Source: Zeaxanthinibacter sp. PT1
GTDB lineage: Bacteria > Bacteroidota > Bacteroidia > Flavobacteriales > Flavobacteriaceae
NCBI RefSeq assembly: GCF_028464225.1
Contig: NZ_JAQPCN010000003.1
Coordinates: 248,001 to 312,000 of the forward strand
Direction: 5' to 3'
Length of the DNA: 64,000 nt
Shown here in pieces: positions 1 through 64,000 of the stretch (the first letter of the stretch is position 1; the number at the start of each line of letters is the position of its first letter). The notes below the pieces were generated by a model. The model made no database searches. It had not been told where the DNA came from and worked only from the letters and a program-made list of their open reading frames with translations. The translations under genes and the position numbers were made by a program.

Positions 1-2066
1 TCTGCCTCTATTTTCCTCGATTTGATGGAGAAACCAGATTGATCACTTAGAACACCCATGGCATTCCCCATCGCGATCAGGTTACCACCCTGGGAAATCC
101 AGGAAGATAAGCGATCCCTGAGATTATCTTTTAACAATGATTCATACCCACGTCCGTCAGGCAGGATCAGAACGTCGTATTCATCCAGATTTACCCTATC
201 CCAGTAATCGGCATGCAGTACTGTAAGCGGATAATTCAACTGCTGTTCAAAAAAGTGCCATACCTCTCCAAACCTGAGTGTACTGGTGGGCTCCCCACCT
301 AATACAGCAATTTTTGGAGGGAGTATCAATTCCACGGAGGAGGATCCAAAATCTTTCCCCGAATCCACAAACCCCGTTGAAACCGCGGCCAGGTCCTTAT
401 TGAATTTCTTAGCCGTTTCCTGGAGTTTGCTGATGTAATCTTTTTGGTCTGCGTTATCGGCCCGGGTAAGGATCAGGCTACCGCGTTCATAATTTTTACC
501 TTCTAGCCTGAATGGTTTTTGAGAATAGCGAACCTTTATTCCGTGTTGCAGCAAAGCGGCCAGGAAGCGGGCATCCTTCATGCTGTTCCAGTCGCTTACA
601 TAGGCATAACTATCTGGGTTTAATTGGTTATTACTATGCTCCTGCATTTTATAGGTCGATGAAGACACTAATTTCTCTGATGCAATGGTTTCGAGCCCGT
701 AGGCATAGGGCAGGGACCAGGCTGTGATGTCATAGGTAACCGAATCACTGAGTTTTGCATTAGGTTCAAACAGCACTTTAACAAGGTTACCCTTGGTCTG
801 GTCTGTCGATATCACCATGCTGGCAGCATTGGTCTTAGTGCTCCCGTTCTTTTGCTGCCGGTAATTGTAACCACTCACAGAACTACCGTCCCCGGAACCA
901 TACTTAATTTGATGCTTGTCCAGGAGTTCGGCAAGCGCGTCCAGTTGGTCGCGGTTCCCGCTTAAGACATAACTGTTATACTTATAATTCCTGTCCCTGT
1001 AATATTTTTTAAAGGAGTCGTTCAGCAGTGCCGCGTTTTTTGAAGCTACTTCTACGGTAGACAATCCGGTGGTCAAGTGATGTGCTATCCTGTCCTTCAG
1101 GGTCAGGGTGTCGCCCTCGCGGGTAATTATTCCCAGGCCGGCACGGCCGCTTCCTCCTTGCTCGTAAGTCATCCCAATTGCACCATTATAAGTAGGGTAG
1201 GTGTCCCCGTAGCTTGGGTATAGCAGATCAAATACTTCTTTGGTAAAATAGTACCAACCATTGGCATCAAAATACTTAGCGTGGTTTTTACCAATGGTCT
1301 CCTGGAAATCTCGTTGAAAATCGGTGATCACTTCGTGGTAGGGTTCTGCAGCCGGGGCAAAGTAATACGGGGAATCAACTCCTTGCTCATGGAAGTCTAC
1401 ATGAACATGTGGCATCCATTCATTGTATTTCTTTAAACGCTGCTGGCTTTCCACCTGTGTAAGCCAGGCCCAGTCGCGGTTCAGGTCAAACATATAGTGG
1501 TTAGATCTTCCTGACCACCAGCCTTCGTGATGTTCCACACTATTGGGGTCTACCTGGTTGGGCCTGTTCCTGTATTGTTTGTACCAGTTCACATAGCGAT
1601 CCCTGCCGTCAGGATTTATTGCAGGATCCATGATCACGATCGTATTTTCGAGGTAAGCACTTTTATCGGTGAGCAGATCATATATGGTCTGCATAGAGGC
1701 TTCTGTACTTACACTTTCATTACCGTGAACATTGTAGCTAAGCCACACAACGGCTTTTTCTGCTTCACTACTTCCCTGAAGGCTTTTTAGGTGTTCTTCC
1801 CGGATACTTTCCAGGTTCTGCATGTTAGATTCCGTAGATAGGTAGGCTAGTAATAGGGGTCTTCCTTCATAGGTGCGGCCATAGCTTTGCAGTTGTACCT
1901 GGCCCGGCCTGGATGTGGCTACATGTTGATAATAATCTTCCACCCTGTAATGCGGTGTGAATTCTGTTCCTAATTCATAGCCCAGGAATTCGGAAGGGGA
2001 TTTTAGATCCTGTGAAAAGGCCAGGAACATCCAGAAGAATGAAAAGGTAAGCAATATCTGCTTCAT
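1..2066 (-). CDS. Secreted M14-family zinc carboxypeptidase (3' end outside the window)
   Basis: Reading leftward from an ATG at 2066, about 688 codons are open to the window edge with no stop, so the C-terminus is missing. Residues 1-18 form a signal peptide (MKQILLTFSFF...AFS), so the product is exported. The M14 zinc site is visible: HGNE (His114, Glu117) and a third ligand His226 in DFHEQG; Glu302 in MTYEQGG fits the catalytic glutamate. The region after about residue 330 has no zinc ligands and resembles the long C-terminal extension of Bacteroidota M14 proteins, part of it with a glutamine-amidotransferase-like fold. Expected role: trimming C-terminal residues of extracellular or periplasmic peptides. 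Family assignment is firm; substrate is unknown. Confidence 0.9.
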   Translation of the reverse strand, partial: MKQILLTFSFFWMFLAFSQDLKSPSEFLGYELGTEFTPHYRVEDYYQHVATSRPGQVQLQSYGRTYEGRPLLLAYLSTESNMQNLESIREEHLKSLQGSSEAEKAVVWLSYNVHGNESVSTEASMQTIYDLLTDKSAYLENTIVIMDPAINPDGRDRYVNWYKQYRNRPNQVDPNSVEHHEGWWSGRSNHYMFDLNRDWAWLTQVESQQRLKKYNEWMPHVHVDFHEQGVDSPYYFAPAAEPYHEVITDFQRDFQETIGKNHAKYFDANGWYYFTKEVFDLLYPSYGDTYPTYNGAIGMTYEQGGSGRAGLGIITREGDTLTLKDRIAHHLTTGLSTVEVASKNAALLNDSFKKYYRDRNYKYNSYVLSGNRDQLDALAELLDKHQIKYGSGDGSSVSGYNYRQQKNGSTKTNAASMVISTDQTKGNLVKVLFEPNAKLSDSVTYDITAWSLPYAYGLETIASEKLVSSSTYKMQEHSNNQLNPDSYAYVSDWNSMKDARFLAALLQHGIKVRYSQKPFRLEGKNYERGSLILTRADNADQKDYISKLQETAKKFNKDLAAVSTGFVDSGKDFGSSSVELILPPKIAVLGGEPTSTLRFGEVWHFFEQQLNYPLTVLHADYWDRVNLDEYDVLILPDGRGYESLLKDNLRDRLSSWISQGGNLIAMGNAMGVLSDQSGFSIKSRKIEA

Positions 2067-2098
2067 GTTATTTGCCGGTTATTAGGTTAGATAAGCTC

Positions 2099-2137
2099 CA
2101 AATCTAAACATTATTGAGCAAATGCACTACAAAATTA
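2099..2137 (-). promoter_or_regulatory. Two -7 boxes upstream of the M14 carboxypeptidase
   Basis: On the minus strand TAATTTTG (2130-2137) and TAGATTTG (2099-2106) both match the Bacteroidota -7 consensus TAnnTTTG, 63 and 32 nt upstream of the ATG at 2066. Either could serve; the sequence does not decide between them. Confidence 0.45.
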
Positions 2138-2241
2138 ATGGGGCCATAAAAGCCTTTGAGCACCATTTACAGAAGGGTTGGACTTCTGCCGAGGGCTTCC
2201 TATCTTAACGTATATTTAGGAAATGAAAGTTTCAGGAAACT

Positions 2242-2249
2242 TATCTTTA
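2242..2249 (+). promoter_or_regulatory. Probable -7 box of bshC
   Basis: TATCTTTA matches TAnnTTTG except for the last base and lies 20 nt before the bshC ATG, leaving a leader of roughly 10-15 nt. No clear -33 TTTG is seen. Confidence 0.35.
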
Positions 2250-2269
2250 CCAGCAATTAAGGCGCATTC

Positions 2270-3871
2270 ATGGACATAGACTGTATTCCCTTCTCAAAAA
2301 CCGGCTATTTTTCACAACTTATCGTAGATTACCTGGATCAGAAGGATCATCTAAAACCCTTTTACAATTCATTTCCCAAGCTGGCATCTTTTGGTTCACA
2401 GCTGGAACGGAAAAACGAATCCTATACGGAAGAGGCTCGCATTACACTGGTCCGGGCATTACAACAACAATATGAGGGTACTGCTGTAAACCCGGCCACC
2501 AGCAGGCATATCTCCATGCTGGAGTCGTCCAATACATTTACCGTGGTTACAGGTCACCAGTTAAACCTGTTTACAGGCCCGCTTTACTTCCTCTACAAGA
2601 TTATTTCTACTATAAATCTCTGCGACGAATTAAAGAATGTATACCCGGATCGAAATTTTGTTCCGGTTTACTGGATGGCTACAGAGGATCATGATTTTGA
2701 CGAAATTAATTACTTCAATTTCAAGGGAAAGAAGATTCAGTGGAGCAAAGATGCTTCAGGGGCAGTTGGCCGCTTGGATAACCAAGGGCTGCAAGCAGTG
2801 TTCGACTCGTTTAAACTGGAACTCGGTGCAGGGGAAAATGCAGATCGTTTAAAGGATTTATTCAGCAAGGCCTACCTGGAACATTCAAATTTGGCATCTG
2901 CCACACGTTACTTAGTTAACGAACTGTTCGGAGATTATGGGTTGGTAATCCTGGATGGAGATAATGCGCTTTTGAAAAAGCAGTTTGTTCCTTACATGAA
3001 GAAAGACCTGGAGCAGCAGCTGGGTTTTAATACGGTTAGCCAAACTATTAAGGAATTGGAAAAAATTCCTCAGAAATACGGGATACAAGTTAATCCCAGG
3101 GAGGTGAATTATTTCTATTTAAAAGATGGCATCAGGGAACGTCTGGAGCATCAGGATGGTCACTATTATGTACTGGATACCGATATAAGGTTCACAGAGG
3201 AAGAACTGATGAAGGAGCTCAATCAGCATCCTGAACGTTTTTCTCCCAATGTAATGACTCGGCCATTATACCAGGAAGTAGTATTGCCTAATCTCTGCTA
3301 TATAGGGGGTGGAGGCGAACTGGCTTATTGGCTGGAATTAAAAGCCTTTTTTGAGCAGGCAGAAGTTCCGTTTCCGATCCTCCAATTGCGAAATTCAGTC
3401 CTGATGATCAGCGATAAGCAGGCCGGTAAAGCGGAACGGCTAAATGTGAAGACCACTGACCTTTTCTTAAAGCAAAGCAGCCTGATCAATAAGAAAATCC
3501 GGGAAATTTCTAACATTGATATCGATTTTGGTCCCCAGAGAGAGCAGCTTGTCCAGCAATTTTCCGGCATGTATGAACTGGCAGAGAAAACTGACAAATC
3601 TTTCCTTGGAGCGGTAAAAGCCCAGGAAGTAAAACAACTGAAAGGACTGGATAATTTAGAGAAGCGGTTGCTGAAAGCACAGAAGCGGAAACTGAGCGAC
3701 CAGGTGTCGCGATTGACTGCCCTTCAGAACGAGTTATTTCCTAACCAGAGCCTGCAGGAAAGACAAATGAACTTTTCAGAGCTATACCTGGAGATGGGGC
3801 CGGGGCTGATAGAGAAACTGAAACAAACGCTTCAGCCTATACCGAGTGAATTCCTGATCTTAAGGTACTAG
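2270..3871 (+). CDS. bshC: Bacillithiol biosynthesis cysteine-adding enzyme BshC
   Basis: The 533-residue product has the full length and signature segments of BshC, which joins cysteine to glucosaminyl-malate in the last step of bacillithiol synthesis (cytoplasm). Visible motifs are VTGHQLNLFTGP (residues 93-104) and ATEDHDFDE (137-145), both characteristic of the family's nucleotidyl-transferase-like core. The C-terminal stretch, rich in Lys, Gln and Leu (about 405-510), fits the coiled coil that mediates dimerisation. bshA and bshB are not in this window. The last 12 nt overlap the 3' end of the convergent flavin-fold gene, and no terminator lies between the two. Confidence 0.93.
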   Translation: MDIDCIPFSKTGYFSQLIVDYLDQKDHLKPFYNSFPKLASFGSQLERKNESYTEEARITLVRALQQQYEGTAVNPATSRHISMLESSNTFTVVTGHQLNLFTGPLYFLYKIISTINLCDELKNVYPDRNFVPVYWMATEDHDFDEINYFNFKGKKIQWSKDASGAVGRLDNQGLQAVFDSFKLELGAGENADRLKDLFSKAYLEHSNLASATRYLVNELFGDYGLVILDGDNALLKKQFVPYMKKDLEQQLGFNTVSQTIKELEKIPQKYGIQVNPREVNYFYLKDGIRERLEHQDGHYYVLDTDIRFTEEELMKELNQHPERFSPNVMTRPLYQEVVLPNLCYIGGGGELAYWLELKAFFEQAEVPFPILQLRNSVLMISDKQAGKAERLNVKTTDLFLKQSSLINKKIREISNIDIDFGPQREQLVQQFSGMYELAEKTDKSFLGAVKAQEVKQLKGLDNLEKRLLKAQKRKLSDQVSRLTALQNELFPNQSLQERQMNFSELYLEMGPGLIEKLKQTLQPIPSEFLILRY

Positions 3872-4402
3872 GAAATCGGACACCCAGCGTTCCTCGCTTT
3901 TTTTAGAAAATCGTATCCTGGTATGATGCGGACTGCCAAGCTTAAGGTATTCGATCTTAAAGGGCTCTAATTCCACGATACACAGGAAATTCTCGGTATC
4001 CAGATATTCTATATTTTCTCTATCCGCTATTTCACTGCCGGGGGCGAGGGCCGTGGTGTAATCCTTTTTGCTGTGTTCATGCATATCATCCCAAAGCGAC
4101 TGTACAGATCCGGAATCCTTTCTAACCCTGGCGAGTCCCTCTATTTTGAGTTGCAGCTGCTTTTCCGGATGGTACAACAACATACTCACTTTAGGATTTT
4201 CTTTGATATGGATAATTTTTTTGGAACGGTAATCCGTATAAAAGGTAAGGGTGAGATCCTTAGCTACTTTCCGCAAGACCACCGTACGTAATCGTGCCAT
4301 CATATCAAGGCCCACGGTACCCAGGGTCCCGGTTCTAAAAGGATGTCCTTCATTTATTGGCGCTGCTTCTAATTCCTCTTTAAGCTCTTTAAAGTGATCC
4401 AT
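3860..4402 (-). CDS. Pyridoxamine 5'-phosphate oxidase-like FMN-binding protein
   Basis: The 180-residue cytoplasmic protein has the split-barrel flavin-binding pattern of PNPOx-like proteins: LRTVVLRKV, then LTFYTDYRSKKI and VSMLLYHPEKQLQLKIEG, the alternating strands that bind FMN phosphate in this family. It lacks the C-terminal substrate-binding motif of true PdxH, and a bona fide pdxH exists at 59.8 kb, so a general flavin oxidoreductase or heme/F420-like role is more likely than vitamin B6 synthesis. The start at 4402 gives the usual N-terminus (MDHFKEL). The 3' end overlaps bshC by 12 nt. Confidence 0.8.
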   Translation of the reverse strand: MDHFKELKEELEAAPINEGHPFRTGTLGTVGLDMMARLRTVVLRKVAKDLTLTFYTDYRSKKIIHIKENPKVSMLLYHPEKQLQLKIEGLARVRKDSGSVQSLWDDMHEHSKKDYTTALAPGSEIADRENIEYLDTENFLCIVELEPFKIEYLKLGSPHHTRIRFSKKSEERWVSDFLVP

Positions 4403-4426
4403 GACGGTTGTTATTTTATCGCCTTA

Positions 4427-4434
4427 TAAAAATA
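4427..4434 (-). promoter_or_regulatory. Possible -7 box of the flavin-fold gene
   Basis: On the minus strand TATTTTTA lies 24 nt before the ATG at 4402, one base off TAnnTTTG. The surrounding AT-rich sequence also contains TATATTTA, so the exact box is uncertain. Confidence 0.3.
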
Positions 4435-4562
4435 AATATAAAAAAGGTGGTAGGGTTTTTTTATTTCCAGTTGTTATATATACAAATTGCTATGAAAAAG
4501 GATTTTTAGTTTTTCCTTATTGTGTTATAAAACTTCATGTGTTTAGGTTGGTTTTTGATTTG

Positions 4563-4592
4563 AAAAGCCCCGGCAGTCGCGCCGGGGCTTTT
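4563..4592. terminator. Strong bidirectional rho-independent terminator
   Basis: A perfect 12-bp stem (AAAAGCCCCGGC / GCCGGGGCTTTT, arms 4563-4574 and 4581-4592) closes a 6-nt loop. It ends in TTTT on both strands. It lies upstream of both neighbouring genes, so the only plus-strand transcript it can end is read-through from bshC. Confidence 0.85.
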
Positions 4593-5005
4593 CTATTTAT
4601 AGCGTTGATACCAGGCGTTTTTAGATAGAAAAACATCTAAAATTGATTTTGTAGGAATTAATGTAAAACACTAATAACCAGTATTTTATATAGCTCTATT
4701 TTAAGTATAATTAGAGGTTGGAAGAATTTTGGTGTTTTGTTGGCCCCGAAAGGCTGTAGACTTGTTTGGATCAGTGCTTGGCTTACTGAGCTAAATGAAT
4801 TTGTTTCTGCCAGGTCTCTCTGATTTCTGTGGAGATGATAAGCTGATCAGGGATGCAATATAGGTCAATATATTTTAACAGATTTTGTACTTTAAAATGA
4901 TATTCATCAGCCGATCCTTGTAATCCTTACAGTAAAAAATTCGCGTTGTGGAAATCTGTGTTTGAAATATCCCCCGGATGAGGTTTTCGGATTCACTCAT
5001 TTTAC

Positions 5006-5013
5006 TATTTTTG
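5006..5013 (+). promoter_or_regulatory. guaA -7 box, 3 nt from the ATG
   Basis: TATTTTTG is a perfect TAnnTTTG match ending only three bases before the guaA ATG (5017). With normal spacing, transcription would start at or just inside the start codon, which implies a leaderless message. Confidence 0.55.
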
Positions 5014-5016
5014 CCC

Positions 5017-6549
5017 ATGCAAAATAACGTCCTCATTCTCGATTTTGGTTCCCAGTACACCCAATTGATCGCCAGGCGTGTTCGGGAACTTAACATTTTC
5101 TGTGAAATTAAACCCTTTAACCGCCTGCCGGAAGACCTTTCTGCTTACAAGGCCGTGATCCTTTCAGGATCGCCCTTTTCGGTACGGGCAGACGATGCTC
5201 CGCATCCGGATCTGTCAAAGATCAAAGGTAAGCTGCCATTACTGGCTGTCTGCTACGGCGCTCAGTACTTGGCCCACTTTTTTGGCGGGGTCGTAGCTCC
5301 GTCAAATACACGTGAGTACGGTAGAGCCCGTTTATCTTCTATAGATAATAAGAACCCGTTCTTTAAAGATATTCAGGAAGGTACCCAGGTCTGGATGAGT
5401 CACAGTGATACCATTCGGGAATTACCTACTGGAGCTGTACGCCTGGCCAGGACACAGGATGTGCTGAATGCAGCATATCGTATCGAAGGGGAACATACTT
5501 ATGCTATACAGTTTCACCCGGAAGTCTACCATACGACAGACGGGAAACAAATATTAGAAAATTTCCTGGTACATATCGCCGGGCTGGAACAGACCTGGAC
5601 CCCGGACGCCTTTGTAGAGGCAACCGTAGCAGATCTGAAAGAAAAGATCGGTACGGATAAGGTTATCCTGGGATTATCCGGTGGGGTCGATTCTACGGTT
5701 GCGGCCGTATTATTGCACAAGGCCATTGGGAAACAGCTTCACTGTATCTTTGTTAACAACGGTCTGTTGCGCAAAAACGAGTTTACCGAGGTGCTTGATC
5801 AATATGAGCACATGGGGTTGAATGTAAAGGGTGTGGATGCTTCGGCACGCTTTTTGAAAGCCTTGGAAGGAGAGTCAGATCCGGAGAAAAAAAGGAAGCT
5901 CATCGGGGGCGTATTTATCGATGTTTTTGATGACGAAGCCCACAAAGTAGAGGATGCCAAATGGCTTGGGCAGGGAACCATTTACCCTGATGTAATTGAG
6001 TCGGTTTCTGCAACCGGGGGGCCTTCAGCGACTATTAAAAGTCATCACAATGTTGGAGGTCTGCCCGATTTTATGAAATTAAAGGTGGTAGAGCCCCTAA
6101 AGATGTTGTTCAAAGATGAAGTTCGCCGGGTCGGTGCAAGTATGGACCTTGAGCCAGAACGACTTGGACGGCACCCGTTCCCGGGACCTGGATTAGCCAT
6201 CCGGATCCTCGGAGATATCACTGCGGAGAAAGTAGCCATACTCCAGGAAGTAGACGCTATTTTCATCAACGGTCTTAAAGAATGGGGATTATATGACAAG
6301 GTATGGCAGGCGGGTGCAATCCTGCTTCCGGTACAAAGTGTAGGGGTGATGGGTGATGAGCGTACCTATGAAAAATGTGTAGCTTTACGTGCGGTGGAGA
6401 GCACGGACGGAATGACAGCAGATTGGGTGAACTTACCCTATGAATTCCTTCAGAAGACCTCCAATGACATTATCAATAAAGTCCCGGGTGTTAACCGGGT
6501 GGTATACGATATCAGTTCTAAACCGCCGGCAACTATAGAATGGGAATAA
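5017..6549 (+). CDS. guaA: GMP synthase (glutamine-hydrolysing)
   Basis: The 510-residue enzyme converts XMP to GMP using glutamine and ATP, the last step of guanine nucleotide synthesis. Both halves are complete. The class I amidotransferase triad is Cys79 (AVCYGAQ), His167 and Glu169 (QFHPEV). The ATP-pyrophosphatase P-loop is SGGVDS (221-226), and the C-terminal dimerisation domain ends in the family's usual PPATIEWE. I chose the ATG at 5017 ([16 protein letters not shown]) because it is the conserved N-terminus; an in-frame ATG 13 codons upstream (4978) would place the promoter box inside the gene. The LysM gene follows 15 nt downstream. Confidence 0.97.
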
Positions 6550-6564
6550 AGTAATAAGCGGATT

Positions 6565-8718
6565 ATGTATAGAAAGTGTTTGATGCTCTTGGTTTTCCTG
6601 CTTATCAGCCTGCAGGCTGTAGCGCAGCAATTTACTACCCACGCAGTAAAGGAGGGAGAGACCCTATATGGTATCGCTAAAAAGTACCGGGTGACTCCTT
6701 TTAATATTCTCAAGTTCAATAAAGAACTTAAAAAAGATGCGCCTTTACGCCCCAATACCATTTTGGTCATTCCGCTGGATTCTAAAGCCGCTGAAACCAA
6801 TATTGTTCCTTCGGATATGGTAAAGAAGAAGGAGGTAGTTCCACCACAGGAGGAACCTGTTGAATTCAAAGTGCACCGGGTTCGCAAGCGTGAGACGCTT
6901 TTTGGGATCGCCCGTAATTACAACATTACCGAGGAGGATATCAAAAGGTATAATACAGCATTGTATTCTTCGCAACTGGATAAAGGCATGCGTTTGCAAA
7001 TTCCTGTTTACGCCGATAAGTCCGATGATGAAGTAGATGAAGAACTGGATAATTTTGAAACCTATACCGTAAAGCCCAAAGAAACGAGGTGGAGCATAGC
7101 ACATCGCTATGGCATTACTATAGATAGTATGCTGTCACTGAACCCGGAACTTTCCCGGGCCAATAATAATTTAGCTGCAGGGCAGCAGTTAGTTTTACCG
7201 AAAATCCCCGGCAGTAGTGTAGGGGAGCAGAAAGTAGATTATTATATCTCGTATACGGTGCCACCCAAAAAGACCCTTTACAGCCTGAGCCAGGAATACG
7301 GAATGTCCTCCGAAGAAATCGTACGGCTTAACCCGGAGATCATGGACAGGGGAGGTCTTAAAGAAGGCATGGTTATCCGTTTACCAAAAAAACAGCTGAC
7401 AGGCCCTGAGGTCAATGCTGAGAATTACGTTTTCTACGAGGTAAAGCCTAAGCAAACTACTTTTTCATTGACCAGGAACCTTGGAATTGGTTATGACGAG
7501 CTCTTAGAGCTCAACCCGGAACTTGCCCTTGGTCTTAAGGCGGGTATGATCCTTAAATTGCCTAAAGAACGATCTTTTGAGCTGGAGGTTAAGAACTCCC
7601 TGGTATTGGACAAGATTAATCTTGTGGATAGCCTGAACAGGAGACACCGTCCGAGGCTAGTCTATATATTGCCATTTAGGCTGGATAAGATGAACTTCAG
7701 CGATGAAGAATTGGCATTAAAAACCCTGCAGAGCCGTAACGATATTAAGTATAGCCTGGGGTTGTACAGCGGTGCCCTGGTCGCCTTGGATTCCATTGCC
7801 GAACTTGGAATGTCTGTCGATGTGGTAGCTTATGATAACCAACTGAGCCTGGACAAAACAAAAGAAATTCTTCGTAATGTCAATTTTGGGCAGGTAGACG
7901 CAGTATTCGGTCCCCTGGATCAATCTTCATTAGAGGAGGTAGCGGTGCAGGCTGCAGGACAGGAAGTACCTGTGATCGCCCCGGTACCCCTGAACAGTAA
8001 ACTAAGCCTGGGTAACGTTTTCTTTTCCTATACTTCTGATGAGATCCTTAGGAAACGTATGCTGGAGTTCATGGGGACGCAGGTAACGGACCAGAATGTC
8101 ATCGTGATTGCGGATGATAAGAATAGGGTTACCAAGGCAGAGATCATGAAAAAATTTCCTCGCGCTAGATCTTTGGCGGTTATAGAGGAAGAAAAGAATA
8201 TCTCCATAGACCTGGAAGCACTGCAGGAGCTATTGTCAGAAACACAGGAAAACTGGGTATTTGTAGAATCGTCAAATTTTAAGCTCATCTCCAGTGTCAC
8301 TTCTATTCTTAACTCGGTCAATACGACGGACATTAAAGTGCGAATGTTTACCACTAATAAGAATAAGGGATTTGAGAACCCTGTAATTTCAGGCTCACAC
8401 CTTTCTAACCTTAGCTTCACCTATCCATCGGCCTACCGTGAAGATACCACGGAAGCTTTTACAAAACGATATGTTAAACGGTTCGGCGGTGAGCCGGATA
8501 AGTATGCAATACGTGGTTTTGACCTCACCTTGGATCTTTTGTTAAAGCTGGGTTATAAACTAGACCTGTTCGAAGCCTCACGGGGTATAGGAACTACACA
8601 ATACAGCGGTAATAAATTCAATTTTGTGAAAGACCCGGTATCCGGTTATTTTAATACCTCTTCCTATATACTGATGTACAATAACATGAAAATTGAAGAA
8701 GTAAAACCACAACCATGA
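6565..8718 (+). CDS. Secreted five-LysM protein with a type 1 periplasmic-binding fold
   Basis: The 717-residue protein starts with a signal peptide (residues 1-21, cleavage after ...AVAQ). Five LysM modules follow at about residues 23-70, 95-140, 155-210, 223-272 and 287-330; each has the pattern V-x-x-G/K-E-T-x-x-x-I-A-x-x-Y-x-I/V and ends in a short L-x-I/L-P strand. These bind peptidoglycan glycan chains. From about residue 360 the sequence (VYILPFRLDKM..., DAVFGPLDQSSLEEVA, VPVIAPV) looks like a type 1 periplasmic ligand-binding domain of the LppC/branched-chain amino acid receptor kind. Its role could be sensing or scaffolding at the wall; no enzyme residues are seen. It follows guaA by 15 nt and overlaps the osmC-like gene by 4 nt, so the three are probably one transcript. 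Confidence 0.85.
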   Translation: MYRKCLMLLVFLLISLQAVAQQFTTHAVKEGETLYGIAKKYRVTPFNILKFNKELKKDAPLRPNTILVIPLDSKAAETNIVPSDMVKKKEVVPPQEEPVEFKVHRVRKRETLFGIARNYNITEEDIKRYNTALYSSQLDKGMRLQIPVYADKSDDEVDEELDNFETYTVKPKETRWSIAHRYGITIDSMLSLNPELSRANNNLAAGQQLVLPKIPGSSVGEQKVDYYISYTVPPKKTLYSLSQEYGMSSEEIVRLNPEIMDRGGLKEGMVIRLPKKQLTGPEVNAENYVFYEVKPKQTTFSLTRNLGIGYDELLELNPELALGLKAGMILKLPKERSFELEVKNSLVLDKINLVDSLNRRHRPRLVYILPFRLDKMNFSDEELALKTLQSRNDIKYSLGLYSGALVALDSIAELGMSVDVVAYDNQLSLDKTKEILRNVNFGQVDAVFGPLDQSSLEEVAVQAAGQEVPVIAPVPLNSKLSLGNVFFSYTSDEILRKRMLEFMGTQVTDQNVIVIADDKNRVTKAEIMKKFPRARSLAVIEEEKNISIDLEALQELLSETQENWVFVESSNFKLISSVTSILNSVNTTDIKVRMFTTNKNKGFENPVISGSHLSNLSFTYPSAYREDTTEAFTKRYVKRFGGEPDKYAIRGFDLTLDLLLKLGYKLDLFEASRGIGTTQYSGNKFNFVKDPVSGYFNTSSYILMYNNMKIEEVKPQP

Positions 8719-9119
8719 CCTCGAAAGTGATATATATCGGTGAACTGCGTACCAAGGCGGAACACCTGGCATCAGGGAACGAAATTATTAGTGATGCTCC
8801 TGTGGATAACCATGGGTTAGGGCAGACGTTTTCTCCTACAGATACCGTTGCAACGGCCCTGGCGAGCTGCATGCTTACCGTGATGGGTATTAAATCTGAT
8901 ACCCTGGATATTTCATTAAAAGGTGCTGTTGCCGAAGTGGTGAAGCACATGAGTTCTGACCCCAGAATGATTTCCAGGATTGAAGTAACCCTGCGTCTGC
9001 CATCACGGGTATCTGAGAAGAATCGGGCTATTCTGGAGCGTACCGGGAAAACTTGCCCGGTATTGCTGAGTCTTCACCCGGATATTAAAAAGGATATCTA
9101 TTTTCTTTGGGAACAATAA
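8715..9119 (+). CDS. OsmC/Ohr-family peroxide-reducing protein
   Basis: This 134-residue protein has the OsmC fold signature with both reactive cysteines: Cys52 in ALASCMLTVMG and Cys114 in GKTCPVLLSLH. Family members reduce organic hydroperoxides with thiol reductants in the cytoplasm. Whether it is OsmC or Ohr subtype cannot be decided by eye. The start codon overlaps the stop of the LysM gene (ATGA), which indicates translational coupling. It ends 32 nt from the convergent isomerase gene. Confidence 0.88.
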   Translation: MTSKVIYIGELRTKAEHLASGNEIISDAPVDNHGLGQTFSPTDTVATALASCMLTVMGIKSDTLDISLKGAVAEVVKHMSSDPRMISRIEVTLRLPSRVSEKNRAILERTGKTCPVLLSLHPDIKKDIYFLWEQ

Positions 9120-9151
9120 GCAGCCAGGCACCCTGAAAGGTCAGCTGCTTG

Positions 9152-10021
9152 TTAGACGTCACAGATCCCTATTCCCTGTGCGAGAGAAGAAATTTTGTCC
9201 TCCCTGGACGGAATAAACTCCTGTGCCACGTGACCCCTAAAGCCGGTTTCAACAATTGCTCTCATGATCGCCGGGTAATACAATTCCTGGGTTTCATCTA
9301 TTTCGTGCCTCCCCGGGTTGCCACCCGTATGATAATGCCCTATGTACTGGTGATGCTCCCGGATATTCCGGATCACATCGCCCTCCATGATCTGCATGTG
9401 GTAAATATCGTATAGCAACTTAAAATGATCCGAGTTGAGTTCCTTACAAAGAGCGACTCCCCAGGAAGTATGATCGCACATATAATCTTTGTGATCCACC
9501 TTAGAATTCAATAATTCCATTTGTAAAACCACCCCGTTCTTTTCCGCAATCGGCACTAGTTTGGACAAGCCTTTAACACAATTCGCAAGGCCTTCTTTAT
9601 CAGTCATTCCCCGCCGGTTACCACTAAAGCAAATCAGGTTGGTGTACCCGGCATCCGCTACTTTTGGAATCATTTCAGAATACCGCTTCAGTAGTTCGGG
9701 ATGGTACTTGGGGTCGTTAAAACCTTCGGTCAGACTGATTTCAGCTCCCCAGCACATCGATGCGTGTATACCGTGCTTTTTAAGTAAAGGCCAGTCTTGC
9801 GGCCCCACTAGGTCTATAGCCTGTACGCCCAGTTTATTTAATTCGCCCAGGAAAGAATCCAGGGGTATGCTTTCATAACACCAATAGCAGGCGCTATGGT
9901 TAATATTGCCTTTTAATTCCGGGTTTTGCTTTTTATCCTCTGTGGATCCGTAGACCTTCTGGTAAGCGAGCATACCGGCCGATGCGGCGAGAGAGGCTCC
10001 GAGGAATTTCCTTCTTTTCAT
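9152..10021 (-). CDS. Exported TIM-barrel sugar isomerase, hydroxypyruvate-isomerase-like
   Basis: The 289-residue product starts at 10021 (MKRRKFLGASLAASAG); a longer frame to 10117 exists, but the 10021 start gives a clean export signal resembling a Tat leader (RRKFLG). The mature part is an AP-endonuclease-2-type TIM barrel (xylose isomerase-like superfamily): LQMELLNSKVDH, LLYDIYHMQIMEGD, IGHYHTGGNPGRHE and a C-terminal QEFIPS, with the His, Glu and Asp residues used for a divalent metal in this superfamily. The closest named family is hydroxypyruvate isomerase (Hyi). Export would be unusual for Hyi itself, so the substrate is probably another sugar or ketoacid. Confidence 0.8.
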   Translation of the reverse strand: MKRRKFLGASLAASAGMLAYQKVYGSTEDKKQNPELKGNINHSACYWCYESIPLDSFLGELNKLGVQAIDLVGPQDWPLLKKHGIHASMCWGAEISLTEGFNDPKYHPELLKRYSEMIPKVADAGYTNLICFSGNRRGMTDKEGLANCVKGLSKLVPIAEKNGVVLQMELLNSKVDHKDYMCDHTSWGVALCKELNSDHFKLLYDIYHMQIMEGDVIRNIREHHQYIGHYHTGGNPGRHEIDETQELYYPAIMRAIVETGFRGHVAQEFIPSREDKISSLAQGIGICDV

Positions 10022-10041
10022 ATCAGCTATATTAATTGTTT

Positions 10042-10049
10042 TAAAGATA
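10042..10049 (-). promoter_or_regulatory. Possible -7 box of the isomerase gene
   Basis: On the minus strand TATCTTTA lies 20 nt upstream of the ATG at 10021. A TTTTG about 20 nt further upstream could serve as the -33 element. One mismatch to TAnnTTTG. Confidence 0.35.
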
Positions 10050-10213
10050 CTGGTTTTTAGTAAAGACAAAATTTTAATCAAACATGCTCTGGTAAATAGT
10101 GATATTGCGCCCAGCAAAATCTAACGGCTGCGATCATTTTCTGTAAGGATCCGGAACTTCTCCTTTCCTGAGAATTTCCCGCTGGATAGCCTGTGATTTC
10201 TTACAGCATTTCG

Positions 10214-10221
10214 TACTTTTG
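10214..10221 (+). promoter_or_regulatory. pyrG -7 box
   Basis: TACTTTTG is a perfect TAnnTTTG match, 24 nt before the pyrG ATG. No clear -33 TTTG was seen at the expected distance. Confidence 0.5.
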
Positions 10222-10236
10222 TATCCCGTAACATAA

Positions 10237-11883
<1,647 letters not shown>

Positions 11884-11975
11884 ACCGCGCAAGACGGCAT
11901 ATATTTGCAAACCTTAATTTTTAAGAACCCAGGCTGGAAATAAAACAGCCCGGAATTTTTACACAGATCATTCCC

Positions 11976-13823
11976 ATGGAAGAAAAGAAACTGGATATCA
12001 ACTCGATCATCGGCTTTGTGCTGATCTTTGGAATCCTCATATTTTGGTTCTACCAGAGCCAGCCCACTCCGGAAGAGGTAGAGGCCCAGAAGGCGGAACA
12101 AGCTAAGATTGAAGCAGCAGCAGAGCAGGAAAAGGCTGCCGCTGCTGAGGTGACACCCCAGGAGACCATGCCGGTTTTACGCGATTCTGCAGACCTGGCA
12201 GCCTATAAGAATAGTGTAGGAGGCTTCGGCTTTACCGATGCAAAAGAAGGTACGACCGTCCTGGAGAATGAGTTGGTACGTCTGGAAGTCAGTAACCTTG
12301 GAGGGCAGATCACTGAGGCGGTACTGAAGAAATTTGTAACCTATGATTCCGTTCCGGTGTACCTGGTAAAGGATGGCAATGCTTCATTTGGATTGAATTT
12401 TACCACGACAGACCAGCGTGCCATAAATACACAAAAATTATATTTTGAGCCCAGCCTGAGCAAGAATGGAGAAAACCAGGTGCTTTCGATGAAGGCCAAA
12501 GTGGGTCCGGACCGTTACCTGGAATACCGGTACGAGTTAAAACCCAATGACTACCTGCTCGATTTTAATATTCGGTCCCGAGGCATGAGTGGGATCTTTG
12601 ATAAAAACCAACCCATTCAGTTAGATTGGAGGGTGAAAGGTATCCGCCATAATAAGAGTATACAGTACGGTAACAGGTACACAAGGTTGACGTATAACCA
12701 CGACGATGGTAATATCAGTAAACTATCCGAAAGCAGTGATGACGATGATATTGAAGAAGATATCAAATGGCTCTCTTACCGGCAACATTTCTTCAGCACC
12801 ATATTGGCGACAGATAACCACTTTAAGACTGCTGAGCTCCGCTCTGAAAACCTTGTGGAGGAAGAAAGTCCTGAAGAACATTTTACGAAATTATTTAGCA
12901 CCTCTGCTCCCCTGGAGCTCGAAGGTGGTGAGCTGTCCTATGCCATGAACTGGTATTACGGACCTACCGATGTTGATGTACTGGAACACTATGAAGAATT
13001 AGGCCTTGCAGATTCTATCCCCTTCGGATGGGGAATCTTCGGGTGGATCAACCGTTATGTGTTCACACCATTCTACGGCTTCCTGAGTTCCTTCCTACCC
13101 TTTGGTATCGCTATCGTAGTAATGACCATACTGGTGCGTTTACTCATGTCACCGGTAACCTACAAGTCTTACCTTTCACAGGCCAAGATGAAAGTACTTA
13201 AACCGGAGATCACAGAACTGGGAGAGAAGTACAAGGATAACGCGATGAAAAAGCAGCAGGAAACCATGAAGCTGTACAATAAAGCGGGGGTTAGCCCTAT
13301 GAGTGGTTGTGTACCTGCGCTGCTGCAGCTGCCGATCTTCTATGCCCTGTTCATGTTTTTCCCAACCTCTTTTGCCCTGCGCCAGAAATCATTCTTATGG
13401 GCAGAAGATCTTTCGTCCTATGATACGGTGGCACAATTGCCTTTCACTATCCCGTTTTACGGGGACCACGTAAGCTTATTCCCAATCCTGGCGTCTGTAG
13501 CCATCTTTTTCTATATGATGATGACTACAGGGCAGAATATGCAGACGCAGCCCGGTATGCCGAACATGAAGTTTATCATGTACCTCTCCCCGCTGATGAT
13601 GTTGTTCTTCTTTAACAACTATGCGAGTGGTCTGAGTTTATACTACTTTGTATCTAACCTGATTACCATTTTCATCATGCTTGCGATTAAAAACTTTATC
13701 CTGGATGAAGAGAAGATCCATGCTCAGATTCAGGAGAATAAGAAGAAACCGAAGAAAGAGAACAAGTTCCAGCGAAAAATGCGCGAAATGATGGAGCAGG
13801 CAGAACAGCAGAAGAAAAAATAG
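11976..13823 (+). CDS. yidC: Membrane protein insertase YidC
   Basis: The 615-residue protein inserts and folds inner-membrane proteins alone or with Sec. A first transmembrane helix (about residues 8-24, IIGFVLIFGILIFWFY) is followed by a charged linker and a large periplasmic beta-domain (about 75-330). The conserved insertase core runs from about 355 to 570, including the PVTYKSYLSQAKMKVLKPE segment and several hydrophobic helices. The Lys/Glu-rich tail (about 575-615) is the positively charged C-terminus seen in many YidC proteins and could contact ribosomes. A terminator follows directly. Confidence 0.97.
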   Translation: MEEKKLDINSIIGFVLIFGILIFWFYQSQPTPEEVEAQKAEQAKIEAAAEQEKAAAAEVTPQETMPVLRDSADLAAYKNSVGGFGFTDAKEGTTVLENELVRLEVSNLGGQITEAVLKKFVTYDSVPVYLVKDGNASFGLNFTTTDQRAINTQKLYFEPSLSKNGENQVLSMKAKVGPDRYLEYRYELKPNDYLLDFNIRSRGMSGIFDKNQPIQLDWRVKGIRHNKSIQYGNRYTRLTYNHDDGNISKLSESSDDDDIEEDIKWLSYRQHFFSTILATDNHFKTAELRSENLVEEESPEEHFTKLFSTSAPLELEGGELSYAMNWYYGPTDVDVLEHYEELGLADSIPFGWGIFGWINRYVFTPFYGFLSSFLPFGIAIVVMTILVRLLMSPVTYKSYLSQAKMKVLKPEITELGEKYKDNAMKKQQETMKLYNKAGVSPMSGCVPALLQLPIFYALFMFFPTSFALRQKSFLWAEDLSSYDTVAQLPFTIPFYGDHVSLFPILASVAIFFYMMMTTGQNMQTQPGMPNMKFIMYLSPLMMLFFFNNYASGLSLYYFVSNLITIFIMLAIKNFILDEEKIHAQIQENKKKPKKENKFQRKMREMMEQAEQQKKK

Positions 13824-14148
13824 GATACCAACCATCCCGGGAATAGGGCATTCCAAATTGGTGCCGGGATGGTATTTTAACGAGAAAGCTTTCCTTTTGT
13901 CGAAATTACCTTGCTGTTTGCTAAAACTTGTTAAAAAAATGTGAACTTTCTTTGAAAGGTGTTGATTATCAGTGCCTGAAATGACAATTAAGAGAGTATG
14001 GATTAATTAGACGCTTCTATAAGACTGACAGAAGTTTACATTTTATTGAAATTCGTTTCTCATTGTTATTAAATGATCCCCACTTCATTTAATGAACAAT
14101 TACCCATATTATGCTCTGGTATAGTTTAAAAACAATCACAACTATACT
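13824..14148. other. 325-nt intergenic region after yidC
   Basis: It begins with the yidC terminator. The remainder is AT-rich and leads into the secreted repeat protein. No clean TAnnTTTG box was seen close to the ATG at 14149 and no ORF is convincing. Confidence 0.5.
13831..13873 (+). terminator. yidC terminator
   Basis: A perfect 10-bp stem (ACCATCCCGG 13831-13840 / CCGGGATGGT 13864-13873) encloses a 23-nt loop and is followed by ATTTT. It sits 7 nt after the yidC stop. Confidence 0.7.
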
Positions 14149-16821
14149 ATGAGAACCACTTCATTTTCACCCATCAAAAACTGTTACATCTCTCTTTTAT
14201 TATCCATTTTTACAATGGTTAGTATCTATGCAAATAGATTCGATAGCAGTATAAACTCAGACATTAATGGTGGGATAGAATTCTTTGTATTTACTGAAAA
14301 TAATTCTGCTGGTACTTATTGGACCGCGGATACCGGTAGCTTTTTATTATCCGGCTACGATAACCAAATATTTGCGCCCCTTAGTGTAAAAATCAGGGAC
14401 TATTGCCATGTAGACTGTCATGGGGGAGATAATGCACATGCCACCGCCGAAGCTAATGGCGGAGTTGCGCCCTATACCTATTTATGGAGCAATGGGTCGA
14501 CCGATCATAAACTCACAGGGCTTACCGCCGGTACTTACGGGGTCACTGTTACTGATGCCCTTGGCGCCAAGGTCAGTTGCGAAGTGGTGATCAAAGAGCC
14601 TGAAAAGTTGACGCACAATATTGAGAAATTATCAGATGCCAGTGGTCCTGGTGAAGCAGACGGTTCTGCAAAGGTAACTCCTTTCGGGGGCACCAAACCC
14701 TATACATATTTATGGGATAATGGTGAAACCACTGCAACGGCTACAGGTTTGACGCCTGGCACACACAGCGTAGTTGTCACAGACAAAAATGGATGCACGG
14801 TCAGTTGTACGATTTATATTGGTATGGACGAACCAAGGGAAGAAGAAATATGCGACGGTATTGACAACGACGGAGATGGTGTTGTTGATGAAAACTTTGC
14901 AGATTCTGATAATGATGGTATAGCTGACTGTGTGGATGACTGTGATGATAGAATAGATATTGACGGGGATAACATCCCGGATTGCGTGGATGATTGTGAT
15001 GATAGAATAGATACTGACGGTGATAACATCCCGGATTGTATAGATGATTGTGATGATACGGTTGACACTGACGGTGATAATATCCCGGATTGCAGAGACG
15101 ATTGCGATGATACGATTGACACTGACGGTGATAACATCCCGGACTGCATAGACGATTGCGATGATACTATTGACACTGACGGTGATAACATCCCGGATTG
15201 TTTGGATGATTGCGATGATACGATTGACACTGACGGTGATAATATCCCGGACTGCGTAGATGATTGTGATGATACGATTGACACTGACGGTGATAACATC
15301 CCGGATTGTATAGACGATTGCGATGATACAATTGACACAGATGGTGATAATATCCCGGACTGCATAGACGATTGCGATGATACAATTGACACAGATGGTG
15401 ATAATATCCCGGACTGCATAGACGATTGCGATGATACGATTGACACTGACGGTGATAATATCCCGGACTGCGTAGATGATTGTGATGATACGATTGACAC
15501 TGACGGTGATAACATCCCGGATTGTATAGACGATTGCGATGATACTATTGACACTGACGGTGATAACATCCCGGATTGTTTGGATGATTGCGATGATACG
15601 ATTGACACTGACGGTGATAACATCCCGGATTGTATAGACGATTGCGATGATACTATTGACACTGACGGTGATAACATCCCGGATTGTTTGGATGATTGCA
15701 ATGATACGATTGACACTGACGGTGATAACATCCCGGATTGTGTGGATGATTGCGATGATACGATTGACACTGACGGTGATAACATCCCGGATTGCGTAGA
15801 TGATTGTGATGATACTATAGATACCGACGGTGATGGTATTTCGGATTGTGATGATTATGAAGAATGCGATGGTTTGGACAATGATGGGGATGGACAGATT
15901 GATGAAGGTCTGGATTGCGAGGAGGTTTGTGATGGATTAGATAACGACGGGGATGGTGAGATTGACGAAGGCCTGGATTGTGTAGAACTCTGTGACGGTG
16001 TTGATAATGATGGTGACGGTATGATTGATGAAGGATATGATCTGGATAATGACGGCAGAGCGGACTGTGAGGATGACGAATTTGATCCTCCTTCACCTTG
16101 TGGTGAGACGGCCTATGCCAGGGATCCAGACAATGCAAGGTGTTTCCAACAAGATGGTTTCGCTAACTGGGGATGGACCAACAGCATTACAGAAGGAAAC
16201 ACTTATAGGATGGAAATGTATTCGGGTGCGGCAAATTGCGATTATGTAAACAATGGATGGTTTATCGGCTATGCTACGGTGATCTATGAAAATGGAAAAG
16301 TGACTGTTGCCATACAGCTATTCCCGGGGGTAACCATGACCGAAGCACAAGTATATATTGGCACTGCTATGTATCCTGAGAAAAACGGCAATCCTACTGT
16401 GGGGCCAGGTCAATATCCCTACAAAGCGGAGGACCTGGAGGGAGGCGACCGTATTAATTATACATTTGAGCCAGATACAGTGTTCAGTGGTCCTTTATAT
16501 GTAATTGTACATGCTACTACCTGCAGTGCCCAATATGCAAATGATGATAAATTAGAGGTTATGGGCACCAAAGCCACGGTATTTCAGAACCAGGTTCAAC
16601 AGGTGTTAAGCTTAGACCTGGATATCCAATATGAATCTTCAGTAAATGTACATTTTCAAGATCTGGATGGAAGAATGATAAAGCGACCGGCCGTCCAAAG
16701 AGTTAGCCCAGGACTCAACCGCCTGAATTATAACCTGAGTGGTTTGCCCTCCCGGATCATGCTGATGAACATCTATACCGAAAGAGAGATTATACACAAG
16801 AAAGTGCTCTATCGGGAGTAG
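14149..16821 (+). CDS. Large secreted repeat protein: SprB repeats, calcium-binding-type DxDxDG repeats, T9SS-like C-terminus
   Basis: The 890-residue protein begins with a hydrophobic export signal (about 1-28). Two SprB repeats span about 85-150 and 153-225 (PYTYLWSNGSTD..., PYTYLWDNGETT...). Next come a MopE-like CDGIDNDGDGVVDE unit and 17 tandem 18-residue units of the type DDCDDTIDTDGDNIPDC (residues 262-567), which resemble thrombospondin type 3 repeats: each has a DxDxDG calcium loop and two cysteines. Three further CDGxDNDGDGxxDE units follow. A globular domain (about 660-800) precedes a C-terminal 75-residue part (VNVHFQDLDGRMIKR... LSGLP) that looks like a divergent type A sorting domain of the type IX system. 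Expected location: cell surface or released, probably adhesion or matrix. The ligand is unknown. Confidence 0.85.
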   Translation: MRTTSFSPIKNCYISLLLSIFTMVSIYANRFDSSINSDINGGIEFFVFTENNSAGTYWTADTGSFLLSGYDNQIFAPLSVKIRDYCHVDCHGGDNAHATAEANGGVAPYTYLWSNGSTDHKLTGLTAGTYGVTVTDALGAKVSCEVVIKEPEKLTHNIEKLSDASGPGEADGSAKVTPFGGTKPYTYLWDNGETTATATGLTPGTHSVVVTDKNGCTVSCTIYIGMDEPREEEICDGIDNDGDGVVDENFADSDNDGIADCVDDCDDRIDIDGDNIPDCVDDCDDRIDTDGDNIPDCIDDCDDTVDTDGDNIPDCRDDCDDTIDTDGDNIPDCIDDCDDTIDTDGDNIPDCLDDCDDTIDTDGDNIPDCVDDCDDTIDTDGDNIPDCIDDCDDTIDTDGDNIPDCIDDCDDTIDTDGDNIPDCIDDCDDTIDTDGDNIPDCVDDCDDTIDTDGDNIPDCIDDCDDTIDTDGDNIPDCLDDCDDTIDTDGDNIPDCIDDCDDTIDTDGDNIPDCLDDCNDTIDTDGDNIPDCVDDCDDTIDTDGDNIPDCVDDCDDTIDTDGDGISDCDDYEECDGLDNDGDGQIDEGLDCEEVCDGLDNDGDGEIDEGLDCVELCDGVDNDGDGMIDEGYDLDNDGRADCEDDEFDPPSPCGETAYARDPDNARCFQQDGFANWGWTNSITEGNTYRMEMYSGAANCDYVNNGWFIGYATVIYENGKVTVAIQLFPGVTMTEAQVYIGTAMYPEKNGNPTVGPGQYPYKAEDLEGGDRINYTFEPDTVFSGPLYVIVHATTCSAQYANDDKLEVMGTKATVFQNQVQQVLSLDLDIQYESSVNVHFQDLDGRMIKRPAVQRVSPGLNRLNYNLSGLPSRIMLMNIYTEREIIHKKVLYRE
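14932..15849 (+). repeat. Seventeen tandem 54-bp in-frame repeats
   Basis: Units start at 14932 and recur every 54 bp to 15849, all in frame. The first codon of each unit varies (Val, Ile, Leu, Arg) and the rest is nearly fixed. Units 8 and 9 are identical; units 7 and 11 are identical; units 12-13 (15526-15633) and 14-15 (15634-15741) differ by one base (GAT to AAT). This shows recent segmental duplication. Confidence 0.97.
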
Positions 16822-16844
16822 ATGTAAATAAAAATAATCTAAAA

Positions 16845-16868
16845 AAAGCTCCCCGATTGGGGAGCTTT
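16845..16868 (+). terminator. Terminator of the repeat-protein gene
   Basis: A perfect 10-bp stem (AAAGCTCCCC / GGGGAGCTTT) encloses a 4-nt loop, 23 nt after the stop codon. The A/T flanks make it usable in both directions. Confidence 0.75.
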
Positions 16869-17390
16869 CCGTTTAGATAGTAGGTTATGTTTGATCAGAT
16901 TTGGAGTGTCAAATATGGGTCTTTATCAAGGACGGGCAAAAAGATAGTTGTCAAGCGACAATTTTTGTATGCTAATCCGCTGATTACTGATGTCTGGCGA
17001 AAAGCTTTTCGTAACTATTGGAAATTTATTAAAAATACCATAGAGCAATGGAAGAGATTTTGCTGATAAAATCAATTTTACATTGGAAAACAGGAGGGCT
17101 AGAGGTTGTCTATGACCACTTGTGGAAGAGCACTTTGACTATACTGTGAACTACCCCGTTACGCGCGATCGTATAGGCTGTTCTTAGGTCAGGTTAGTGC
17201 CGGTGGTATTCTTAATGAAGACGACTTTCCTAACGATAACCACGGTTACAGAATCGCCTTGGAAGATCTCTATCACCTGGCAGTTGTGTGAATTATGCGG
17301 CAACTCCGGTTATCAACTATTTTTAAAAGGTCTATTTCACTTCAATGAGGTGAATCTTATCTATATCTTAAAAGCATGGTGATGCGGGCC

Positions 17391-17406
17391 TATTTTTGTA
17401 TTTTTG
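17391..17406 (+). promoter_or_regulatory. Two abutting -7 boxes before mnmA
   Basis: TATTTTTG occurs twice in direct succession (17391-17398 and 17399-17406), both perfect TAnnTTTG matches. The second ends 7 nt before the mnmA ATG at 17414. Confidence 0.55.
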
Positions 17407-17413
17407 CCCGGTT

Positions 17414-18613
17414 ATGAGCAGCAAGAAAAAAGTAGTGGTCGGGCTATCAGGGGGTGTGGACTCCAGTGTTGCCGCATACCTGTTAAAAGAACAGGGATAT
17501 GAGGTCATCGGCTTGTTTATGAAGAACTGGCATGATGATTCTGTGACGATCTCTAAAGAATGTCCCTGGTTAGAAGACAGTAACGACGCACTGATCGTGG
17601 CCGAGAAGCTGGGAATCCCTTTCCAGACGGTAGACTTGAGTGAGGAGTACAAAGAACGGATCGTGGACTACATGTTTGCCGAATACGAAAAGGGCCGTAC
17701 GCCTAACCCGGATGTATTGTGCAACAGGGAGATCAAGTTTGATGTTTTTTTGAAGATCGCCTTACAACTGGGAGCCGATTATGTCGCAACAGGTCACTAT
17801 TGTCGTAAAGAGACTACCATAGATGAAAAGGGTAATCCGGTACATCATCTGCTGGCCGGAAAGGATCCTAATAAGGACCAATCCTATTTCCTCTGCCAGT
17901 TATCCCAGGAACAATTGTCAAAGACCTTATTCCCGGTTGGGGAATTATTAAAGCCCGAAGTTAGGCAGATCGCGGCCGAGAACAAACTGGTAACCGCTGA
18001 TAAGAAAGATTCGCAAGGGCTGTGTTTTATCGGGAAAGTCAGGCTCCCCGATTTCCTGCAGCAGAAATTAAAACCGAAAAAAGGGGTTATCGTAGAGGTA
18101 CCCGGGAATGCGCCGCAGTACCAACAGGCCATGCCTAATTTTTCAAATAAACGTGAAGAACTGGCTTTTTACTCAGAGAAGCCCGTGTACCACAAAGAGG
18201 ATGGGAAGATCGTCGGGGAACACCAGGGTGCTCATTATTTTACGAAAGGGCAACGAAAAGGATTAGATGTGGGTGGTACTAAAGAACCCTTATTTGTAAT
18301 TGAAACTGATGTAGAGGAGAACGTTATTTACACCGGGCAGGGAAAAGGACATCCCGGGCTGTACCGGCGTACCCTCTTTGTCACCGATGACGAATTGCAC
18401 TGGGTGCGCACTGACCTTTCCTTAAAACCCGATCAAACCATGGAGGTGGAAGCGAGAATTCGCTACCGACAACCGCTGCAACATGCTACCCTCTATAAAA
18501 TTGAAGGCGGGCTCTATGTAGATTTCAATACTCCCCAGACTTCGATCACCGAAGGGCAGTTTGTCGCCTGGTACTCAGGGGAAGAATTGATAGGTTCCGG
18601 GGTTATATCCTAG
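17414..18613 (+). CDS. mnmA: tRNA-specific 2-thiouridylase MnmA
   Basis: The 399-residue enzyme activates the wobble uridine of tRNA-Lys, -Glu and -Gln with ATP and inserts sulfur. The pyrophosphatase loop SGGVDSS lies near the N-terminus. The two catalytic cysteines are Cys103 (LCNREIKF) and Cys204 (LCFIGK). I take the ATG at 17414 (MSSKKK) as the start; the in-frame start at 17396 lies inside the promoter boxes. A C-terminal beta-barrel domain of normal length is present. Neighbours give no functional hint. Confidence 0.95.
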
Positions 18614-18753
18614 ATCCTGGTATAAATTCAAGGGGATGAGAAGTATCCATTTTCCCGGAAAAAACTATTTTTAGTGCAATTGTATGTGTTCCATCTTAGA
18701 GAGCCATAGGTTGCACTTATTTTTTTATAAAGATTAAACTACAGAAGCGAGAA

Positions 18754-19695
18754 ATGCAGAACAGGATTACTGAACTCTTCCATATAGAATACCCCATTAT
18801 ACAGGCCGGAATGGTGTGGGCCAGTGGATGGCGCCTGGCTTCGGCCGTCTCCAATGCCGGCGGACTTGGTCTTTTAGGAGCCGGGAGTATGTACCCGGAA
18901 ATATTACGAGAACATATTCAAAAATGCCAGGGAGCTACTTCAAAACCATTTGGAGTGAATGTCCCCTTATTATACCCGGATATTCAAAAGTTGATGGAGG
19001 TGATCGTGGAAGAGGGGGTGAAGATCGTTTTTACATCGGCAGGAAATCCCGCGACCTGGACCTCCTTCCTGAAAGAAAAAGGAATTACCGTAGTGCATGT
19101 GGTCAGCAGCGTTAAATTTGCCTTGAAATCACAGCAGGTAGGGGTGGACGCCATTGTGGCCGAAGGATTTGAGGCCGGGGGGCATAACGGGCGTGATGAG
19201 ACTACCACCCTGACCCTAATTCCGGCCGTAAAGGAAAAGATCGATATCCCATTGATCGCTGCAGGGGGAATTGGCGATGGGCGAGCCATGCTCGCCGCCA
19301 TGATTCTCGGAGCAGATGGGGTACAGGTGGGCAGCAGGTTTGTGGCCAGTGAAGAAGCCTCTTCTCATCCCGCCTTTAAAAAGATGGTGGTCGATGCCAA
19401 AGAGGGGGATACCCTTCTGACCCTTAAAGAGCTAGCCCCGGTGCGCCTACTTAAGAACAAGTTCTTTAACGATATTCAAGAGGCCTACGCGCGGGGAGCC
19501 AGTGTGGATGACCTAAAATCATTGCTCGGCAGGGCCAGGGCCAAGAAAGGTATGTTTGAAGGAGACCTGGAGGAAGGGGAACTGGAGATCGGCCAGGTAT
19601 CGGCCACCATACATGATATTCGACCGGCCGCTGATATTGTAAAGCGAATGATGGAGGAATTCCGACAAGCGCAAAAACAAACAGCCTTACTGTAA
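18754..19695 (+). CDS. Nitronate monooxygenase / FabK-like FMN enzyme
   Basis: The 313-residue TIM-barrel flavoprotein matches the NMO (2-nitropropane dioxygenase) family: IIQAGMVWASG at the N-terminus, the AEGFEAGGHNG segment carrying the catalytic-type histidine, and the phosphate-binding IAAGGIGDGR plus GADGVQVGSRF. The family oxidises alkyl nitronates; FabK enoyl-ACP reductases share the fold, and the two are hard to separate by eye. Gene context is neutral. The 140-nt upstream region holds no clear promoter box. Confidence 0.85.
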   Translation: MQNRITELFHIEYPIIQAGMVWASGWRLASAVSNAGGLGLLGAGSMYPEILREHIQKCQGATSKPFGVNVPLLYPDIQKLMEVIVEEGVKIVFTSAGNPATWTSFLKEKGITVVHVVSSVKFALKSQQVGVDAIVAEGFEAGGHNGRDETTTLTLIPAVKEKIDIPLIAAGGIGDGRAMLAAMILGADGVQVGSRFVASEEASSHPAFKKMVVDAKEGDTLLTLKELAPVRLLKNKFFNDIQEAYARGASVDDLKSLLGRARAKKGMFEGDLEEGELEIGQVSATIHDIRPAADIVKRMMEEFRQAQKQTALL

Positions 19696-19772
19696 TGCTG
19701 TTCTTCGTATTAACTTTGGATATTTAAGGTGTTAAGCTGATTTCAGTCATTTTATAGAGGTGTAACAGGTGA

Positions 19773-19780
19773 TACTTTTG
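19773..19780 (+). promoter_or_regulatory. -7 box of the hsp20 gene
   Basis: TACTTTTG is a perfect TAnnTTTG match 36 nt before the ATG at 19817. Confidence 0.5.
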
Positions 19781-19816
19781 TTTTGCTATAAAATGTAATC
19801 CTTAACACATAATATC

Positions 19817-20281
19817 ATGACACTAATTAAATCAAGAAAGCGGCCTATTGGCCAGTTCCTGTCACAGGAACTTTTTGACATTGATGATTTTTTTGAAAGT
19901 CAATGGAAGCGAAGAAAAATGTTTTCAGACGAATTCTGGAACGGAAAATCCGGTGAGCCTGCAATGAATATCAGGGAGACCGATGGTAAATTTGAAGTAG
20001 AAATGTCCGCGCCGGGATTTGATAAGAAGGATTTTGAGGTAACGCTGGATGAAGGTTACCTTCACATAAAAGCCGAGAAAACTATATCCGAAGAGGAAGA
20101 AGAAGACAATTATACCCGCAGGGAGTTCAGTTATAACTCCTTTGAGCGTTCGTTGAAACTTCCTGAAAGCGTGAAGGAGGTACCTGTGGAGGCTAATTAT
20201 AAAAATGGCATCCTGCACTTTGAACTGGTCAAGAAAGAAGCTAGCGCCAAGAAAGAGCCCATCAAGATAGCGATCAACTGA
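19817..20281 (+). CDS. Small heat-shock protein, Hsp20/alpha-crystallin family
   Basis: The 154-residue cytoplasmic chaperone holds unfolding proteins in a refoldable state. The alpha-crystallin domain spans about residues 48-145 (MNIRETDGKFEVEMSAPGF..., YTRREFSYNSFERSLKLPE, VEANYKNGILHFELVKK). The C-terminal IKI of PIKIAIN fits the I-x-I anchor used in oligomer assembly. It is a single-gene unit with its own promoter box and a strong terminator. Confidence 0.94.
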   Translation: MTLIKSRKRPIGQFLSQELFDIDDFFESQWKRRKMFSDEFWNGKSGEPAMNIRETDGKFEVEMSAPGFDKKDFEVTLDEGYLHIKAEKTISEEEEEDNYTRREFSYNSFERSLKLPESVKEVPVEANYKNGILHFELVKKEASAKKEPIKIAIN

Positions 20282-20302
20282 GTTCTGGGTTGTATCTTAT
20301 AG

Positions 20303-20338
20303 AAAGCCCCTGCCGGGAAGTTTAAGCAGGGGTTTTTT
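20303..20338 (+). terminator. hsp20 terminator
   Basis: The stem CCCCTGC (20307-20313) / GCAGGGG (20326-20332), extended by A-T pairs, is followed by six T. The A-rich left flank may also let it stop transcripts of the convergent M20 gene. Confidence 0.8.
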
Positions 20339-20353
20339 ATGTTCTCATAGAAA

Positions 20354-21646
20354 TCAATCCTGCTTATCGAGTCTTAATAGCGAATGGAGCAGTACATTGG
20401 CACCGTTAGCGATATCCCTGGCAGTGGTGAATTCCTTAGGAGAATGACTGATCCCACCTTTGCTGGGCACAAAGATCATCCCGGTGGGTGCCAGTAGGGC
20501 CATATCCTGGGCGTCGTGCCCTGCACCACTCTGCATATTCCGATAACTGAGCCCCAGTTCCTCGGCCGTATTGGCGATCACTTCCCGGATGGCAGGATCG
20601 GTCAGCGCCGGGTCGCCGGTGCCGTCAATTGGGCTAATATCAAACGAGGTTGCTGATGCTGTTGCAATTTGATCTGCTCTTTCCCTGAGCTGTCGGATAA
20701 GCAAATGCATTTTATCTGAAGACAAATCCCGGATTTCCACGGTCAGGGTAACCTCCCCGGGGATTACATTGGGTGCTCCTGGCTTTGCTTCAATACGACC
20801 TACGGTACAGACATGTTTTCCCTCATTTTCCAATGCGACCTCGTTAACGGCTATGATAAAACGCGCAGCTGCCAGCAAGGCATCTTCCCGCTGATCCATG
20901 GGGGTTGTACCGGCATGGTTGGCTTTTCCCGCAACTTTCACTGCCCACCATTGGATCCCGACTATACCTTCCACTACACCTATATCTTCATCATTTTGAT
21001 CCAGTATACCCCCTTGTTCTATATGCAGCTCCAGGAAGGCTGCAAGATCTCCTTTTTTCCGAACTACCTGGTCTAATCGGGTAGTATCGCCTCCCAATCT
21101 TTGGATTCCTTCCGCCATGGAATACCCTGTACTGTTCCGAACCTTTAGTGCGCTTGCCCCTAATTTACCCGCAAGGGCCCGGCTGCCCATGACCCCGCCT
21201 TCTTCATTTGAAAAGATAATGACCTCCAGCGGGTGCCTGGTGGTAACACCATGCTCCTGTAAGGTCTTTACCACTTCTATGGCGGCCAAAGAACCGACGA
21301 TTCCATCATAGTTGCCTCCGTCCGGCACCATGTCAATATGAGAACCCGTAGCCAGGGGTTTCAGACCACTTTCCGAACCCTTTTTCTGGCCGATAATATT
21401 TGCCGCAGCATCCACGCTCACCTCCAGCCCGGCTTCGCGCATTAATTGCATCACGTATGTCCTCCCGGCAATATCTGCATCGCTGAAAGCTACACGGTTC
21501 GTGCTGCCATCGTCCCGCTGACCATAAGTGGCCAGGGTTTTCAGCTGCTGTTCCAAGCGATCCTGGTTTATTTTTATAGGGGTTTGTGCAAAACTGATTC
21601 CGAATAAAGAGGAGAATAACAGCCAAAGGATAAAGCGAAAGTTCAT
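20354..21646 (-). CDS. Exported M20 Zn-dependent hydrolase (N-carbamoyl amino acid / allantoate amidohydrolase type)
   Basis: The 430-residue product has a signal peptide (about 1-20, ...GISFAQ). Dinuclear metal-site segments of the carbamoylase branch are visible: GSHIDMVPDGGNYDG (His and bridging Asp), SNEEGGVMGS (Glu pair), LELHIEQGG, and GHDAQDMA near the C-terminus. The dimerisation or lid domain lies between about residues 225 and 335. Family members hydrolyse N-carbamoyl amino acids, ureidoglycolate or allantoate; the substrate cannot be assigned here because no purine or pyrimidine catabolic genes adjoin it. A periplasmic location is inferred from the signal peptide. Confidence 0.87.
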   Translation of the reverse strand: MNFRFILWLLFSSLFGISFAQTPIKINQDRLEQQLKTLATYGQRDDGSTNRVAFSDADIAGRTYVMQLMREAGLEVSVDAAANIIGQKKGSESGLKPLATGSHIDMVPDGGNYDGIVGSLAAIEVVKTLQEHGVTTRHPLEVIIFSNEEGGVMGSRALAGKLGASALKVRNSTGYSMAEGIQRLGGDTTRLDQVVRKKGDLAAFLELHIEQGGILDQNDEDIGVVEGIVGIQWWAVKVAGKANHAGTTPMDQREDALLAAARFIIAVNEVALENEGKHVCTVGRIEAKPGAPNVIPGEVTLTVEIRDLSSDKMHLLIRQLRERADQIATASATSFDISPIDGTGDPALTDPAIREVIANTAEELGLSYRNMQSGAGHDAQDMALLAPTGMIFVPSKGGISHSPKEFTTARDIANGANVLLHSLLRLDKQD

Positions 21647-21697
21647 GATAAAAAGTTATAGTGAACTTCAATTTATAAAACCTTATTCATTTGTGAC

Positions 21698-23425
21698 TCA
21701 GAAAACTGAAGAATTTATTTTCAGGTCGGCCTCCGCCCATTTTTTTTCAAACTCTTTTTGTATAAGATCAGCCTCTGCCTGTTTTCCCTGTAGCCTTAAA
21801 GACCGCTCTAAACCCCGCAGCGACCATCCGTTCTGGCGAACCTTTTCCAGGTCCTCTCTATACACTACTTCGGCTTCACGGAATTTTTCCATGTTGAGGA
21901 GTAGTGCCCCAAGGTTCTGCCGAGGCGGAATATGCCAGGCAGAAGGTTCGGTATACGTTAACTGCTCTTCCAAAGCAACAGCCTTCCTCAGGTGTTCTAC
22001 AGCCTTACTGTATTCCCCTTCCAGGGCAGCAAGTTCTCCGGAAATCACTTCAAAAGCAACTTCGGCTATTTTTCGCGAACTGTTATGGGCTACGGCTACC
22101 AGGGTGTCCAGTTCCGCATCTTGCAACATGGATTCGATGGCATCCAACTCCTGCTCGGCCTCTGCTGCATTATTTTTCCGGATAAATGCCATCCCCCTGG
22201 CATAATGCCTGACAAGGCCCAGGTGTTTAATACTGGGGTCAGGGGCAGGATAAGTTAAAATTTGGTTCCACTTTCCGAACCGGACATGGGCCAGGAGGGG
22301 AGTAGCAGCAAAATCCTGTAAAAACGGCAAGGCGGCTAACTGTCCCTGAGGAACCTTCTCTGCTGTTTTTCGTGCTGCATCAATGGCGATTTCACTGGCG
22401 CCGATAAGACTGGCTGCAGACCAGAGAAAATGAATGTTATGTGGGTAATAGGCCAGGGGATACAGACCCTGGGAATAACACTGGGAAATATAATCTTCGT
22501 CTGCTTCAATAGCCTTCTGGTTTGCTGCGACCGCGTCTGCATAACGACCAACCCGGATATAAATATGTGATGGCATATGTACCATATGTCCTGCGGCCGG
22601 CATTAATCCGCCAAGGATGTCTGCACTATCTTCAGCCATATCCGGTGAAGGGAGCTCCATTAAATGGATATAGTAATGGTGTGCTCCGGGATGTGCAGGG
22701 TTTAATGCAATAGCCTTTTCCAAACTGTTCTTTGCTTCGGCCATATGGGCATTCGGTTGTCCATTTTTATCCCAGTAATTCCAGGGATTGGTGTCCATTG
22801 CCGCGGCTGCCAGGAGGGTTTGTATTTCTGCACTTCCGCTATGTTTCTTTGCGACCTCCCGCATCGCTCTAAAATAGTTGTCGTTCAGTTCAGCCACGGA
22901 TTGAGTAAGATTTTCAGAAAAACGTTGATCCAAGGCATTAATGAGATCCTTTTCAATTTCACTGTTATTTTCGTAAAGCTCTTTAGCTTTTTTTATAGCT
23001 TTAAAAGCCTCCAGTTTCCGGGTCTCATCAGGTAAGGGGTCATTAATATTGGGCCCGAGTGCATAAGCCTGCCCCCAGTATGCCATGGCGGCTTCGGGAT
23101 CTAAACGGGCTGCTTCCATAAAGGACCGGTGTGCTTCGGCATGGTTAAAACCATAGGTAAGCCGTAATCCCTGGTCAAAAAATACTTGTGCGCGTTCAGA
23201 ATTCGTGCTGATGGGAAAATGATGGTCCCCGAGATTTTCAAACAAGGGGGCAATTTGCCGAGTGGTATCTACCCCTGAGAGCAGGAAATTAGCCACCGTA
23301 CACTTAATATTTCCGTACGAGGCCTGTTCTACCCGGACCACCTCCTCCTTTGGGGTGAGAAAACGCATGCAAAGGATGCTCAGAATTACTATTAACCCTG
23401 AAAAAATGATTTTCCTGCTGTTCAT
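21698..23425 (-). CDS. Exported TPR-repeat protein
   Basis: The 575-residue protein has an N-terminal hydrophobic segment (about 5-22) that is a signal peptide or membrane anchor. Tetratricopeptide motifs are visible at about residues 90-150 (FDQGLRLTYGFNHAEAHRSF..., AARLDPEAAMAYWGQAYAL) and again near the C-terminus (AALEGEYSKAVEHLRKAVAL). No catalytic residues are seen. It resembles widespread Bacteroidota TPR proteins of unknown function. The start is 52 nt from the stop of no other gene on its strand, so it is probably transcribed alone or together with the downstream M20 gene, 51 nt away. Confidence 0.75.
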   Translation of the reverse strand: MNSRKIIFSGLIVILSILCMRFLTPKEEVVRVEQASYGNIKCTVANFLLSGVDTTRQIAPLFENLGDHHFPISTNSERAQVFFDQGLRLTYGFNHAEAHRSFMEAARLDPEAAMAYWGQAYALGPNINDPLPDETRKLEAFKAIKKAKELYENNSEIEKDLINALDQRFSENLTQSVAELNDNYFRAMREVAKKHSGSAEIQTLLAAAAMDTNPWNYWDKNGQPNAHMAEAKNSLEKAIALNPAHPGAHHYYIHLMELPSPDMAEDSADILGGLMPAAGHMVHMPSHIYIRVGRYADAVAANQKAIEADEDYISQCYSQGLYPLAYYPHNIHFLWSAASLIGASEIAIDAARKTAEKVPQGQLAALPFLQDFAATPLLAHVRFGKWNQILTYPAPDPSIKHLGLVRHYARGMAFIRKNNAAEAEQELDAIESMLQDAELDTLVAVAHNSSRKIAEVAFEVISGELAALEGEYSKAVEHLRKAVALEEQLTYTEPSAWHIPPRQNLGALLLNMEKFREAEVVYREDLEKVRQNGWSLRGLERSLRLQGKQAEADLIQKEFEKKWAEADLKINSSVF

Positions 23426-23639
23426 AATAAAGAATTAAAGATCAACTACGGTGGGGGAGTACATGCCTTAAGGCCTAAGAGCTCAGTAGGGGAAGTTTGT
23501 CATTGATAACAATGATATTAAAGATACTCTAAACCAGTGTATTGGGCAATATTGGGCCTGTGAAATCTTATGGAGCAATATTTCCCGCTGAAGTATTCAG
23601 AAACGCCATATAGCACTATCCTGACAAGATATATTCTTG

Positions 23640-23647
23640 TATTTTTG
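23640..23647 (+). promoter_or_regulatory. -7 box of the TRIC-type channel gene
   Basis: TATTTTTG is a perfect match 53 nt before the ATG at 23701. Confidence 0.45.
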
Positions 23648-23700
23648 CCCTTCTAATAGCTGATTTCGATTAGGATCAGCATTTAAATACCCGGCATTAA

Positions 23701-24312
23701 ATGTTCTACCTCACCATTGACATTCTCGGTACCATCGCGTTCGCCATTTCAGGGGTGTTGGTGGCTATGGAAAAAAAACTTGATCTTTTCGGGGTGTTCA
23801 TCATCGCCTTTGTTACCGCGGTTGGTGGAGGTACCTTACGGGACCTGCTGATTGGATATACTCCTGTATTGTGGATGAGACAGCCGATATACCTGATAAC
23901 CATCGCCGCTTCCGTGGTCTTTGCCATCATCTTTCGTTCAAAACTTAAGTACCTGACCAAATCCCTGTTCTTTTTTGACGCGGTAGGGATCGGGCTCTAT
24001 ACCCTGGTGGGGATAGAGAAGGGAATAGCCGTAGGTCTTATCCCGGTTATGTGCCTGGCCTTGGGAACTATTACAGCTTGTTTTGGAGGAGTGATCCGCG
24101 ATATTTTATGCAACGATATCCCCGTGATCTTCCGGAGGAAGGAAATTTATGCTACCGCTTGTATCCTTGGAGGGGGAAGCTATTTTATTTGGAGGTTATT
24201 CCTGAAAGAGGAATACGCCTACATGGCCGGTATTCTTTTGGTCATCAGCATTCGTTTATTGGCCGTACGTTTTAATATCCGGCTTTTTTCGGTTTACAGG
24301 GATGAGGCCTAA
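23701..24312 (+). CDS. TRIC-family cation channel (UPF0126)
   Basis: The 203-residue membrane protein has two related halves of three helices each. Each half carries the family's glycine-rich loop: AVGGGTLRDLLIG (about 41-53) and CFGGVIRDILCNDIP (about 124-138). Prokaryotic TRIC proteins form trimeric potassium-permeable channels. Seven hydrophobic segments are discernible. The stop TAA overlaps the stop of the convergent cyclophilin gene within CTAA (24309-24312). Confidence 0.9.
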   Translation: MFYLTIDILGTIAFAISGVLVAMEKKLDLFGVFIIAFVTAVGGGTLRDLLIGYTPVLWMRQPIYLITIAASVVFAIIFRSKLKYLTKSLFFFDAVGIGLYTLVGIEKGIAVGLIPVMCLALGTITACFGGVIRDILCNDIPVIFRRKEIYATACILGGGSYFIWRLFLKEEYAYMAGILLVISIRLLAVRFNIRLFSVYRDEA

Positions 24313-25046
24313 CGAACAACTTCTGCTTTAAGGATGTAGACATTCTGTGAGGGCCAGTCCCCGTCATCAACAGGCACCTGGTTGATGGCATCTACGACGT
24401 CCATCCCGCTGATCACCCTGCCAAAGGGAGTGTACTCCCCGTCCAGATGGTAAGACCCGGGATTGGTGACCACGATAAAAAACTCATAGGGAGATGCGAG
24501 CATATGGGGATTATTGATCTCGCTGCTGGGCATGGATACTGTACCCCGGTGATGGCTGTGACCTTTACGGGTGTCCGGGGGAAGAAGGTAACGGCCGATT
24601 TCTGAACGCTTTTGAGCCGTTTCCTTGTTATCCGCGTTACCCCCCTGAATGATGAAATCCTTGACCACCCTGTGGAACATGGTGTTATTAAAATATCCTT
24701 GGCGGGTAAGGTAGATGAAATTAGCCTTGTGATAAGGGACATTGTCATAGAGCTGTATAGTGAAGGCCCCCATGCTGGTGGTCATTCTCACCTTATCAAC
24801 TTTTAGATCTTTCTGGTAGTTGAAGAAGAAATCTATCGCATTCTCTTCCGTCAGTTGAAAAGTGTCTTTGGGCATTTCCTTTTCAACTTCTTCAGCCCCC
24901 TCCTTGGGTTCCAATATGGTAGTGCTGCTGTCTTTTTCCTGGCTTACCAGCGGTTCTTTACTCCCGCTCTCCTTAGGATCGGGCTTACAGTGCACTAATA
25001 AAAATAATGCTAATATTGCAGTAAGGGTGATTGGAATAGTACGCAT
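24309..25046 (-). CDS. Cyclophilin-type peptidyl-prolyl isomerase lipoprotein
   Basis: The 245-residue protein begins with a lipoprotein signal ending in LLVHC (Cys20), then an acidic, Ser/Glu-rich linker to about residue 75. The cyclophilin domain follows, with FIYLTRQGYFNNTMFHRV and KDFIIQGGNADN, SMPSSEINNPHMLAS, and a C-terminal FGRVISGMDVVD. It would catalyse proline cis-trans isomerisation in the periplasm, probably during outer-membrane protein folding. Its ATG (complement of 25044-25046) shares the bases CATG with the start of the divergent NUDIX gene. Its -7 box lies inside the NUDIX coding region. Confidence 0.9.
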   Translation of the reverse strand: MRTIPITLTAILALFLLVHCKPDPKESGSKEPLVSQEKDSSTTILEPKEGAEEVEKEMPKDTFQLTEENAIDFFFNYQKDLKVDKVRMTTSMGAFTIQLYDNVPYHKANFIYLTRQGYFNNTMFHRVVKDFIIQGGNADNKETAQKRSEIGRYLLPPDTRKGHSHHRGTVSMPSSEINNPHMLASPYEFFIVVTNPGSYHLDGEYTPFGRVISGMDVVDAINQVPVDDGDWPSQNVYILKAEVVR

Positions 25047-25686
25047 GGATTTTTCTCTTTTTACACAAGAAGTATCAAAAATAAAAAAACTGGAACTTCC
25101 GGGGGTGGAATCCCATTATAAAATGGCGCCCATGGAACGCCTTGATGCGCTCAAAAAGTTGGCCAGGAAAGACATAGCACCACGGAAAGCCGGGGTCATG
25201 GCCTTGTTTTATCCCAAAGAGAACAGGGAAACTCACCTGCTGCTGATTCTCAGGAATACATACCCCGGTGTACATTCTAACCAGATCGGTTTTCCGGGAG
25301 GTAAACAGGAAGACACCGATAAAAATCTATTGCATACGGCCTTGAGGGAAACAGAGGAAGAGGTGGGGGTCCCTCCCAGCCAGGTCACTGTTGTCCGGGA
25401 ATTAAGTCAATTGTACATACCTCCCAGTAATTTTGAAGTTCAACCCTATATAGGCCTTTACCACGAGGCCCGGCCTTTTGTCGTAGACACGACAGAAGTT
25501 GCAGCCCTGGTAGAAGTTTCTTTAAACCAATTCATGGACGAGAGTATTGTAAAGCAAAAAATAATGACCACATCATATGCCAGTAGCATCGCCGTACCTG
25601 CCTTTATATTAAACGGTTATACGGTTTGGGGAGCGACAGCGATGATGTTGAGTGAGATAAAGGAACTTTTTAAACAGTCGCTATAA
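25045..25686 (+). CDS. NUDIX hydrolase, CoA pyrophosphatase-like
   Basis: The 213-residue protein starts at 25045 (MDFSLFTQEV); the frame is open further upstream only as antisense to the cyclophilin gene. The NUDIX region includes NQIGFPGGKQED and TALRETEEEVGV, and the arrangement with a preceding LILRNTYPGVHS matches the CoA diphosphatase subgroup, which cuts CoA to 4'-phosphopantetheine and ADP. A near-consensus box TAATATTG (25011-25018) lies inside the cyclophilin signal-peptide region. The acyltransferase gene follows 25 nt downstream. Confidence 0.85.
   Translation: MDFSLFTQEVSKIKKLELPGVESHYKMAPMERLDALKKLARKDIAPRKAGVMALFYPKENRETHLLLILRNTYPGVHSNQIGFPGGKQEDTDKNLLHTALRETEEEVGVPPSQVTVVRELSQLYIPPSNFEVQPYIGLYHEARPFVVDTTEVAALVEVSLNQFMDESIVKQKIMTTSYASSIAVPAFILNGYTVWGATAMMLSEIKELFKQSL
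25076..25083 (-). promoter_or_regulatory. -7 box of the cyclophilin gene, inside the NUDIX gene
   Basis: On the minus strand TATTTTTG is a perfect TAnnTTTG match 29 nt before the cyclophilin ATG and therefore about 30 bp inside the NUDIX coding sequence. Confidence 0.5.
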
Positions 25687-25697
25687 GGCATTATTTG

Positions 25698-25705
25698 TAT
25701 TTTTG
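25698..25705 (+). promoter_or_regulatory. -7 box of the acyltransferase gene, 6 nt from the ATG
   Basis: TATTTTTG is a perfect match in the short gap between the NUDIX stop and the ATG at 25712, leaving essentially no leader. Confidence 0.5.
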
Positions 25706-25711
25706 TAGACT

Positions 25712-26524
25712 ATGGGGCTATTCAAAAAAAATCCATTCGGGCATATACTCTTCATTAAAAAATGGTTGATCCGTATCATGGGCGTCGTTACTCACCAGCG
25801 CTATAAAGGGTTCAACAAACTGGAGATAGAGGGTTCAGATATTATTCGTTCCCTACCGGAAAAGAACGTTCTCTTTGTCAGTAACCACCAGACCTATTTT
25901 GCCGATGTTGTGGCAATGTTCCATGTCTTTAATGCCAGTTTAAGCGGCAGGATAGATTCTATCAAGAACGTGGGCTACCTGTGGAATCCAAAACTGAATG
26001 TCTATTATGTAGCGGCCGCTGAAACCATGAAAAAAAGCCTGCTGACCAAGGTGATGGCTTATGCGGGTTCTGTAAGTATACAGCGAACCTGGAGAGCAGA
26101 AGGGAAAGAAGTGAACCGGCAGGTGAAGATGAGTGATATCACCAACATAGGTACTGCCTTGAATGATGGATGGGTGATCACCTTTCCACAGGGCACAACA
26201 ACTCCGTGGAAACCACTCAGGAAAGGAACTGCCCATATTATCAAACGATACAAACCGGTAGTAGTTCCCGTTGTGATAGACGGCTTCAGACGATCTTTTG
26301 ATAAAAAAGGCTTACGCGTTAAGAAGAAAGGTATTCTTCAGTCTATGGTCATTAAAGAACCCCTGGAAATCGATTACGAAAATGAATCGGTGGATTCTAT
26401 TATTGAGAAACTGGAATACGCCATTGAGCAACATTCTTCATTCCTGAAAGTGATTCCGAAGGAAGAACTCATGGCCTATGAAGAAGAAAACCAGAAAAGG
26501 CGGTTCAGGGCACCCAGCTCCTAG
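25712..26524 (+). CDS. 1-acyl-glycerol-3-phosphate acyltransferase-like (PlsC superfamily)
   Basis: The 270-residue protein carries PlsC-superfamily blocks: FVSNHQTYFADVV near residue 55 and FPQGTTTPWKPLRKGTAHI (about 151-169), the counterpart of the usual FPEGT. The first block reads H-x5-D where the family normally has H-x4-D, and the second has Gln for Glu. The role would be fatty acyl transfer to a lysolipid at the inner face of the membrane, with the exact acceptor uncertain. Its stop TAG shares the palindrome CTAG (26521-26524) with the stop of the convergent membrane-protein gene. Confidence 0.8.
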   Translation: MGLFKKNPFGHILFIKKWLIRIMGVVTHQRYKGFNKLEIEGSDIIRSLPEKNVLFVSNHQTYFADVVAMFHVFNASLSGRIDSIKNVGYLWNPKLNVYYVAAAETMKKSLLTKVMAYAGSVSIQRTWRAEGKEVNRQVKMSDITNIGTALNDGWVITFPQGTTTPWKPLRKGTAHIIKRYKPVVVPVVIDGFRRSFDKKGLRVKKKGILQSMVIKEPLEIDYENESVDSIIEKLEYAIEQHSSFLKVIPKEELMAYEEENQKRRFRAPSS

Positions 26525-27165
26525 ACATCAATCTCTTCCAATTCCTTATAATTCTTCCTGAGACGACTTAGTAAAAGCCCGTATAGCAGTTTGTAGAAAA
26601 GCCAGAGAAGGGTGACAAAAACCACCACGAAGAGGATCATCATTCCAATGATGAGCAGCCAGAAAAGAGCCTCGTTCCCGGCTTCATTGGCTGCCGAAAC
26701 TAATTTTGCTCCATCGGGACCAAAACGAAGACTTCCATAGATACTGGTTACCAGGGAAATGGCGAATATCGCGATGTTAAACCAGACATACTGGGTAACG
26801 GTTCGCTTTACCTTCAGTATGGCTTTCATAAGTTCCCGGGATGAATCTGTAAACGAAATCTGCCTGTAGTTGATGTAGAACTTATAAATAAAGAATACTA
26901 GGATAATATAGCTGAGGGTGGTCATCACGATGGTGAACTCGTAGAGATGCATTTTTTTGATCATCTCCCAAGCCTCTGCATCGGTAAATACCACATTAAT
27001 GGCCGTCCAGAAAAAGAATTCCATCAGGCTGATATAGAAGATCCATTTTACGATAGACGAGGATCGTTTCCAGGTCATCCGGTAAATTTCTTCATAACTG
27101 AGCCTCGGCAGTTCGGTCTCTTTCTTCTGCCAATCCTTTTTCAATAAATCGAGTTCGTCCATCAT
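26521..27165 (-). CDS. Four-helix membrane protein, putative partner of the adjacent ECF sigma factor
   Basis: The 214-residue protein has a charged cytoplasmic N-terminus (about 1-38) and four hydrophobic segments (about 41-60, 74-97, 125-145, 167-192). It starts 4 nt after the stop of an ECF sigma gene, the position where Bacteroidota commonly encode an anti-sigma factor or membrane partner. No zinc HCC anti-sigma motif is visible, so the anti-sigma role rests on context only. The start could be 27165 or the next codon (27162), also ATG. Confidence 0.7.
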   Translation of the reverse strand: MMDELDLLKKDWQKKETELPRLSYEEIYRMTWKRSSSIVKWIFYISLMEFFFWTAINVVFTDAEAWEMIKKMHLYEFTIVMTTLSYIILVFFIYKFYINYRQISFTDSSRELMKAILKVKRTVTQYVWFNIAIFAISLVTSIYGSLRFGPDGAKLVSAANEAGNEALFWLLIIGMMILFVVVFVTLLWLFYKLLYGLLLSRLRKNYKELEEIDV

Positions 27166-27169
27166 CTGC

Positions 27170-27679
27170 TCAAGGATTTATAATAGTTCTTAATTTGGTT
27201 TTTATCCGATTCATCTTTACCCTGGCGTTCACTTCTGTAATACCAAGCGTCTCAGCTATCTCCCGGTAATCTTTATCTTCCAGGTAAAGGAAGACCAACG
27301 CTTTATCTATGTCCCCCAACTCGCGGATAGCACTGTACATCAATTGTAACTGCTGTTCTTCTGTTGGGTCGTATTCTTCTGCCTTAACTTTAAATATGAC
27401 CGAGTCATAATCATAGGTATCTACCCTTTTTTTAGTCTTGCGGTATTGTGTAATGGCAGTGTTTAGTGCTACCCTGTACATCCACGTACTGAACTTTGCT
27501 TCCCCCCTGAATTTAGGATAAGCCTTCCATAACTGTATGGTAATCTCCTGGAACAGGTCGTTATGCGCCTCCTTATTTTTTGCATAGAGCGTACATACCT
27601 TGTGAACGATGTTCTGGTGCAGCTCCAGCTCTGATACAAACTGATGTTCTAGTGTTTTTTGGATCTCGGTGGTTGGCAT
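27170..27679 (-). CDS. ECF-type RNA polymerase sigma factor
   Basis: The 169-residue protein has region 2 at about residues 15-85 (HNDLFQEITIQLWKAYPKFRGEAKFSTWMYRVALNTAI) and region 4 at about 110-165 with a helix-turn-helix (LEDKDYREIAETLGITEVNARVKMNRI). It would direct RNA polymerase to a stress or envelope regulon. The membrane-protein gene follows after 4 nt. An approximate -7 sequence (TACTTTG) is seen upstream but lacks one spacer base. Confidence 0.92.
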   Translation of the reverse strand: MPTTEIQKTLEHQFVSELELHQNIVHKVCTLYAKNKEAHNDLFQEITIQLWKAYPKFRGEAKFSTWMYRVALNTAITQYRKTKKRVDTYDYDSVIFKVKAEEYDPTEEQQLQLMYSAIRELGDIDKALVFLYLEDKDYREIAETLGITEVNARVKMNRIKTKLRTIINP

Positions 27680-27750
27680 TGTTCAACAATTAGTAGAAGC
27701 AATGGGGGAATTGTTACAAAGTAAATACAAAAAAGCGTTTAAAATAAAAG

Positions 27751-27778
27751 AAGCTTCCCAAGTATACCTGGGAAGCTT
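27751..27778 (-). terminator. Terminator of the M20 amidohydrolase gene
   Basis: A 10-bp stem (AAGCTTCCCA 27751-27760 / TGGGAAGCTT 27769-27778) encloses an 8-nt loop. On the minus strand it is followed by a T-rich run. It separates the amidohydrolase from the sigma factor gene. Confidence 0.75.
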
Positions 27779-27801
27779 TTGTTTAACGTGGCTTATACGA
27801 T

Positions 27802-29244
27802 TTATTCGCCGGGGTTATTCCGGTAGTTAAGGGCGGGTTCGCGGTCACCCAGGAGCGGTATATATTTAAAATCCGGTCCTCTTCTTCGTTCAAATTCGGC
27901 CGTTGCCTTCTCCAGTAATTCCGCATCTTTAAAAATGTCTATGGCGGTTAGCGCCAGGGTTTTGGCGGCAACCATCATTCCTTTATGCCCGATTGAGGTG
28001 CCCCCTGTGGCGACAGCTTGCCAGCTGTGAGCCGGGGTTCCCGGTACCCATGTGGCTGTACTGAGGCCAACCGTTGGGACCGCAAAGCTTACATCACCGA
28101 CATCGGTAGAACCCGAAGGTCTGGAAACTTCTTTAAACGGCTGTAAACCCGATGCCATTTGCAGGTCAGCCTGTTTATAACCCAGGCTTACCGCTATAGA
28201 GTCGGCAAATACCTTTTCTTCCGGTGTATAGGTAACTCCGCCAATTTTCTTCAGGTTCTCGTGCATTTTTTTCTGCAGGGTGATATTGGCCAGCAATTCG
28301 TGCGTTCCCCCGATCATTTCGTACTCCATTGTTGTCCCTGTTCCCAGGGCAGCACCTTCGGCTGCTTTTACTATCCTGTCAAAAATATCGATGACCACAT
28401 CACGGCTGTCGTGCCTGGCATAATAATAGACTTCGGCAAAATCAGGAACCACGTTCGGTGCCTTTCCGCCACTGGTGATCACATAGTGAATTCGGGATGT
28501 TTCCGGTACGTGCTCGCGCATCATGTTTACCATCATGTTCATCGCTTCTACCCCGTCCAGGGCAGACCTTCCTTTCTCAGGTGCTCCGGCGGCATGGGCC
28601 GATACGCCATGGAAACGGAATTTAGCCGATTTATTGGCCAAGGCAGCTACCATACTGGCGTCATTATTATCTCCTGGATGCCAGTGCAGGGCGGCATCCA
28701 CATCGTCAAAGAGTCCGCTCCTTACCATATAAACTTTCCCGGATCCACCCTCTTCGGCAGGGGTCCCGTAAAAACGAACCGTGCCTGTTTTCCCATTGGC
28801 GGAAAGCCAGTTTTTGGTCGCGATCGCAGCAGCGGCTGAAGCGGTACCAAAGAGGTGATGGCCACAGGCATGCCCTGCAGCGGCTCCTGCAGATTTTTTA
28901 AAGGGTACAGCCTCCTGGGACAGCCCCGGGAGGGCATCGTATTCTCCCAGGATCGCGATCACCGGGCTGCCGCTACCGTACTCCGCGATAAAAGCGGTGG
29001 GGATACCGGCGACTCCCTTTTCAATCTTAAATCCTTCAGATGCTAAGGTTTTTTGTAATAATGCACTACTTTGTTCTTCCTGGTATCCCATTTCGGCAAG
29101 GGACCAGATCTCATCCGCAATGGCTGTATAAGAGTCTGCTTTGGCATCAATACTTTGAAGTACCTCGCTCTCTTTTTTCTGTGCGTGGGAAGAAAAGCCG
29201 AGGCATAAGGCCAGGGCGCATAAGGACAGTAAATTTCTTTTCAT
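27802..29244 (-). CDS. Exported M20 amidohydrolase, AbgB-like
   Basis: The 480-residue protein has a signal peptide (about 1-21, ...FSSHAQ). It matches the aminobenzoyl-glutamate hydrolase B / IAA-amino acid hydrolase branch of M20D: GEYDALPGLSQ, AAGHACGHHLFG (Cys and His metal ligands), GTPAEEGGSGK and RFHGVSAHAAGAPEKGRSALD. The family cleaves amide bonds of N-acyl amino acids or folate breakdown products. The substrate is unproven. It is followed by its own terminator. Confidence 0.88.
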   Translation of the reverse strand: MKRNLLSLCALALCLGFSSHAQKKESEVLQSIDAKADSYTAIADEIWSLAEMGYQEEQSSALLQKTLASEGFKIEKGVAGIPTAFIAEYGSGSPVIAILGEYDALPGLSQEAVPFKKSAGAAAGHACGHHLFGTASAAAAIATKNWLSANGKTGTVRFYGTPAEEGGSGKVYMVRSGLFDDVDAALHWHPGDNNDASMVAALANKSAKFRFHGVSAHAAGAPEKGRSALDGVEAMNMMVNMMREHVPETSRIHYVITSGGKAPNVVPDFAEVYYYARHDSRDVVIDIFDRIVKAAEGAALGTGTTMEYEMIGGTHELLANITLQKKMHENLKKIGGVTYTPEEKVFADSIAVSLGYKQADLQMASGLQPFKEVSRPSGSTDVGDVSFAVPTVGLSTATWVPGTPAHSWQAVATGGTSIGHKGMMVAAKTLALTAIDIFKDAELLEKATAEFERRRGPDFKYIPLLGDREPALNYRNNPGE

Positions 29245-29389
29245 GAATTAAAGATTTTTGGTCATCCCATAAATATACTAAATGAACCCTAAGAGGAGGG
29301 GAGCGGATCGCAGAAATTAACAGGGAACAAAATGAATTATGAAAGTCGTAGCGGGATTGATTTTTATGCTGTGGTACTTGGATACCTGC

Positions 29390-30304
29390 TTAGGCTTCTT
29401 TCTTTTCGGGCTTCCTGGGATGAAAATCCTCGATCACCTTCACCAGGTCGTCCCGGTCCAGGTGTACATATACTTCTGTAGTGGTAATACTGGCATGACC
29501 CAGCATTTGTTGTATAGCCCTGAGATCTGCCCCACCCCGGAGCAGTTCCGTGGCAAAGGAATGCCTGAGGGTATGCGGACTGATGGATTTCTTAAAACCG
29601 CATTGTTCTGCCAGTCTCCGGATGATGGTAAAGATCATGGCCCTGGTCAGCTGATTTCCACGTCTATTCAAGAATAAGATGTCTTCTGATCCTTTTTTGA
29701 TGAGCTGGTGCCTCCTGATCTCCTGCCTGTATATATTAATGTATTTCTGCGTGTAGGGCAGGATGGGGACCAGGCGTTGTTTATTCCCTTTACCGGTGAC
29801 TTTAATAAACCCTTCCTCAAAATAGAGGTCGGATATTTTAAGGGTGACCAGTTCAGATACACGCAGGCCGCAGCCGTACAGGGTTTCCAGGATAGCCCGG
29901 TTTCGTTCCCCTTCGGGTTTGGAGAGATCTATAGCTGCGATCAGCTGGTCTACTTCTTCCGAGGACAGTGTGTCCGGGAGTTTCCGTCCTGTTTTAGGAC
30001 TTTCTATCAGGTCCATGGGATTATCCTTCCTGTAATCTTCGAAGAGCAGGTAGTTGAAAAAGCTTTTCAGACCGGAAATTATCCTCGCCTGTGACCTGGC
30101 ATTGAGTTCTTTGGCGATTTCATAGACAAAATACTGTATAGTGCCGGCGGTCACCTTTAAAGGGTCCTCTTCTAACTGGCCCTCCATCACAAAATCCCTT
30201 AATTTCTCCACATCCATCTGGTAATTCTCGATAGAATGTACAGAAAGTCCCCTTTCGATTTTGAGATAGTTGCGATAATCTGTGATGGCCTGTTCCCATT
30301 TCAT
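29390..30304 (-). CDS. xerD: Tyrosine recombinase XerD
   Basis: The 304-residue protein is of normal XerD length. The N-terminal SAM-like core-binding domain spans about 1-85. The catalytic set of the C-terminal domain is visible: Arg in GCGLRVSEL, Lys in VTGKGNKQR, HTLRH, and the His and Tyr of LGHASITTTEVYVH. XerC/XerD resolve chromosome dimers at dif. It is divergent from aroQ, a conserved flavobacterial pairing, which argues for a core recombinase and not an integrase. No dif site was identified. Confidence 0.92.
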   Translation of the reverse strand: MKWEQAITDYRNYLKIERGLSVHSIENYQMDVEKLRDFVMEGQLEEDPLKVTAGTIQYFVYEIAKELNARSQARIISGLKSFFNYLLFEDYRKDNPMDLIESPKTGRKLPDTLSSEEVDQLIAAIDLSKPEGERNRAILETLYGCGLRVSELVTLKISDLYFEEGFIKVTGKGNKQRLVPILPYTQKYINIYRQEIRRHQLIKKGSEDILFLNRRGNQLTRAMIFTIIRRLAEQCGFKKSISPHTLRHSFATELLRGGADLRAIQQMLGHASITTTEVYVHLDRDDLVKVIEDFHPRKPEKKEA

Positions 30305-30308
30305 GAGT

Positions 30309-30316
30309 TAAAGATA
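30309..30316 (-). promoter_or_regulatory. xerD -7 box, 4 nt from the ATG
   Basis: On the minus strand TATCTTTA is followed by ACTC and the xerD ATG. One mismatch to TAnnTTTG. Confidence 0.4.
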
Positions 30317-30394
30317 GCATTTTGGACAGAAGGAGCCCCGGGGGTCGTCTGTGGTAAAATTGATGTAGCGCTTTTTCATTGCCGCCTGATTCCG

Positions 30395-30402
30395 TACTTT
30401 TA
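30395..30402 (+). promoter_or_regulatory. aroQ -7 box, 4 nt from the ATG
   Basis: TACTTTTA ends four bases before the aroQ ATG. One mismatch to TAnnTTTG. It mirrors the arrangement at xerD on the opposite strand. Confidence 0.4.
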
Positions 30403-30406
30403 ACCT

Positions 30407-30826
30407 ATGAAAATTATCATCATAAATGGGCCCAACCTGAACTTATTGGGCAAGAGAGAACCGGAGATCTATGGAAGTAGTTCTTTTGAAAATTATTTTT
30501 CCGAATTGCAGTTTAAGTTTAAGGAAGTACAGCTAGAGTACTACCAATCTAATATAGAAGGAGAGATCATCAGCAAAATACAGGAAGTGGGATTTTCTTA
30601 TGATGGGATAGTGCTTAATGCGGCGGCCTATACCCATACTTCTGTCGGCATAGGAGATGCGATTAAAGCTATAGAAACACCTGTAGTAGAGGTACATATT
30701 TCTAACACCTACAAGAGAGAAGACTTCCGGCATGTGTCTTACATATCACCGGTAGCAAAAGGGGTGATCCTCGGTTTTGGGCTGCTGGGTTATGAGCTGG
30801 CCATCCGAAGCTTCCTGAAAGACTAA
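30407..30826 (+). CDS. aroQ: Type II 3-dehydroquinate dehydratase
   Basis: The 139-residue enzyme dehydrates 3-dehydroquinate in the shikimate pathway. The N-terminal NGPNLNLLGKREPEIYG carries the catalytic Tyr and the Arg of the active-site lid; YQSNIEGEII, NAAAYTHTSVG and VEVHISN (catalytic His) follow. Length is typical for the dodecameric type II enzyme. It ends 6 nt from the convergent DUF3817 gene. Confidence 0.96.
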   Translation: MKIIIINGPNLNLLGKREPEIYGSSSFENYFSELQFKFKEVQLEYYQSNIEGEIISKIQEVGFSYDGIVLNAAAYTHTSVGIGDAIKAIETPVVEVHISNTYKREDFRHVSYISPVAKGVILGFGLLGYELAIRSFLKD

Positions 30827-30832
30827 GGGCTA

Positions 30833-31129
30833 TTAACCCCTGGCTAAATTTCCACTTTTGTGGAAGTATTTCTGTTCTATATAAAAAGTACCGAATGGCA
30901 GCAGGGAGGCGACAAACAAGATCAGGAAGCGCTTAAAGCTCCATTTTAATACGTAACATACCCACATAGCCATCAAGACGTAGGCGATAAAAAGCACCCC
31001 ATGGGCGTAACCGATGTAAATGTTGGGCTCAGGAATACCCGCCCAATATTTCAACGGCATACTGAAGCCCATTAAAAGGAGGAATGAGATTCCTTCTGCA
31101 ATGGCAATGGCTCTGAATAATGGTATCAT
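30833..31129 (-). CDS. DUF3817 membrane protein
   Basis: The 98-residue protein has three hydrophobic segments (about 5-25, 38-62, 69-87) and the DUF3817 pattern: AEGISFLLLMG at the start, YWAG, and YAHGVLFIAYV. The function is unknown; members are small inner-membrane proteins. It could be cotranscribed with lpdA, but a hairpin lies in the 81-nt gap. Confidence 0.82.
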   Translation of the reverse strand: MIPLFRAIAIAEGISFLLLMGFSMPLKYWAGIPEPNIYIGYAHGVLFIAYVLMAMWVCYVLKWSFKRFLILFVASLLPFGTFYIEQKYFHKSGNLARG

Positions 31130-31144
31130 AGCTAATTTAAATGA

Positions 31145-31187
31145 CCGCGACCCATCAATATTGTTTTCACAGCAGGACGGGTCGCGG
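31145..31187 (-). terminator. Inverted repeat after lpdA, possible terminator
   Basis: The 9-bp arms CCGCGACCC (31145-31153) and GGGTCGCGG (31179-31187) are perfect complements with a 25-nt loop, between lpdA and the DUF3817 gene. The following minus-strand tract (TCATTTAAATT) is only moderately T-rich, so it could also be an mRNA-end stabiliser. Confidence 0.5.
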
Positions 31188-31210
31188 AATATTATTTAAT
31201 TCAGTTTCAC

Positions 31211-32602
31211 TTAGAGGTGGATCACTTCATCATAAGCATCGGCAACAGCTTCCATTACCGCCTCGCTCATGGTAGGGTGGGGGTGAACCGCTTTCAGGAT
31301 CTCGTGACCCGTAGTTTCTAACTTTCGGGCTACAACCGCCTCGGCGATCATATCGGTAACCCCGGCTCCGATCATATGGCAACCCAGCCATTCTCCGTAT
31401 TTAGCATCGAAGATAACCTTTACAAAACCGTCTGAATTCCCTGATGCCTGGGCTTTACCACTGGCTGAAAACGGAAATTTCCCGACTTTGATCTCGTAAC
31501 CTTTCTCTTTAGCTTGTTTTTCTGTAAGACCTACAGAAGCTACTTCGGGCATACAATAAGTACATCCCGGGATATTACCGTAATCCAGGGGCTCAACATG
31601 CATACCGGCGATCTTTTCTACACAGAGTATTCCTTCTGCAGAGGCAACGTGGGCCAATGCCTGTCCCGGGGTAACATCCCCGATAGCATAGTAACCCGGA
31701 ATATTGGTCTGGTAGTAATCGTTAACAAGGATCTTATCACGGTCCGTGGCAATCCCAACCGATTCAAGGCCGATATTTTCAATATTGGATTTTATTCCGA
31801 CAGCGGAAAGAACGATATCCGCTTCCAGCACTTCTTCGCCCTTAGCAGTTTTAACGGTAGCTTTTACACCATCGCCGCTGGTGTCTACTTTGGTCACCTC
31901 TGCGGAGGTCATAATCTTGACTCCGGATTTTTTAAAGGTGCGCTCTAATTGTTTAGAAACTTCTTCGTCTTCTAGGGGTACAATGTTGGGCAGGAATTCT
32001 ACAACAGTTACCTCTGTACCCATGGCATTGTAGAAGTAGGCAAACTCGATACCGATGGCACCGCTACCTACGACAATCATTTTTTTAGGTTGTTTTTCCA
32101 GGGTCATCGCATTTCGGTAGCCTATCACTTTTTTCCCGTCCTGAGGCAGGGCAGGCAGTTCACGACTCCTTGCTCCTGTAGCAATGATTACATGGTCTGC
32201 ACTGTATTCAGTTTCTTTACCGTCTTCTCCTTTAACACTTACTTTCTTGCCCGATTTCAAAGTTCCGAAACCGTTGATGACCTCAATTTTGTTCTTTTTC
32301 ATCAGGAACTGCACACCCTTGCTCATTCCATTTGCAACGTTCCGGCTTCTCTGGACCACTGCATCAAAGTCCTTATCTACATCCTTCGCGACCAGACCAT
32401 AGTCTTCCGCGTGTTGCAGGTAATCAAATACCTGTGCAGATTTAAGAAGGGCCTTGGTCGGAATACATCCCCAGTTCAGGCAGACGCCGCCCAGGCTTTC
32501 CTTTTCAACGATGGCTGTTTTAAAACCAAGTTGAGATGCCCTGATCGCCGTAACGTAGCCTCCAGGACCACTTCCCAGTACAATAATGTCAAATTTGCTC
32601 AT
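31211..32602 (-). CDS. lpdA: Dihydrolipoyl dehydrogenase (E3)
   Basis: The 463-residue FAD enzyme reoxidises dihydrolipoamide in 2-oxoacid dehydrogenase complexes. It shows the FAD-binding GSGPGGYVTA (about 9-18), the redox disulfide in GGVCLNWGCIPTK, the NAD-binding GSGAIGIEFA and the C-terminal HPHPTMSEA with the His-Glu pair. All are intact and length is normal. A perfect -7 box lies 35 nt upstream. The E1 and E2 genes are not in the window. Confidence 0.96.
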   Translation of the reverse strand: MSKFDIIVLGSGPGGYVTAIRASQLGFKTAIVEKESLGGVCLNWGCIPTKALLKSAQVFDYLQHAEDYGLVAKDVDKDFDAVVQRSRNVANGMSKGVQFLMKKNKIEVINGFGTLKSGKKVSVKGEDGKETEYSADHVIIATGARSRELPALPQDGKKVIGYRNAMTLEKQPKKMIVVGSGAIGIEFAYFYNAMGTEVTVVEFLPNIVPLEDEEVSKQLERTFKKSGVKIMTSAEVTKVDTSGDGVKATVKTAKGEEVLEADIVLSAVGIKSNIENIGLESVGIATDRDKILVNDYYQTNIPGYYAIGDVTPGQALAHVASAEGILCVEKIAGMHVEPLDYGNIPGCTYCMPEVASVGLTEKQAKEKGYEIKVGKFPFSASGKAQASGNSDGFVKVIFDAKYGEWLGCHMIGAGVTDMIAEAVVARKLETTGHEILKAVHPHPTMSEAVMEAVADAYDEVIHL

Positions 32603-32637
32603 CTATTTAAGTGTTTGAGATCGTTATTTTGAAGTGG

Positions 32638-32645
32638 CAAAGTTA
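32638..32645 (-). promoter_or_regulatory. lpdA -7 box
   Basis: On the minus strand TAACTTTG is a perfect TAnnTTTG match 35 nt before the lpdA ATG. Confidence 0.5.
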
Positions 32646-32719
32646 CGAAACCTAACTGAAAGCCCATAGACTAAAAATCGGCTCTTTACAGCTGATCTCC
32701 CTTCAATGACATTTGGGCA

Positions 32720-32751
32720 TAAAAAAAGGAAAGACGTTAAATCCTTTCCTT
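32720..32751 (-). terminator. msrB terminator
   Basis: On the minus strand an 8-bp stem (AAGGAAAG / CTTTCCTT, plus-strand arms 32726-32733 and 32744-32751) is followed by seven T. It lies 22 nt after the msrB stop. Confidence 0.75.
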
Positions 32752-32772
32752 ATACTCGGCTTTTACTATACC

Positions 32773-33273
32773 CTACTCTGCGGGTATAAAATCAAGTGCG
32801 GCCCCGTTAATACAGTGCCTTTTCCCGGTGGTAGCTTTTGGTCCGTCCTCAAATACGTGCCCTAGGTGACCACCACAAACTGCGCAATGCTCTTCTGTGC
32901 GTTTATATCCTATCTTATAGTCCACATCATAGGCTACGTTACCTTCAATGGCACGGTCAAAACTTGGCCAGCCCGTACCCGAATCAAACTTATGTTCACT
33001 TTCAAAGAGGGGAGTTTTACAAGCGGCGCAAACATAGGTTCCTTTTTTCTTGATATCCAGCAATTCACTGCTGAAGGGATTCTCCGTGCCTGCTTCCCTG
33101 AGGATAAAGAATTCCATCTCGCTGAGCTCTTTTCGCCACTCGGCCTCAGTTTTACTAACGGTAAATTCCTTGGCTGTTTCCTTTTTCTCGTCAGCTTTCT
33201 TCGAATTGTCCTGGGAGTTACCTTTGCATCCAAGAAGAGCAAAGGTCCCGATAATTAATATTTTCCTGATCAT
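32773..33273 (-). CDS. msrB: Peptide-methionine (R)-S-oxide reductase MsrB, lipoprotein
   Basis: The 166-residue protein reduces methionine-R-sulfoxide. A lipoprotein signal ends at ALLGC (Cys16), so it is anchored in the cell envelope. The MsrB domain has both zinc CxxC pairs (VCAACKTP and CAVCGGHLGH), the substrate segment FDSGTGWPSF and the catalytic motif RHCINGAALDF. The Lys/Glu-rich stretch at about 22-35 is a linker. It is transcribed alone, with its own terminator. Confidence 0.95.
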   Translation of the reverse strand: MIRKILIIGTFALLGCKGNSQDNSKKADEKKETAKEFTVSKTEAEWRKELSEMEFFILREAGTENPFSSELLDIKKKGTYVCAACKTPLFESEHKFDSGTGWPSFDRAIEGNVAYDVDYKIGYKRTEEHCAVCGGHLGHVFEDGPKATTGKRHCINGAALDFIPAE

Positions 33274-33330
33274 AGCAATTTTTTGTTTTTAGACGAATCA
33301 TTAAGATAATCCTTTCATTCCATAAAAAAA

Positions 33331-33358
33331 AGACCCCCGGGTCAATTGCCGGGGGTCT
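33331..33358 (-). terminator. Terminator of the collagen-like lipoprotein gene
   Basis: The 10-bp arms AGACCCCCGG (33331-33340) and CCGGGGGTCT (33349-33358) flank an 8-nt loop. On the minus strand it is followed by eight T. Confidence 0.85.
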
Positions 33359-33376
33359 TAAGTTTAAGCTGTAAGC

Positions 33377-33943
33377 TTAGTTCATTATATGTTTTTCTAC
33401 CTGGGATTCGGGGAATTGCAGTTGCTTCATAACGGCATCCAGGTTAGCAGTATCTATGTTGTTACTCTGCACGTAATCGGCTGGGAGAATTGCGATACGA
33501 AATACTTGGTTCTGCGTATCTCCGGGCGGTAGTAAACTCAGGTCAAAGTCCGATTCCAGGAACATACTGACATCAAAAAAGGTGTGGTCATAATTGTATT
33601 GCAGTAAGCCCTCGTTGAGAATCCGGGTCTGGGGAAGCAACCTCCAGATATCCACAGCCTCGCCGTTCCCGTCTTCGGTCTGTTCCCAGAGAATATACAC
33701 AAGGACGACATCAGATTCAAAAACTTCTACCGTCTGCGGAAATTCATAGAAGATCGTGTAATCATTCTGGGGAGTAAAACTACCCTCTATTTCAATAACC
33801 TGCCCCAGGATATTCACTCCGTCAGCCCCATCAGCTCCGTCAAAACCATCAAATCCGGGAGGTCCCGGAGGCCCTGCAGGTCCTTCGCAGGCAAGAAAGA
33901 TCAGGCTCATCACGGCAGTAATCATTATAGTAAATCGTTTCAT
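33377..33943 (-). CDS. Lipoprotein with a short collagen-like Gly-X-Y segment
   Basis: The 188-residue protein has a lipoprotein signal ending in FLAC (Cys19). Right after the lipidated cysteine come seven Gly-X-Y triplets (GPA GPP GPP GFD GFD GAD GAD, about residues 21-41). The remaining 140 residues have strand-like alternation and no recognised domain. The triplets could form a short trimeric stalk that lifts the C-terminal domain from the outer membrane. Similar lipoproteins occur in Bacteroidota; the function is unknown. Confidence 0.75.
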   Translation of the reverse strand: MKRFTIMITAVMSLIFLACEGPAGPPGPPGFDGFDGADGADGVNILGQVIEIEGSFTPQNDYTIFYEFPQTVEVFESDVVLVYILWEQTEDGNGEAVDIWRLLPQTRILNEGLLQYNYDHTFFDVSMFLESDFDLSLLPPGDTQNQVFRIAILPADYVQSNNIDTANLDAVMKQLQFPESQVEKHIMN

Positions 33944-34397
33944 ATCAGTATTGGTTTTAAATGAATAAAGGTCCCCGGTCTAAGGGATGTTTTGTAGTAC
34001 TTTACAAAAAGCGTTCCAAAAATTTTTTTAAGGTTGAATTTTTCACCCTATCACGCTAATGCAAATCAGGAAATTTTTTGCTGTTCCTGAATTATTTTAA
34101 GCAATAGTGACGGTGTTGCTGATAGGTCTCACCGTATCCAAATTATTTACTGCTATCTATCATAAATTGAATCGTTTAATTACATCCCTAAATGTTCCGA
34201 TCCGCGATTTTGAATTGCAAGCTCCCATTCCCATGGTGTACCCGTGCAGGTTTCTGATGCTGCAACTTTTGAACTCCCGGGTTGGTGAAAATTAAATTGT
34301 CCTATATTTATTGCGCTGTAGGAGCGATTATCCACCTGATGTCATGGGGTAAAACTTCAGTAACAGCCGCAAACAAACTCGACTAAAAAACGATCAA
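33944..34397. other. 454-nt divergent regulatory region before the transporter gene
   Basis: It separates the minus-strand lipoprotein gene from the SLC45-type transporter. A promoter-like pair TTG (34282-34284)-N18-TATATTTA (34303-34310) lies about 90 nt before the transporter ATG. The ORF at 34107-34295 has no protein-like features. No strong operator palindrome was recognised. Confidence 0.45.
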
Positions 34398-35918
34398 ATG
34401 AAAAAACGCAAACTGGGGTTTTGGGAAATCTGGAATATGAGTTTTGGTTTCCTGGGGATTCAATTTGGCTTTGCACTACAGAACGCTAACACTTCAAGGA
34501 TCTTTGAAACCCTGGGAGCCCAGGTCGATGATATCCCCATTCTCTGGATCGCGGCACCGGTTACCGGTTTGGTGGTTCAACCCATCATAGGGTATTTTTC
34601 GGACAGGACCTGGACAAGAATGGGAAGAAGGCGTCCCTATTTCCTGGTCGGAGCGGTCTTGGCTTCAATCGCCCTTTGCATCATGCCGAATTCTCCTTCG
34701 CTTTGGGTGGCAGCGGGGATGCTATGGATCATGGATGCCTCTATCAATGTATCCATGGAGCCTTTCAGGGCTTTTGTCGGCGATAACCTGCCTTCGGACC
34801 AGCGCACGCTGGGCTTTGCTATGCAAAGCTTTTTTATAGGCATTGGGGCGGTAGTGGGCTCCATGATGCCTTATATTTTTACTAATTGGCTAGGGATCAG
34901 CAATACGGCCCCGGAGGGAATTATTCCTGATTCCGTAAAATGGTCATTTTATGTTGGGGCCATAGTATTTTTCCTGGCGGTGCTCTGGACAGTCATTCGC
35001 TCTAAAGAGTACACTCCGGAAGAAATGGAGGCCTTTGATGAAAATAAGGCGGTTACCCTGCCCGAGATCACCCCGGCCGAGAACGAAGACAGGATCCGAA
35101 AATTGAGAAAATATGGTGTCATTTTAACCCTGGTCGGGGCTCTTGGTACCTTAATACCCTATCTCTTAGACCTGCACAAAGAATTATACATTCTAACCAT
35201 TGGACTATTTACCGTGGGAATTCTGTTCCTGGTATCTTCCTGGGTGCGCAGGCGAAAAGGACGAACCGGATTTGTCATCATAATGACCGACTTGCTATAC
35301 ATGCCCGATACCATGAAACAATTGGCGTGGGTACAGTTCTTTTCTTGGTTTGCCCTCTTTTCCATGTGGATATATACTACACAAGCGGTCACTGGGCACG
35401 TTTACGGTACCACCGATACTACTTCCCAGCTGTATAACGACGCTGCAGATTGGGTAACCGTCTTGTTTGCAATTTATAACGGGGTAGCGGCCCTGGTCGC
35501 CTTCCTATTGCCGGTTATGGCCAGGAAGACCAGCAGGAAAATGACCCACCTTCTGGCCTTGTGTTTGGGAGGAGTTGGACTGATCTCGGTGTATTTTATC
35601 GCCTCCCCGGAAATGTTAATTCTTTCCATGGTAGGTGTCGGGATTGCCTGGGCAAGCATACTTTCTGTACCTTATGCTATGCTCGCAGGGGCCTTGCCAC
35701 CAAAAAAAATGGGGTATTATATGGGAGTGTTCAACTTCTTTATCGTAATCCCTCAAATGGTCGCTGCCACCATCCTGGGATTCATGGTCAGTGGTTTTTT
35801 CAATGGAGAACCCGTTTATGCCCTGATCGTTGGCGGTTTATCCATGATCCTTGCCGGGCTGCTCACTTTAAAAGTGAATGACCGGGCTACCATAGACCTC
35901 AAGGACGTAGGGCATTAA
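34398..35918 (+). CDS. SLC45-type MFS sugar transporter (probable maltose/disaccharide:H+ symporter)
   Basis: The 506-residue protein has about twelve hydrophobic helices. The SLC45/GPH-like MFS signature is seen in GYFSDRTWTRMGRRRPYFLVG (loop between helices 2 and 3). The enlarged first half and the central soluble stretch with two extra helices are typical of Bacteroidota members encoded beside alpha-glucan enzymes. Inference from context: it imports maltose or small maltooligosaccharides that feed the GH13, GlgE and GH31 enzymes encoded just downstream, the first gene of which begins 55 nt later. Confidence 0.82.
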   Translation: MKKRKLGFWEIWNMSFGFLGIQFGFALQNANTSRIFETLGAQVDDIPILWIAAPVTGLVVQPIIGYFSDRTWTRMGRRRPYFLVGAVLASIALCIMPNSPSLWVAAGMLWIMDASINVSMEPFRAFVGDNLPSDQRTLGFAMQSFFIGIGAVVGSMMPYIFTNWLGISNTAPEGIIPDSVKWSFYVGAIVFFLAVLWTVIRSKEYTPEEMEAFDENKAVTLPEITPAENEDRIRKLRKYGVILTLVGALGTLIPYLLDLHKELYILTIGLFTVGILFLVSSWVRRRKGRTGFVIIMTDLLYMPDTMKQLAWVQFFSWFALFSMWIYTTQAVTGHVYGTTDTTSQLYNDAADWVTVLFAIYNGVAALVAFLLPVMARKTSRKMTHLLALCLGGVGLISVYFIASPEMLILSMVGVGIAWASILSVPYAMLAGALPPKKMGYYMGVFNFFIVIPQMVAATILGFMVSGFFNGEPVYALIVGGLSMILAGLLTLKVNDRATIDLKDVGH

Positions 35919-35973
35919 TAGTTTTGATGGTTTAGGTCTGGCTAGTTAAAGGACAGAATTACTATTTAGACCT

Positions 35974-37359
35974 ATGAGTACCTATGCTAAACCAAGGGTG
36001 CCTGACTGGCATAAGAATGCTACCCTCTACGAGGTGAACCTCCGCCATTATACTCCGGAAGGAACGATCAAGGCTTTTTCCGCTCACCTTCCCCGGCTGA
36101 AACAGATGGGGGTGGATATCCTTTGGTTTATGCCGCTGCATCCCGTCAGTAAGAAAAAACGTAAAGGAGAACTGGGGAGCCCATATGCCGCAGCTCATTA
36201 CACCCATATTAACCCTCTTTTTGGGACGGATCGGGATTTCAGGAACCTGCTTCAACAAGTTCGCCTGCTTGGCATGCACACTATTATAGACTGGATACCG
36301 AACCATACCGGTTGGGATCACCCATGGATAACAGACCACCCGGATTGGTATCTCCAGGATGACCACGGTAATATCATTGATCCTGTCAATCCGTATTCCG
36401 GGGAGTCATGGGGATGGACCGATGTAGCAGCTCTGAATTACAGTAGTCGGGAGATGCGGAATGCTATGATTGCCGCTATGAGGTATTGGGTAGAAGAAGT
36501 GGGGGTGGATGGTTTCAGGGTGGATGTGGCCCACGGTGTTCCGTTCGATTTCTGGGAAGAATGTACAGACGTACTTTATGCCATTAAACCCCTTTTTATG
36601 CTGGCAGAGGCCGAAGTCCCGGAGCTCCTGAACAGTGGTTGTTTTGTGATGGATTACGGCTGGGATATGCATAAGCTGCTGAGAAGGATCGCAAAGTATA
36701 AAGGAGCGACCAGGAGGGAGGGTCCGCAGCTCGTACAGGGAAACCTGCAGCAAAGTGAGGCAGAAAGTATTAACCGGGAGACCCATGCCTGTGATATTGA
36801 TAAATTGTTAGCTGTACGCGATAGCAGGTATCACCGTGGTTACCAGATGTACTTTACCTCTAACCACGATGAGAATGCCTGGTCCGGGACAGCCTATGAG
36901 TGGTTCGGTGAAGGGCACGAGGCTTTCGCGGTTTTAACGGCTACTTTTAGTGGAATGCCATTGTTGTATTCCGGGATGGAATCTGCCATAGATAAGCAAT
37001 TCAGGTTCTTCACAAAAGATGAAATCGACTGGGGAGATTTCAGGCATGCTGCTTTTTATGAGGCGCTTTTTAAGCTAAAGCATCGGAACAAGGCACTGTG
37101 GAATGGAAGCCATGGAGGGAAACTGGTGAAAATTATAACAGGGCAGGACCGGGATATCTATGCCTTTAGCAGGGAAAAAGAAGGGGACCGGGTGGTGGTT
37201 CTGATCAACCTGTCATCCCATCATCACACTATCCACTTGGATCTCCACTTAGAGGAGGGTCCTTATTATTCCCTATTTACAGGGGATAAGGCCGATTTTC
37301 GTCGGGAGCAGACTTTTCTATTGGTTCCTTGGGATTACCGGGTCTTCTCCAACAGATAA
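35974..37359 (+). CDS. GH13 alpha-amylase-family glycosyl hydrolase
   Basis: The 461-residue TIM-barrel enzyme lacks a signal peptide, so it acts in the cytoplasm. The GH13 catalytic residues are present: nucleophile Asp184 (GFRVDVAHG), acid/base Glu212 (MLAEAE) and Asp299 (SNHDEN). The conserved DWIPNHTG segment is also seen. A short C-terminal beta-domain follows (about 385-461). It is shorter than trehalose synthase and does not show its characteristic blocks. Likely role: hydrolysis of intracellular maltodextrin or glycogen branches; the exact specificity is not clear. Confidence 0.87.
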   Translation: MSTYAKPRVPDWHKNATLYEVNLRHYTPEGTIKAFSAHLPRLKQMGVDILWFMPLHPVSKKKRKGELGSPYAAAHYTHINPLFGTDRDFRNLLQQVRLLGMHTIIDWIPNHTGWDHPWITDHPDWYLQDDHGNIIDPVNPYSGESWGWTDVAALNYSSREMRNAMIAAMRYWVEEVGVDGFRVDVAHGVPFDFWEECTDVLYAIKPLFMLAEAEVPELLNSGCFVMDYGWDMHKLLRRIAKYKGATRREGPQLVQGNLQQSEAESINRETHACDIDKLLAVRDSRYHRGYQMYFTSNHDENAWSGTAYEWFGEGHEAFAVLTATFSGMPLLYSGMESAIDKQFRFFTKDEIDWGDFRHAAFYEALFKLKHRNKALWNGSHGGKLVKIITGQDRDIYAFSREKEGDRVVVLINLSSHHHTIHLDLHLEEGPYYSLFTGDKADFRREQTFLLVPWDYRVFSNR

Positions 37360-37513
37360 TCGATCATTTTTATTATATTCCATATCACGAGTGACTATTA
37401 AGCTTTGCCGTGAACTTCAGAAGCTTACCGATTTAAGATCAAGTGTAGGCTCCGGTATGTTATTGCAATAGAAAAATAGTACATTTAAAAACCTAACCGA
37501 ACAAACCAGAATT

Positions 37514-39451
37514 ATGTACAGACAGCAGCGTGTCGTTATAGAGGATATAAAACCTCAATTGCAATGTGGTGCCTTTTTTATAAAACGCGTCGTAGACGAA
37601 ACAGTAACCGTCAGTGCCGATATCCTTCCGGATGGTCATGACGTGATGCAGGCCGAGGTGCGGTACAGGCATGAAGATGAAAAGACCTACAGGGAAAACC
37701 GCATGGAAAAGGAAGGAAATGATCGATATTCTGCCACCTTTAAAGTAGAAAAGCAGGGCTTCTATGAGTATTACATCAGGGGTTGGGTCGATTACGCGCT
37801 CAACTGGCAACATGGTATTGAAGCGAAACTGAAAGATGCGCAACACGTTAAGAGCGAATTACTGGATGGCGTCCAATACCTGGAGTATCTGCAATCCGTA
37901 CTAAAGGGGAAGCAAAAACAGCAGATTGCCGAATGGGCTTCAAAATTCCAGGATGATAATGCTTATGATCAGGCAGTGCAAATCGCTGTCTCTGATGATC
38001 TGCACCAGCTTTTCTTACAACACCCTCAACGCATTCTCGCCAACGAATCCAAGGTTCTTAAGGTTTACGTAGACCGGAAAAAGGCAAATTTTAGTACCTG
38101 GTACGAATTTTTCCCTCGTTCGGCCTCCATGGAGGAAGGAAAACACGGGACTTTCAAGGATTGTGAACGCCTGCTCCCACGCATTGCCAATATGGGTTTT
38201 GACGTGCTTTATTTTCCACCCATTCACCCAATAGGGGAAGTAAACCGGAAAGGAAAGAATAACGCGACCAAGGCCAGGGAAGGCGACTCCGGTGTGCCAT
38301 GGGGAATCGGTTCCCGTCATGGGGGGCATAAAGCCATTCACCCGGAATTGGGAACAGAAGACGATTTTAAGCAATTGATCAGTTCGGCAGGGGATCACGG
38401 TATTGAGATCGCGATGGACCTGGCCTTCCAGGCAGCCCCGGATCATCCTTATGTGAGTGATCGCCCGGAATGGTTCAGGAAGAGACCGGATGGAACAATT
38501 CAGTATGCGGAAAATCCTCCGAAAAAATACCAGGATATTGTCAACTTTTATTTTGAAACTCCTGCATACAAGGAATTATGGCAGGAATTACTGAGTGTTA
38601 CCTTGAAGTGGGTAAACTTTGGGATTCGAATCTTCAGGGTAGATAACCCACATACCAAGCCCTATTATTTCTGGCATTGGCTGATCGCCGAGGTGAAGAA
38701 AGTTCACCCGGATGTACTTTTCCTGGCCGAAGCCTTTTCCCGGCCCAGGATTATGCAGCAATTGGCCAAACAGGGTTTTTCACAATCCTACACCTATTTT
38801 ACCTGGAGGGTAAATAAGCACGAGCTCACCGAATATATGACAGAGCTTACGCAATCCGAGATGCGCGAATATTACCGTCCTAATTTCTGGCCGAACACCC
38901 CGGATATCAACCCTTACCACCTGCAGGGTGCTAACGAGGCCATGCACCTGATCCGGTATGCGCTGGCGGCAACACTGTGTGGTAATCTCGGTATTTATGG
39001 TCCCGTCTTCGAATTCATGGAAACTGAAGCCATCCCCGGGAAGGAGGAATATCTTAATTGCGAGAAATACGAGATCCGGCATTGGGATTGGAACCATGAG
39101 AATAAACTAACCTACCTGATTACAAGGATCAACGAAGCCCGTAAGCAATACAGGTCGCTGCAGCAGACCAATAATATCAGGTTCTGTTTTGTGGAAAACG
39201 ATCAATTGCTGGCTTTCCATAAGTGGAGCGATGATCATCATGATGAAACCCTGGTGGTAATTAGCCTGGATCCACACCATGAGCAACAGGGAATCATTCA
39301 GTTGCCTTTAGATAGCCTGGGAATAGCTGCAGGACATAGGGTAGAGGTCCGTGATGTTATCACTGAAAATACATATACCTGGAACCAGGAGTGGAATTTT
39401 GTGGCCCTGAACCCCAACCTTCCCTTCCATATTTTCCATCTAAACAAATAA
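37514..39451 (+). CDS. glgE: Alpha-1,4-glucan:maltose-1-phosphate maltosyltransferase
   Basis: The 645-residue GH13_3 enzyme extends alpha-1,4-glucans with maltose from maltose-1-phosphate. The family hallmark FPPIHPIGEVNRKGKNN is intact. The catalytic pair is Asp377 (FRVDNPHTKP) and Glu406 (FLAEAFSRP). N-terminal beta-domain, the helical S-domain (about 110-195), catalytic barrel and C-terminal domain are all present and of normal size. The maltokinase gene starts 3 nt after its stop and glgB follows, so the substrate-producing and branching enzymes are translated from the same message. Confidence 0.95.
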   Translation: MYRQQRVVIEDIKPQLQCGAFFIKRVVDETVTVSADILPDGHDVMQAEVRYRHEDEKTYRENRMEKEGNDRYSATFKVEKQGFYEYYIRGWVDYALNWQHGIEAKLKDAQHVKSELLDGVQYLEYLQSVLKGKQKQQIAEWASKFQDDNAYDQAVQIAVSDDLHQLFLQHPQRILANESKVLKVYVDRKKANFSTWYEFFPRSASMEEGKHGTFKDCERLLPRIANMGFDVLYFPPIHPIGEVNRKGKNNATKAREGDSGVPWGIGSRHGGHKAIHPELGTEDDFKQLISSAGDHGIEIAMDLAFQAAPDHPYVSDRPEWFRKRPDGTIQYAENPPKKYQDIVNFYFETPAYKELWQELLSVTLKWVNFGIRIFRVDNPHTKPYYFWHWLIAEVKKVHPDVLFLAEAFSRPRIMQQLAKQGFSQSYTYFTWRVNKHELTEYMTELTQSEMREYYRPNFWPNTPDINPYHLQGANEAMHLIRYALAATLCGNLGIYGPVFEFMETEAIPGKEEYLNCEKYEIRHWDWNHENKLTYLITRINEARKQYRSLQQTNNIRFCFVENDQLLAFHKWSDDHHDETLVVISLDPHHEQQGIIQLPLDSLGIAAGHRVEVRDVITENTYTWNQEWNFVALNPNLPFHIFHLNK

Positions 39452-39454
39452 TCT

Positions 39455-41092
39455 ATGTCTGAAAAGAACAACAAACCGGTAGAACAAGCGCCTTCCGTCT
39501 TTGATTCGGCCTGGGAAAACTTATTGGAAAATGACAGTTTTATTGAATATTTCCTTTGTGATGTTCTTGAAGATTATGTAACAAAACAGCGTTGGTACGG
39601 GGGTAAGTCCAGTAAGCTGAAATATATTGAACTCTCAGAGTATTTCAGGATTCAACAGCACGAAGAAGTGTATTATGGCCTGTTGCTTGAAGTGAATTTT
39701 GAAGAGGCTTTCTACCAGCATTATTTTCTCCCTATCGCCTTTGTATCTGATGAAAGCTTTGCAGAAAAGGACCGCATACTTCCAGTATCTATCAACGGCC
39801 AGGATGGTTATATCATCGATGCTCTTAACCTGGAAGCTTTCCGAAAGCTGGTGTTTGAGCGAATTGTGACTGCGGTACCAAATGACAAGACCCGGGTGCG
39901 ATACCACAATAGTGTTCACCTCAAAGATACCGAGTATCGTTCGTCCCGTTTCATGGGGATGGAACAGAGTAACACCTCTATTATCATTAATGACAAGTAT
40001 GTGATCAAATTCTTCCGCCGAATCTATTCGGATACGAATCCTGATTACGAAATGAGTTGCTTCCTGTCTGAAATCAAGGGGTACAAGAATACTCCTCCTT
40101 ATTGTGGAAGTATCAATATCGTGGATATTGAAGGGGTCATGGTCACCATTGCACTCATGCAGGAATTGGTAGAAAACCAGGGCGATGCATGGGAATACAT
40201 GCTCAAAGAGCTGAAGGTTGTATTTGGAAACTTATCTGCCAAAAGGATCAGTATAGATAAACTGCCCGGGACGCAGATGTTCAAGTCGCTTGAAATCAAT
40301 GATGTGCCCCCTCAAATTATTGATTGGGTAGGCCTCAACCTCTTTCTTAAACTACAGACCTTAGCTACCCGTACAGCAGAAATGCACATTGCACTCGGCT
40401 CAGAATTTGGCGATACTGCCTTTACCCCGGCTCATTTTAACGGGGACTACGAGGTATGGCTTAAGAACCGGCTATTGTACCAGTTCCAGAACCGCCTCAA
40501 TATCGTAGAAAACAATATGCACAGGCTTAAGGGACGCTCCCTGATGCTGGCTGAGAAATTCCTGGAGCAGAAAAACGATATACGACAACGATTTGTGAAG
40601 TTCGACTGGACCAAATTAAAGGGTGAACGGATCAGGATCCACGGGGATTACCACCTGGGGCAGGTACTTGTTCAGGGGGATGATTTTTACCTGCTCGATT
40701 TTGAAGGCGAACCCGAAAGCACGATTCGCGACAGGAAGGTGAAGCAACCTCCCCTGAAAGATGTTGCCGGAATCTTCCGCTCTTTCCACTACGCCATTTA
40801 CGCGACCATTTTTAATTCGGGAAAAGATTTCCCTTATTCGGAAGATGAATTATTTAAAGCCGGAGAAATCTTATACCGGTATTTCATCGGTGTATTTATG
40901 GGACGCTATGTCAGCCTGATACAGGAACACAACCTCAATATTGGCTATACCCAGGAACGGATTTTTATACTGCGCTATTGCATGCTAGAAAAGGCCGTGT
41001 ACGAATTGGGTTATGAGATGAATTCCAGGCCGCAGTGGGCCGTGATCCCATTAGAAGGGATCATGAGTATTATTAACGAGACTAACAATTAA
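39455..41092 (+). CDS. Maltokinase (makes maltose-1-phosphate)
   Basis: The 545-residue enzyme phosphorylates maltose with ATP to supply GlgE. The N-terminal cap carries KQRWYGGKSSKLKYIE, typical of maltokinases. The kinase core shows HGDYHLGQVL (catalytic loop) and YLLDFEGEP (metal-binding Asp), as in aminoglycoside-phosphotransferase-fold kinases. In many genomes this domain is fused behind trehalose synthase; here it stands alone. The gene lies 3 nt from glgE and 3 nt from glgB, indicating tight coupling. Confidence 0.9.
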   Translation: MSEKNNKPVEQAPSVFDSAWENLLENDSFIEYFLCDVLEDYVTKQRWYGGKSSKLKYIELSEYFRIQQHEEVYYGLLLEVNFEEAFYQHYFLPIAFVSDESFAEKDRILPVSINGQDGYIIDALNLEAFRKLVFERIVTAVPNDKTRVRYHNSVHLKDTEYRSSRFMGMEQSNTSIIINDKYVIKFFRRIYSDTNPDYEMSCFLSEIKGYKNTPPYCGSINIVDIEGVMVTIALMQELVENQGDAWEYMLKELKVVFGNLSAKRISIDKLPGTQMFKSLEINDVPPQIIDWVGLNLFLKLQTLATRTAEMHIALGSEFGDTAFTPAHFNGDYEVWLKNRLLYQFQNRLNIVENNMHRLKGRSLMLAEKFLEQKNDIRQRFVKFDWTKLKGERIRIHGDYHLGQVLVQGDDFYLLDFEGEPESTIRDRKVKQPPLKDVAGIFRSFHYAIYATIFNSGKDFPYSEDELFKAGEILYRYFIGVFMGRYVSLIQEHNLNIGYTQERIFILRYCMLEKAVYELGYEMNSRPQWAVIPLEGIMSIINETNN

Positions 41093-41095
41093 CAT

Positions 41096-42994
41096 ATGGG
41101 AAAAGTTATTCCACACAGTTTATTCACCGATTATGATATTAACCTTTTTAAATCAGGAAAGCATTATCGCCTATACGACAAATTAGGGTCACACCCCATG
41201 GAACTCAATGGTGAAAAGGGAACCTATTTCGCGGTATGGGCCCCCACGGCCAAGTCGGTTTCCGTAATTGGGGATTTTAACTACTGGTTAGAAGGAGATC
41301 ATAAACTTTATGTTCGCTGGGACGAGAGCGGTATATGGGAAGGTTTTATACCCGGCGTGGCCAAGGGGAACCTGTATAAATACAAGATCCGATCGCACAA
41401 CCAGGACATGACGACGGAGAAAGCCGATCCCTTTGCCCGCTATTCTGAGCAACCTCCCAAAACTGCTTCCGTGGTCTGGGAAGGCGATTATAAATGGAAG
41501 GATAAAGCCTGGATGGGCTACAGGGAAGAGAAAAACGGTCTAGACAGGCCTTATTCTGTCTACGAAGTACACCTGGGGTCCTGGAAACGCACTGATGATA
41601 ATAAGTTCCTGAGCTACGAGGCTTTTGCTGATGAATTGGTGAGTTATGTAAAAAAGATGGGCTTTACACACGTAGAGTTTATGCCGGTGATGGAATTTCC
41701 GTACGATCCCTCATGGGGATACCAGCTTACGGGCTACTTTGCACCTACATCGCGTTTCGGAAACCCTGAAGAGTTTAAGAAACTGGTAGATACCATGCAC
41801 CAGAACGATATTGGCGTCATCCTGGATTGGGTGCCTTCACATTTCCCGGAAGATGCCCACGGGCTGGGTATGTTTGATGGCTCGCATCTCTATGAACACC
41901 CGGATCGAAGACGTGGATACCACCCGGACTGGAAAAGTCTCATATTTAATTACGGCAGGAACGAAGTCCGTGCCTTCTTAATCTCCAATGCCTGTTTCTG
42001 GCTGGATCAGTTCCATGTGGATGGTCTCCGGGTAGATGCCGTGGCTTCCATGTTGTACCTGGATTATTCACGGGAGGAAGGAGAATGGGAACCGAACATC
42101 TACGGGAACAATGAGAACCTGGAGGCGATTTCATTCTTCAAGGAGCTGAACGAGTATGTTTATGGAAATTTCAACGGGGTACAAACCATCGCTGAAGAAT
42201 CCACGGCATTTTCAGGGGTGACCAAACCGGTGCACCTGGGTGGCTTAGGATTTGGGATGAAATGGATGATGGGATGGATGCATGATACGCTCGAGTTCTT
42301 CAAGAAAGAACCCGTATACAGGAAGCACCACCAGAACGATATAACCTTTAGCCTCACTTACGCATTTACCGAGAATTTTATGCTGCCCTTCTCTCATGAT
42401 GAGGTGGTATATGGCAAGCAGTCACTATTATACAGAATGCCCGGGGACGAATGGCAGCGTTTTGCCAACCTCCGATTGTTATTCGGGTATATGTTCACCC
42501 ACCCCGGAACCAACCTTATCTTTATGGGTGGGGAATTTGGGCAGTCGTCCGAGTGGAATTACCAGCACAGCCTGGATTGGCACCTTACCAAGTACGATTT
42601 CCATTCCGGAATGCAGGAACTGGTGAAACAATTGAATCACGTTTACCAGAATTATCCTGCGCTTTACGAAAAGCAGTTCAGCCCGGAAGGCTTCCAGTGG
42701 ATAGACTACGGTGATGCAGAGAACTCCGTTCTTACTTATATCCGGAAAGGACATGATAAAAAGAACGATGTATACGTCGCATGCAATTTTACCCCCGTCC
42801 CAAGGGAAAACTACAGGATTGGGATGCCATCCGGTAAAAAGGCTGTGGCCGAGATATTTAATTCTGATGATAAAAAATACGGCGGAAGCGGAATGCACAA
42901 CAAGGCAATTAAGGTGACTAAGACCAGTTGGCACGGTCAACCTAACTCGGTAGAAGTTAATTTACCGCCACTTTCGGTATTGATATTTCAGTAA
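41096..42994 (+). CDS. glgB: 1,4-alpha-glucan branching enzyme
   Basis: The 632-residue GH13 enzyme forms alpha-1,6 branches in glycogen. A CBM48 domain (about 35-125, WAPTAKSVSVIGDFNYW) precedes the barrel. Catalytic segments are DGLRVDAVASM (nucleophile Asp), TIAEEST (acid/base Glu) and FSHDEVVYGK (transition-state Asp). The all-beta C-terminal domain is complete. The tight position behind glgE and the maltokinase gene identifies it as the branching partner of the GlgE pathway. Confidence 0.96.
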   Translation: MGKVIPHSLFTDYDINLFKSGKHYRLYDKLGSHPMELNGEKGTYFAVWAPTAKSVSVIGDFNYWLEGDHKLYVRWDESGIWEGFIPGVAKGNLYKYKIRSHNQDMTTEKADPFARYSEQPPKTASVVWEGDYKWKDKAWMGYREEKNGLDRPYSVYEVHLGSWKRTDDNKFLSYEAFADELVSYVKKMGFTHVEFMPVMEFPYDPSWGYQLTGYFAPTSRFGNPEEFKKLVDTMHQNDIGVILDWVPSHFPEDAHGLGMFDGSHLYEHPDRRRGYHPDWKSLIFNYGRNEVRAFLISNACFWLDQFHVDGLRVDAVASMLYLDYSREEGEWEPNIYGNNENLEAISFFKELNEYVYGNFNGVQTIAEESTAFSGVTKPVHLGGLGFGMKWMMGWMHDTLEFFKKEPVYRKHHQNDITFSLTYAFTENFMLPFSHDEVVYGKQSLLYRMPGDEWQRFANLRLLFGYMFTHPGTNLIFMGGEFGQSSEWNYQHSLDWHLTKYDFHSGMQELVKQLNHVYQNYPALYEKQFSPEGFQWIDYGDAENSVLTYIRKGHDKKNDVYVACNFTPVPRENYRIGMPSGKKAVAEIFNSDDKKYGGSGMHNKAIKVTKTSWHGQPNSVEVNLPPLSVLIFQ

Positions 42995-43099
42995 GAGAAA
43001 ACGCTCTACGCTAACGTTATAGTTAAAAAAACATGACAACTTCCTTACTTTTTTTAAGGATTTAAGCTTTCTTTTGCGACACCAACAAAGGAATTAATC

Positions 43100-45499
43100 A
43101 TGATTACCAATACAGAATTAGAATACAAAGGGAATTTATATCCCAATGAGATAGTTAATGTTAAGCAGGAGTCTGATAAATTCTATTTTACCACGGCTAA
43201 CGGGGTAATACTTGAACTTACCGTGATCCGCAACAGTGCGGTGCGGTTTCGTTATGCCACAGAACATCTTTTTCAGCCAGACTTCTCTTATGCGATCAGC
43301 GAAAACGCCATCAAGGGGTACAACCACCTGGACTTCCGGGAGACAGAAACCGAATACTGGGTAGAAACGGGGCGCATCCGCGTGCTCATTGACAAAAAGA
43401 CCATGCGTACCCAGATTTCTGATAGGGATGGAAATATCATCAATGAGGATGAACTGGGATTCCATTGGGAAGAGAATTACACCCATGGGGGTAATTCCGT
43501 GAAGATGAGTAAGATCACCCAGGCGTCAGAAAGTTTTTATGGCATGGGTGACAAGGCCACCCATTCTAACCTTAAAGGGAAACGAGTGAATAACTGGGTA
43601 ACGGACCAGTACGCTTATGGAAAGGACCAGGACCCCCTTTACAAGGCCATTCCATTTTATATCGGGCTGCACAATCAGATCGCTTACGGGATCTTTTTTG
43701 ATAACACCTTCAGAACTCATTTTGATTTCTCTCATGAGCGCCGAAATGTAACCAGTTTCTGGGCCGATGGAGGAGAAATGAATTATTATTTCTTTTACGG
43801 CCCTGAAATGTCGAGGGTGGTGCAAGCCTATACCGATCTCACCGGGACCCCGGAACTACCTCCTTTATGGGCCCTGGGGTATCACCAATCCAAGTGGAGC
43901 TATTACCCTGACAGCCAGGTCAGGGCTTTGGGCAAGCAGTTCAGGAAACTTAAGATCCCCTGTGATGCCATTTACCTGGATATTGATTATATGGACGGTT
44001 TTCGCTGTTTTACCTGGGACAAGGATAAATTTCCGGATCCCAAAGGAATGATACAGGACCTGGAAAAAGATGGTTTTAAGACCGTTGTTATGATAGACCC
44101 GGGTATCAAGGTAGACCGTGATTACTGGGTGTACCAGGAGGCTATGGAAAACGACTATTTCTGCAAAAGGGGAGATGGTCCATTGATGCGGGGTAAGGTA
44201 TGGCCCGGCGTCTGCAGCTTTCCCGATTTCACCAATCCTGAAGTGAGGAAATGGTGGGCCAACCTGTATAAAGAACTTATCGCCGAGACCGGAGTACACT
44301 CGGTGTGGAATGATATGAATGAACCTGCGGTTATGGAAGTCCCGACCAAGACTGCACCTTTGGACACCCGTCATAACTACGATGGTCATCCCTGCAGTCA
44401 CCGGAAAGCTCATAATATTTACGGGACACAGATGGTTAGGGCGACCTATGACGGGGTTAAGAAATTTGTCTACCCCAAGAGACCCTTCGTGATCACAAGG
44501 GCTGCATATGCCGGTGCACAGCGTTACGCTTGTACCTGGACCGGAGATAACGTAGCCACCTGGGAGCATCTGTGGATCGCCAATGTACAGGTACAGCGAA
44601 TGTGCCTCAGTGGGTATTCCTTTGTTGGATCGGATATCGGGGGCTTTGCTGAGCAACCCAATGGGGAACTATTCGCGAGGTGGATACAACTGGGAGTCTT
44701 TCACCCCTTCTGCAGGGTGCACTCCAGTGGGGATCACGGGGACCAGGAACCTTGGTCTTTTGACCCGGAGGTTACAAAGATCGTCCGCAAGTTCATCGAG
44801 CTGAGATACCAGTTATTGCCATATCTCTACACCATGTTTTGGAAGTACTCCAAGGATAATGTGCCTATGATCAAATCCCTGGTATATTACGACCAGGAGG
44901 ATCCCCAGACCCATTTCCGTACAGACGAGTTTATTTTCGGGGACCAGATCCTGGTCTGTCCTGTACAGGAACCCAACGCTAAAGGCAGGCGTATGTACCT
45001 GCCCAAGGGTCACTGGCATAATTACTGGACCGGGGAGGTCGTAGAAGGCGGACTGGAGAAATGGGTGGTAGCCGATATTGACAAGGTGCCACTATTCATT
45101 AAAGAAGGAGCTATTATTCCTTTTTACCCCGTGCAGCAGTATGTGGGCGAGAAAACATTGAAACAGCTCACCCTGAACGTCTATTACAAACTCGGCATTG
45201 AAGATTCTACAGTCTACGAGGATGCCCAGGATGGCTACGATTATAAGAAAGGCGGCTACAGTCTCAGGAATTTTAAACTCAATGGTAAAGAGAAAGAACT
45301 GATCATCCAGCAATTTAAGGACGGTACTTATGATACCACCTATGATACTTTCAAGATCAGGTTACACGGCATGCCATTTAAGATAAAGGCAATTGAAGTA
45401 GACAACGTCAAAGTTTCCCTGGATAGTGTACGTATGAACGGTGAAAGTACCATTGAAATAAGCAAAAATTTTACGGAATTGCACATCATCGGGGCCTGA
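43100..45499 (+). CDS. GH31 alpha-glucosidase
   Basis: The 799-residue enzyme releases glucose from the non-reducing ends of maltooligosaccharides. GH31 features: an N-terminal beta-sandwich (about 1-235), YLDIDYMDGFRCFTWD at the barrel entrance, the nucleophile in WNDMNEP, the acid/base-region TWTGDNVATWEHL, and GSDIGGF. C-terminal beta-domains complete the protein. No signal peptide is seen, so it acts inside the cell on imported or stored glucan. It starts 105 nt after glgB and closes the alpha-glucan cluster. Confidence 0.93.
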   Translation: MITNTELEYKGNLYPNEIVNVKQESDKFYFTTANGVILELTVIRNSAVRFRYATEHLFQPDFSYAISENAIKGYNHLDFRETETEYWVETGRIRVLIDKKTMRTQISDRDGNIINEDELGFHWEENYTHGGNSVKMSKITQASESFYGMGDKATHSNLKGKRVNNWVTDQYAYGKDQDPLYKAIPFYIGLHNQIAYGIFFDNTFRTHFDFSHERRNVTSFWADGGEMNYYFFYGPEMSRVVQAYTDLTGTPELPPLWALGYHQSKWSYYPDSQVRALGKQFRKLKIPCDAIYLDIDYMDGFRCFTWDKDKFPDPKGMIQDLEKDGFKTVVMIDPGIKVDRDYWVYQEAMENDYFCKRGDGPLMRGKVWPGVCSFPDFTNPEVRKWWANLYKELIAETGVHSVWNDMNEPAVMEVPTKTAPLDTRHNYDGHPCSHRKAHNIYGTQMVRATYDGVKKFVYPKRPFVITRAAYAGAQRYACTWTGDNVATWEHLWIANVQVQRMCLSGYSFVGSDIGGFAEQPNGELFARWIQLGVFHPFCRVHSSGDHGDQEPWSFDPEVTKIVRKFIELRYQLLPYLYTMFWKYSKDNVPMIKSLVYYDQEDPQTHFRTDEFIFGDQILVCPVQEPNAKGRRMYLPKGHWHNYWTGEVVEGGLEKWVVADIDKVPLFIKEGAIIPFYPVQQYVGEKTLKQLTLNVYYKLGIEDSTVYEDAQDGYDYKKGGYSLRNFKLNGKEKELIIQQFKDGTYDTTYDTFKIRLHGMPFKIKAIEVDNVKVSLDSVRMNGESTIEISKNFTELHIIGA

Positions 45500-45599
45500 T
45501 TTATGCTTACTTTCATTACCTGCGGGATTCGGTACGATTCTTGATTTTTGTAAGAAAAATACATCGACCTGCATTGAAGTAAGGAAAAATTATAAAACG

Positions 45600-46412
45600 A
45601 TGAAAAAAACACTATTGATATTAGCGGTGATGTTAACCGTTGTAGCCTGTAAGACCAATCCTTTTACCGGCAAAAAAACATTGAATTTCTATCCTAACAG
45701 CCAGATTTTCCCCATGGCGTTTGCCCAATACAACGAGTTTTTAAAAGAAAATAAGGTGGTAGAGGGAACGGAAGATGCCCGTATGGTGACTAATGTTGGG
45801 CAAAAAATCTCTGCAGCTGCAGAACGCTGGCTGACCGCGAATGGTTACCCGGGTTATCTTAAAGATTACCGTTGGGAATATAACCTGGTCAATGACGAGG
45901 CCGTCAACGCATGGGCAATGCCCGGCGGGAAAATTGTCTTCTATAGCGGGATCATGCCTATTGCCAAGAACGAAGCCGGAGTTGCAGCTATCATGGGGCA
46001 TGAAGTTGCCCATGCACTTGCGGATCACGGGGCGCAACGAATGAGTGCCGGAACTTTGCAACAATTAGGAGCAGTTGCCGGAAATATCGCGATCAGCGAT
46101 CCGGAGAAAAGAAATGTTTTCAACCAGGCCTACGGGGTGGGTTCTACGGTAGGGGTAATGCTGCCCTTTAGCCGGAGCCACGAGACCGAGGCAGACCGTA
46201 TAGGACTACAGATCATGGCTATCGCGGGCTACGATCCTATGGAAGCCGCTGATTTATGGAGGAGGATGAAAGCAGAGTCAGGGAATGCAGCACCGCCCGA
46301 ATTCCTGAGTACCCACCCTTCTAATGATACCCGTATCAACAATATAGAGAAATGGGCGCCCTTGGCTAAGGAAGAAGCACGCAAATTTGGGGTGACATCT
46401 TTTAAATCCTAA
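45600..46412 (+). CDS. M48-family metallopeptidase lipoprotein
   Basis: The 270-residue zinc protease has a lipoprotein signal ending in TVVAC (Cys17). The active site is HEVAH (in AIMGHEVAHAL), and the downstream Glu ligand is in HETEAD. This is the LoiP/YcaL-type arrangement: periplasmic, outer-membrane-attached quality-control proteases. It is followed immediately by a strong hairpin whose U-tract abuts the next start codon. Confidence 0.93.
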   Translation: MKKTLLILAVMLTVVACKTNPFTGKKTLNFYPNSQIFPMAFAQYNEFLKENKVVEGTEDARMVTNVGQKISAAAERWLTANGYPGYLKDYRWEYNLVNDEAVNAWAMPGGKIVFYSGIMPIAKNEAGVAAIMGHEVAHALADHGAQRMSAGTLQQLGAVAGNIAISDPEKRNVFNQAYGVGSTVGVMLPFSRSHETEADRIGLQIMAIAGYDPMEAADLWRRMKAESGNAAPPEFLSTHPSNDTRINNIEKWAPLAKEEARKFGVTSFKS

Positions 46413-46433
46413 TCAGTTTAAAAACGTATATTG

Positions 46434-46463
46434 AAACCGTTTCCAAAAAGAAACGGTTTTTTT
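46434..46463 (+). terminator. Terminator or attenuator directly abutting the next start codon
   Basis: Perfect 10-bp arms AAACCGTTTC (46434-46443) and GAAACGGTTT (46450-46459) enclose a 6-nt loop. The following T-run continues to 46463 and the MFS ATG begins at 46464. It lies 21 nt after the M48 stop. Confidence 0.85.
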
Positions 46464-47789
46464 ATGGCACAGGTTCTGGCTGCGAAAGGAAGTAAAAGAT
46501 TACTTAATGCATGGGCATTTTACGATTGGGCCAATTCGGTGTACAGCCTGGTAATCACCTCTACGATCTTCCCGCTTTTTTACGGGGCCCTTTTCCGGGT
46601 AGCCGGGATAGAGGAAGTGTTTATTTTTGGAGGTTATATTGCCAGGGCTCCCCTCATCAGCTATGTCACTTCTGCCGCATTTCTCTTTATAGCCATCATC
46701 ACTCCTTTTATCGCGGGTATCTCGGATTACTTGGGTAATAAGAGAGGGTTTATGAAATTCTTCTGCTACCTGGGGGGTGTATCCTGTATTGGTCTTTATT
46801 GGTTTGCCCTGGATAATATATACCTGGGCCTGCTCTGCTATTTCCTCGGACTTACGGGATTCTGGGTCAGCTTCGCTATCAACAATTCTTACCTCCCGGA
46901 TATAGCTTACCCTGAGCAACAAGACCGGGTAAGCGCTAAAGGCTTTTCTCTGGGGTATATCGGTAGTGTTATCCTCCTTTTATTTAATCTCGCTATGGTC
47001 ATGAATCCATCCGTATTCGGCATCAGCGGGAGCGGTACTGAAGCCCCTGAACTAGTGGCGATGCGATACAGTTTTATCTCGGTGGGAATCTGGTGGATGT
47101 TATTCAGCCAGTATTCCTTCTATTACCTGCCCAAAGGCAATAAGCGAACAGGCCCTCGCCGGGATGTTTTACTCAATGGATTCAGGGAGCTTAAAGCAGT
47201 CTGGGCCCAGTTGCAGGGATTAGGTGAACTGAAAAGATATCTCCTGGCATTTTTTATATACAGTATGGCCGTACAGACGGTAATGCTGATCGCTGCTTAC
47301 TTCGGAGAAGAAGAAGTGCAATGGGGAACGGATTCTGAACGTACTTCAGGGCTGATCGTAAGTATATTGGTCATACAACTGGTAGCTATAATCGGGGCCA
47401 GTGTTACGGCTTGGGCATCCCGGATTTTTGGAAATATCAGGACCCTTGTGGTGATCAATGGGCTCTGGGTGGTGATTTGTATCTATGCTTATTTTGTAGT
47501 CAGCCCCTTCCAGTTCTACCTTGCTGCAGGTTTTGTTGGCCTGGTCATGGGGGGTATCCAGGCGCTCTCTCGCTCTACCTATTCTAAATTTCTCCCCGAG
47601 ACCAAGGATACCGCTTCATTTTTTAGTTTTTATGACGTGGCCGAGAAGATCGGGATCGTGATAGGTACACTTCTCTACGGCTTGGTGGCTCAACTTACCG
47701 GGAGCATGCGAAATGCATCGGTCTTCCTCGCCCTGTTCTTTATTTCGGGCTTAATTTTACTGCTGCGTGTACATAAAAAAGCCCCCTGA
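46464..47789 (+). CDS. UMF1/Atg22-like MFS transporter
   Basis: The 441-residue protein has about twelve hydrophobic helices. The N-terminal NAWAFYDWANSVYSLVITSTIFP is characteristic of the UMF1 (vacuole effluxer Atg22-like) group; later blocks include SYLPDIAYPEQQDRVSAKGFSLGY and GGIQALSRSTYSKFLP. The substrate is unknown. I take the ATG at 46464 (MAQVLAAKGSKR); the alternative TTG at 46431 would put the terminator hairpin inside the coding region. The 3' end forms part of a second hairpin. Confidence 0.85.
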   Translation: MAQVLAAKGSKRLLNAWAFYDWANSVYSLVITSTIFPLFYGALFRVAGIEEVFIFGGYIARAPLISYVTSAAFLFIAIITPFIAGISDYLGNKRGFMKFFCYLGGVSCIGLYWFALDNIYLGLLCYFLGLTGFWVSFAINNSYLPDIAYPEQQDRVSAKGFSLGYIGSVILLLFNLAMVMNPSVFGISGSGTEAPELVAMRYSFISVGIWWMLFSQYSFYYLPKGNKRTGPRRDVLLNGFRELKAVWAQLQGLGELKRYLLAFFIYSMAVQTVMLIAAYFGEEEVQWGTDSERTSGLIVSILVIQLVAIIGASVTAWASRIFGNIRTLVVINGLWVVICIYAYFVVSPFQFYLAAGFVGLVMGGIQALSRSTYSKFLPETKDTASFFSFYDVAEKIGIVIGTLLYGLVAQLTGSMRNASVFLALFFISGLILLLRVHKKAP

Positions 47790-47801
47790 ACAGGAGGCTT
47801 T
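47778..47801. terminator. Bidirectional terminator between convergent genes
   Basis: AAAGCCCCCT (47778-47787) pairs with AGGAGGCTTT (47792-47801) with one mismatch; the loop holds the transporter's TGA stop. It has A-rich left and T-rich right flanks. Confidence 0.55.
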
Positions 47802-47825
47802 ATAGATGCTATGCCTTAATTGTTA

Positions 47826-48551
47826 TCACGCTTTGGTAATTTCACCGGAACCTGACTTTTTACTGTCAACTTTCTTTGGGTTCCCTTTGTAACGAATATC
47901 GCCGGATCCACTCACATTGGCTTTTAAAGACTTATTGGCTGTGACCTGCACGTCGGCAGAACCCGATACCTGCACTTCAACATCGTCAGCCTCGAGATCA
48001 AACGCATCTAGGTCTCCTGATCCGGACATCCGGATCTCCAGGTCCTTTGTCTTTCCTTTCATGCTTATGGTCCCCGATCCGGACACATTAGATTTCACTT
48101 TATCGGATTCTATTTCCAGTTCAATATCTCCGGAGCCCGATACCGATGTTTCTAATCGTTCCGACTGCAAAACAGTTCTGCTACTGACATTCCCTGAACC
48201 GGACAGACTGATGGCTTCGATGCTTTCTACAGGGATAGTGATCACAATGCCATCCTTCCATTTAGTGGGCTTCAGGTTAACCCCTTTTCGCTCTTTTATT
48301 TTAAGCTCTCCACCGTCTACTTCGGTTTCCACGTATTTCAGCAGATTTTCTTCACCGCGCAGTGTAATTTCACCCTCACGTCCGTTCACCAGCTCTATAT
48401 TGAACCATCCGGAAATAGAAATCTCCTCGTAATCCGCTGTTTCTCGCTCTAGGGTAACCACATTGCCATTACCCTTTATCTTCTTACCCCACTGGGCCTG
48501 CATGCCGTAGCTCGTACAGAGCAATATGGCCATCACTAGTATTCTCTTCAT
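47826..48551 (-). CDS. Exported head-GIN (DUF2807) domain protein
   Basis: The 241-residue product has a signal peptide (about 1-19, ...GMQAQ). The body is a repetitive beta-structure in which SGSG/SGSA recurs about every 17-20 residues (seven copies: SGSGNV, SGSGDI, SGSGTI, SGSGDL, SGSADV, SGSGDI, SGSGEI), the head-GIN pattern of a parallel beta-solenoid. Family members are putative autotransporter-adhesin-like surface proteins. It is the last gene of the sigma/anti-sigma operon, 22 nt from the preceding gene. Confidence 0.85.
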   Translation of the reverse strand: MKRILVMAILLCTSYGMQAQWGKKIKGNGNVVTLERETADYEEISISGWFNIELVNGREGEITLRGEENLLKYVETEVDGGELKIKERKGVNLKPTKWKDGIVITIPVESIEAISLSGSGNVSSRTVLQSERLETSVSGSGDIELEIESDKVKSNVSGSGTISMKGKTKDLEIRMSGSGDLDAFDLEADDVEVQVSGSADVQVTANKSLKANVSGSGDIRYKGNPKKVDSKKSGSGEITKA

Positions 48552-48573
48552 TATTATAGTTGATTAAGACTGT

Positions 48574-49665
48574 TTAATTCTTGTATAAGCGGATTCCTCC
48601 GTAACTACTATTAATATAAACCTTTTTTCCGTTGGTTTCCCGGCCGTAATAGCCCTTGTAATATTTAGAGGCAGAATCCGTCTTCCGTATATCGGTCTCA
48701 AGATCATCCAGGCCTTTTACATCTGCATATTCTGCCGATATTTCGAAATTAAAACTGTACTGGCTGTCATATCCGATTTTAACGCCGGTATAGTCGGAAT
48801 CGATGGAGAGGTTACCGGCATCAGCAGCCATTTTATCTATGGTTATGCCCCCGTAATCTGCGCTGATATCTACATTGCCGTGTACGGTACCCAACTCGAT
48901 CTCTATGTAATCACCACTGCCCTTTACATTCTTCATTTCTTTCACGTCCATATGCCCGTAGTCACAGCTGTATTCAAGGTTTTCCATATTCCCTATCGAC
49001 GCATTGGTATAATCTGCATTAATGGAGAGGTCACCAGCTTTCTCGATGCTGAAACCGGAGTAATCTGCGGAAATGCTCCCGCTGTTGATGTATCCGATAG
49101 TCGACTTGGAAGTGTAATCAAAAGACAACTGGTTCTTTCTTCCCCTGAGCTCACCGATATCTAGCCTGCCGTAATCACAGCTGATCTTTGCGTGCCCGTC
49201 TATACGGTCCAGGGTGATACCCCCGTAGTCATTGCTGAGGTTGACGTTGTGCTTGACCGGTAATTTTATGGTGTAATTTACCTGCATGCTGACGTTCTTA
49301 TTGCCACCCCAATTCCAATTCCATCCCGATTTTCCTTTGTTGAAATGAGTCTTGGCACTGACCATGTCACCGGATTGTTCAAATTCGACAGAGATCTCAT
49401 CCAGCTTCTCCTTCACTTTCTCTTCGTTATCACCATTGGTTTTAATGTGGACCTCGATCTCAATCCTGTCTTCGTTCCAGGAGGTAAGCACGAGGTTACC
49501 GTAGCTGTTATCCACTTTTAATAAACCGCTGGCAGATACATTAAAATCTTTTTTTATGGTCTTTTCCTTGGTATACTTGCCTTTGAGCTCATGGTCATTG
49601 GCCAGTAAGCTGCCCGCAGACAACATACTCATAAGGATTACCAGGTTAAATACTAATGTTTTCAT
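48574..49665 (-). CDS. Exported beta-solenoid protein, DUF4097-like
   Basis: The 363-residue protein has a signal peptide (about 1-22, ...GSLLAN). From about residue 120 it shows repeated short units around DYG or DYT (SNDYGGITLD, SCDYGRLDIG, SADYSGFSIE, SADYGGITID, SSYGGIRLYK), predicting a right-handed beta-solenoid like DUF4097/GIN proteins. The function is unknown; surface location is inferred. Its start overlaps the anti-sigma 3' end by 20 nt, so it is part of that operon. Confidence 0.78.
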   Translation of the reverse strand: MKTLVFNLVILMSMLSAGSLLANDHELKGKYTKEKTIKKDFNVSASGLLKVDNSYGNLVLTSWNEDRIEIEVHIKTNGDNEEKVKEKLDEISVEFEQSGDMVSAKTHFNKGKSGWNWNWGGNKNVSMQVNYTIKLPVKHNVNLSNDYGGITLDRIDGHAKISCDYGRLDIGELRGRKNQLSFDYTSKSTIGYINSGSISADYSGFSIEKAGDLSINADYTNASIGNMENLEYSCDYGHMDVKEMKNVKGSGDYIEIELGTVHGNVDISADYGGITIDKMAADAGNLSIDSDYTGVKIGYDSQYSFNFEISAEYADVKGLDDLETDIRKTDSASKYYKGYYGRETNGKKVYINSSYGGIRLYKN

Positions 49666-50209
49666 ATTCGTCCGTATTAAAGTTTTTGATCATTTCAATT
49701 TGTTCTTGTACTTCTTTAAGCAACTCTATCCGTGTCTGGAAATTTGTGATCATTGCACTGAGGATCAGTTTGCTGTTTCCCCCGTTCAATAAGTCATTTT
49801 CCATCCTCGTGTAATCATCTTCCAGGATTTTTAATTGGTTAAGGGCGTCTTCAAGAACTTTGTTGGTCAGCGGAGAATCCTCTGCTCGTAAGATCTTTAC
49901 CTGTTCCTCTATAAGGCCGGTGAAATAAAGGTTAGTCTGCGAGATCTCCGGTGAAATCCGGGCCACCTGGTCTTGCACGTTAGCTTGGGGGTAAAATGAC
50001 AGGTAACCCAGGGTAAGGAACAGGAGCAGAGCCGCTGCCGCAGCATAAGGCTGCCATAGGCTGAACAGGGATAGCCCTGATCCTTTCGGCTTTTGCTCTG
50101 CCTTAAGTTTGGCCATAAAGCGTTCCTCGTGTCCTCTTTGGGGCAATTCTGTATCAAATTTGCCTTGCAGGGATTTAAAGAGCTCTTCTAAATTTCTTTC
50201 TTCGTTCAT
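49646..50209 (-). CDS. Putative membrane anti-sigma factor
   Basis: The 187-residue protein starts at 50209 (MNEERNLEELFKSLQG); the ATG shares one base with the sigma-factor stop (TGATG), which indicates translational coupling. An N-terminal cytoplasmic part (about 1-45, including the LPQRGHEERFMAKL helix) is followed by one transmembrane helix (about 52-72) and a periplasmic coiled-coil-like domain. The order sigma, single-pass membrane protein supports an anti-sigma role, although no zinc HCC motif is present. Confidence 0.78.
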   Translation of the reverse strand: MNEERNLEELFKSLQGKFDTELPQRGHEERFMAKLKAEQKPKGSGLSLFSLWQPYAAAAALLLFLTLGYLSFYPQANVQDQVARISPEISQTNLYFTGLIEEQVKILRAEDSPLTNKVLEDALNQLKILEDDYTRMENDLLNGGNSKLILSAMITNFQTRIELLKEVQEQIEMIKNFNTDEYENISI

Positions 50210-50748
50210 CAGTTCAGCTTTAATAATTTTTTTCTCAGGCTTTCCTTGGCTCTGGAAATGGTAGTCCTGCAATTGGCATAACTGATATCCATTATGCTGC
50301 AGATCTCCTCGTAATCATAACCCTCTATGAGGTGTAAGGTCAAAGAAATCCGGTAATTGTCTTTTAACCCTTGCATGGCGGCCAGTACCTTTTGAGCCTT
50401 CAGTTCTGATTCCTCATGCTCGGGGACGTAACCTTCATGATCTTCGACCTTATACAGTACCTCGTCAAGTCTGATTTCACCGGATTTTTGATTTTTCCGG
50501 TAGTAGTGAATACTCCTGTTGATCACGATCCGCTTTAACCAGGCTCCGAATGTCACTTCACCTCTAAAAGTGTGTAACTTGGTAAATGCCTTTAAAAACG
50601 ATTCCTGCATAATATCTTCAGCGTCCTCACTTTTCTTTACAATACGCAATGCTACGTTATACATCGCTTTATAATAGCGCCTGTACAGTTCCATTTGTGC
50701 CGCCTGGTCACCTTCCAGGCATAATGGTACTAACGTTTCCGTATGCAT
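50209..50748 (-). CDS. ECF-type RNA polymerase sigma factor
   Basis: The 179-residue protein has sigma region 2 (about 10-80, AEDIMQESFLKAFTKLHTFRGEVTFGAWLKRI) and region 4 (about 120-175, LIEGYDYEEICSIMDISYANCRTTISRAKESL). The ATG at 50748 (MHTETLVPLC) is preferred over an in-frame TTG at 50763, because a -7-like sequence covers the TTG. It heads a four-gene operon with its putative anti-sigma and two beta-solenoid proteins, which are probable targets or sensors of the same envelope response. Confidence 0.9.
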   Translation of the reverse strand: MHTETLVPLCLEGDQAAQMELYRRYYKAMYNVALRIVKKSEDAEDIMQESFLKAFTKLHTFRGEVTFGAWLKRIVINRSIHYYRKNQKSGEIRLDEVLYKVEDHEGYVPEHEESELKAQKVLAAMQGLKDNYRISLTLHLIEGYDYEEICSIMDISYANCRTTISRAKESLRKKLLKLN

Positions 50749-50920
50749 TACGAGTTGGCTCAAAAAGTAGATGGTTTATTCAATAGATAGCTGAAGTTAG
50801 CGATTGTTACAGTTTTTATGATTTATTTTTCATTTCGTGGCATAACAATTGTTTTTTCAATATAGCACAGTTGTCCCGGTACGAGTATGTACCTTGCACA
50901 CAGCGAATTACAGCTGTGCC

Positions 50921-50977
50921 ATGAAAAAGAAAATGCTAACAAGCCGCGTCAGAATGACAGTTTGGCTGATAAAATGA
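50921..50977 (+). CDS. Possible 18-codon upstream ORF before lon
   Basis: ATG at 50921 opens an 18-codon frame (MKKKMLTSRVRMTVWLIK) that ends with TGA three bases before the lon ATG. It is basic and starts in a lysine run. The same stretch contains the palindrome GTCAGAATGAC (50948-50958), so it may be only a regulatory DNA segment. No ribosome-binding evidence can be used in this phylum. Confidence 0.25.
   Translation: MKKKMLTSRVRMTVWLIK
50948..50958. promoter_or_regulatory. Palindrome upstream of lon
   Basis: GTCA-GAA-TGAC is a perfect 4+4 inverted repeat with a 3-nt spacer, 22 nt before the lon ATG, followed by a related TTTGGCTGA. It is a candidate operator for heat-shock control. Confidence 0.35.
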
Positions 50978-50980
50978 TAT

Positions 50981-53431
50981 ATGGGAGATTTTAATTTTAA
51001 AAATATAGACAATTTGTCGCTTCAGGGACTGGATGAAGATTCTGAATTAATTCCCCTGCTTACACCAGAGGATGAAGAAGAGATGAATAATGAAGTCCTG
51101 CCTTCTACTTTACCCATTCTTCCTTTGCGGAACACCGTGTTATTTCCCGGTGTGGTAATCCCAATTACGGCAGGCAGGGATAAGTCTATTAATTTGATCA
51201 AGCATGCCAACAATGGCAGTAAGACCATAGGTGTTGTTTCCCAGAAGGATGAGGAGACGGAAGACCCCGGTGTGAGGGATATTAATACACTGGGTACGGT
51301 GGCCCGAATCTTAAGGGTACTGCAGATGCCGGATGGAAATACCACGGTGATCATACAGGGGAAAAAGCGATTCGAGATCGCAGAGGTTCTTACAGAGAAG
51401 CCTTATATGACGGCCACTATCAGGGAAGCTACCGAGATCCGCCCGGAACCAGGCAACCAGGAGTTCCTCGCAATTATTGATTCTATAAAAGAGTTGGCTA
51501 TCAGGATTATCAGGGATAATCCCAATATTCCGAGTGAAGCCTCTTTTGCCATCAAGAATATTCAGAGTAATTCTTTCCTGATCAATTTTGTATCCTCTAA
51601 CCTGAACCTCGATGTCAAGGAGAAACAGGAGTTATTAGAGATCAATGATCTGCAGGAGCGTGCCCTGGCTACCCTGAAGCACATGAACGTGGAGTTGCAG
51701 AAACTGGAGTTGCGGAATGACATACAGTCGAAAGTACGCAGTGATATGGATCAGCAGCAACGGGAATATTTCCTGCACCAGCAGATGAAGACCATACAGG
51801 AAGAACTAGGAGGCGTTTCTTATGACGAGGAAATCCAGGAGATGAAAGAACGAGCGGCCAAGAAAAAATGGCCGGAGAAAGTAGGGGAGCACTTTGACCG
51901 GGAATTAGGGAAGATGCAACGGATGAATCCACAAGTTGCGGAGTATTCCATCCAGCGAAATTACCTGGACCTGTTTCTCGATCTTCCCTGGAACAAGTTC
52001 TCTAAAGACAAGTTTGACCTGAAAAGGGCACAGAAGATCCTGGATCGGGATCATTACGGTTTGGAAGATGTTAAGCGCAGGATCATTGAATACCTCGCTG
52101 TGCTGAAACTGCGTAACGATATGAAGTCGCCCATCTTATGCCTTTACGGTCCTCCCGGGGTAGGGAAGACCTCCTTGGGTAAATCTGTAGCTGAAGCCCT
52201 GGGCAGGGAATACGTACGGATGTCGCTTGGTGGGCTGAGGGACGAGGCTGAGATCAGGGGGCACCGAAAGACCTATATTGGTGCCATGCCCGGAAGGATC
52301 ATACAGAGCTTGAAGAAGGCCGGTACCTCTAACCCGGTTTTTATCCTGGACGAGATTGATAAACTTGCCAGCAGTAACCAGGGAGATCCCTCTTCGGCTA
52401 TGCTGGAGGTACTGGATCCCGAACAGAACAGTGATTTTTATGATAATTTCCTGGAGATGGGTTATGATTTGTCTAAGGTGATGTTTATTGCCACGGCCAA
52501 TAACCTCTCTACCATTCAGCCAGCCCTGAGAGACCGGATGGAGATTATTAATGTAACGGGTTATACCATAGAAGAAAAGGTAGAAATTGCGAAGAGACAC
52601 TTGTTGCCAAAACAATTAAAGGAACACGGTCTTACCGATAAGGATCTGAAGATCGGGAAACGACAGTTAGAAAAGATCGTAGAGGGGTATACCCGCGAAT
52701 CAGGGGTGCGTGCCCTGGAAAAACAGGTCGCCAAAATGGTGCGCCATGCCGCGAAGAATATCGCTATGGAGGAGGATTACAATATTAAGGTCACCAACGA
52801 GGATATAGAAAGTGTATTAGGGCCGGCAAGGCTTGAGCGCGATAAGTACGAGAGCAACGAAGTTGCCGGGGTAGTTACAGGTTTGGCCTGGACCAGTGTA
52901 GGAGGTGATATACTGTTTATTGAAGCTATACTTTCTAAAGGAAAGGGAACCCTTAATGTAACCGGGAACCTGGGTAAAGTGATGAAAGAGTCTGCGACCA
53001 TTGCCATGGAATACATCAAATCTAATGCGGACAGTTTTGGCATTGATTCAGACGTATTTGACAAGTACAATGTTCACATCCATGTACCCGAAGGTGCGAC
53101 ACCTAAAGATGGTCCCAGTGCCGGGGTTACTATGCTCACCTCCCTGGTTTCGCTCTTCACCCAGAAAAAAGTGAAAAAGAGCATTGCCATGACCGGTGAA
53201 ATTACCCTCAGGGGTAAGGTGCTGCCGGTAGGGGGGATCAAGGAGAAGATCTTAGCGGCCAAAAGAGCCCGGATCCGGGAGATCATATTATGTGAAGAGA
53301 ACCGGAAAGACGTGCTGGAGATCAAGGAAGAATATCTTAAAGGGCTCACCTTCCATTATGTTTCGGACATGAGCGAGGTAATAGACCTGGCGATCACCGA
53401 CCAGAAGGTGAAGAACGCCAAAAAATTTTAG
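50981..53431 (+). CDS. lon: Lon protease (endopeptidase La)
   Basis: The 816-residue ATP-dependent serine protease degrades damaged and regulatory proteins in the cytoplasm. The N-terminal LON substrate domain spans about 40-240, starting at [15 protein letters not shown]. The AAA+ Walker A is [10 protein letters not shown] and Walker B is [10 protein letters not shown]. The proteolytic Ser-Lys dyad is in [10 protein letters not shown] and [13 protein letters not shown]. Length is normal for Bacteroidota Lon, and it stands alone with a strong terminator. Confidence 0.97.
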
Positions 53432-53456
53432 TCTTAAGCAGACTAAGAAAGATCAG

Positions 53457-53486
53457 GCCCGCTGTTCAGCAGCGGGCTTTGTCTTT
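53457..53486 (+). terminator. lon terminator
   Basis: The 8-bp arms GCCCGCTG (53457-53464) and CAGCGGGC (53470-53477) enclose a 5-nt loop and are followed by TTTGTCTTT. Confidence 0.8.
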
Positions 53487-53546
53487 AAAAATGGGTTCGA
53501 GTTCAGAAAAATAGTTATGCTTACCGGGCCTTCCATCTTTTCTATA

Positions 53547-53554
53547 TATTTTTA
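53547..53554 (+). promoter_or_regulatory. cmk -7 box, 4 nt from the ATG
   Basis: TATTTTTA, one mismatch to TAnnTTTG, ends four bases before the cmk ATG at 53559. Confidence 0.4.
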
Positions 53555-53558
53555 GCCG

Positions 53559-54263
53559 ATGAAAAAAATTACCGTTGCCATTGATGGCTTTTCTTCAACA
53601 GGTAAAAGTACCCTTGCCAAGCAGTTGGCTAAGGCATTGGGATATGTCTATGTAGATACCGGGGCCATGTACAGGGCTGTTACCCTTTTTGCTTTGCGGA
53701 ATGGGTTTGTCGGGGGCGAACAGAATAATATGAGTGCGCTGGTCAAATTGCTGCCGAAAATCCGCTTGAAATTCAAGTTTAACCCGGAAATGGGGTTTGC
53801 TGAGATCTACCTCAATGGCGAGAACGTGGAAAACGAAATTCGAAAACTGGAAGTTTCCAGGTATGTCAGCCAGGTTGCTGCCGTGCAGGAAGTGCGTTTT
53901 AAACTGGTGGATCTGCAGAAGCAGATGGGAAAAGACAAAGGGATTGTGATGGATGGCCGGGATATCGGTACCGTTGTTTTTCCCGATGCGGAACTCAAGG
54001 TTTTTATGACCGCCTCTCCCGAAGTACGGGCAAACCGAAGGTATAAAGAGCTGATTGATAAAGGCGACGATGTAAATTTTGACGAAGTACTTCAGAATGT
54101 CAGGGAGCGAGACCATATAGATTCTAACCGGGAGTTCTCTCCCCTCAGGAAAGCGGAGGATGCCATTGAATTTGATAATGGCGACATGGGGAGGGAAGAG
54201 CAGTTTGAGCGTATTTACAACTATGCGCTCCGCGTTATAGAGAAAATAAACAAGGACGCCTGA
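53559..54263 (+). CDS. cmk: (d)CMP kinase
   Basis: The 234-residue enzyme phosphorylates CMP and dCMP. It shows the P-loop GFSSTGKS (about 10-17), the NMP-binding DTGAMYRAVTL, the GRDIGTVVFPDA segment and the lid region with RANRRYKEL. The C-terminus ends just inside the stem of its own terminator. Function and start are clear. Confidence 0.95.
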   Translation: MKKITVAIDGFSSTGKSTLAKQLAKALGYVYVDTGAMYRAVTLFALRNGFVGGEQNNMSALVKLLPKIRLKFKFNPEMGFAEIYLNGENVENEIRKLEVSRYVSQVAAVQEVRFKLVDLQKQMGKDKGIVMDGRDIGTVVFPDAELKVFMTASPEVRANRRYKELIDKGDDVNFDEVLQNVRERDHIDSNREFSPLRKAEDAIEFDNGDMGREEQFERIYNYALRVIEKINKDA

Positions 54264-54276
54264 GTGGCGTCCTTTT
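54252..54276 (+). terminator. cmk terminator, beginning inside the coding sequence
   Basis: The 9-bp arms AAGGACGCC (54252-54260) and GGCGTCCTT (54266-54274) flank a 5-nt loop that contains the cmk stop TGA. Four T end the right arm and its flank. Confidence 0.75.
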
Positions 54277-54297
54277 CATTTTATTGGTGGTGATTTA

Positions 54298-54678
54298 CTA
54301 CACCTTAGGTATCACTAATACCTGGTCCGGGTAAATAACATCCGGGTTATTCAGTATGCTGGTATTGGCCGAGAATATCTCCTTGTATTTCATGGCATCA
54401 CCGTAGTAATGCTTGGCAATTTTACTCAGGGATTCCCCGCTCTTAACCACATGTCGATGGTATACAGAATCATCTTCAACGGTGATATTGGCCTTAATGT
54501 CTGATGGGCTTTCACCCCCGATTTCCTTGATCTTATCCCAGATCAGGTCTTTTTCGTACTGTGTCTGTGCCATCCCCTTTACTTTAAGAGTTCCTCCTTC
54601 TTCAGTAACGTTGCCGTCTTTGATCCCCAATCGCTCTCCGAGATCAAGTACAGGTTGGTATTTTGCTTTTACACTCAT
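54298..54678 (-). CDS. BON-LysM protein, Kbp/YgaU-like
   Basis: The 126-residue protein has an N-terminal BON-like half (about 1-68, YEKDLIWDKIKEIGG..., IKANITVED) and a C-terminal LysM module (about 73-124, HVVKSGESLSKIAKHYYGD..., QVLVIPKV). This two-domain order matches Escherichia coli Kbp (YgaU), a potassium-binding cytoplasmic protein. No signal peptide is present, so the LysM is probably not used on peptidoglycan. It is transcribed divergently from rpsA. Confidence 0.83.
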   Translation of the reverse strand: MSVKAKYQPVLDLGERLGIKDGNVTEEGGTLKVKGMAQTQYEKDLIWDKIKEIGGESPSDIKANITVEDDSVYHRHVVKSGESLSKIAKHYYGDAMKYKEIFSANTSILNNPDVIYPDQVLVIPKV

Positions 54679-54779
54679 GAAACTATCAATTTTGATTAAT
54701 AAAGTCTAAGATACGAATTTCGGGGCCTGCATCGGACTCATTCCCCTGGTTTTATGTGCTTAATAACAGTCTAAAATTG

Positions 54780-54810
54780 TTTGTAATACAAATATTTAGT
54801 TGTATTTTTG
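54780..54810 (+). promoter_or_regulatory. rpsA promoter with both consensus elements
   Basis: TTTG (54780-54783), 19 nt, then TATTTTTG (54803-54810): an exact match to the Bacteroidota housekeeping consensus TTTG-N19-TAnnTTTG. It leaves a leader of about 110 nt before the rpsA ATG. Confidence 0.75.
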
Positions 54811-54929
54811 CACACCTTTTTCAGCAAAGCATCAAGAGGAAAGGGGTATAATAAAAAACTTATAAAAATAACTTCTGCGTTTATTGCTTAGCTCTTGTAA
54901 CAGCGTAGGATACAAATTTAAATCAGCAA

Positions 54930-56765
54930 ATGGCTGAAGAAAAAAACACAGCAACGGTAGATGAAACTGCCGGAGCAGAGCAAGAAACACAAAAACCGAC
55001 TTCCCAGAAGGATCAGAAAGAATTTCTCGAAAATTTTGATTGGGACAAGTACGAAGAGGGAATTGAGCGTGTAGACGAGTCCAAACTGGAGGAGTTTGAA
55101 AAGCTTGTTGCCGAGAACTTCGTAGACACTGCAGATGAAGAGGTTGTTGAAGGAACGGTAACTTACCTTACAGACCGTGAAGCAATCATCGACATTAACG
55201 CGAAGTCTGAAGGTGTTATCTCACTGAACGAATTCAGGTACAATCCTGATCTTAAAGTGGGTGATAAAGTAGAAGTACTTATCGACATCCGTGAAGATAA
55301 AAGCGGGCAATTGGTGCTTTCTCACCGTAAAGCCAGGACTATTAAGGCTTGGGAGCGAGTGAACGAGGCACACGATAAGGAAGAAGTAGTTAACGGTTAC
55401 GTTAAGTGCAGGACTAAAGGAGGTATGATCGTAGACGTATTCGGTATTGAAGCGTTCCTTCCAGGTTCTCAGATCGACGTTAAACCGATCCGTGATTACG
55501 ACCAGTACGTAGGGAAGACTATGGAATTCAAAGTGGTGAAGATCAACCACGAATTCAAGAACGTAGTTGTATCTCACAAAGCGCTGATCGAGGCGGATAT
55601 CGAAGAGCAGAAGAAAGAAATCATCAGCCAGCTTGAGAAAGGGCAGGTTCTTGAAGGTGTTGTTAAGAATATCACTTCTTACGGTGTGTTTATCGACCTT
55701 GGTGGCGTGGACGGACTGGTTCACATTACAGACCTTTCATGGAGCCGTATCAACCACCCGAACGAGGTTGTTGAGCTGGATCAGAAGCTGAACGTAGTTA
55801 TTCTTGACTTCGATGATAACAAATCTAGAATTCAACTTGGATTAAAGCAGCTAGAAAAGCACCCATGGGATGCGCTAGGTGATGAGATCAAAGTTGGTGA
55901 TAAGGTTAAAGGAAAAGTAGTTGTGATCGCAGATTACGGTGCATTCCTTGAAGTGGCCGAAGGAGTTGAAGGTTTGATCCACGTTTCTGAAATGTCCTGG
56001 TCTACGCACCTGCGTTCTGCACAGGATTTCGTGAAAGTTGGAGATGAACTGGAAGCTGTTGTTCTTACCCTGGACCGCGAAGATCGCAAAATGTCCCTGG
56101 GTATCAAGCAACTTTCCCCGGATCCATGGACAGACATCACTACCAAGTACCCTGTAGGTTCTAAGCACAAAGGAATTGTGAGAAACTTCACCAATTTTGG
56201 TGTGTTCGTAGAGCTGGAAGAAGGTATTGACGGACTGATCTACATCTCTGACCTATCCTGGACTAAGAAGATCAAGCACCCATCAGAATTCGTTACCGTA
56301 GGAGATACTCTGGAGGTAGAAGTTCTGGAACTGGATGTTGATGGTCGTAAGCTTAGCCTGGGTCACAAGCAGACTACAGAGAATCCTTGGGATAAATACG
56401 AAGAGCAGTACGGACTGGATACAGTACATACCGCTTCTATCTCTGAGATCGTAGATAAAGGTGCTATCATTGAGTTCAATGAAGACATCACTGCTTTTGT
56501 TCCTCAGCGTCATCTTGAAAAAGAAGACGGGAAGAAACTAGGAAAAGGTGAAGAAGCCGAATTCAAGATCATCGAGTTCAATAAAGAATTCAAGAGGGTC
56601 GTGGCTAGTCACACCGCTATCTTTAAAGAAGAAGAGCAACGCAATGTAAAAGCTGCCAAGAAAAAGGCTGCTTCTCAGGCAGAAGAATCCAAGCCAACAC
56701 TTGGAGATGCCAATGAGCAATTGCAGGCGTTGAAGGATAAAATGGAAGCTGGTAAGAAAAAATAG
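54930..56765 (+). CDS. rpsA: 30S ribosomal protein S1
   Basis: The 611-residue protein has six S1 RNA-binding domains. They are recognisable by segments such as EGTVTYLTDREAIIDI, NGYVKCRTKGGMIVDV, EGVVKNITSYGVFIDL, KGKVVVIADYGAFLEV, KGIVRNFTNFGVFVEL and a divergent sixth, TASISEIVDKGAIIEF. S1 brings mRNA to the 30S subunit, which is important in a phylum that rarely uses Shine-Dalgarno pairing. The acidic N-terminus and Lys/Gln-rich C-terminus flank the domains. The long leader may allow autoregulation. Confidence 0.96.
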   Translation: MAEEKNTATVDETAGAEQETQKPTSQKDQKEFLENFDWDKYEEGIERVDESKLEEFEKLVAENFVDTADEEVVEGTVTYLTDREAIIDINAKSEGVISLNEFRYNPDLKVGDKVEVLIDIREDKSGQLVLSHRKARTIKAWERVNEAHDKEEVVNGYVKCRTKGGMIVDVFGIEAFLPGSQIDVKPIRDYDQYVGKTMEFKVVKINHEFKNVVVSHKALIEADIEEQKKEIISQLEKGQVLEGVVKNITSYGVFIDLGGVDGLVHITDLSWSRINHPNEVVELDQKLNVVILDFDDNKSRIQLGLKQLEKHPWDALGDEIKVGDKVKGKVVVIADYGAFLEVAEGVEGLIHVSEMSWSTHLRSAQDFVKVGDELEAVVLTLDREDRKMSLGIKQLSPDPWTDITTKYPVGSKHKGIVRNFTNFGVFVELEEGIDGLIYISDLSWTKKIKHPSEFVTVGDTLEVEVLELDVDGRKLSLGHKQTTENPWDKYEEQYGLDTVHTASISEIVDKGAIIEFNEDITAFVPQRHLEKEDGKKLGKGEEAEFKIIEFNKEFKRVVASHTAIFKEEEQRNVKAAKKKAASQAEESKPTLGDANEQLQALKDKMEAGKKK

Positions 56766-56806
56766 TTTTCATTCCTATATCAATTTTCACCTTCAGGTGT
56801 AAAAGC

Positions 56807-56840
56807 AGACCCCGGCAGCATTGCCGGGGTCTTTGTTTTT
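56807..56840 (+). terminator. rpsA terminator
   Basis: The perfect 11-bp arms AGACCCCGGCA (56807-56817) and TGCCGGGGTCT (56822-56832) enclose a 4-nt loop and are followed by TTGTTTTT. Confidence 0.88.
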
Positions 56841-56914
56841 AAGCACTTTAGACGAAGCCGTTAAGCGGCTAATTATTCTCTGCAGCAGCTCACTTATTAT
56901 TAGTCAGAATTCGC

Positions 56915-56922
56915 TATTTTTG
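56915..56922 (+). promoter_or_regulatory. pyrR -7 box
   Basis: TATTTTTG is a perfect match 28 nt before the pyrR ATG; the leader would be about 20 nt. Confidence 0.5.
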
Positions 56923-56950
56923 TTCACATAAGCGCAGGATCAACCCACCT

Positions 56951-57490
56951 ATGAGCCAAAAAGTTTTGCTTTCTTCCAAAGAGATCAACATCATACTGCA
57001 CAGACTGGCTTGTCAATTATTAGAGAATCACACGAATTTTAAAGACACAGCTCTCATCGGGATGCAACCCCGTGGTATTTTTCTTGCCGATCGGTTAAAG
57101 AAGATACTGATAGAAGAATACGGGGTCAAAAAGATAGACCTGGGCTTCCTGGATATCACCTTTTACCGGGACGACTTCCGGCGGAGTGATAAACCCCTGG
57201 AAGCCAGCAGCACAAACATGGATTTCCTGGTTGAGAACAAAAAGGTGGTGCTCATAGATGACGTCTTATATACCGGCCGAAGTATTCGAGCCGCGCTCAC
57301 GGCGATACAATCCTTTGGCAGACCCGCCGAGATTGAACTGCTGGTCCTCATAGACCGGAGATTCAGCAGGCATTTACCGATACAGCCTAATTACAGGGGG
57401 CGGCAGGTGGATGCCATTAACGAAGAGAAGGTGAAAGTACACTGGAAAGAAAATGAAGGGGAAGATACTATCTACCTGGTAAATAAATAA
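56951..57490 (+). CDS. pyrR: PyrR: pyrimidine regulator / uracil phosphoribosyltransferase
   Basis: The 179-residue protein has the PRPP loop VLIDDVLYTGRSIRAAL (about 99-115) and the PyrR-type blocks GMQPRGIFLADRL and LVLIDRRFSRHLP. In Gram-positives PyrR binds pyr mRNA and also makes UMP from uracil; here the short leader leaves little room for an attenuator, so the enzyme role may dominate. It precedes pyrB by 3 nt. Confidence 0.93.
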   Translation: MSQKVLLSSKEINIILHRLACQLLENHTNFKDTALIGMQPRGIFLADRLKKILIEEYGVKKIDLGFLDITFYRDDFRRSDKPLEASSTNMDFLVENKKVVLIDDVLYTGRSIRAALTAIQSFGRPAEIELLVLIDRRFSRHLPIQPNYRGRQVDAINEEKVKVHWKENEGEDTIYLVNK

Positions 57491-57493
57491 AGC

Positions 57494-58420
57494 ATGGCAG
57501 AGTTAAGTGTAAAACACTTGTTGGGAATCAAATATCTTAATGAAGCAGATATTGACCTGATCTTTGAGACTGCCGATCATTTCAAGGAAGTAATCAACCG
57601 TTCCATCAAAAAGGTTCCCTCGCTCAGGGACATTACCATAGCCAATATCTTTTTTGAGAACAGTACCCGAACCAAATTGTCTTTTGAACTGGCAGAAAAG
57701 CGACTATCTGCCGATGTGATCAATTTTTCGGCAGGGCAGTCCTCGGTAAAGAAGGGGGAGACCCTGATCGATACCGTTAACAATATCCTTTCTATGAAAG
57801 TGGATATGGTGGTGATGAGGCATCCTAATCCCGGTGCTGGAATCTTTCTTTCTAAGCATGTCAATGCCTCCATAGTAAACGCAGGAGACGGGGCTCATGA
57901 GCATCCGACCCAGGCTTTGCTCGACTCCTATTCCATCCGGGAAAAATTAGGCGATGTAGCGGGGAAAAAAGTAGTGATCGTCGGGGATATCCTTCATTCC
58001 AGGGTGGCGCTCTCTAACATATTTGCTCTCAAATTACAAGGGGCGGAAGTAAAGGTCTGTGGGCCACACACCCTGATTCCTAAGTATATAGAGACCTTAG
58101 GTGTGGGGGTAGAGAACAACTTGCTTAAAGCGCTCAACTGGTGCGACGTGGCCAATATGCTCCGGATCCAGAACGAACGGATGGAAATAAGTTACTTTCC
58201 CACTACCCGTGAATACACACAGCAATACGGGCTGAACAAGAAAATACTGGACAGTTTGGATAAAGAGATAGTAGTTATGCATCCCGGGCCTATCAACCGC
58301 GGGGTGGAGATTACCAGTGATGTTGCAGATTCCAAACAATCCATTATCCTGAACCAGGTAGAGAACGGTGTTGCTATCCGCATGGCTGTGATCTATTTAT
58401 TAGCATCCAAAATAAAATAA
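57494..58420 (+). CDS. pyrB: Aspartate carbamoyltransferase, catalytic subunit
   Basis: The 308-residue enzyme makes carbamoyl-aspartate, the first committed step of pyrimidine synthesis. Carbamoyl-phosphate-binding STRT is in FFENSTRTKLSFELA (about 51-65). HPTQALLD and the C-terminal MHPGPINRGVEI are present. No pyrI regulatory subunit is adjacent, so it is probably an unregulated trimer or controlled through PyrR. The gene starts 3 nt after pyrR. Confidence 0.96.
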   Translation: MAELSVKHLLGIKYLNEADIDLIFETADHFKEVINRSIKKVPSLRDITIANIFFENSTRTKLSFELAEKRLSADVINFSAGQSSVKKGETLIDTVNNILSMKVDMVVMRHPNPGAGIFLSKHVNASIVNAGDGAHEHPTQALLDSYSIREKLGDVAGKKVVIVGDILHSRVALSNIFALKLQGAEVKVCGPHTLIPKYIETLGVGVENNLLKALNWCDVANMLRIQNERMEISYFPTTREYTQQYGLNKKILDSLDKEIVVMHPGPINRGVEITSDVADSKQSIILNQVENGVAIRMAVIYLLASKIK

Positions 58421-58425
58421 GAACT

Positions 58426-58758
58426 ATGATCTTTGATAAAGACGGCCATACGGCCATAGTGTTCCAGGAAAATGTTTCCCTGCAGAAATTTTTGGAAAAC
58501 CTCAAGGAGGGTTACGAGAAGATCAAGAACGATAATATCATTGTTAATCTCACTTCATTTTCTCGTCTCACCGCTGAGGACCTTCCGCTCTTTATGGAGC
58601 TGTCTGACAAACACAGGGAAGGTGGTAAATCTTTTGTCATTGTGACCGAAGAAGTGACCTTTGATGAAATCCCTGATGAACTCGTCGTAGTGCCAACCCT
58701 GGGAGAGGCCAGTGATCTGATCGAGATGGACGAGATAGAAAGGGACCTGGACCTTTAA
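58426..58758 (+). CDS. Small STAS-like protein linked to RNase Z
   Basis: The 110-residue acidic protein has the alternating strand-helix pattern of STAS/anti-anti-sigma-like proteins (DNIIVNLTSFSRLTAEDLPLF, FVIVTEEVTFDEIP, LVVVPTLGEASDLIE). No phosphorylatable serine motif of SpoIIAA type stands out. It lies 5 nt after pyrB and 36 nt before rnz, an order often seen in flavobacteria, where it is sometimes mislabelled as RNase Z. The function is unknown. Confidence 0.75.
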   Translation: MIFDKDGHTAIVFQENVSLQKFLENLKEGYEKIKNDNIIVNLTSFSRLTAEDLPLFMELSDKHREGGKSFVIVTEEVTFDEIPDELVVVPTLGEASDLIEMDEIERDLDL

Positions 58759-58794
58759 CAGGCCCGGGAGCCCTTGTCTATAAAGGACACATTT

Positions 58795-59700
58795 ATGAAA
58801 CTACATATCCTGGGCTGTTATGCCGCTACACCTCGAACCCTTACCAATCCAACTTCCCAGGTGCTCGAAATTAAGAATCATCTTTTTCTTATCGATTGCG
58901 GGGAGGGGACCCAGGTAGAGTTGCGAAGACAGAAGATTCGGTTCTCCAGGATTAACCATATTTTTATATCTCACTTGCATGGGGACCATTTCTTTGGACT
59001 GCCGGGCCTGGTAGCCTCTTTCCGGTTATTAGGCCGACAAAACCCCTTACACATATATGGCCCTAAAGGGATCAAGGAAGCCATCACGCTTTTGCTGAAA
59101 CTGGGAAACTCGTGGACCAATTATCCCCTGATCTTTCACGAGTTGGTGGATAAACATCCCGTATCCCTATATGAGGATGAGTTGGTAACTGTAGAGACTA
59201 TCCCCATGGATCATCGTATCTATACCAATGGATTTCTTTTCCGGGAAAAACCATCACCCCGCAAACTGGATATAGATGCCGCAAGAAAGTACAAAGTGCC
59301 CAAGGAATATTTTCAGTTAGTAAAACAGGGCAATGATTATGAACTTCCCGACGGAACCCTGATTAATAATAGGGACCTGACCATGGACCCTCCACTACCA
59401 AAAAGCTATGCCTACTGCAGCGATACAGCTTTCAACCCCCGTATAATACCCCAAATACGCGGTGTACAGGTTTTATATCACGAAGCTACCTTCTTGCGAA
59501 CGGAAATTCACCTGGCCCGTAAAACCGGTCACTCCACGGCAGCAGAGGCAGCGGAAATAGCTGCGGAAGCAGGAGTGCAGCAATTGATCCTTGGGCATTA
59601 TTCTACGCGATACCGCGACCTGGAAAAATTCCGCTTGGAAGCCCAGGAGGTATTTCCTGAAGTTCTGCTTGCAGACGATGGAAAATGCTTCGAATTCTGA
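58795..59700 (+). CDS. rnz: Ribonuclease Z
   Basis: The 301-residue metallo-beta-lactamase-fold endonuclease trims the 3' end of precursor tRNAs. The motif HLHGDHFFGLPG carries the zinc ligands, and further ligands are in YCSDTAFN and LGHYSTRY. The start at 58795 (MKLHILGCYAATPRT) is the usual family N-terminus; the longer frame from TTG at 58774 adds seven residues without family support. Confidence 0.94.
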   Translation: MKLHILGCYAATPRTLTNPTSQVLEIKNHLFLIDCGEGTQVELRRQKIRFSRINHIFISHLHGDHFFGLPGLVASFRLLGRQNPLHIYGPKGIKEAITLLLKLGNSWTNYPLIFHELVDKHPVSLYEDELVTVETIPMDHRIYTNGFLFREKPSPRKLDIDAARKYKVPKEYFQLVKQGNDYELPDGTLINNRDLTMDPPLPKSYAYCSDTAFNPRIIPQIRGVQVLYHEATFLRTEIHLARKTGHSTAAEAAEIAAEAGVQQLILGHYSTRYRDLEKFRLEAQEVFPEVLLADDGKCFEF

Positions 59701-59827
59701 TGGGGTAAAAGTTTGTTTTTCCTTCCTAATCTCTCCTGCCGATGCACATAAAATATTAAAGCTGAACCCACTGGAGATTCCCTTTGTTTTCTCAACTTTG
59801 CTTATCTTGTTTTTCTAAAATTTGTGC

Positions 59828-60475
59828 ATGGCAAAAGATCTCAGGTCTTACCGAAAATCATACGAAAAAAGTGCCCTGGTAGAGGAAACTGCCGGCATGG
59901 ATCCTTTTATATTATTTAAAAGATGGTTTACGGAACTGGAAGAATCGGGAACCGTAGATGAGCTCAATACTATGACCCTTGTAACCCGGGGCGTTGATGG
60001 TTTTCCAAAGGGAAGGGTAGTGCTGCTCAAAGAATTTTCTGATAAAGGATTTGTTTTCTACACCAATTATAACAGCGAGAAGGGTATGGCCATTGCCGCT
60101 GACCCCAAGGTGGGCATTTCTTTTTTCTGGCCCACCATGGAAAGACAGGTGATTATTAAAGGAATAGCTTCAAAGGTTGATTCTTCCGATTCTGATGCCT
60201 ATTTTAACAGCAGGCCATACGGTAGCCGCTTGGGCGCCATCGTCTCGGCGCAGAGCAGTACAATTAGTTCCAGGGAAGCCTTGGAAGACAGGCTGCAGAA
60301 GCTGAAACAAAGTCTTAAAGAAGAGGAAATTAAAAGGCCTGAATACTGGGGGGGATACCGGGTAATCCCTGAGAGTATTGAGTTCTGGCAGGGCCGGCCA
60401 AATCGCCTGCACGACAGGCTGCTGTATACTGCAAAGCCAGACAGTGAATGGGAGCGGGTTCGCTTGTCTCCCTGA
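59828..60475 (+). CDS. pdxH: Pyridoxamine 5'-phosphate oxidase
   Basis: The 215-residue FMN enzyme makes pyridoxal 5'-phosphate. Blocks: RGVDGFPKGRVVLLKEF, YTNYNSEKGMAI and FFWPTMERQVIIKG for FMN, and the C-terminal substrate loop with EFWQGRPNRLHDRLLY, which the shorter homologue at 3.9 kb lacks. The ATG at 59828 (MAKDLRSYRKSYEKS) gives the standard start. It is possibly monocistronic, 127 nt after rnz. Confidence 0.95.
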   Translation: MAKDLRSYRKSYEKSALVEETAGMDPFILFKRWFTELEESGTVDELNTMTLVTRGVDGFPKGRVVLLKEFSDKGFVFYTNYNSEKGMAIAADPKVGISFFWPTMERQVIIKGIASKVDSSDSDAYFNSRPYGSRLGAIVSAQSSTISSREALEDRLQKLKQSLKEEEIKRPEYWGGYRVIPESIEFWQGRPNRLHDRLLYTAKPDSEWERVRLSP

Positions 60476-60522
60476 AGGAAAGGTTAACCTGAGCACTTAA
60501 CCATCAACTAAAAGAACTAGAA

Positions 60523-61008
60523 ATGAAAAATATAATATTTGTACGTCATGGTAAATCCGCCTGGAATTACGACGTTAATGACAAAGACCGGCCTTTAAAG
60601 GAGAGGGGAATCAATGATGGATTGCTGGTATCTGGAAAATTTAAAAGCCTTGGAATAACACCTGATGCTATATATTCCAGCCCCGCTAACCGCGCGCTGC
60701 ACACCTGTACTATCTTCCTGCGGAAATTAAAATATGACCTGGAAAAATTCAGGCTCAGTGAAGAACTGTACGAGTTTTCAGGTGAAGGAGTGATGAATTT
60801 TGTGCAGAACCTGGATGACTCCCTGGATACTGTTATGATTTTTGGGCATAACTACGCCTTTACCAACGTAGTGAACCAATGGGGAAGCGAAGCAATAGAT
60901 AATGTTCCAACTACCGGTCTCGTTCAGATTCAGTTCGATATTGATTTCTGGAAATCTGCCAAACAGGGCAAAACCGTACGTACCATCTTCCCAAAACACC
61001 TTAAATAA
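60523..61008 (+). CDS. Histidine phosphatase, SixA-like
   Basis: The 161-residue protein has the phosphohistidine-phosphatase core: catalytic VRHGKSAWN (His at position 8), the YSSPANRALHT arginine segment and the second histidine in FGHNYAF. SixA removes phosphate from phosphohistidine proteins. Its stop overlaps the ppk1 start by one base (TAATG), so it is translationally coupled to polyphosphate kinase, which itself works through a phosphohistidine. Confidence 0.87.
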   Translation: MKNIIFVRHGKSAWNYDVNDKDRPLKERGINDGLLVSGKFKSLGITPDAIYSSPANRALHTCTIFLRKLKYDLEKFRLSEELYEFSGEGVMNFVQNLDDSLDTVMIFGHNYAFTNVVNQWGSEAIDNVPTTGLVQIQFDIDFWKSAKQGKTVRTIFPKHLK

Positions 61009-63092
61009 TGCAGAAAAGCAAAAACCAATACATTAACAGGGAAATAAGCTGGCTGCGATTTAATGAAAGGGTATTACAGGAATGTGCGGATAAAAATGTT
61101 CCCCTGATAGAGAGATTACGGTTCCTCGGTATATTCTCCAATAATTTGGACGAATTCTTTAAAGTGCGTTATGCCACCGTAAAACGGATAGCCGAATCCG
61201 GGAAATCCGGTAAAAGTGAATTGGGAGGCGCAAAAGCTAAAGACCTGCTGGAACAAATTACCCAGATCGTGATCAGGCAGCAGAGCAGGAGCCTTGAAAT
61301 CCTCAAGGATATCGAGGTAGAGTTGGAAGGCGAAAACATTTTCCTGATCAATGAGACCGAGATCAACGGAAAGCAGGAGGCCTTTGTACGCAACTACTTT
61401 ATGCAAAGCATCAGTCCACAGCTGATGACTATAATCCTGAACGATCTGGCGCAGTTTCCCATGCTTAAGGATACCGCCGCTTACCTGGCAGTTAAAATGG
61501 TTCTTAAGAATGGGGATAAAACCCCGAAAGTAAAAGGGAAAAAAGAAAAACGATACGCCCTGATCGAAATTCCTAAAGGGATAGACCGGTTTATTGTGCT
61601 CCCAAAAGACGGAGATAAGAATTATATCATTATGCTTGATGATGTAATCCGCTACTGTATGGATGGCATCTTTACCATGTTTGATTATAAATCGATCTCT
61701 GCCCATATGATCAAGATCACCAGGGATGCCGAACTGGATATTGACAATGATCTGAGTAAGAGCTTCATTGAAAAGATATCGTCCAGTGTGGAGCACAGGA
61801 AGATAGGAGACCCGGTAAGGTTTGTCTATGATAAGAGTATTGCCGAGGACACCTTTGATTTCCTGATTAAGAAAATGGGCATTGAAGAGACCGATAGCCT
61901 TATCCCGGGAGGCCGTTATCACAACAGGCGTGATTATATGGGTTTCCCCAGCCTGGGGCGGGAAGACCTGCTCTATCCCAAGATACGACCTCTGCCGGTT
62001 AAAGGACTTAGCCTGGAGGGAAGCTTATTAGAGGATATTGCAAAGAAGGACTTTTTACAATACGCACCTTACCACACCTTTTCTTATGTGATCAAATTCT
62101 TGCGTGAGGCTGCCCTGGACCCACTGGTCAAAAATATTAAGATCACTGTATACCGGCTGGCCGATAATTCGCAGGTTACTGCTTCCCTGATCAACGCAGT
62201 AAAGAACGGAAAACAGGTCACCGTTCAAATAGAATTGCAGGCCCGTTTTGATGAACAGGCCAATATTAAATATGCCGAACAATTACAGGCAGAAGGGGTG
62301 AAATTAATTTTCGGGGTACCGGGACTTAAAGTACACAGTAAGATCTGCCTGATAGAACGATTGGAAGGTAAGAACCTGAAACATTACGGGTTTATCAGTA
62401 CAGGAAACTTTAACGAATCTACAGCTCGGATCTATACGGATTATACCTTGTTCACGGCCAATGAGCCCATCCTGAAAGAGCTGAGCAAAGTATTTGATTT
62501 CTTTGAGACTACGTATAAGATCCATAAGTATAAACACCTTATCGTATCTCCGCATTATACCCGCCGGAATTTTGAGCGCTTTATCCGGAAAGAGATTGCC
62601 AATGCCAAAGCCGGGAAGGAAGCTTATATCAAGATCAAGATGAACTCCTTTACTTCGTACCAGATGGTAGACAAGTTATACGAGGCCAGCAGGGCAGGGG
62701 TAAAGATTCAGCTGATAATTCGCGGGATATGCTGTCTGATTCCCGGAATAAAAGGGATGAGTGAGAATATCGAGGCCATCAGTATAGTGGATAAATTCCT
62801 GGAACACCCCAGGTTGTTCATCTTCGGAAATGATGGTGATCCACAGGTATTCATCTCCTCGGCCGACTGGATGACCAGGAACCTGGACAACCGGGTAGAA
62901 GTAGGGGTGCCCATACACGATGAAGATATTAAACAGGAACTCATAGATACCTTTGAGATCTCCTGGAGCGATAATGTTAAAGCAAGGGTGTTTAACGCAA
63001 CACAAGACAATACGTACAGGGAAAACCATCTTCCGTCTGTACGCTCCCAGTTTGCGATGTATGACTATTACCTGGATAAACTGGACTCCTAA
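61008..63092 (+). CDS. ppk1: Polyphosphate kinase 1
   Basis: The 694-residue enzyme polymerises the gamma phosphate of ATP into polyphosphate at the membrane. N-terminal, head and two C-terminal phospholipase-D-like domains are all present: INREISWLRFNERVL, ITVYRLADNSQV, the autophosphorylated His in VHSKICLIE, GNFNESTARIYTDYTLF and SSADWMTRNLDNRVE. Length is normal. It is coupled to the SixA-like gene upstream and followed 12 nt later by ppx in the same reading frame. Confidence 0.96.
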   Translation: MQKSKNQYINREISWLRFNERVLQECADKNVPLIERLRFLGIFSNNLDEFFKVRYATVKRIAESGKSGKSELGGAKAKDLLEQITQIVIRQQSRSLEILKDIEVELEGENIFLINETEINGKQEAFVRNYFMQSISPQLMTIILNDLAQFPMLKDTAAYLAVKMVLKNGDKTPKVKGKKEKRYALIEIPKGIDRFIVLPKDGDKNYIIMLDDVIRYCMDGIFTMFDYKSISAHMIKITRDAELDIDNDLSKSFIEKISSSVEHRKIGDPVRFVYDKSIAEDTFDFLIKKMGIEETDSLIPGGRYHNRRDYMGFPSLGREDLLYPKIRPLPVKGLSLEGSLLEDIAKKDFLQYAPYHTFSYVIKFLREAALDPLVKNIKITVYRLADNSQVTASLINAVKNGKQVTVQIELQARFDEQANIKYAEQLQAEGVKLIFGVPGLKVHSKICLIERLEGKNLKHYGFISTGNFNESTARIYTDYTLFTANEPILKELSKVFDFFETTYKIHKYKHLIVSPHYTRRNFERFIRKEIANAKAGKEAYIKIKMNSFTSYQMVDKLYEASRAGVKIQLIIRGICCLIPGIKGMSENIEAISIVDKFLEHPRLFIFGNDGDPQVFISSADWMTRNLDNRVEVGVPIHDEDIKQELIDTFEISWSDNVKARVFNATQDNTYRENHLPSVRSQFAMYDYYLDKLDS

Positions 63093-63104
63093 AACCACAT
63101 TGGA

Positions 63105-64000
63105 TTGAAGATTCGAAAATTTGCTGCTATCGACATTGGTTCCAACGCCATCCGGCTCCTGGTGCACAACGTGATTGAGCAGGAAGGTAAGGAAACCCAG
63201 TTCAGGAAAAGTTCACTGATCCGGGTCCCGGTAAGGTTAGGGGAAGACACCTTCACCCTTGGGGAAATATCAGTTAGGAATACCGAGAGGCTTATCGATT
63301 CTATGCAGGCATTTAAGCACCTGATGGCTGTAATGGGGGTAGAAAAATATATGGCCTGTGCTACCTCGGCGATGCGCGAGGCCAAGAACGGGAAAAATAT
63401 CATCAGGCGTATACAGGAAGAAACCGGCGTGTCGGTAGAGATCATCGATGGGAAGAAAGAAGCCTCCATTATCGCCAATACCGATTTGCGACAACTTCTG
63501 CAGGAAGACCAGACCTACCTCTATATAGATGTCGGAGGTGGTAGTACGGAATTTACACTACTGAGCGGAACCACCCCTAAGGTTTCCCGTTCATTCAAGG
63601 TAGGGACGGTGCGGCTGCTGAACGGTATGGTAGAGGAATCACATTGGGAGGAGATAAAAAATTGGATTAGAAAACATGTGACCCCTTTACAGAACGTACA
63701 GATCATCGGTTCCGGGGGTAACATCAATAAATTGCACAAAATGAGCGGTCGTAAGGTGGGAGTGCCCCTCTCTTATATCTGGCTGCACTCGCAATATCAA
63801 TACCTGCAATCTATGAGCTATGAAGATCGAATCATAGAGCTGGGGTTGAACCCGGACCGGGCAGATGTAATCATTCCGGCTACAAGAATCTTTTTACTGG
63901 CGGCTAAATGGAGCGGCAGTAAGAAAATTCATGTTCCTAAGGTAGGACTCTCTGATGGTATCATCAAAACCCTTTATTATTCAGAGTATTCCACAGCAAG
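63105..64000 (+). CDS. ppx: Exopolyphosphatase, Ppx/GppA family (3' end outside the window)
   Basis: About 298 codons are visible before the window ends. The actin-like ATPase-fold blocks are intact: AAIDIGSNAIRLLV, YIDVGGGSTEF and IIGSGGNINKL. No ATG precedes the conserved core; the best start is TTG at 63105 (product reading M-K-I-R-K-F). The enzyme releases phosphate from polyphosphate ends or hydrolyses pppGpp. Position behind ppk1 supports polyphosphate turnover. Confidence 0.92.
   Translation, partial: MKIRKFAAIDIGSNAIRLLVHNVIEQEGKETQFRKSSLIRVPVRLGEDTFTLGEISVRNTERLIDSMQAFKHLMAVMGVEKYMACATSAMREAKNGKNIIRRIQEETGVSVEIIDGKKEASIIANTDLRQLLQEDQTYLYIDVGGGSTEFTLLSGTTPKVSRSFKVGTVRLLNGMVEESHWEEIKNWIRKHVTPLQNVQIIGSGGNINKLHKMSGRKVGVPLSYIWLHSQYQYLQSMSYEDRIIELGLNPDRADVIIPATRIFLLAAKWSGSKKIHVPKVGLSDGIIKTLYYSEYSTA

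Follow-up and report, generated by a model that had tools for sequence, protein, structure and literature searches.

In the Bacteroidetes, the −7 promoter box is described as TAnnTTTG at positions −12 to −5 (sections of PMC9723704 and PMC6847099), and an alternative motif, SM5, reads TAnnTTGY (a section of PMC9723704). Intrinsic terminators join a stem-loop to a U tract at a gene's 3′ end; in transcription attenuators, a terminator lies upstream of a gene. The present study concerns a locus in a 64,000-nucleotide stretch of Zeaxanthinibacter sp. PT1 (hereafter the window), in which a T-tailed hairpin separates an M48 peptidase gene from the start codon of a UMF1-type transporter gene. Our comparative analysis indicates that, most probably, this hairpin is the intrinsic terminator of the M48 gene and overlaps the transporter's own promoter, and that its abutment on the start codon reflects genome compaction and no conserved switch. 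The features of the locus are as follows.

45600..46412, + strand: M48 peptidase gene, the one that the hairpin would end (Pfam Peptidase_M48, E 6.3e-35; open reading frame)
46427..46434, + strand: candidate −7 box of the transporter promoter, TATATTGA (from the recurrence of TAnnTT in M48-linked loci)
46434–46443, + strand: left arm of the terminator stem, AAACCGTTTC (sequence and fold)
46439, + strand: predicted transcription start (G), if the box spans −12 to −5 (from the box position and sections of PMC9723704 and PMC6847099)
46444–46449, + strand: loop, CAAAAA (sequence and fold)
46450–46459, + strand: right arm of the terminator stem, GAAACGGTTT (sequence and fold)
46457–46463, + strand: U tract of seven T, the first three also paired in the stem (sequence)
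46464..47789, + strand: Atg22/UMF1-type MFS transporter gene, ATG at 46464 (Pfam ATG22, E 1.9e-75; start position kept in relatives)

The original prediction described a perfect 10-bp stem with a T run through 46463, followed directly by the transporter ATG at 46464, and the sequence is exactly so; a G46433–U46460 wobble could add a further pair. For the 30-nt hairpin the folding energy is −11.3 kcal/mol, a level reached by 1 of 200 shuffles, whose mean is −4.0; its 61-nt context gives a z of −3.14 (2 of 200 shuffles). It begins about 20 nt past the M48 stop codon. Both marks of an intrinsic terminator are found, namely a stem-loop with a U tract (46434–46463) and a position at the 3′ end of a gene, here M48, with which the hairpin is associated. 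The T-tailed hairpin finder of this study lists it, and a simple hairpin scan omits it, probably because the extended stem shortens the T tail that is counted. Rfam yielded sub-threshold matches alone, and one of these, RgsA (E 3.6), overlaps the hairpin. A coding frame through the hairpin, from a TTG at 46431, is open here, but the hairpin–ATG distance is variable among relatives, and a coding role was therefore rejected.

The transporter likely starts at ATG 46464, as judged from the reading frame and its relatives: this is the sole in-frame ATG, GTG or TTG between the TTG at 46431, on the hairpin edge, and the conserved NAWAFYDW motif, and an in-frame ATG lies 36–45 nt 5′ of that motif in 108 of 110 loci (duplicates included). 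The transporter of Zeaxanthinibacter enoshimensis, of the same genus, is 92% identical, and in that species (L031) the hairpin region does not differ from that of the window. At the other end of the gene, a hairpin at 47778–47801 with its T run on the minus strand lies between the convergent transporter and head-GIN (DUF2807) genes; Rfam matches there were sub-threshold only (for example, Phe_leader). Four genes are consecutive on the minus strand of the window (47826–50694): the DUF2807 gene, two that have no Pfam match and a member of the sigma-70 family, which has regions 2 and 4 and is, by our reading, of ECF type.

Transporter loci were collected from 60 relatives and from named genomes (80 matches, the best of 579), so that close relatives are over-represented. 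M48 was located by tblastn, with some M48 ends resting on matches that stop 12–19 residues short, and a T-tailed hairpin was sought in the 130 nt 5′ of the transporter start (for L171–L179, no more than 378–444 nt of upstream sequence is covered). L030, which gave no transporter start, was dropped, and collapsing identical upstream regions left 120 unique loci, 99 of which have the M48–transporter pair, in a sample weighted toward close relatives. Where M48 is the neighbour, 73 of the 99 loci have a T-tailed hairpin no more than 30 nt from the transporter start; where it is not, none of the 21 does, the 21 including L045, where the contig ends 120 nt 5′ of the start and a hairpin is not judgeable, and L093, where M48 lies 1168 nt off. 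Anywhere in the 130 nt, the corresponding counts are 83/99 and 4/21, and by genus, among the whole-genome relatives, the near hairpin occurs in 19/26 linked and 0/13 unlinked cases. Many unlinked loci belong to more distant relatives, so shared ancestry contributes to the association, and related loci do not count as independent. The 73/99 versus 0/21 split bears out the earlier placing of a terminator after M48, termination itself being a prediction. The stems drift in sequence: counted outward from the loop, each of positions 1–8 shows 5 or 6 kinds of base pair (72 loci with a perfect stem of at least 7 bp). Since these stems were picked for perfect pairing and read from the loop without alignment, this demonstrates drift and is not a covariation test.

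Conservation of the hairpin–ATG spacing had been put forward as a check of the original prediction, and the spacing proves not to be conserved: the stem ends 2–85 nt from the ATG across the sampled loci, and thus the exact abutment is not a kept feature. TTTT stands directly 5′ of the start codon in 14 of the 99 M48-linked loci, with the stem no more than 6 nt away in 11 of these 14. The 11 comprise three loci from the window's genus, two from Robiginitalea (L077 and L087), one from a Eudoraea metagenome-assembled genome (L071) and five of other genera; elsewhere in Eudoraea and Robiginitalea, the spacing is wider or the finder detects no hairpin.

The abutment can also be set against terminators elsewhere in this genome, sampled over 464 kb (the window and 20 further stretches, L141–L160), in which a simple codon-usage caller gave 366 approximate gene calls and 91 T-tailed hairpins were found. 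By these approximate calls, the sample contains 21 terminators between same-direction genes; the present stem alone comes within 10 nt of the following start, and the next-closest stands at 14 nt. T runs that pass directly into an ATG are found at 11 of the 69 nongenic terminators with a readable T run in the sample, this hairpin included, and over the same stretches ATG follows 8 of 73 T runs in terminator tails, compared with 33 of 1459 T runs elsewhere between genes. A ready-made ATG is therefore common at the terminators of this genome. The abutment would be a product of genome compaction. Any triplet beginning with AT follows 26 of the 73 terminator T runs and 194 of the 1459 others.

The transporter probably has its own promoter, to judge from a box at 46427–46434 that is the sole TAnnTT in the 60 nt 5′ of the window ATG. 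Of 82 loci, the 15 with long hairpins were left out of the box test. Among the 67 short-hairpin M48-linked loci, 53 have a TAnnTT that begins 10–28 nt upstream of the loop centre, with a peak at 18–22 nt, against a mean of 17.6 and a maximum of 29 loci over 500 mononucleotide shuffles; 14 of the 67 lack it. No such box occurs in that range at the six solo M48 genes with a downstream hairpin. At gene ends of this genome, it is present in the same range in 2/23 convergent and 5/21 same-direction cases (this locus included), numbers too few to tell whether terminator–promoter overlaps are common.

The window box has two mismatches to TAnnTTTG, at the last two positions. The full consensus appears in 1 of the 53 boxes, TAnnTTnG in 21 and TAnnTTG in 18, one or other of the latter two forms accounting for 38/53; the TAnnTTG boxes resemble SM5 as given in part of PMC9723704, differing from it at the last base in most. 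TTTG is not enriched at −33 in the 53 box-aligned loci, so the −33 element of sigma-A promoters is not seen there. Matches to sigma-70-type promoters were set aside, that consensus being wrong for this phylum. Because the −7 box is imperfect, the promoter assignment is probable, not proven. In 16 of the 99 M48-linked loci no terminator was detected; in L013, L015 and L048 a hairpin lies more than 100 nt upstream, and L090 has a hairpin whose T tail is poor. Three of the 16, L036, L070 and L073, in which no hairpin was detected, carry TTGTATCTT, which would give leaders of 24–31 nt; many hairpin loci have TTGTATATT. TATCTT preceded by TTG is confined to these 3 of the 16, and the other 13 have no TAnnTT there or one lacking that TTG.

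If the box spans −12 to −5, the M48 transcript and the transporter transcript would share the hairpin unequally. The M48 mRNA would carry it in full and end at the T run, and the −7 box would overlap the 5′ edge of the terminator, with the transporter transcript starting near 46439, inside the left arm. The predicted leader is 25 nt, in which a weak stem remnant of 5 bp is worth −3.7 kcal/mol versus −11.3 for the full hairpin; the median leader in F. psychrophilum is 24 nt (a section of PMC9723704). Of the 53 box loci, 52 have their predicted start within the stem-loop; among these 52, the leader has a median of 35 nt, and the median folding energy weakens from −14.55 to −5.45 kcal/mol. With its start inside the stem, the transporter mRNA would thus include only part of the hairpin. 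In the window's predicted leadered mRNA, pairing of early codons with the U tract and start region does not exceed the shuffle level (z −0.58). If −12 is taken as the box start in every locus, T occupies +1 in 21/53 loci, which counts against this placement; the window has G there. The −3 base is T in 45/99 and A in 30/99 M48-linked loci, with T in the window; A is the favoured base there according to a section of PMC6847099, a further point against the model.

Two groups of relatives are built otherwise. In the Flagellimonas/Muricauda-type gap, a palindrome replaces the short hairpin (L033, L039, L042–L044, L046, L047, L054, L055, L059, L060, L068, L081, L082 and L099). It is long in most cases, its arms resemble TGTCATTTC...GAAATGACA, and its motif matches at most twice per locus, as expected of one copy; Flagellimonas-type loci, with this different, long palindrome, were left out of the box test. 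An Aequorivita-type terminator, ATCCCGC...GCGGGAT, is found in L009, L091, L092, L095, L097, L101, L105 and L106. The seven named Aequorivita loci have a different hairpin followed by TAGATTAG or TAGTTTAG, for leaders of 19–28 nt, which suggests that the Aequorivita-type promoter lies after the terminator and not across it. TAAATT is the box in 6 of the 53 box loci. Four of these six are of Aequorivita type (L097, L101, L106 and L009, the last also standing for its identical twin L092); they were counted for a TAAATT on the 5′ side of the hairpin and have their promoter placed elsewhere.

Other readings of the hairpin were weighed against these data. The M48 and transporter genes might form one operon, with the hairpin a partial internal terminator setting the transporter level, an attenuator of the kind that the original prediction had proposed. 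The frequent retention of the pair would fit such an operon, albeit in a set biased to close relatives, as would the restriction of the near-start hairpin to loci where the pair is kept. Against it, a promoter-like box recurs between the two genes, some M48–transporter pairs have no hairpin, the same finder detects T-tailed hairpins downstream of 6 of 12 solo M48 genes, with no transporter adjoining, and Rfam returned nothing above threshold. The hairpin goes with the adjacent M48 gene at a variable distance from the transporter, and we regard attenuation as unlikely.

The other two alternatives concern the transporter start itself. A leaderless transporter mRNA with its promoter hidden in the hairpin would accord with a T run that reaches the ATG, and leaderless mRNAs do occur in flavobacteria (5.5% in F. 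psychrophilum, according to a section of PMC9723704). The recurring box, however, implies a leader of at least 22 nt in the 53 box loci, and the window offers no second TAnnTT nearer its ATG. This reading is accordingly very improbable; its idea of a promoter overlap was nearly right, the box lying at the 5′ edge of the stem, and its leaderless part fails against a predicted leader of about 25 nt. The least probable account, that the hairpin gates translation by hiding the initiation region, draws on a read-through message, where 4 nt would separate the 10-bp stem from the AUG. The AUG is outside the stem, its distance ranges widely in relatives, and the predicted transporter mRNA begins inside the hairpin and lacks half the stem, so that the hairpin-gated start first envisaged finds no footing in these loci.

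A terminator overlapping the next gene's promoter would have consequences beyond this locus. Where a gene's own promoter overlaps the stem of a hairpin lying at its start codon, that hairpin can be harmless, since the gene's mRNA would then start inside the stem, and this calls for caution with attenuator predictions in compact Bacteroidetes genomes. More speculatively, and we think it rather doubtful, the M48 terminator and transporter promoter may be one fused element kept in many Flavobacteriaceae, with putative promoter occlusion at the terminator: RNA polymerase halting there would cover the transporter start site, and M48 transcription would repress transporter initiation. If true, such interference would provide a simple coupling of neighbouring genes. 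A narrow literature search, which supports no claim of absence, found no report for flavobacteria of a terminator overlapping a downstream promoter or start codon.

Collectively, the locus is close to three described systems and departs from each. It resembles the intrinsic (Rho-independent) terminator in its GC-containing stem, short loop and T run soon after a stop codon, and differs in that the T run touches the start codon of the next gene. With the transcription attenuator it has in common a terminator upstream of a gene; in contrast, the hairpin here goes with the upstream gene, and neither an antiterminator nor a leader peptide was noticed on unsystematic inspection. Finally, the candidate promoter shares with the Bacteroidetes sigma-A (sigma-ABfr) promoter, TAnnTTTG, the TA and TT core and a placement suited to a short leader, and differs from it in the last two positions (TATATTGA) and in its overlap with a terminator stem.
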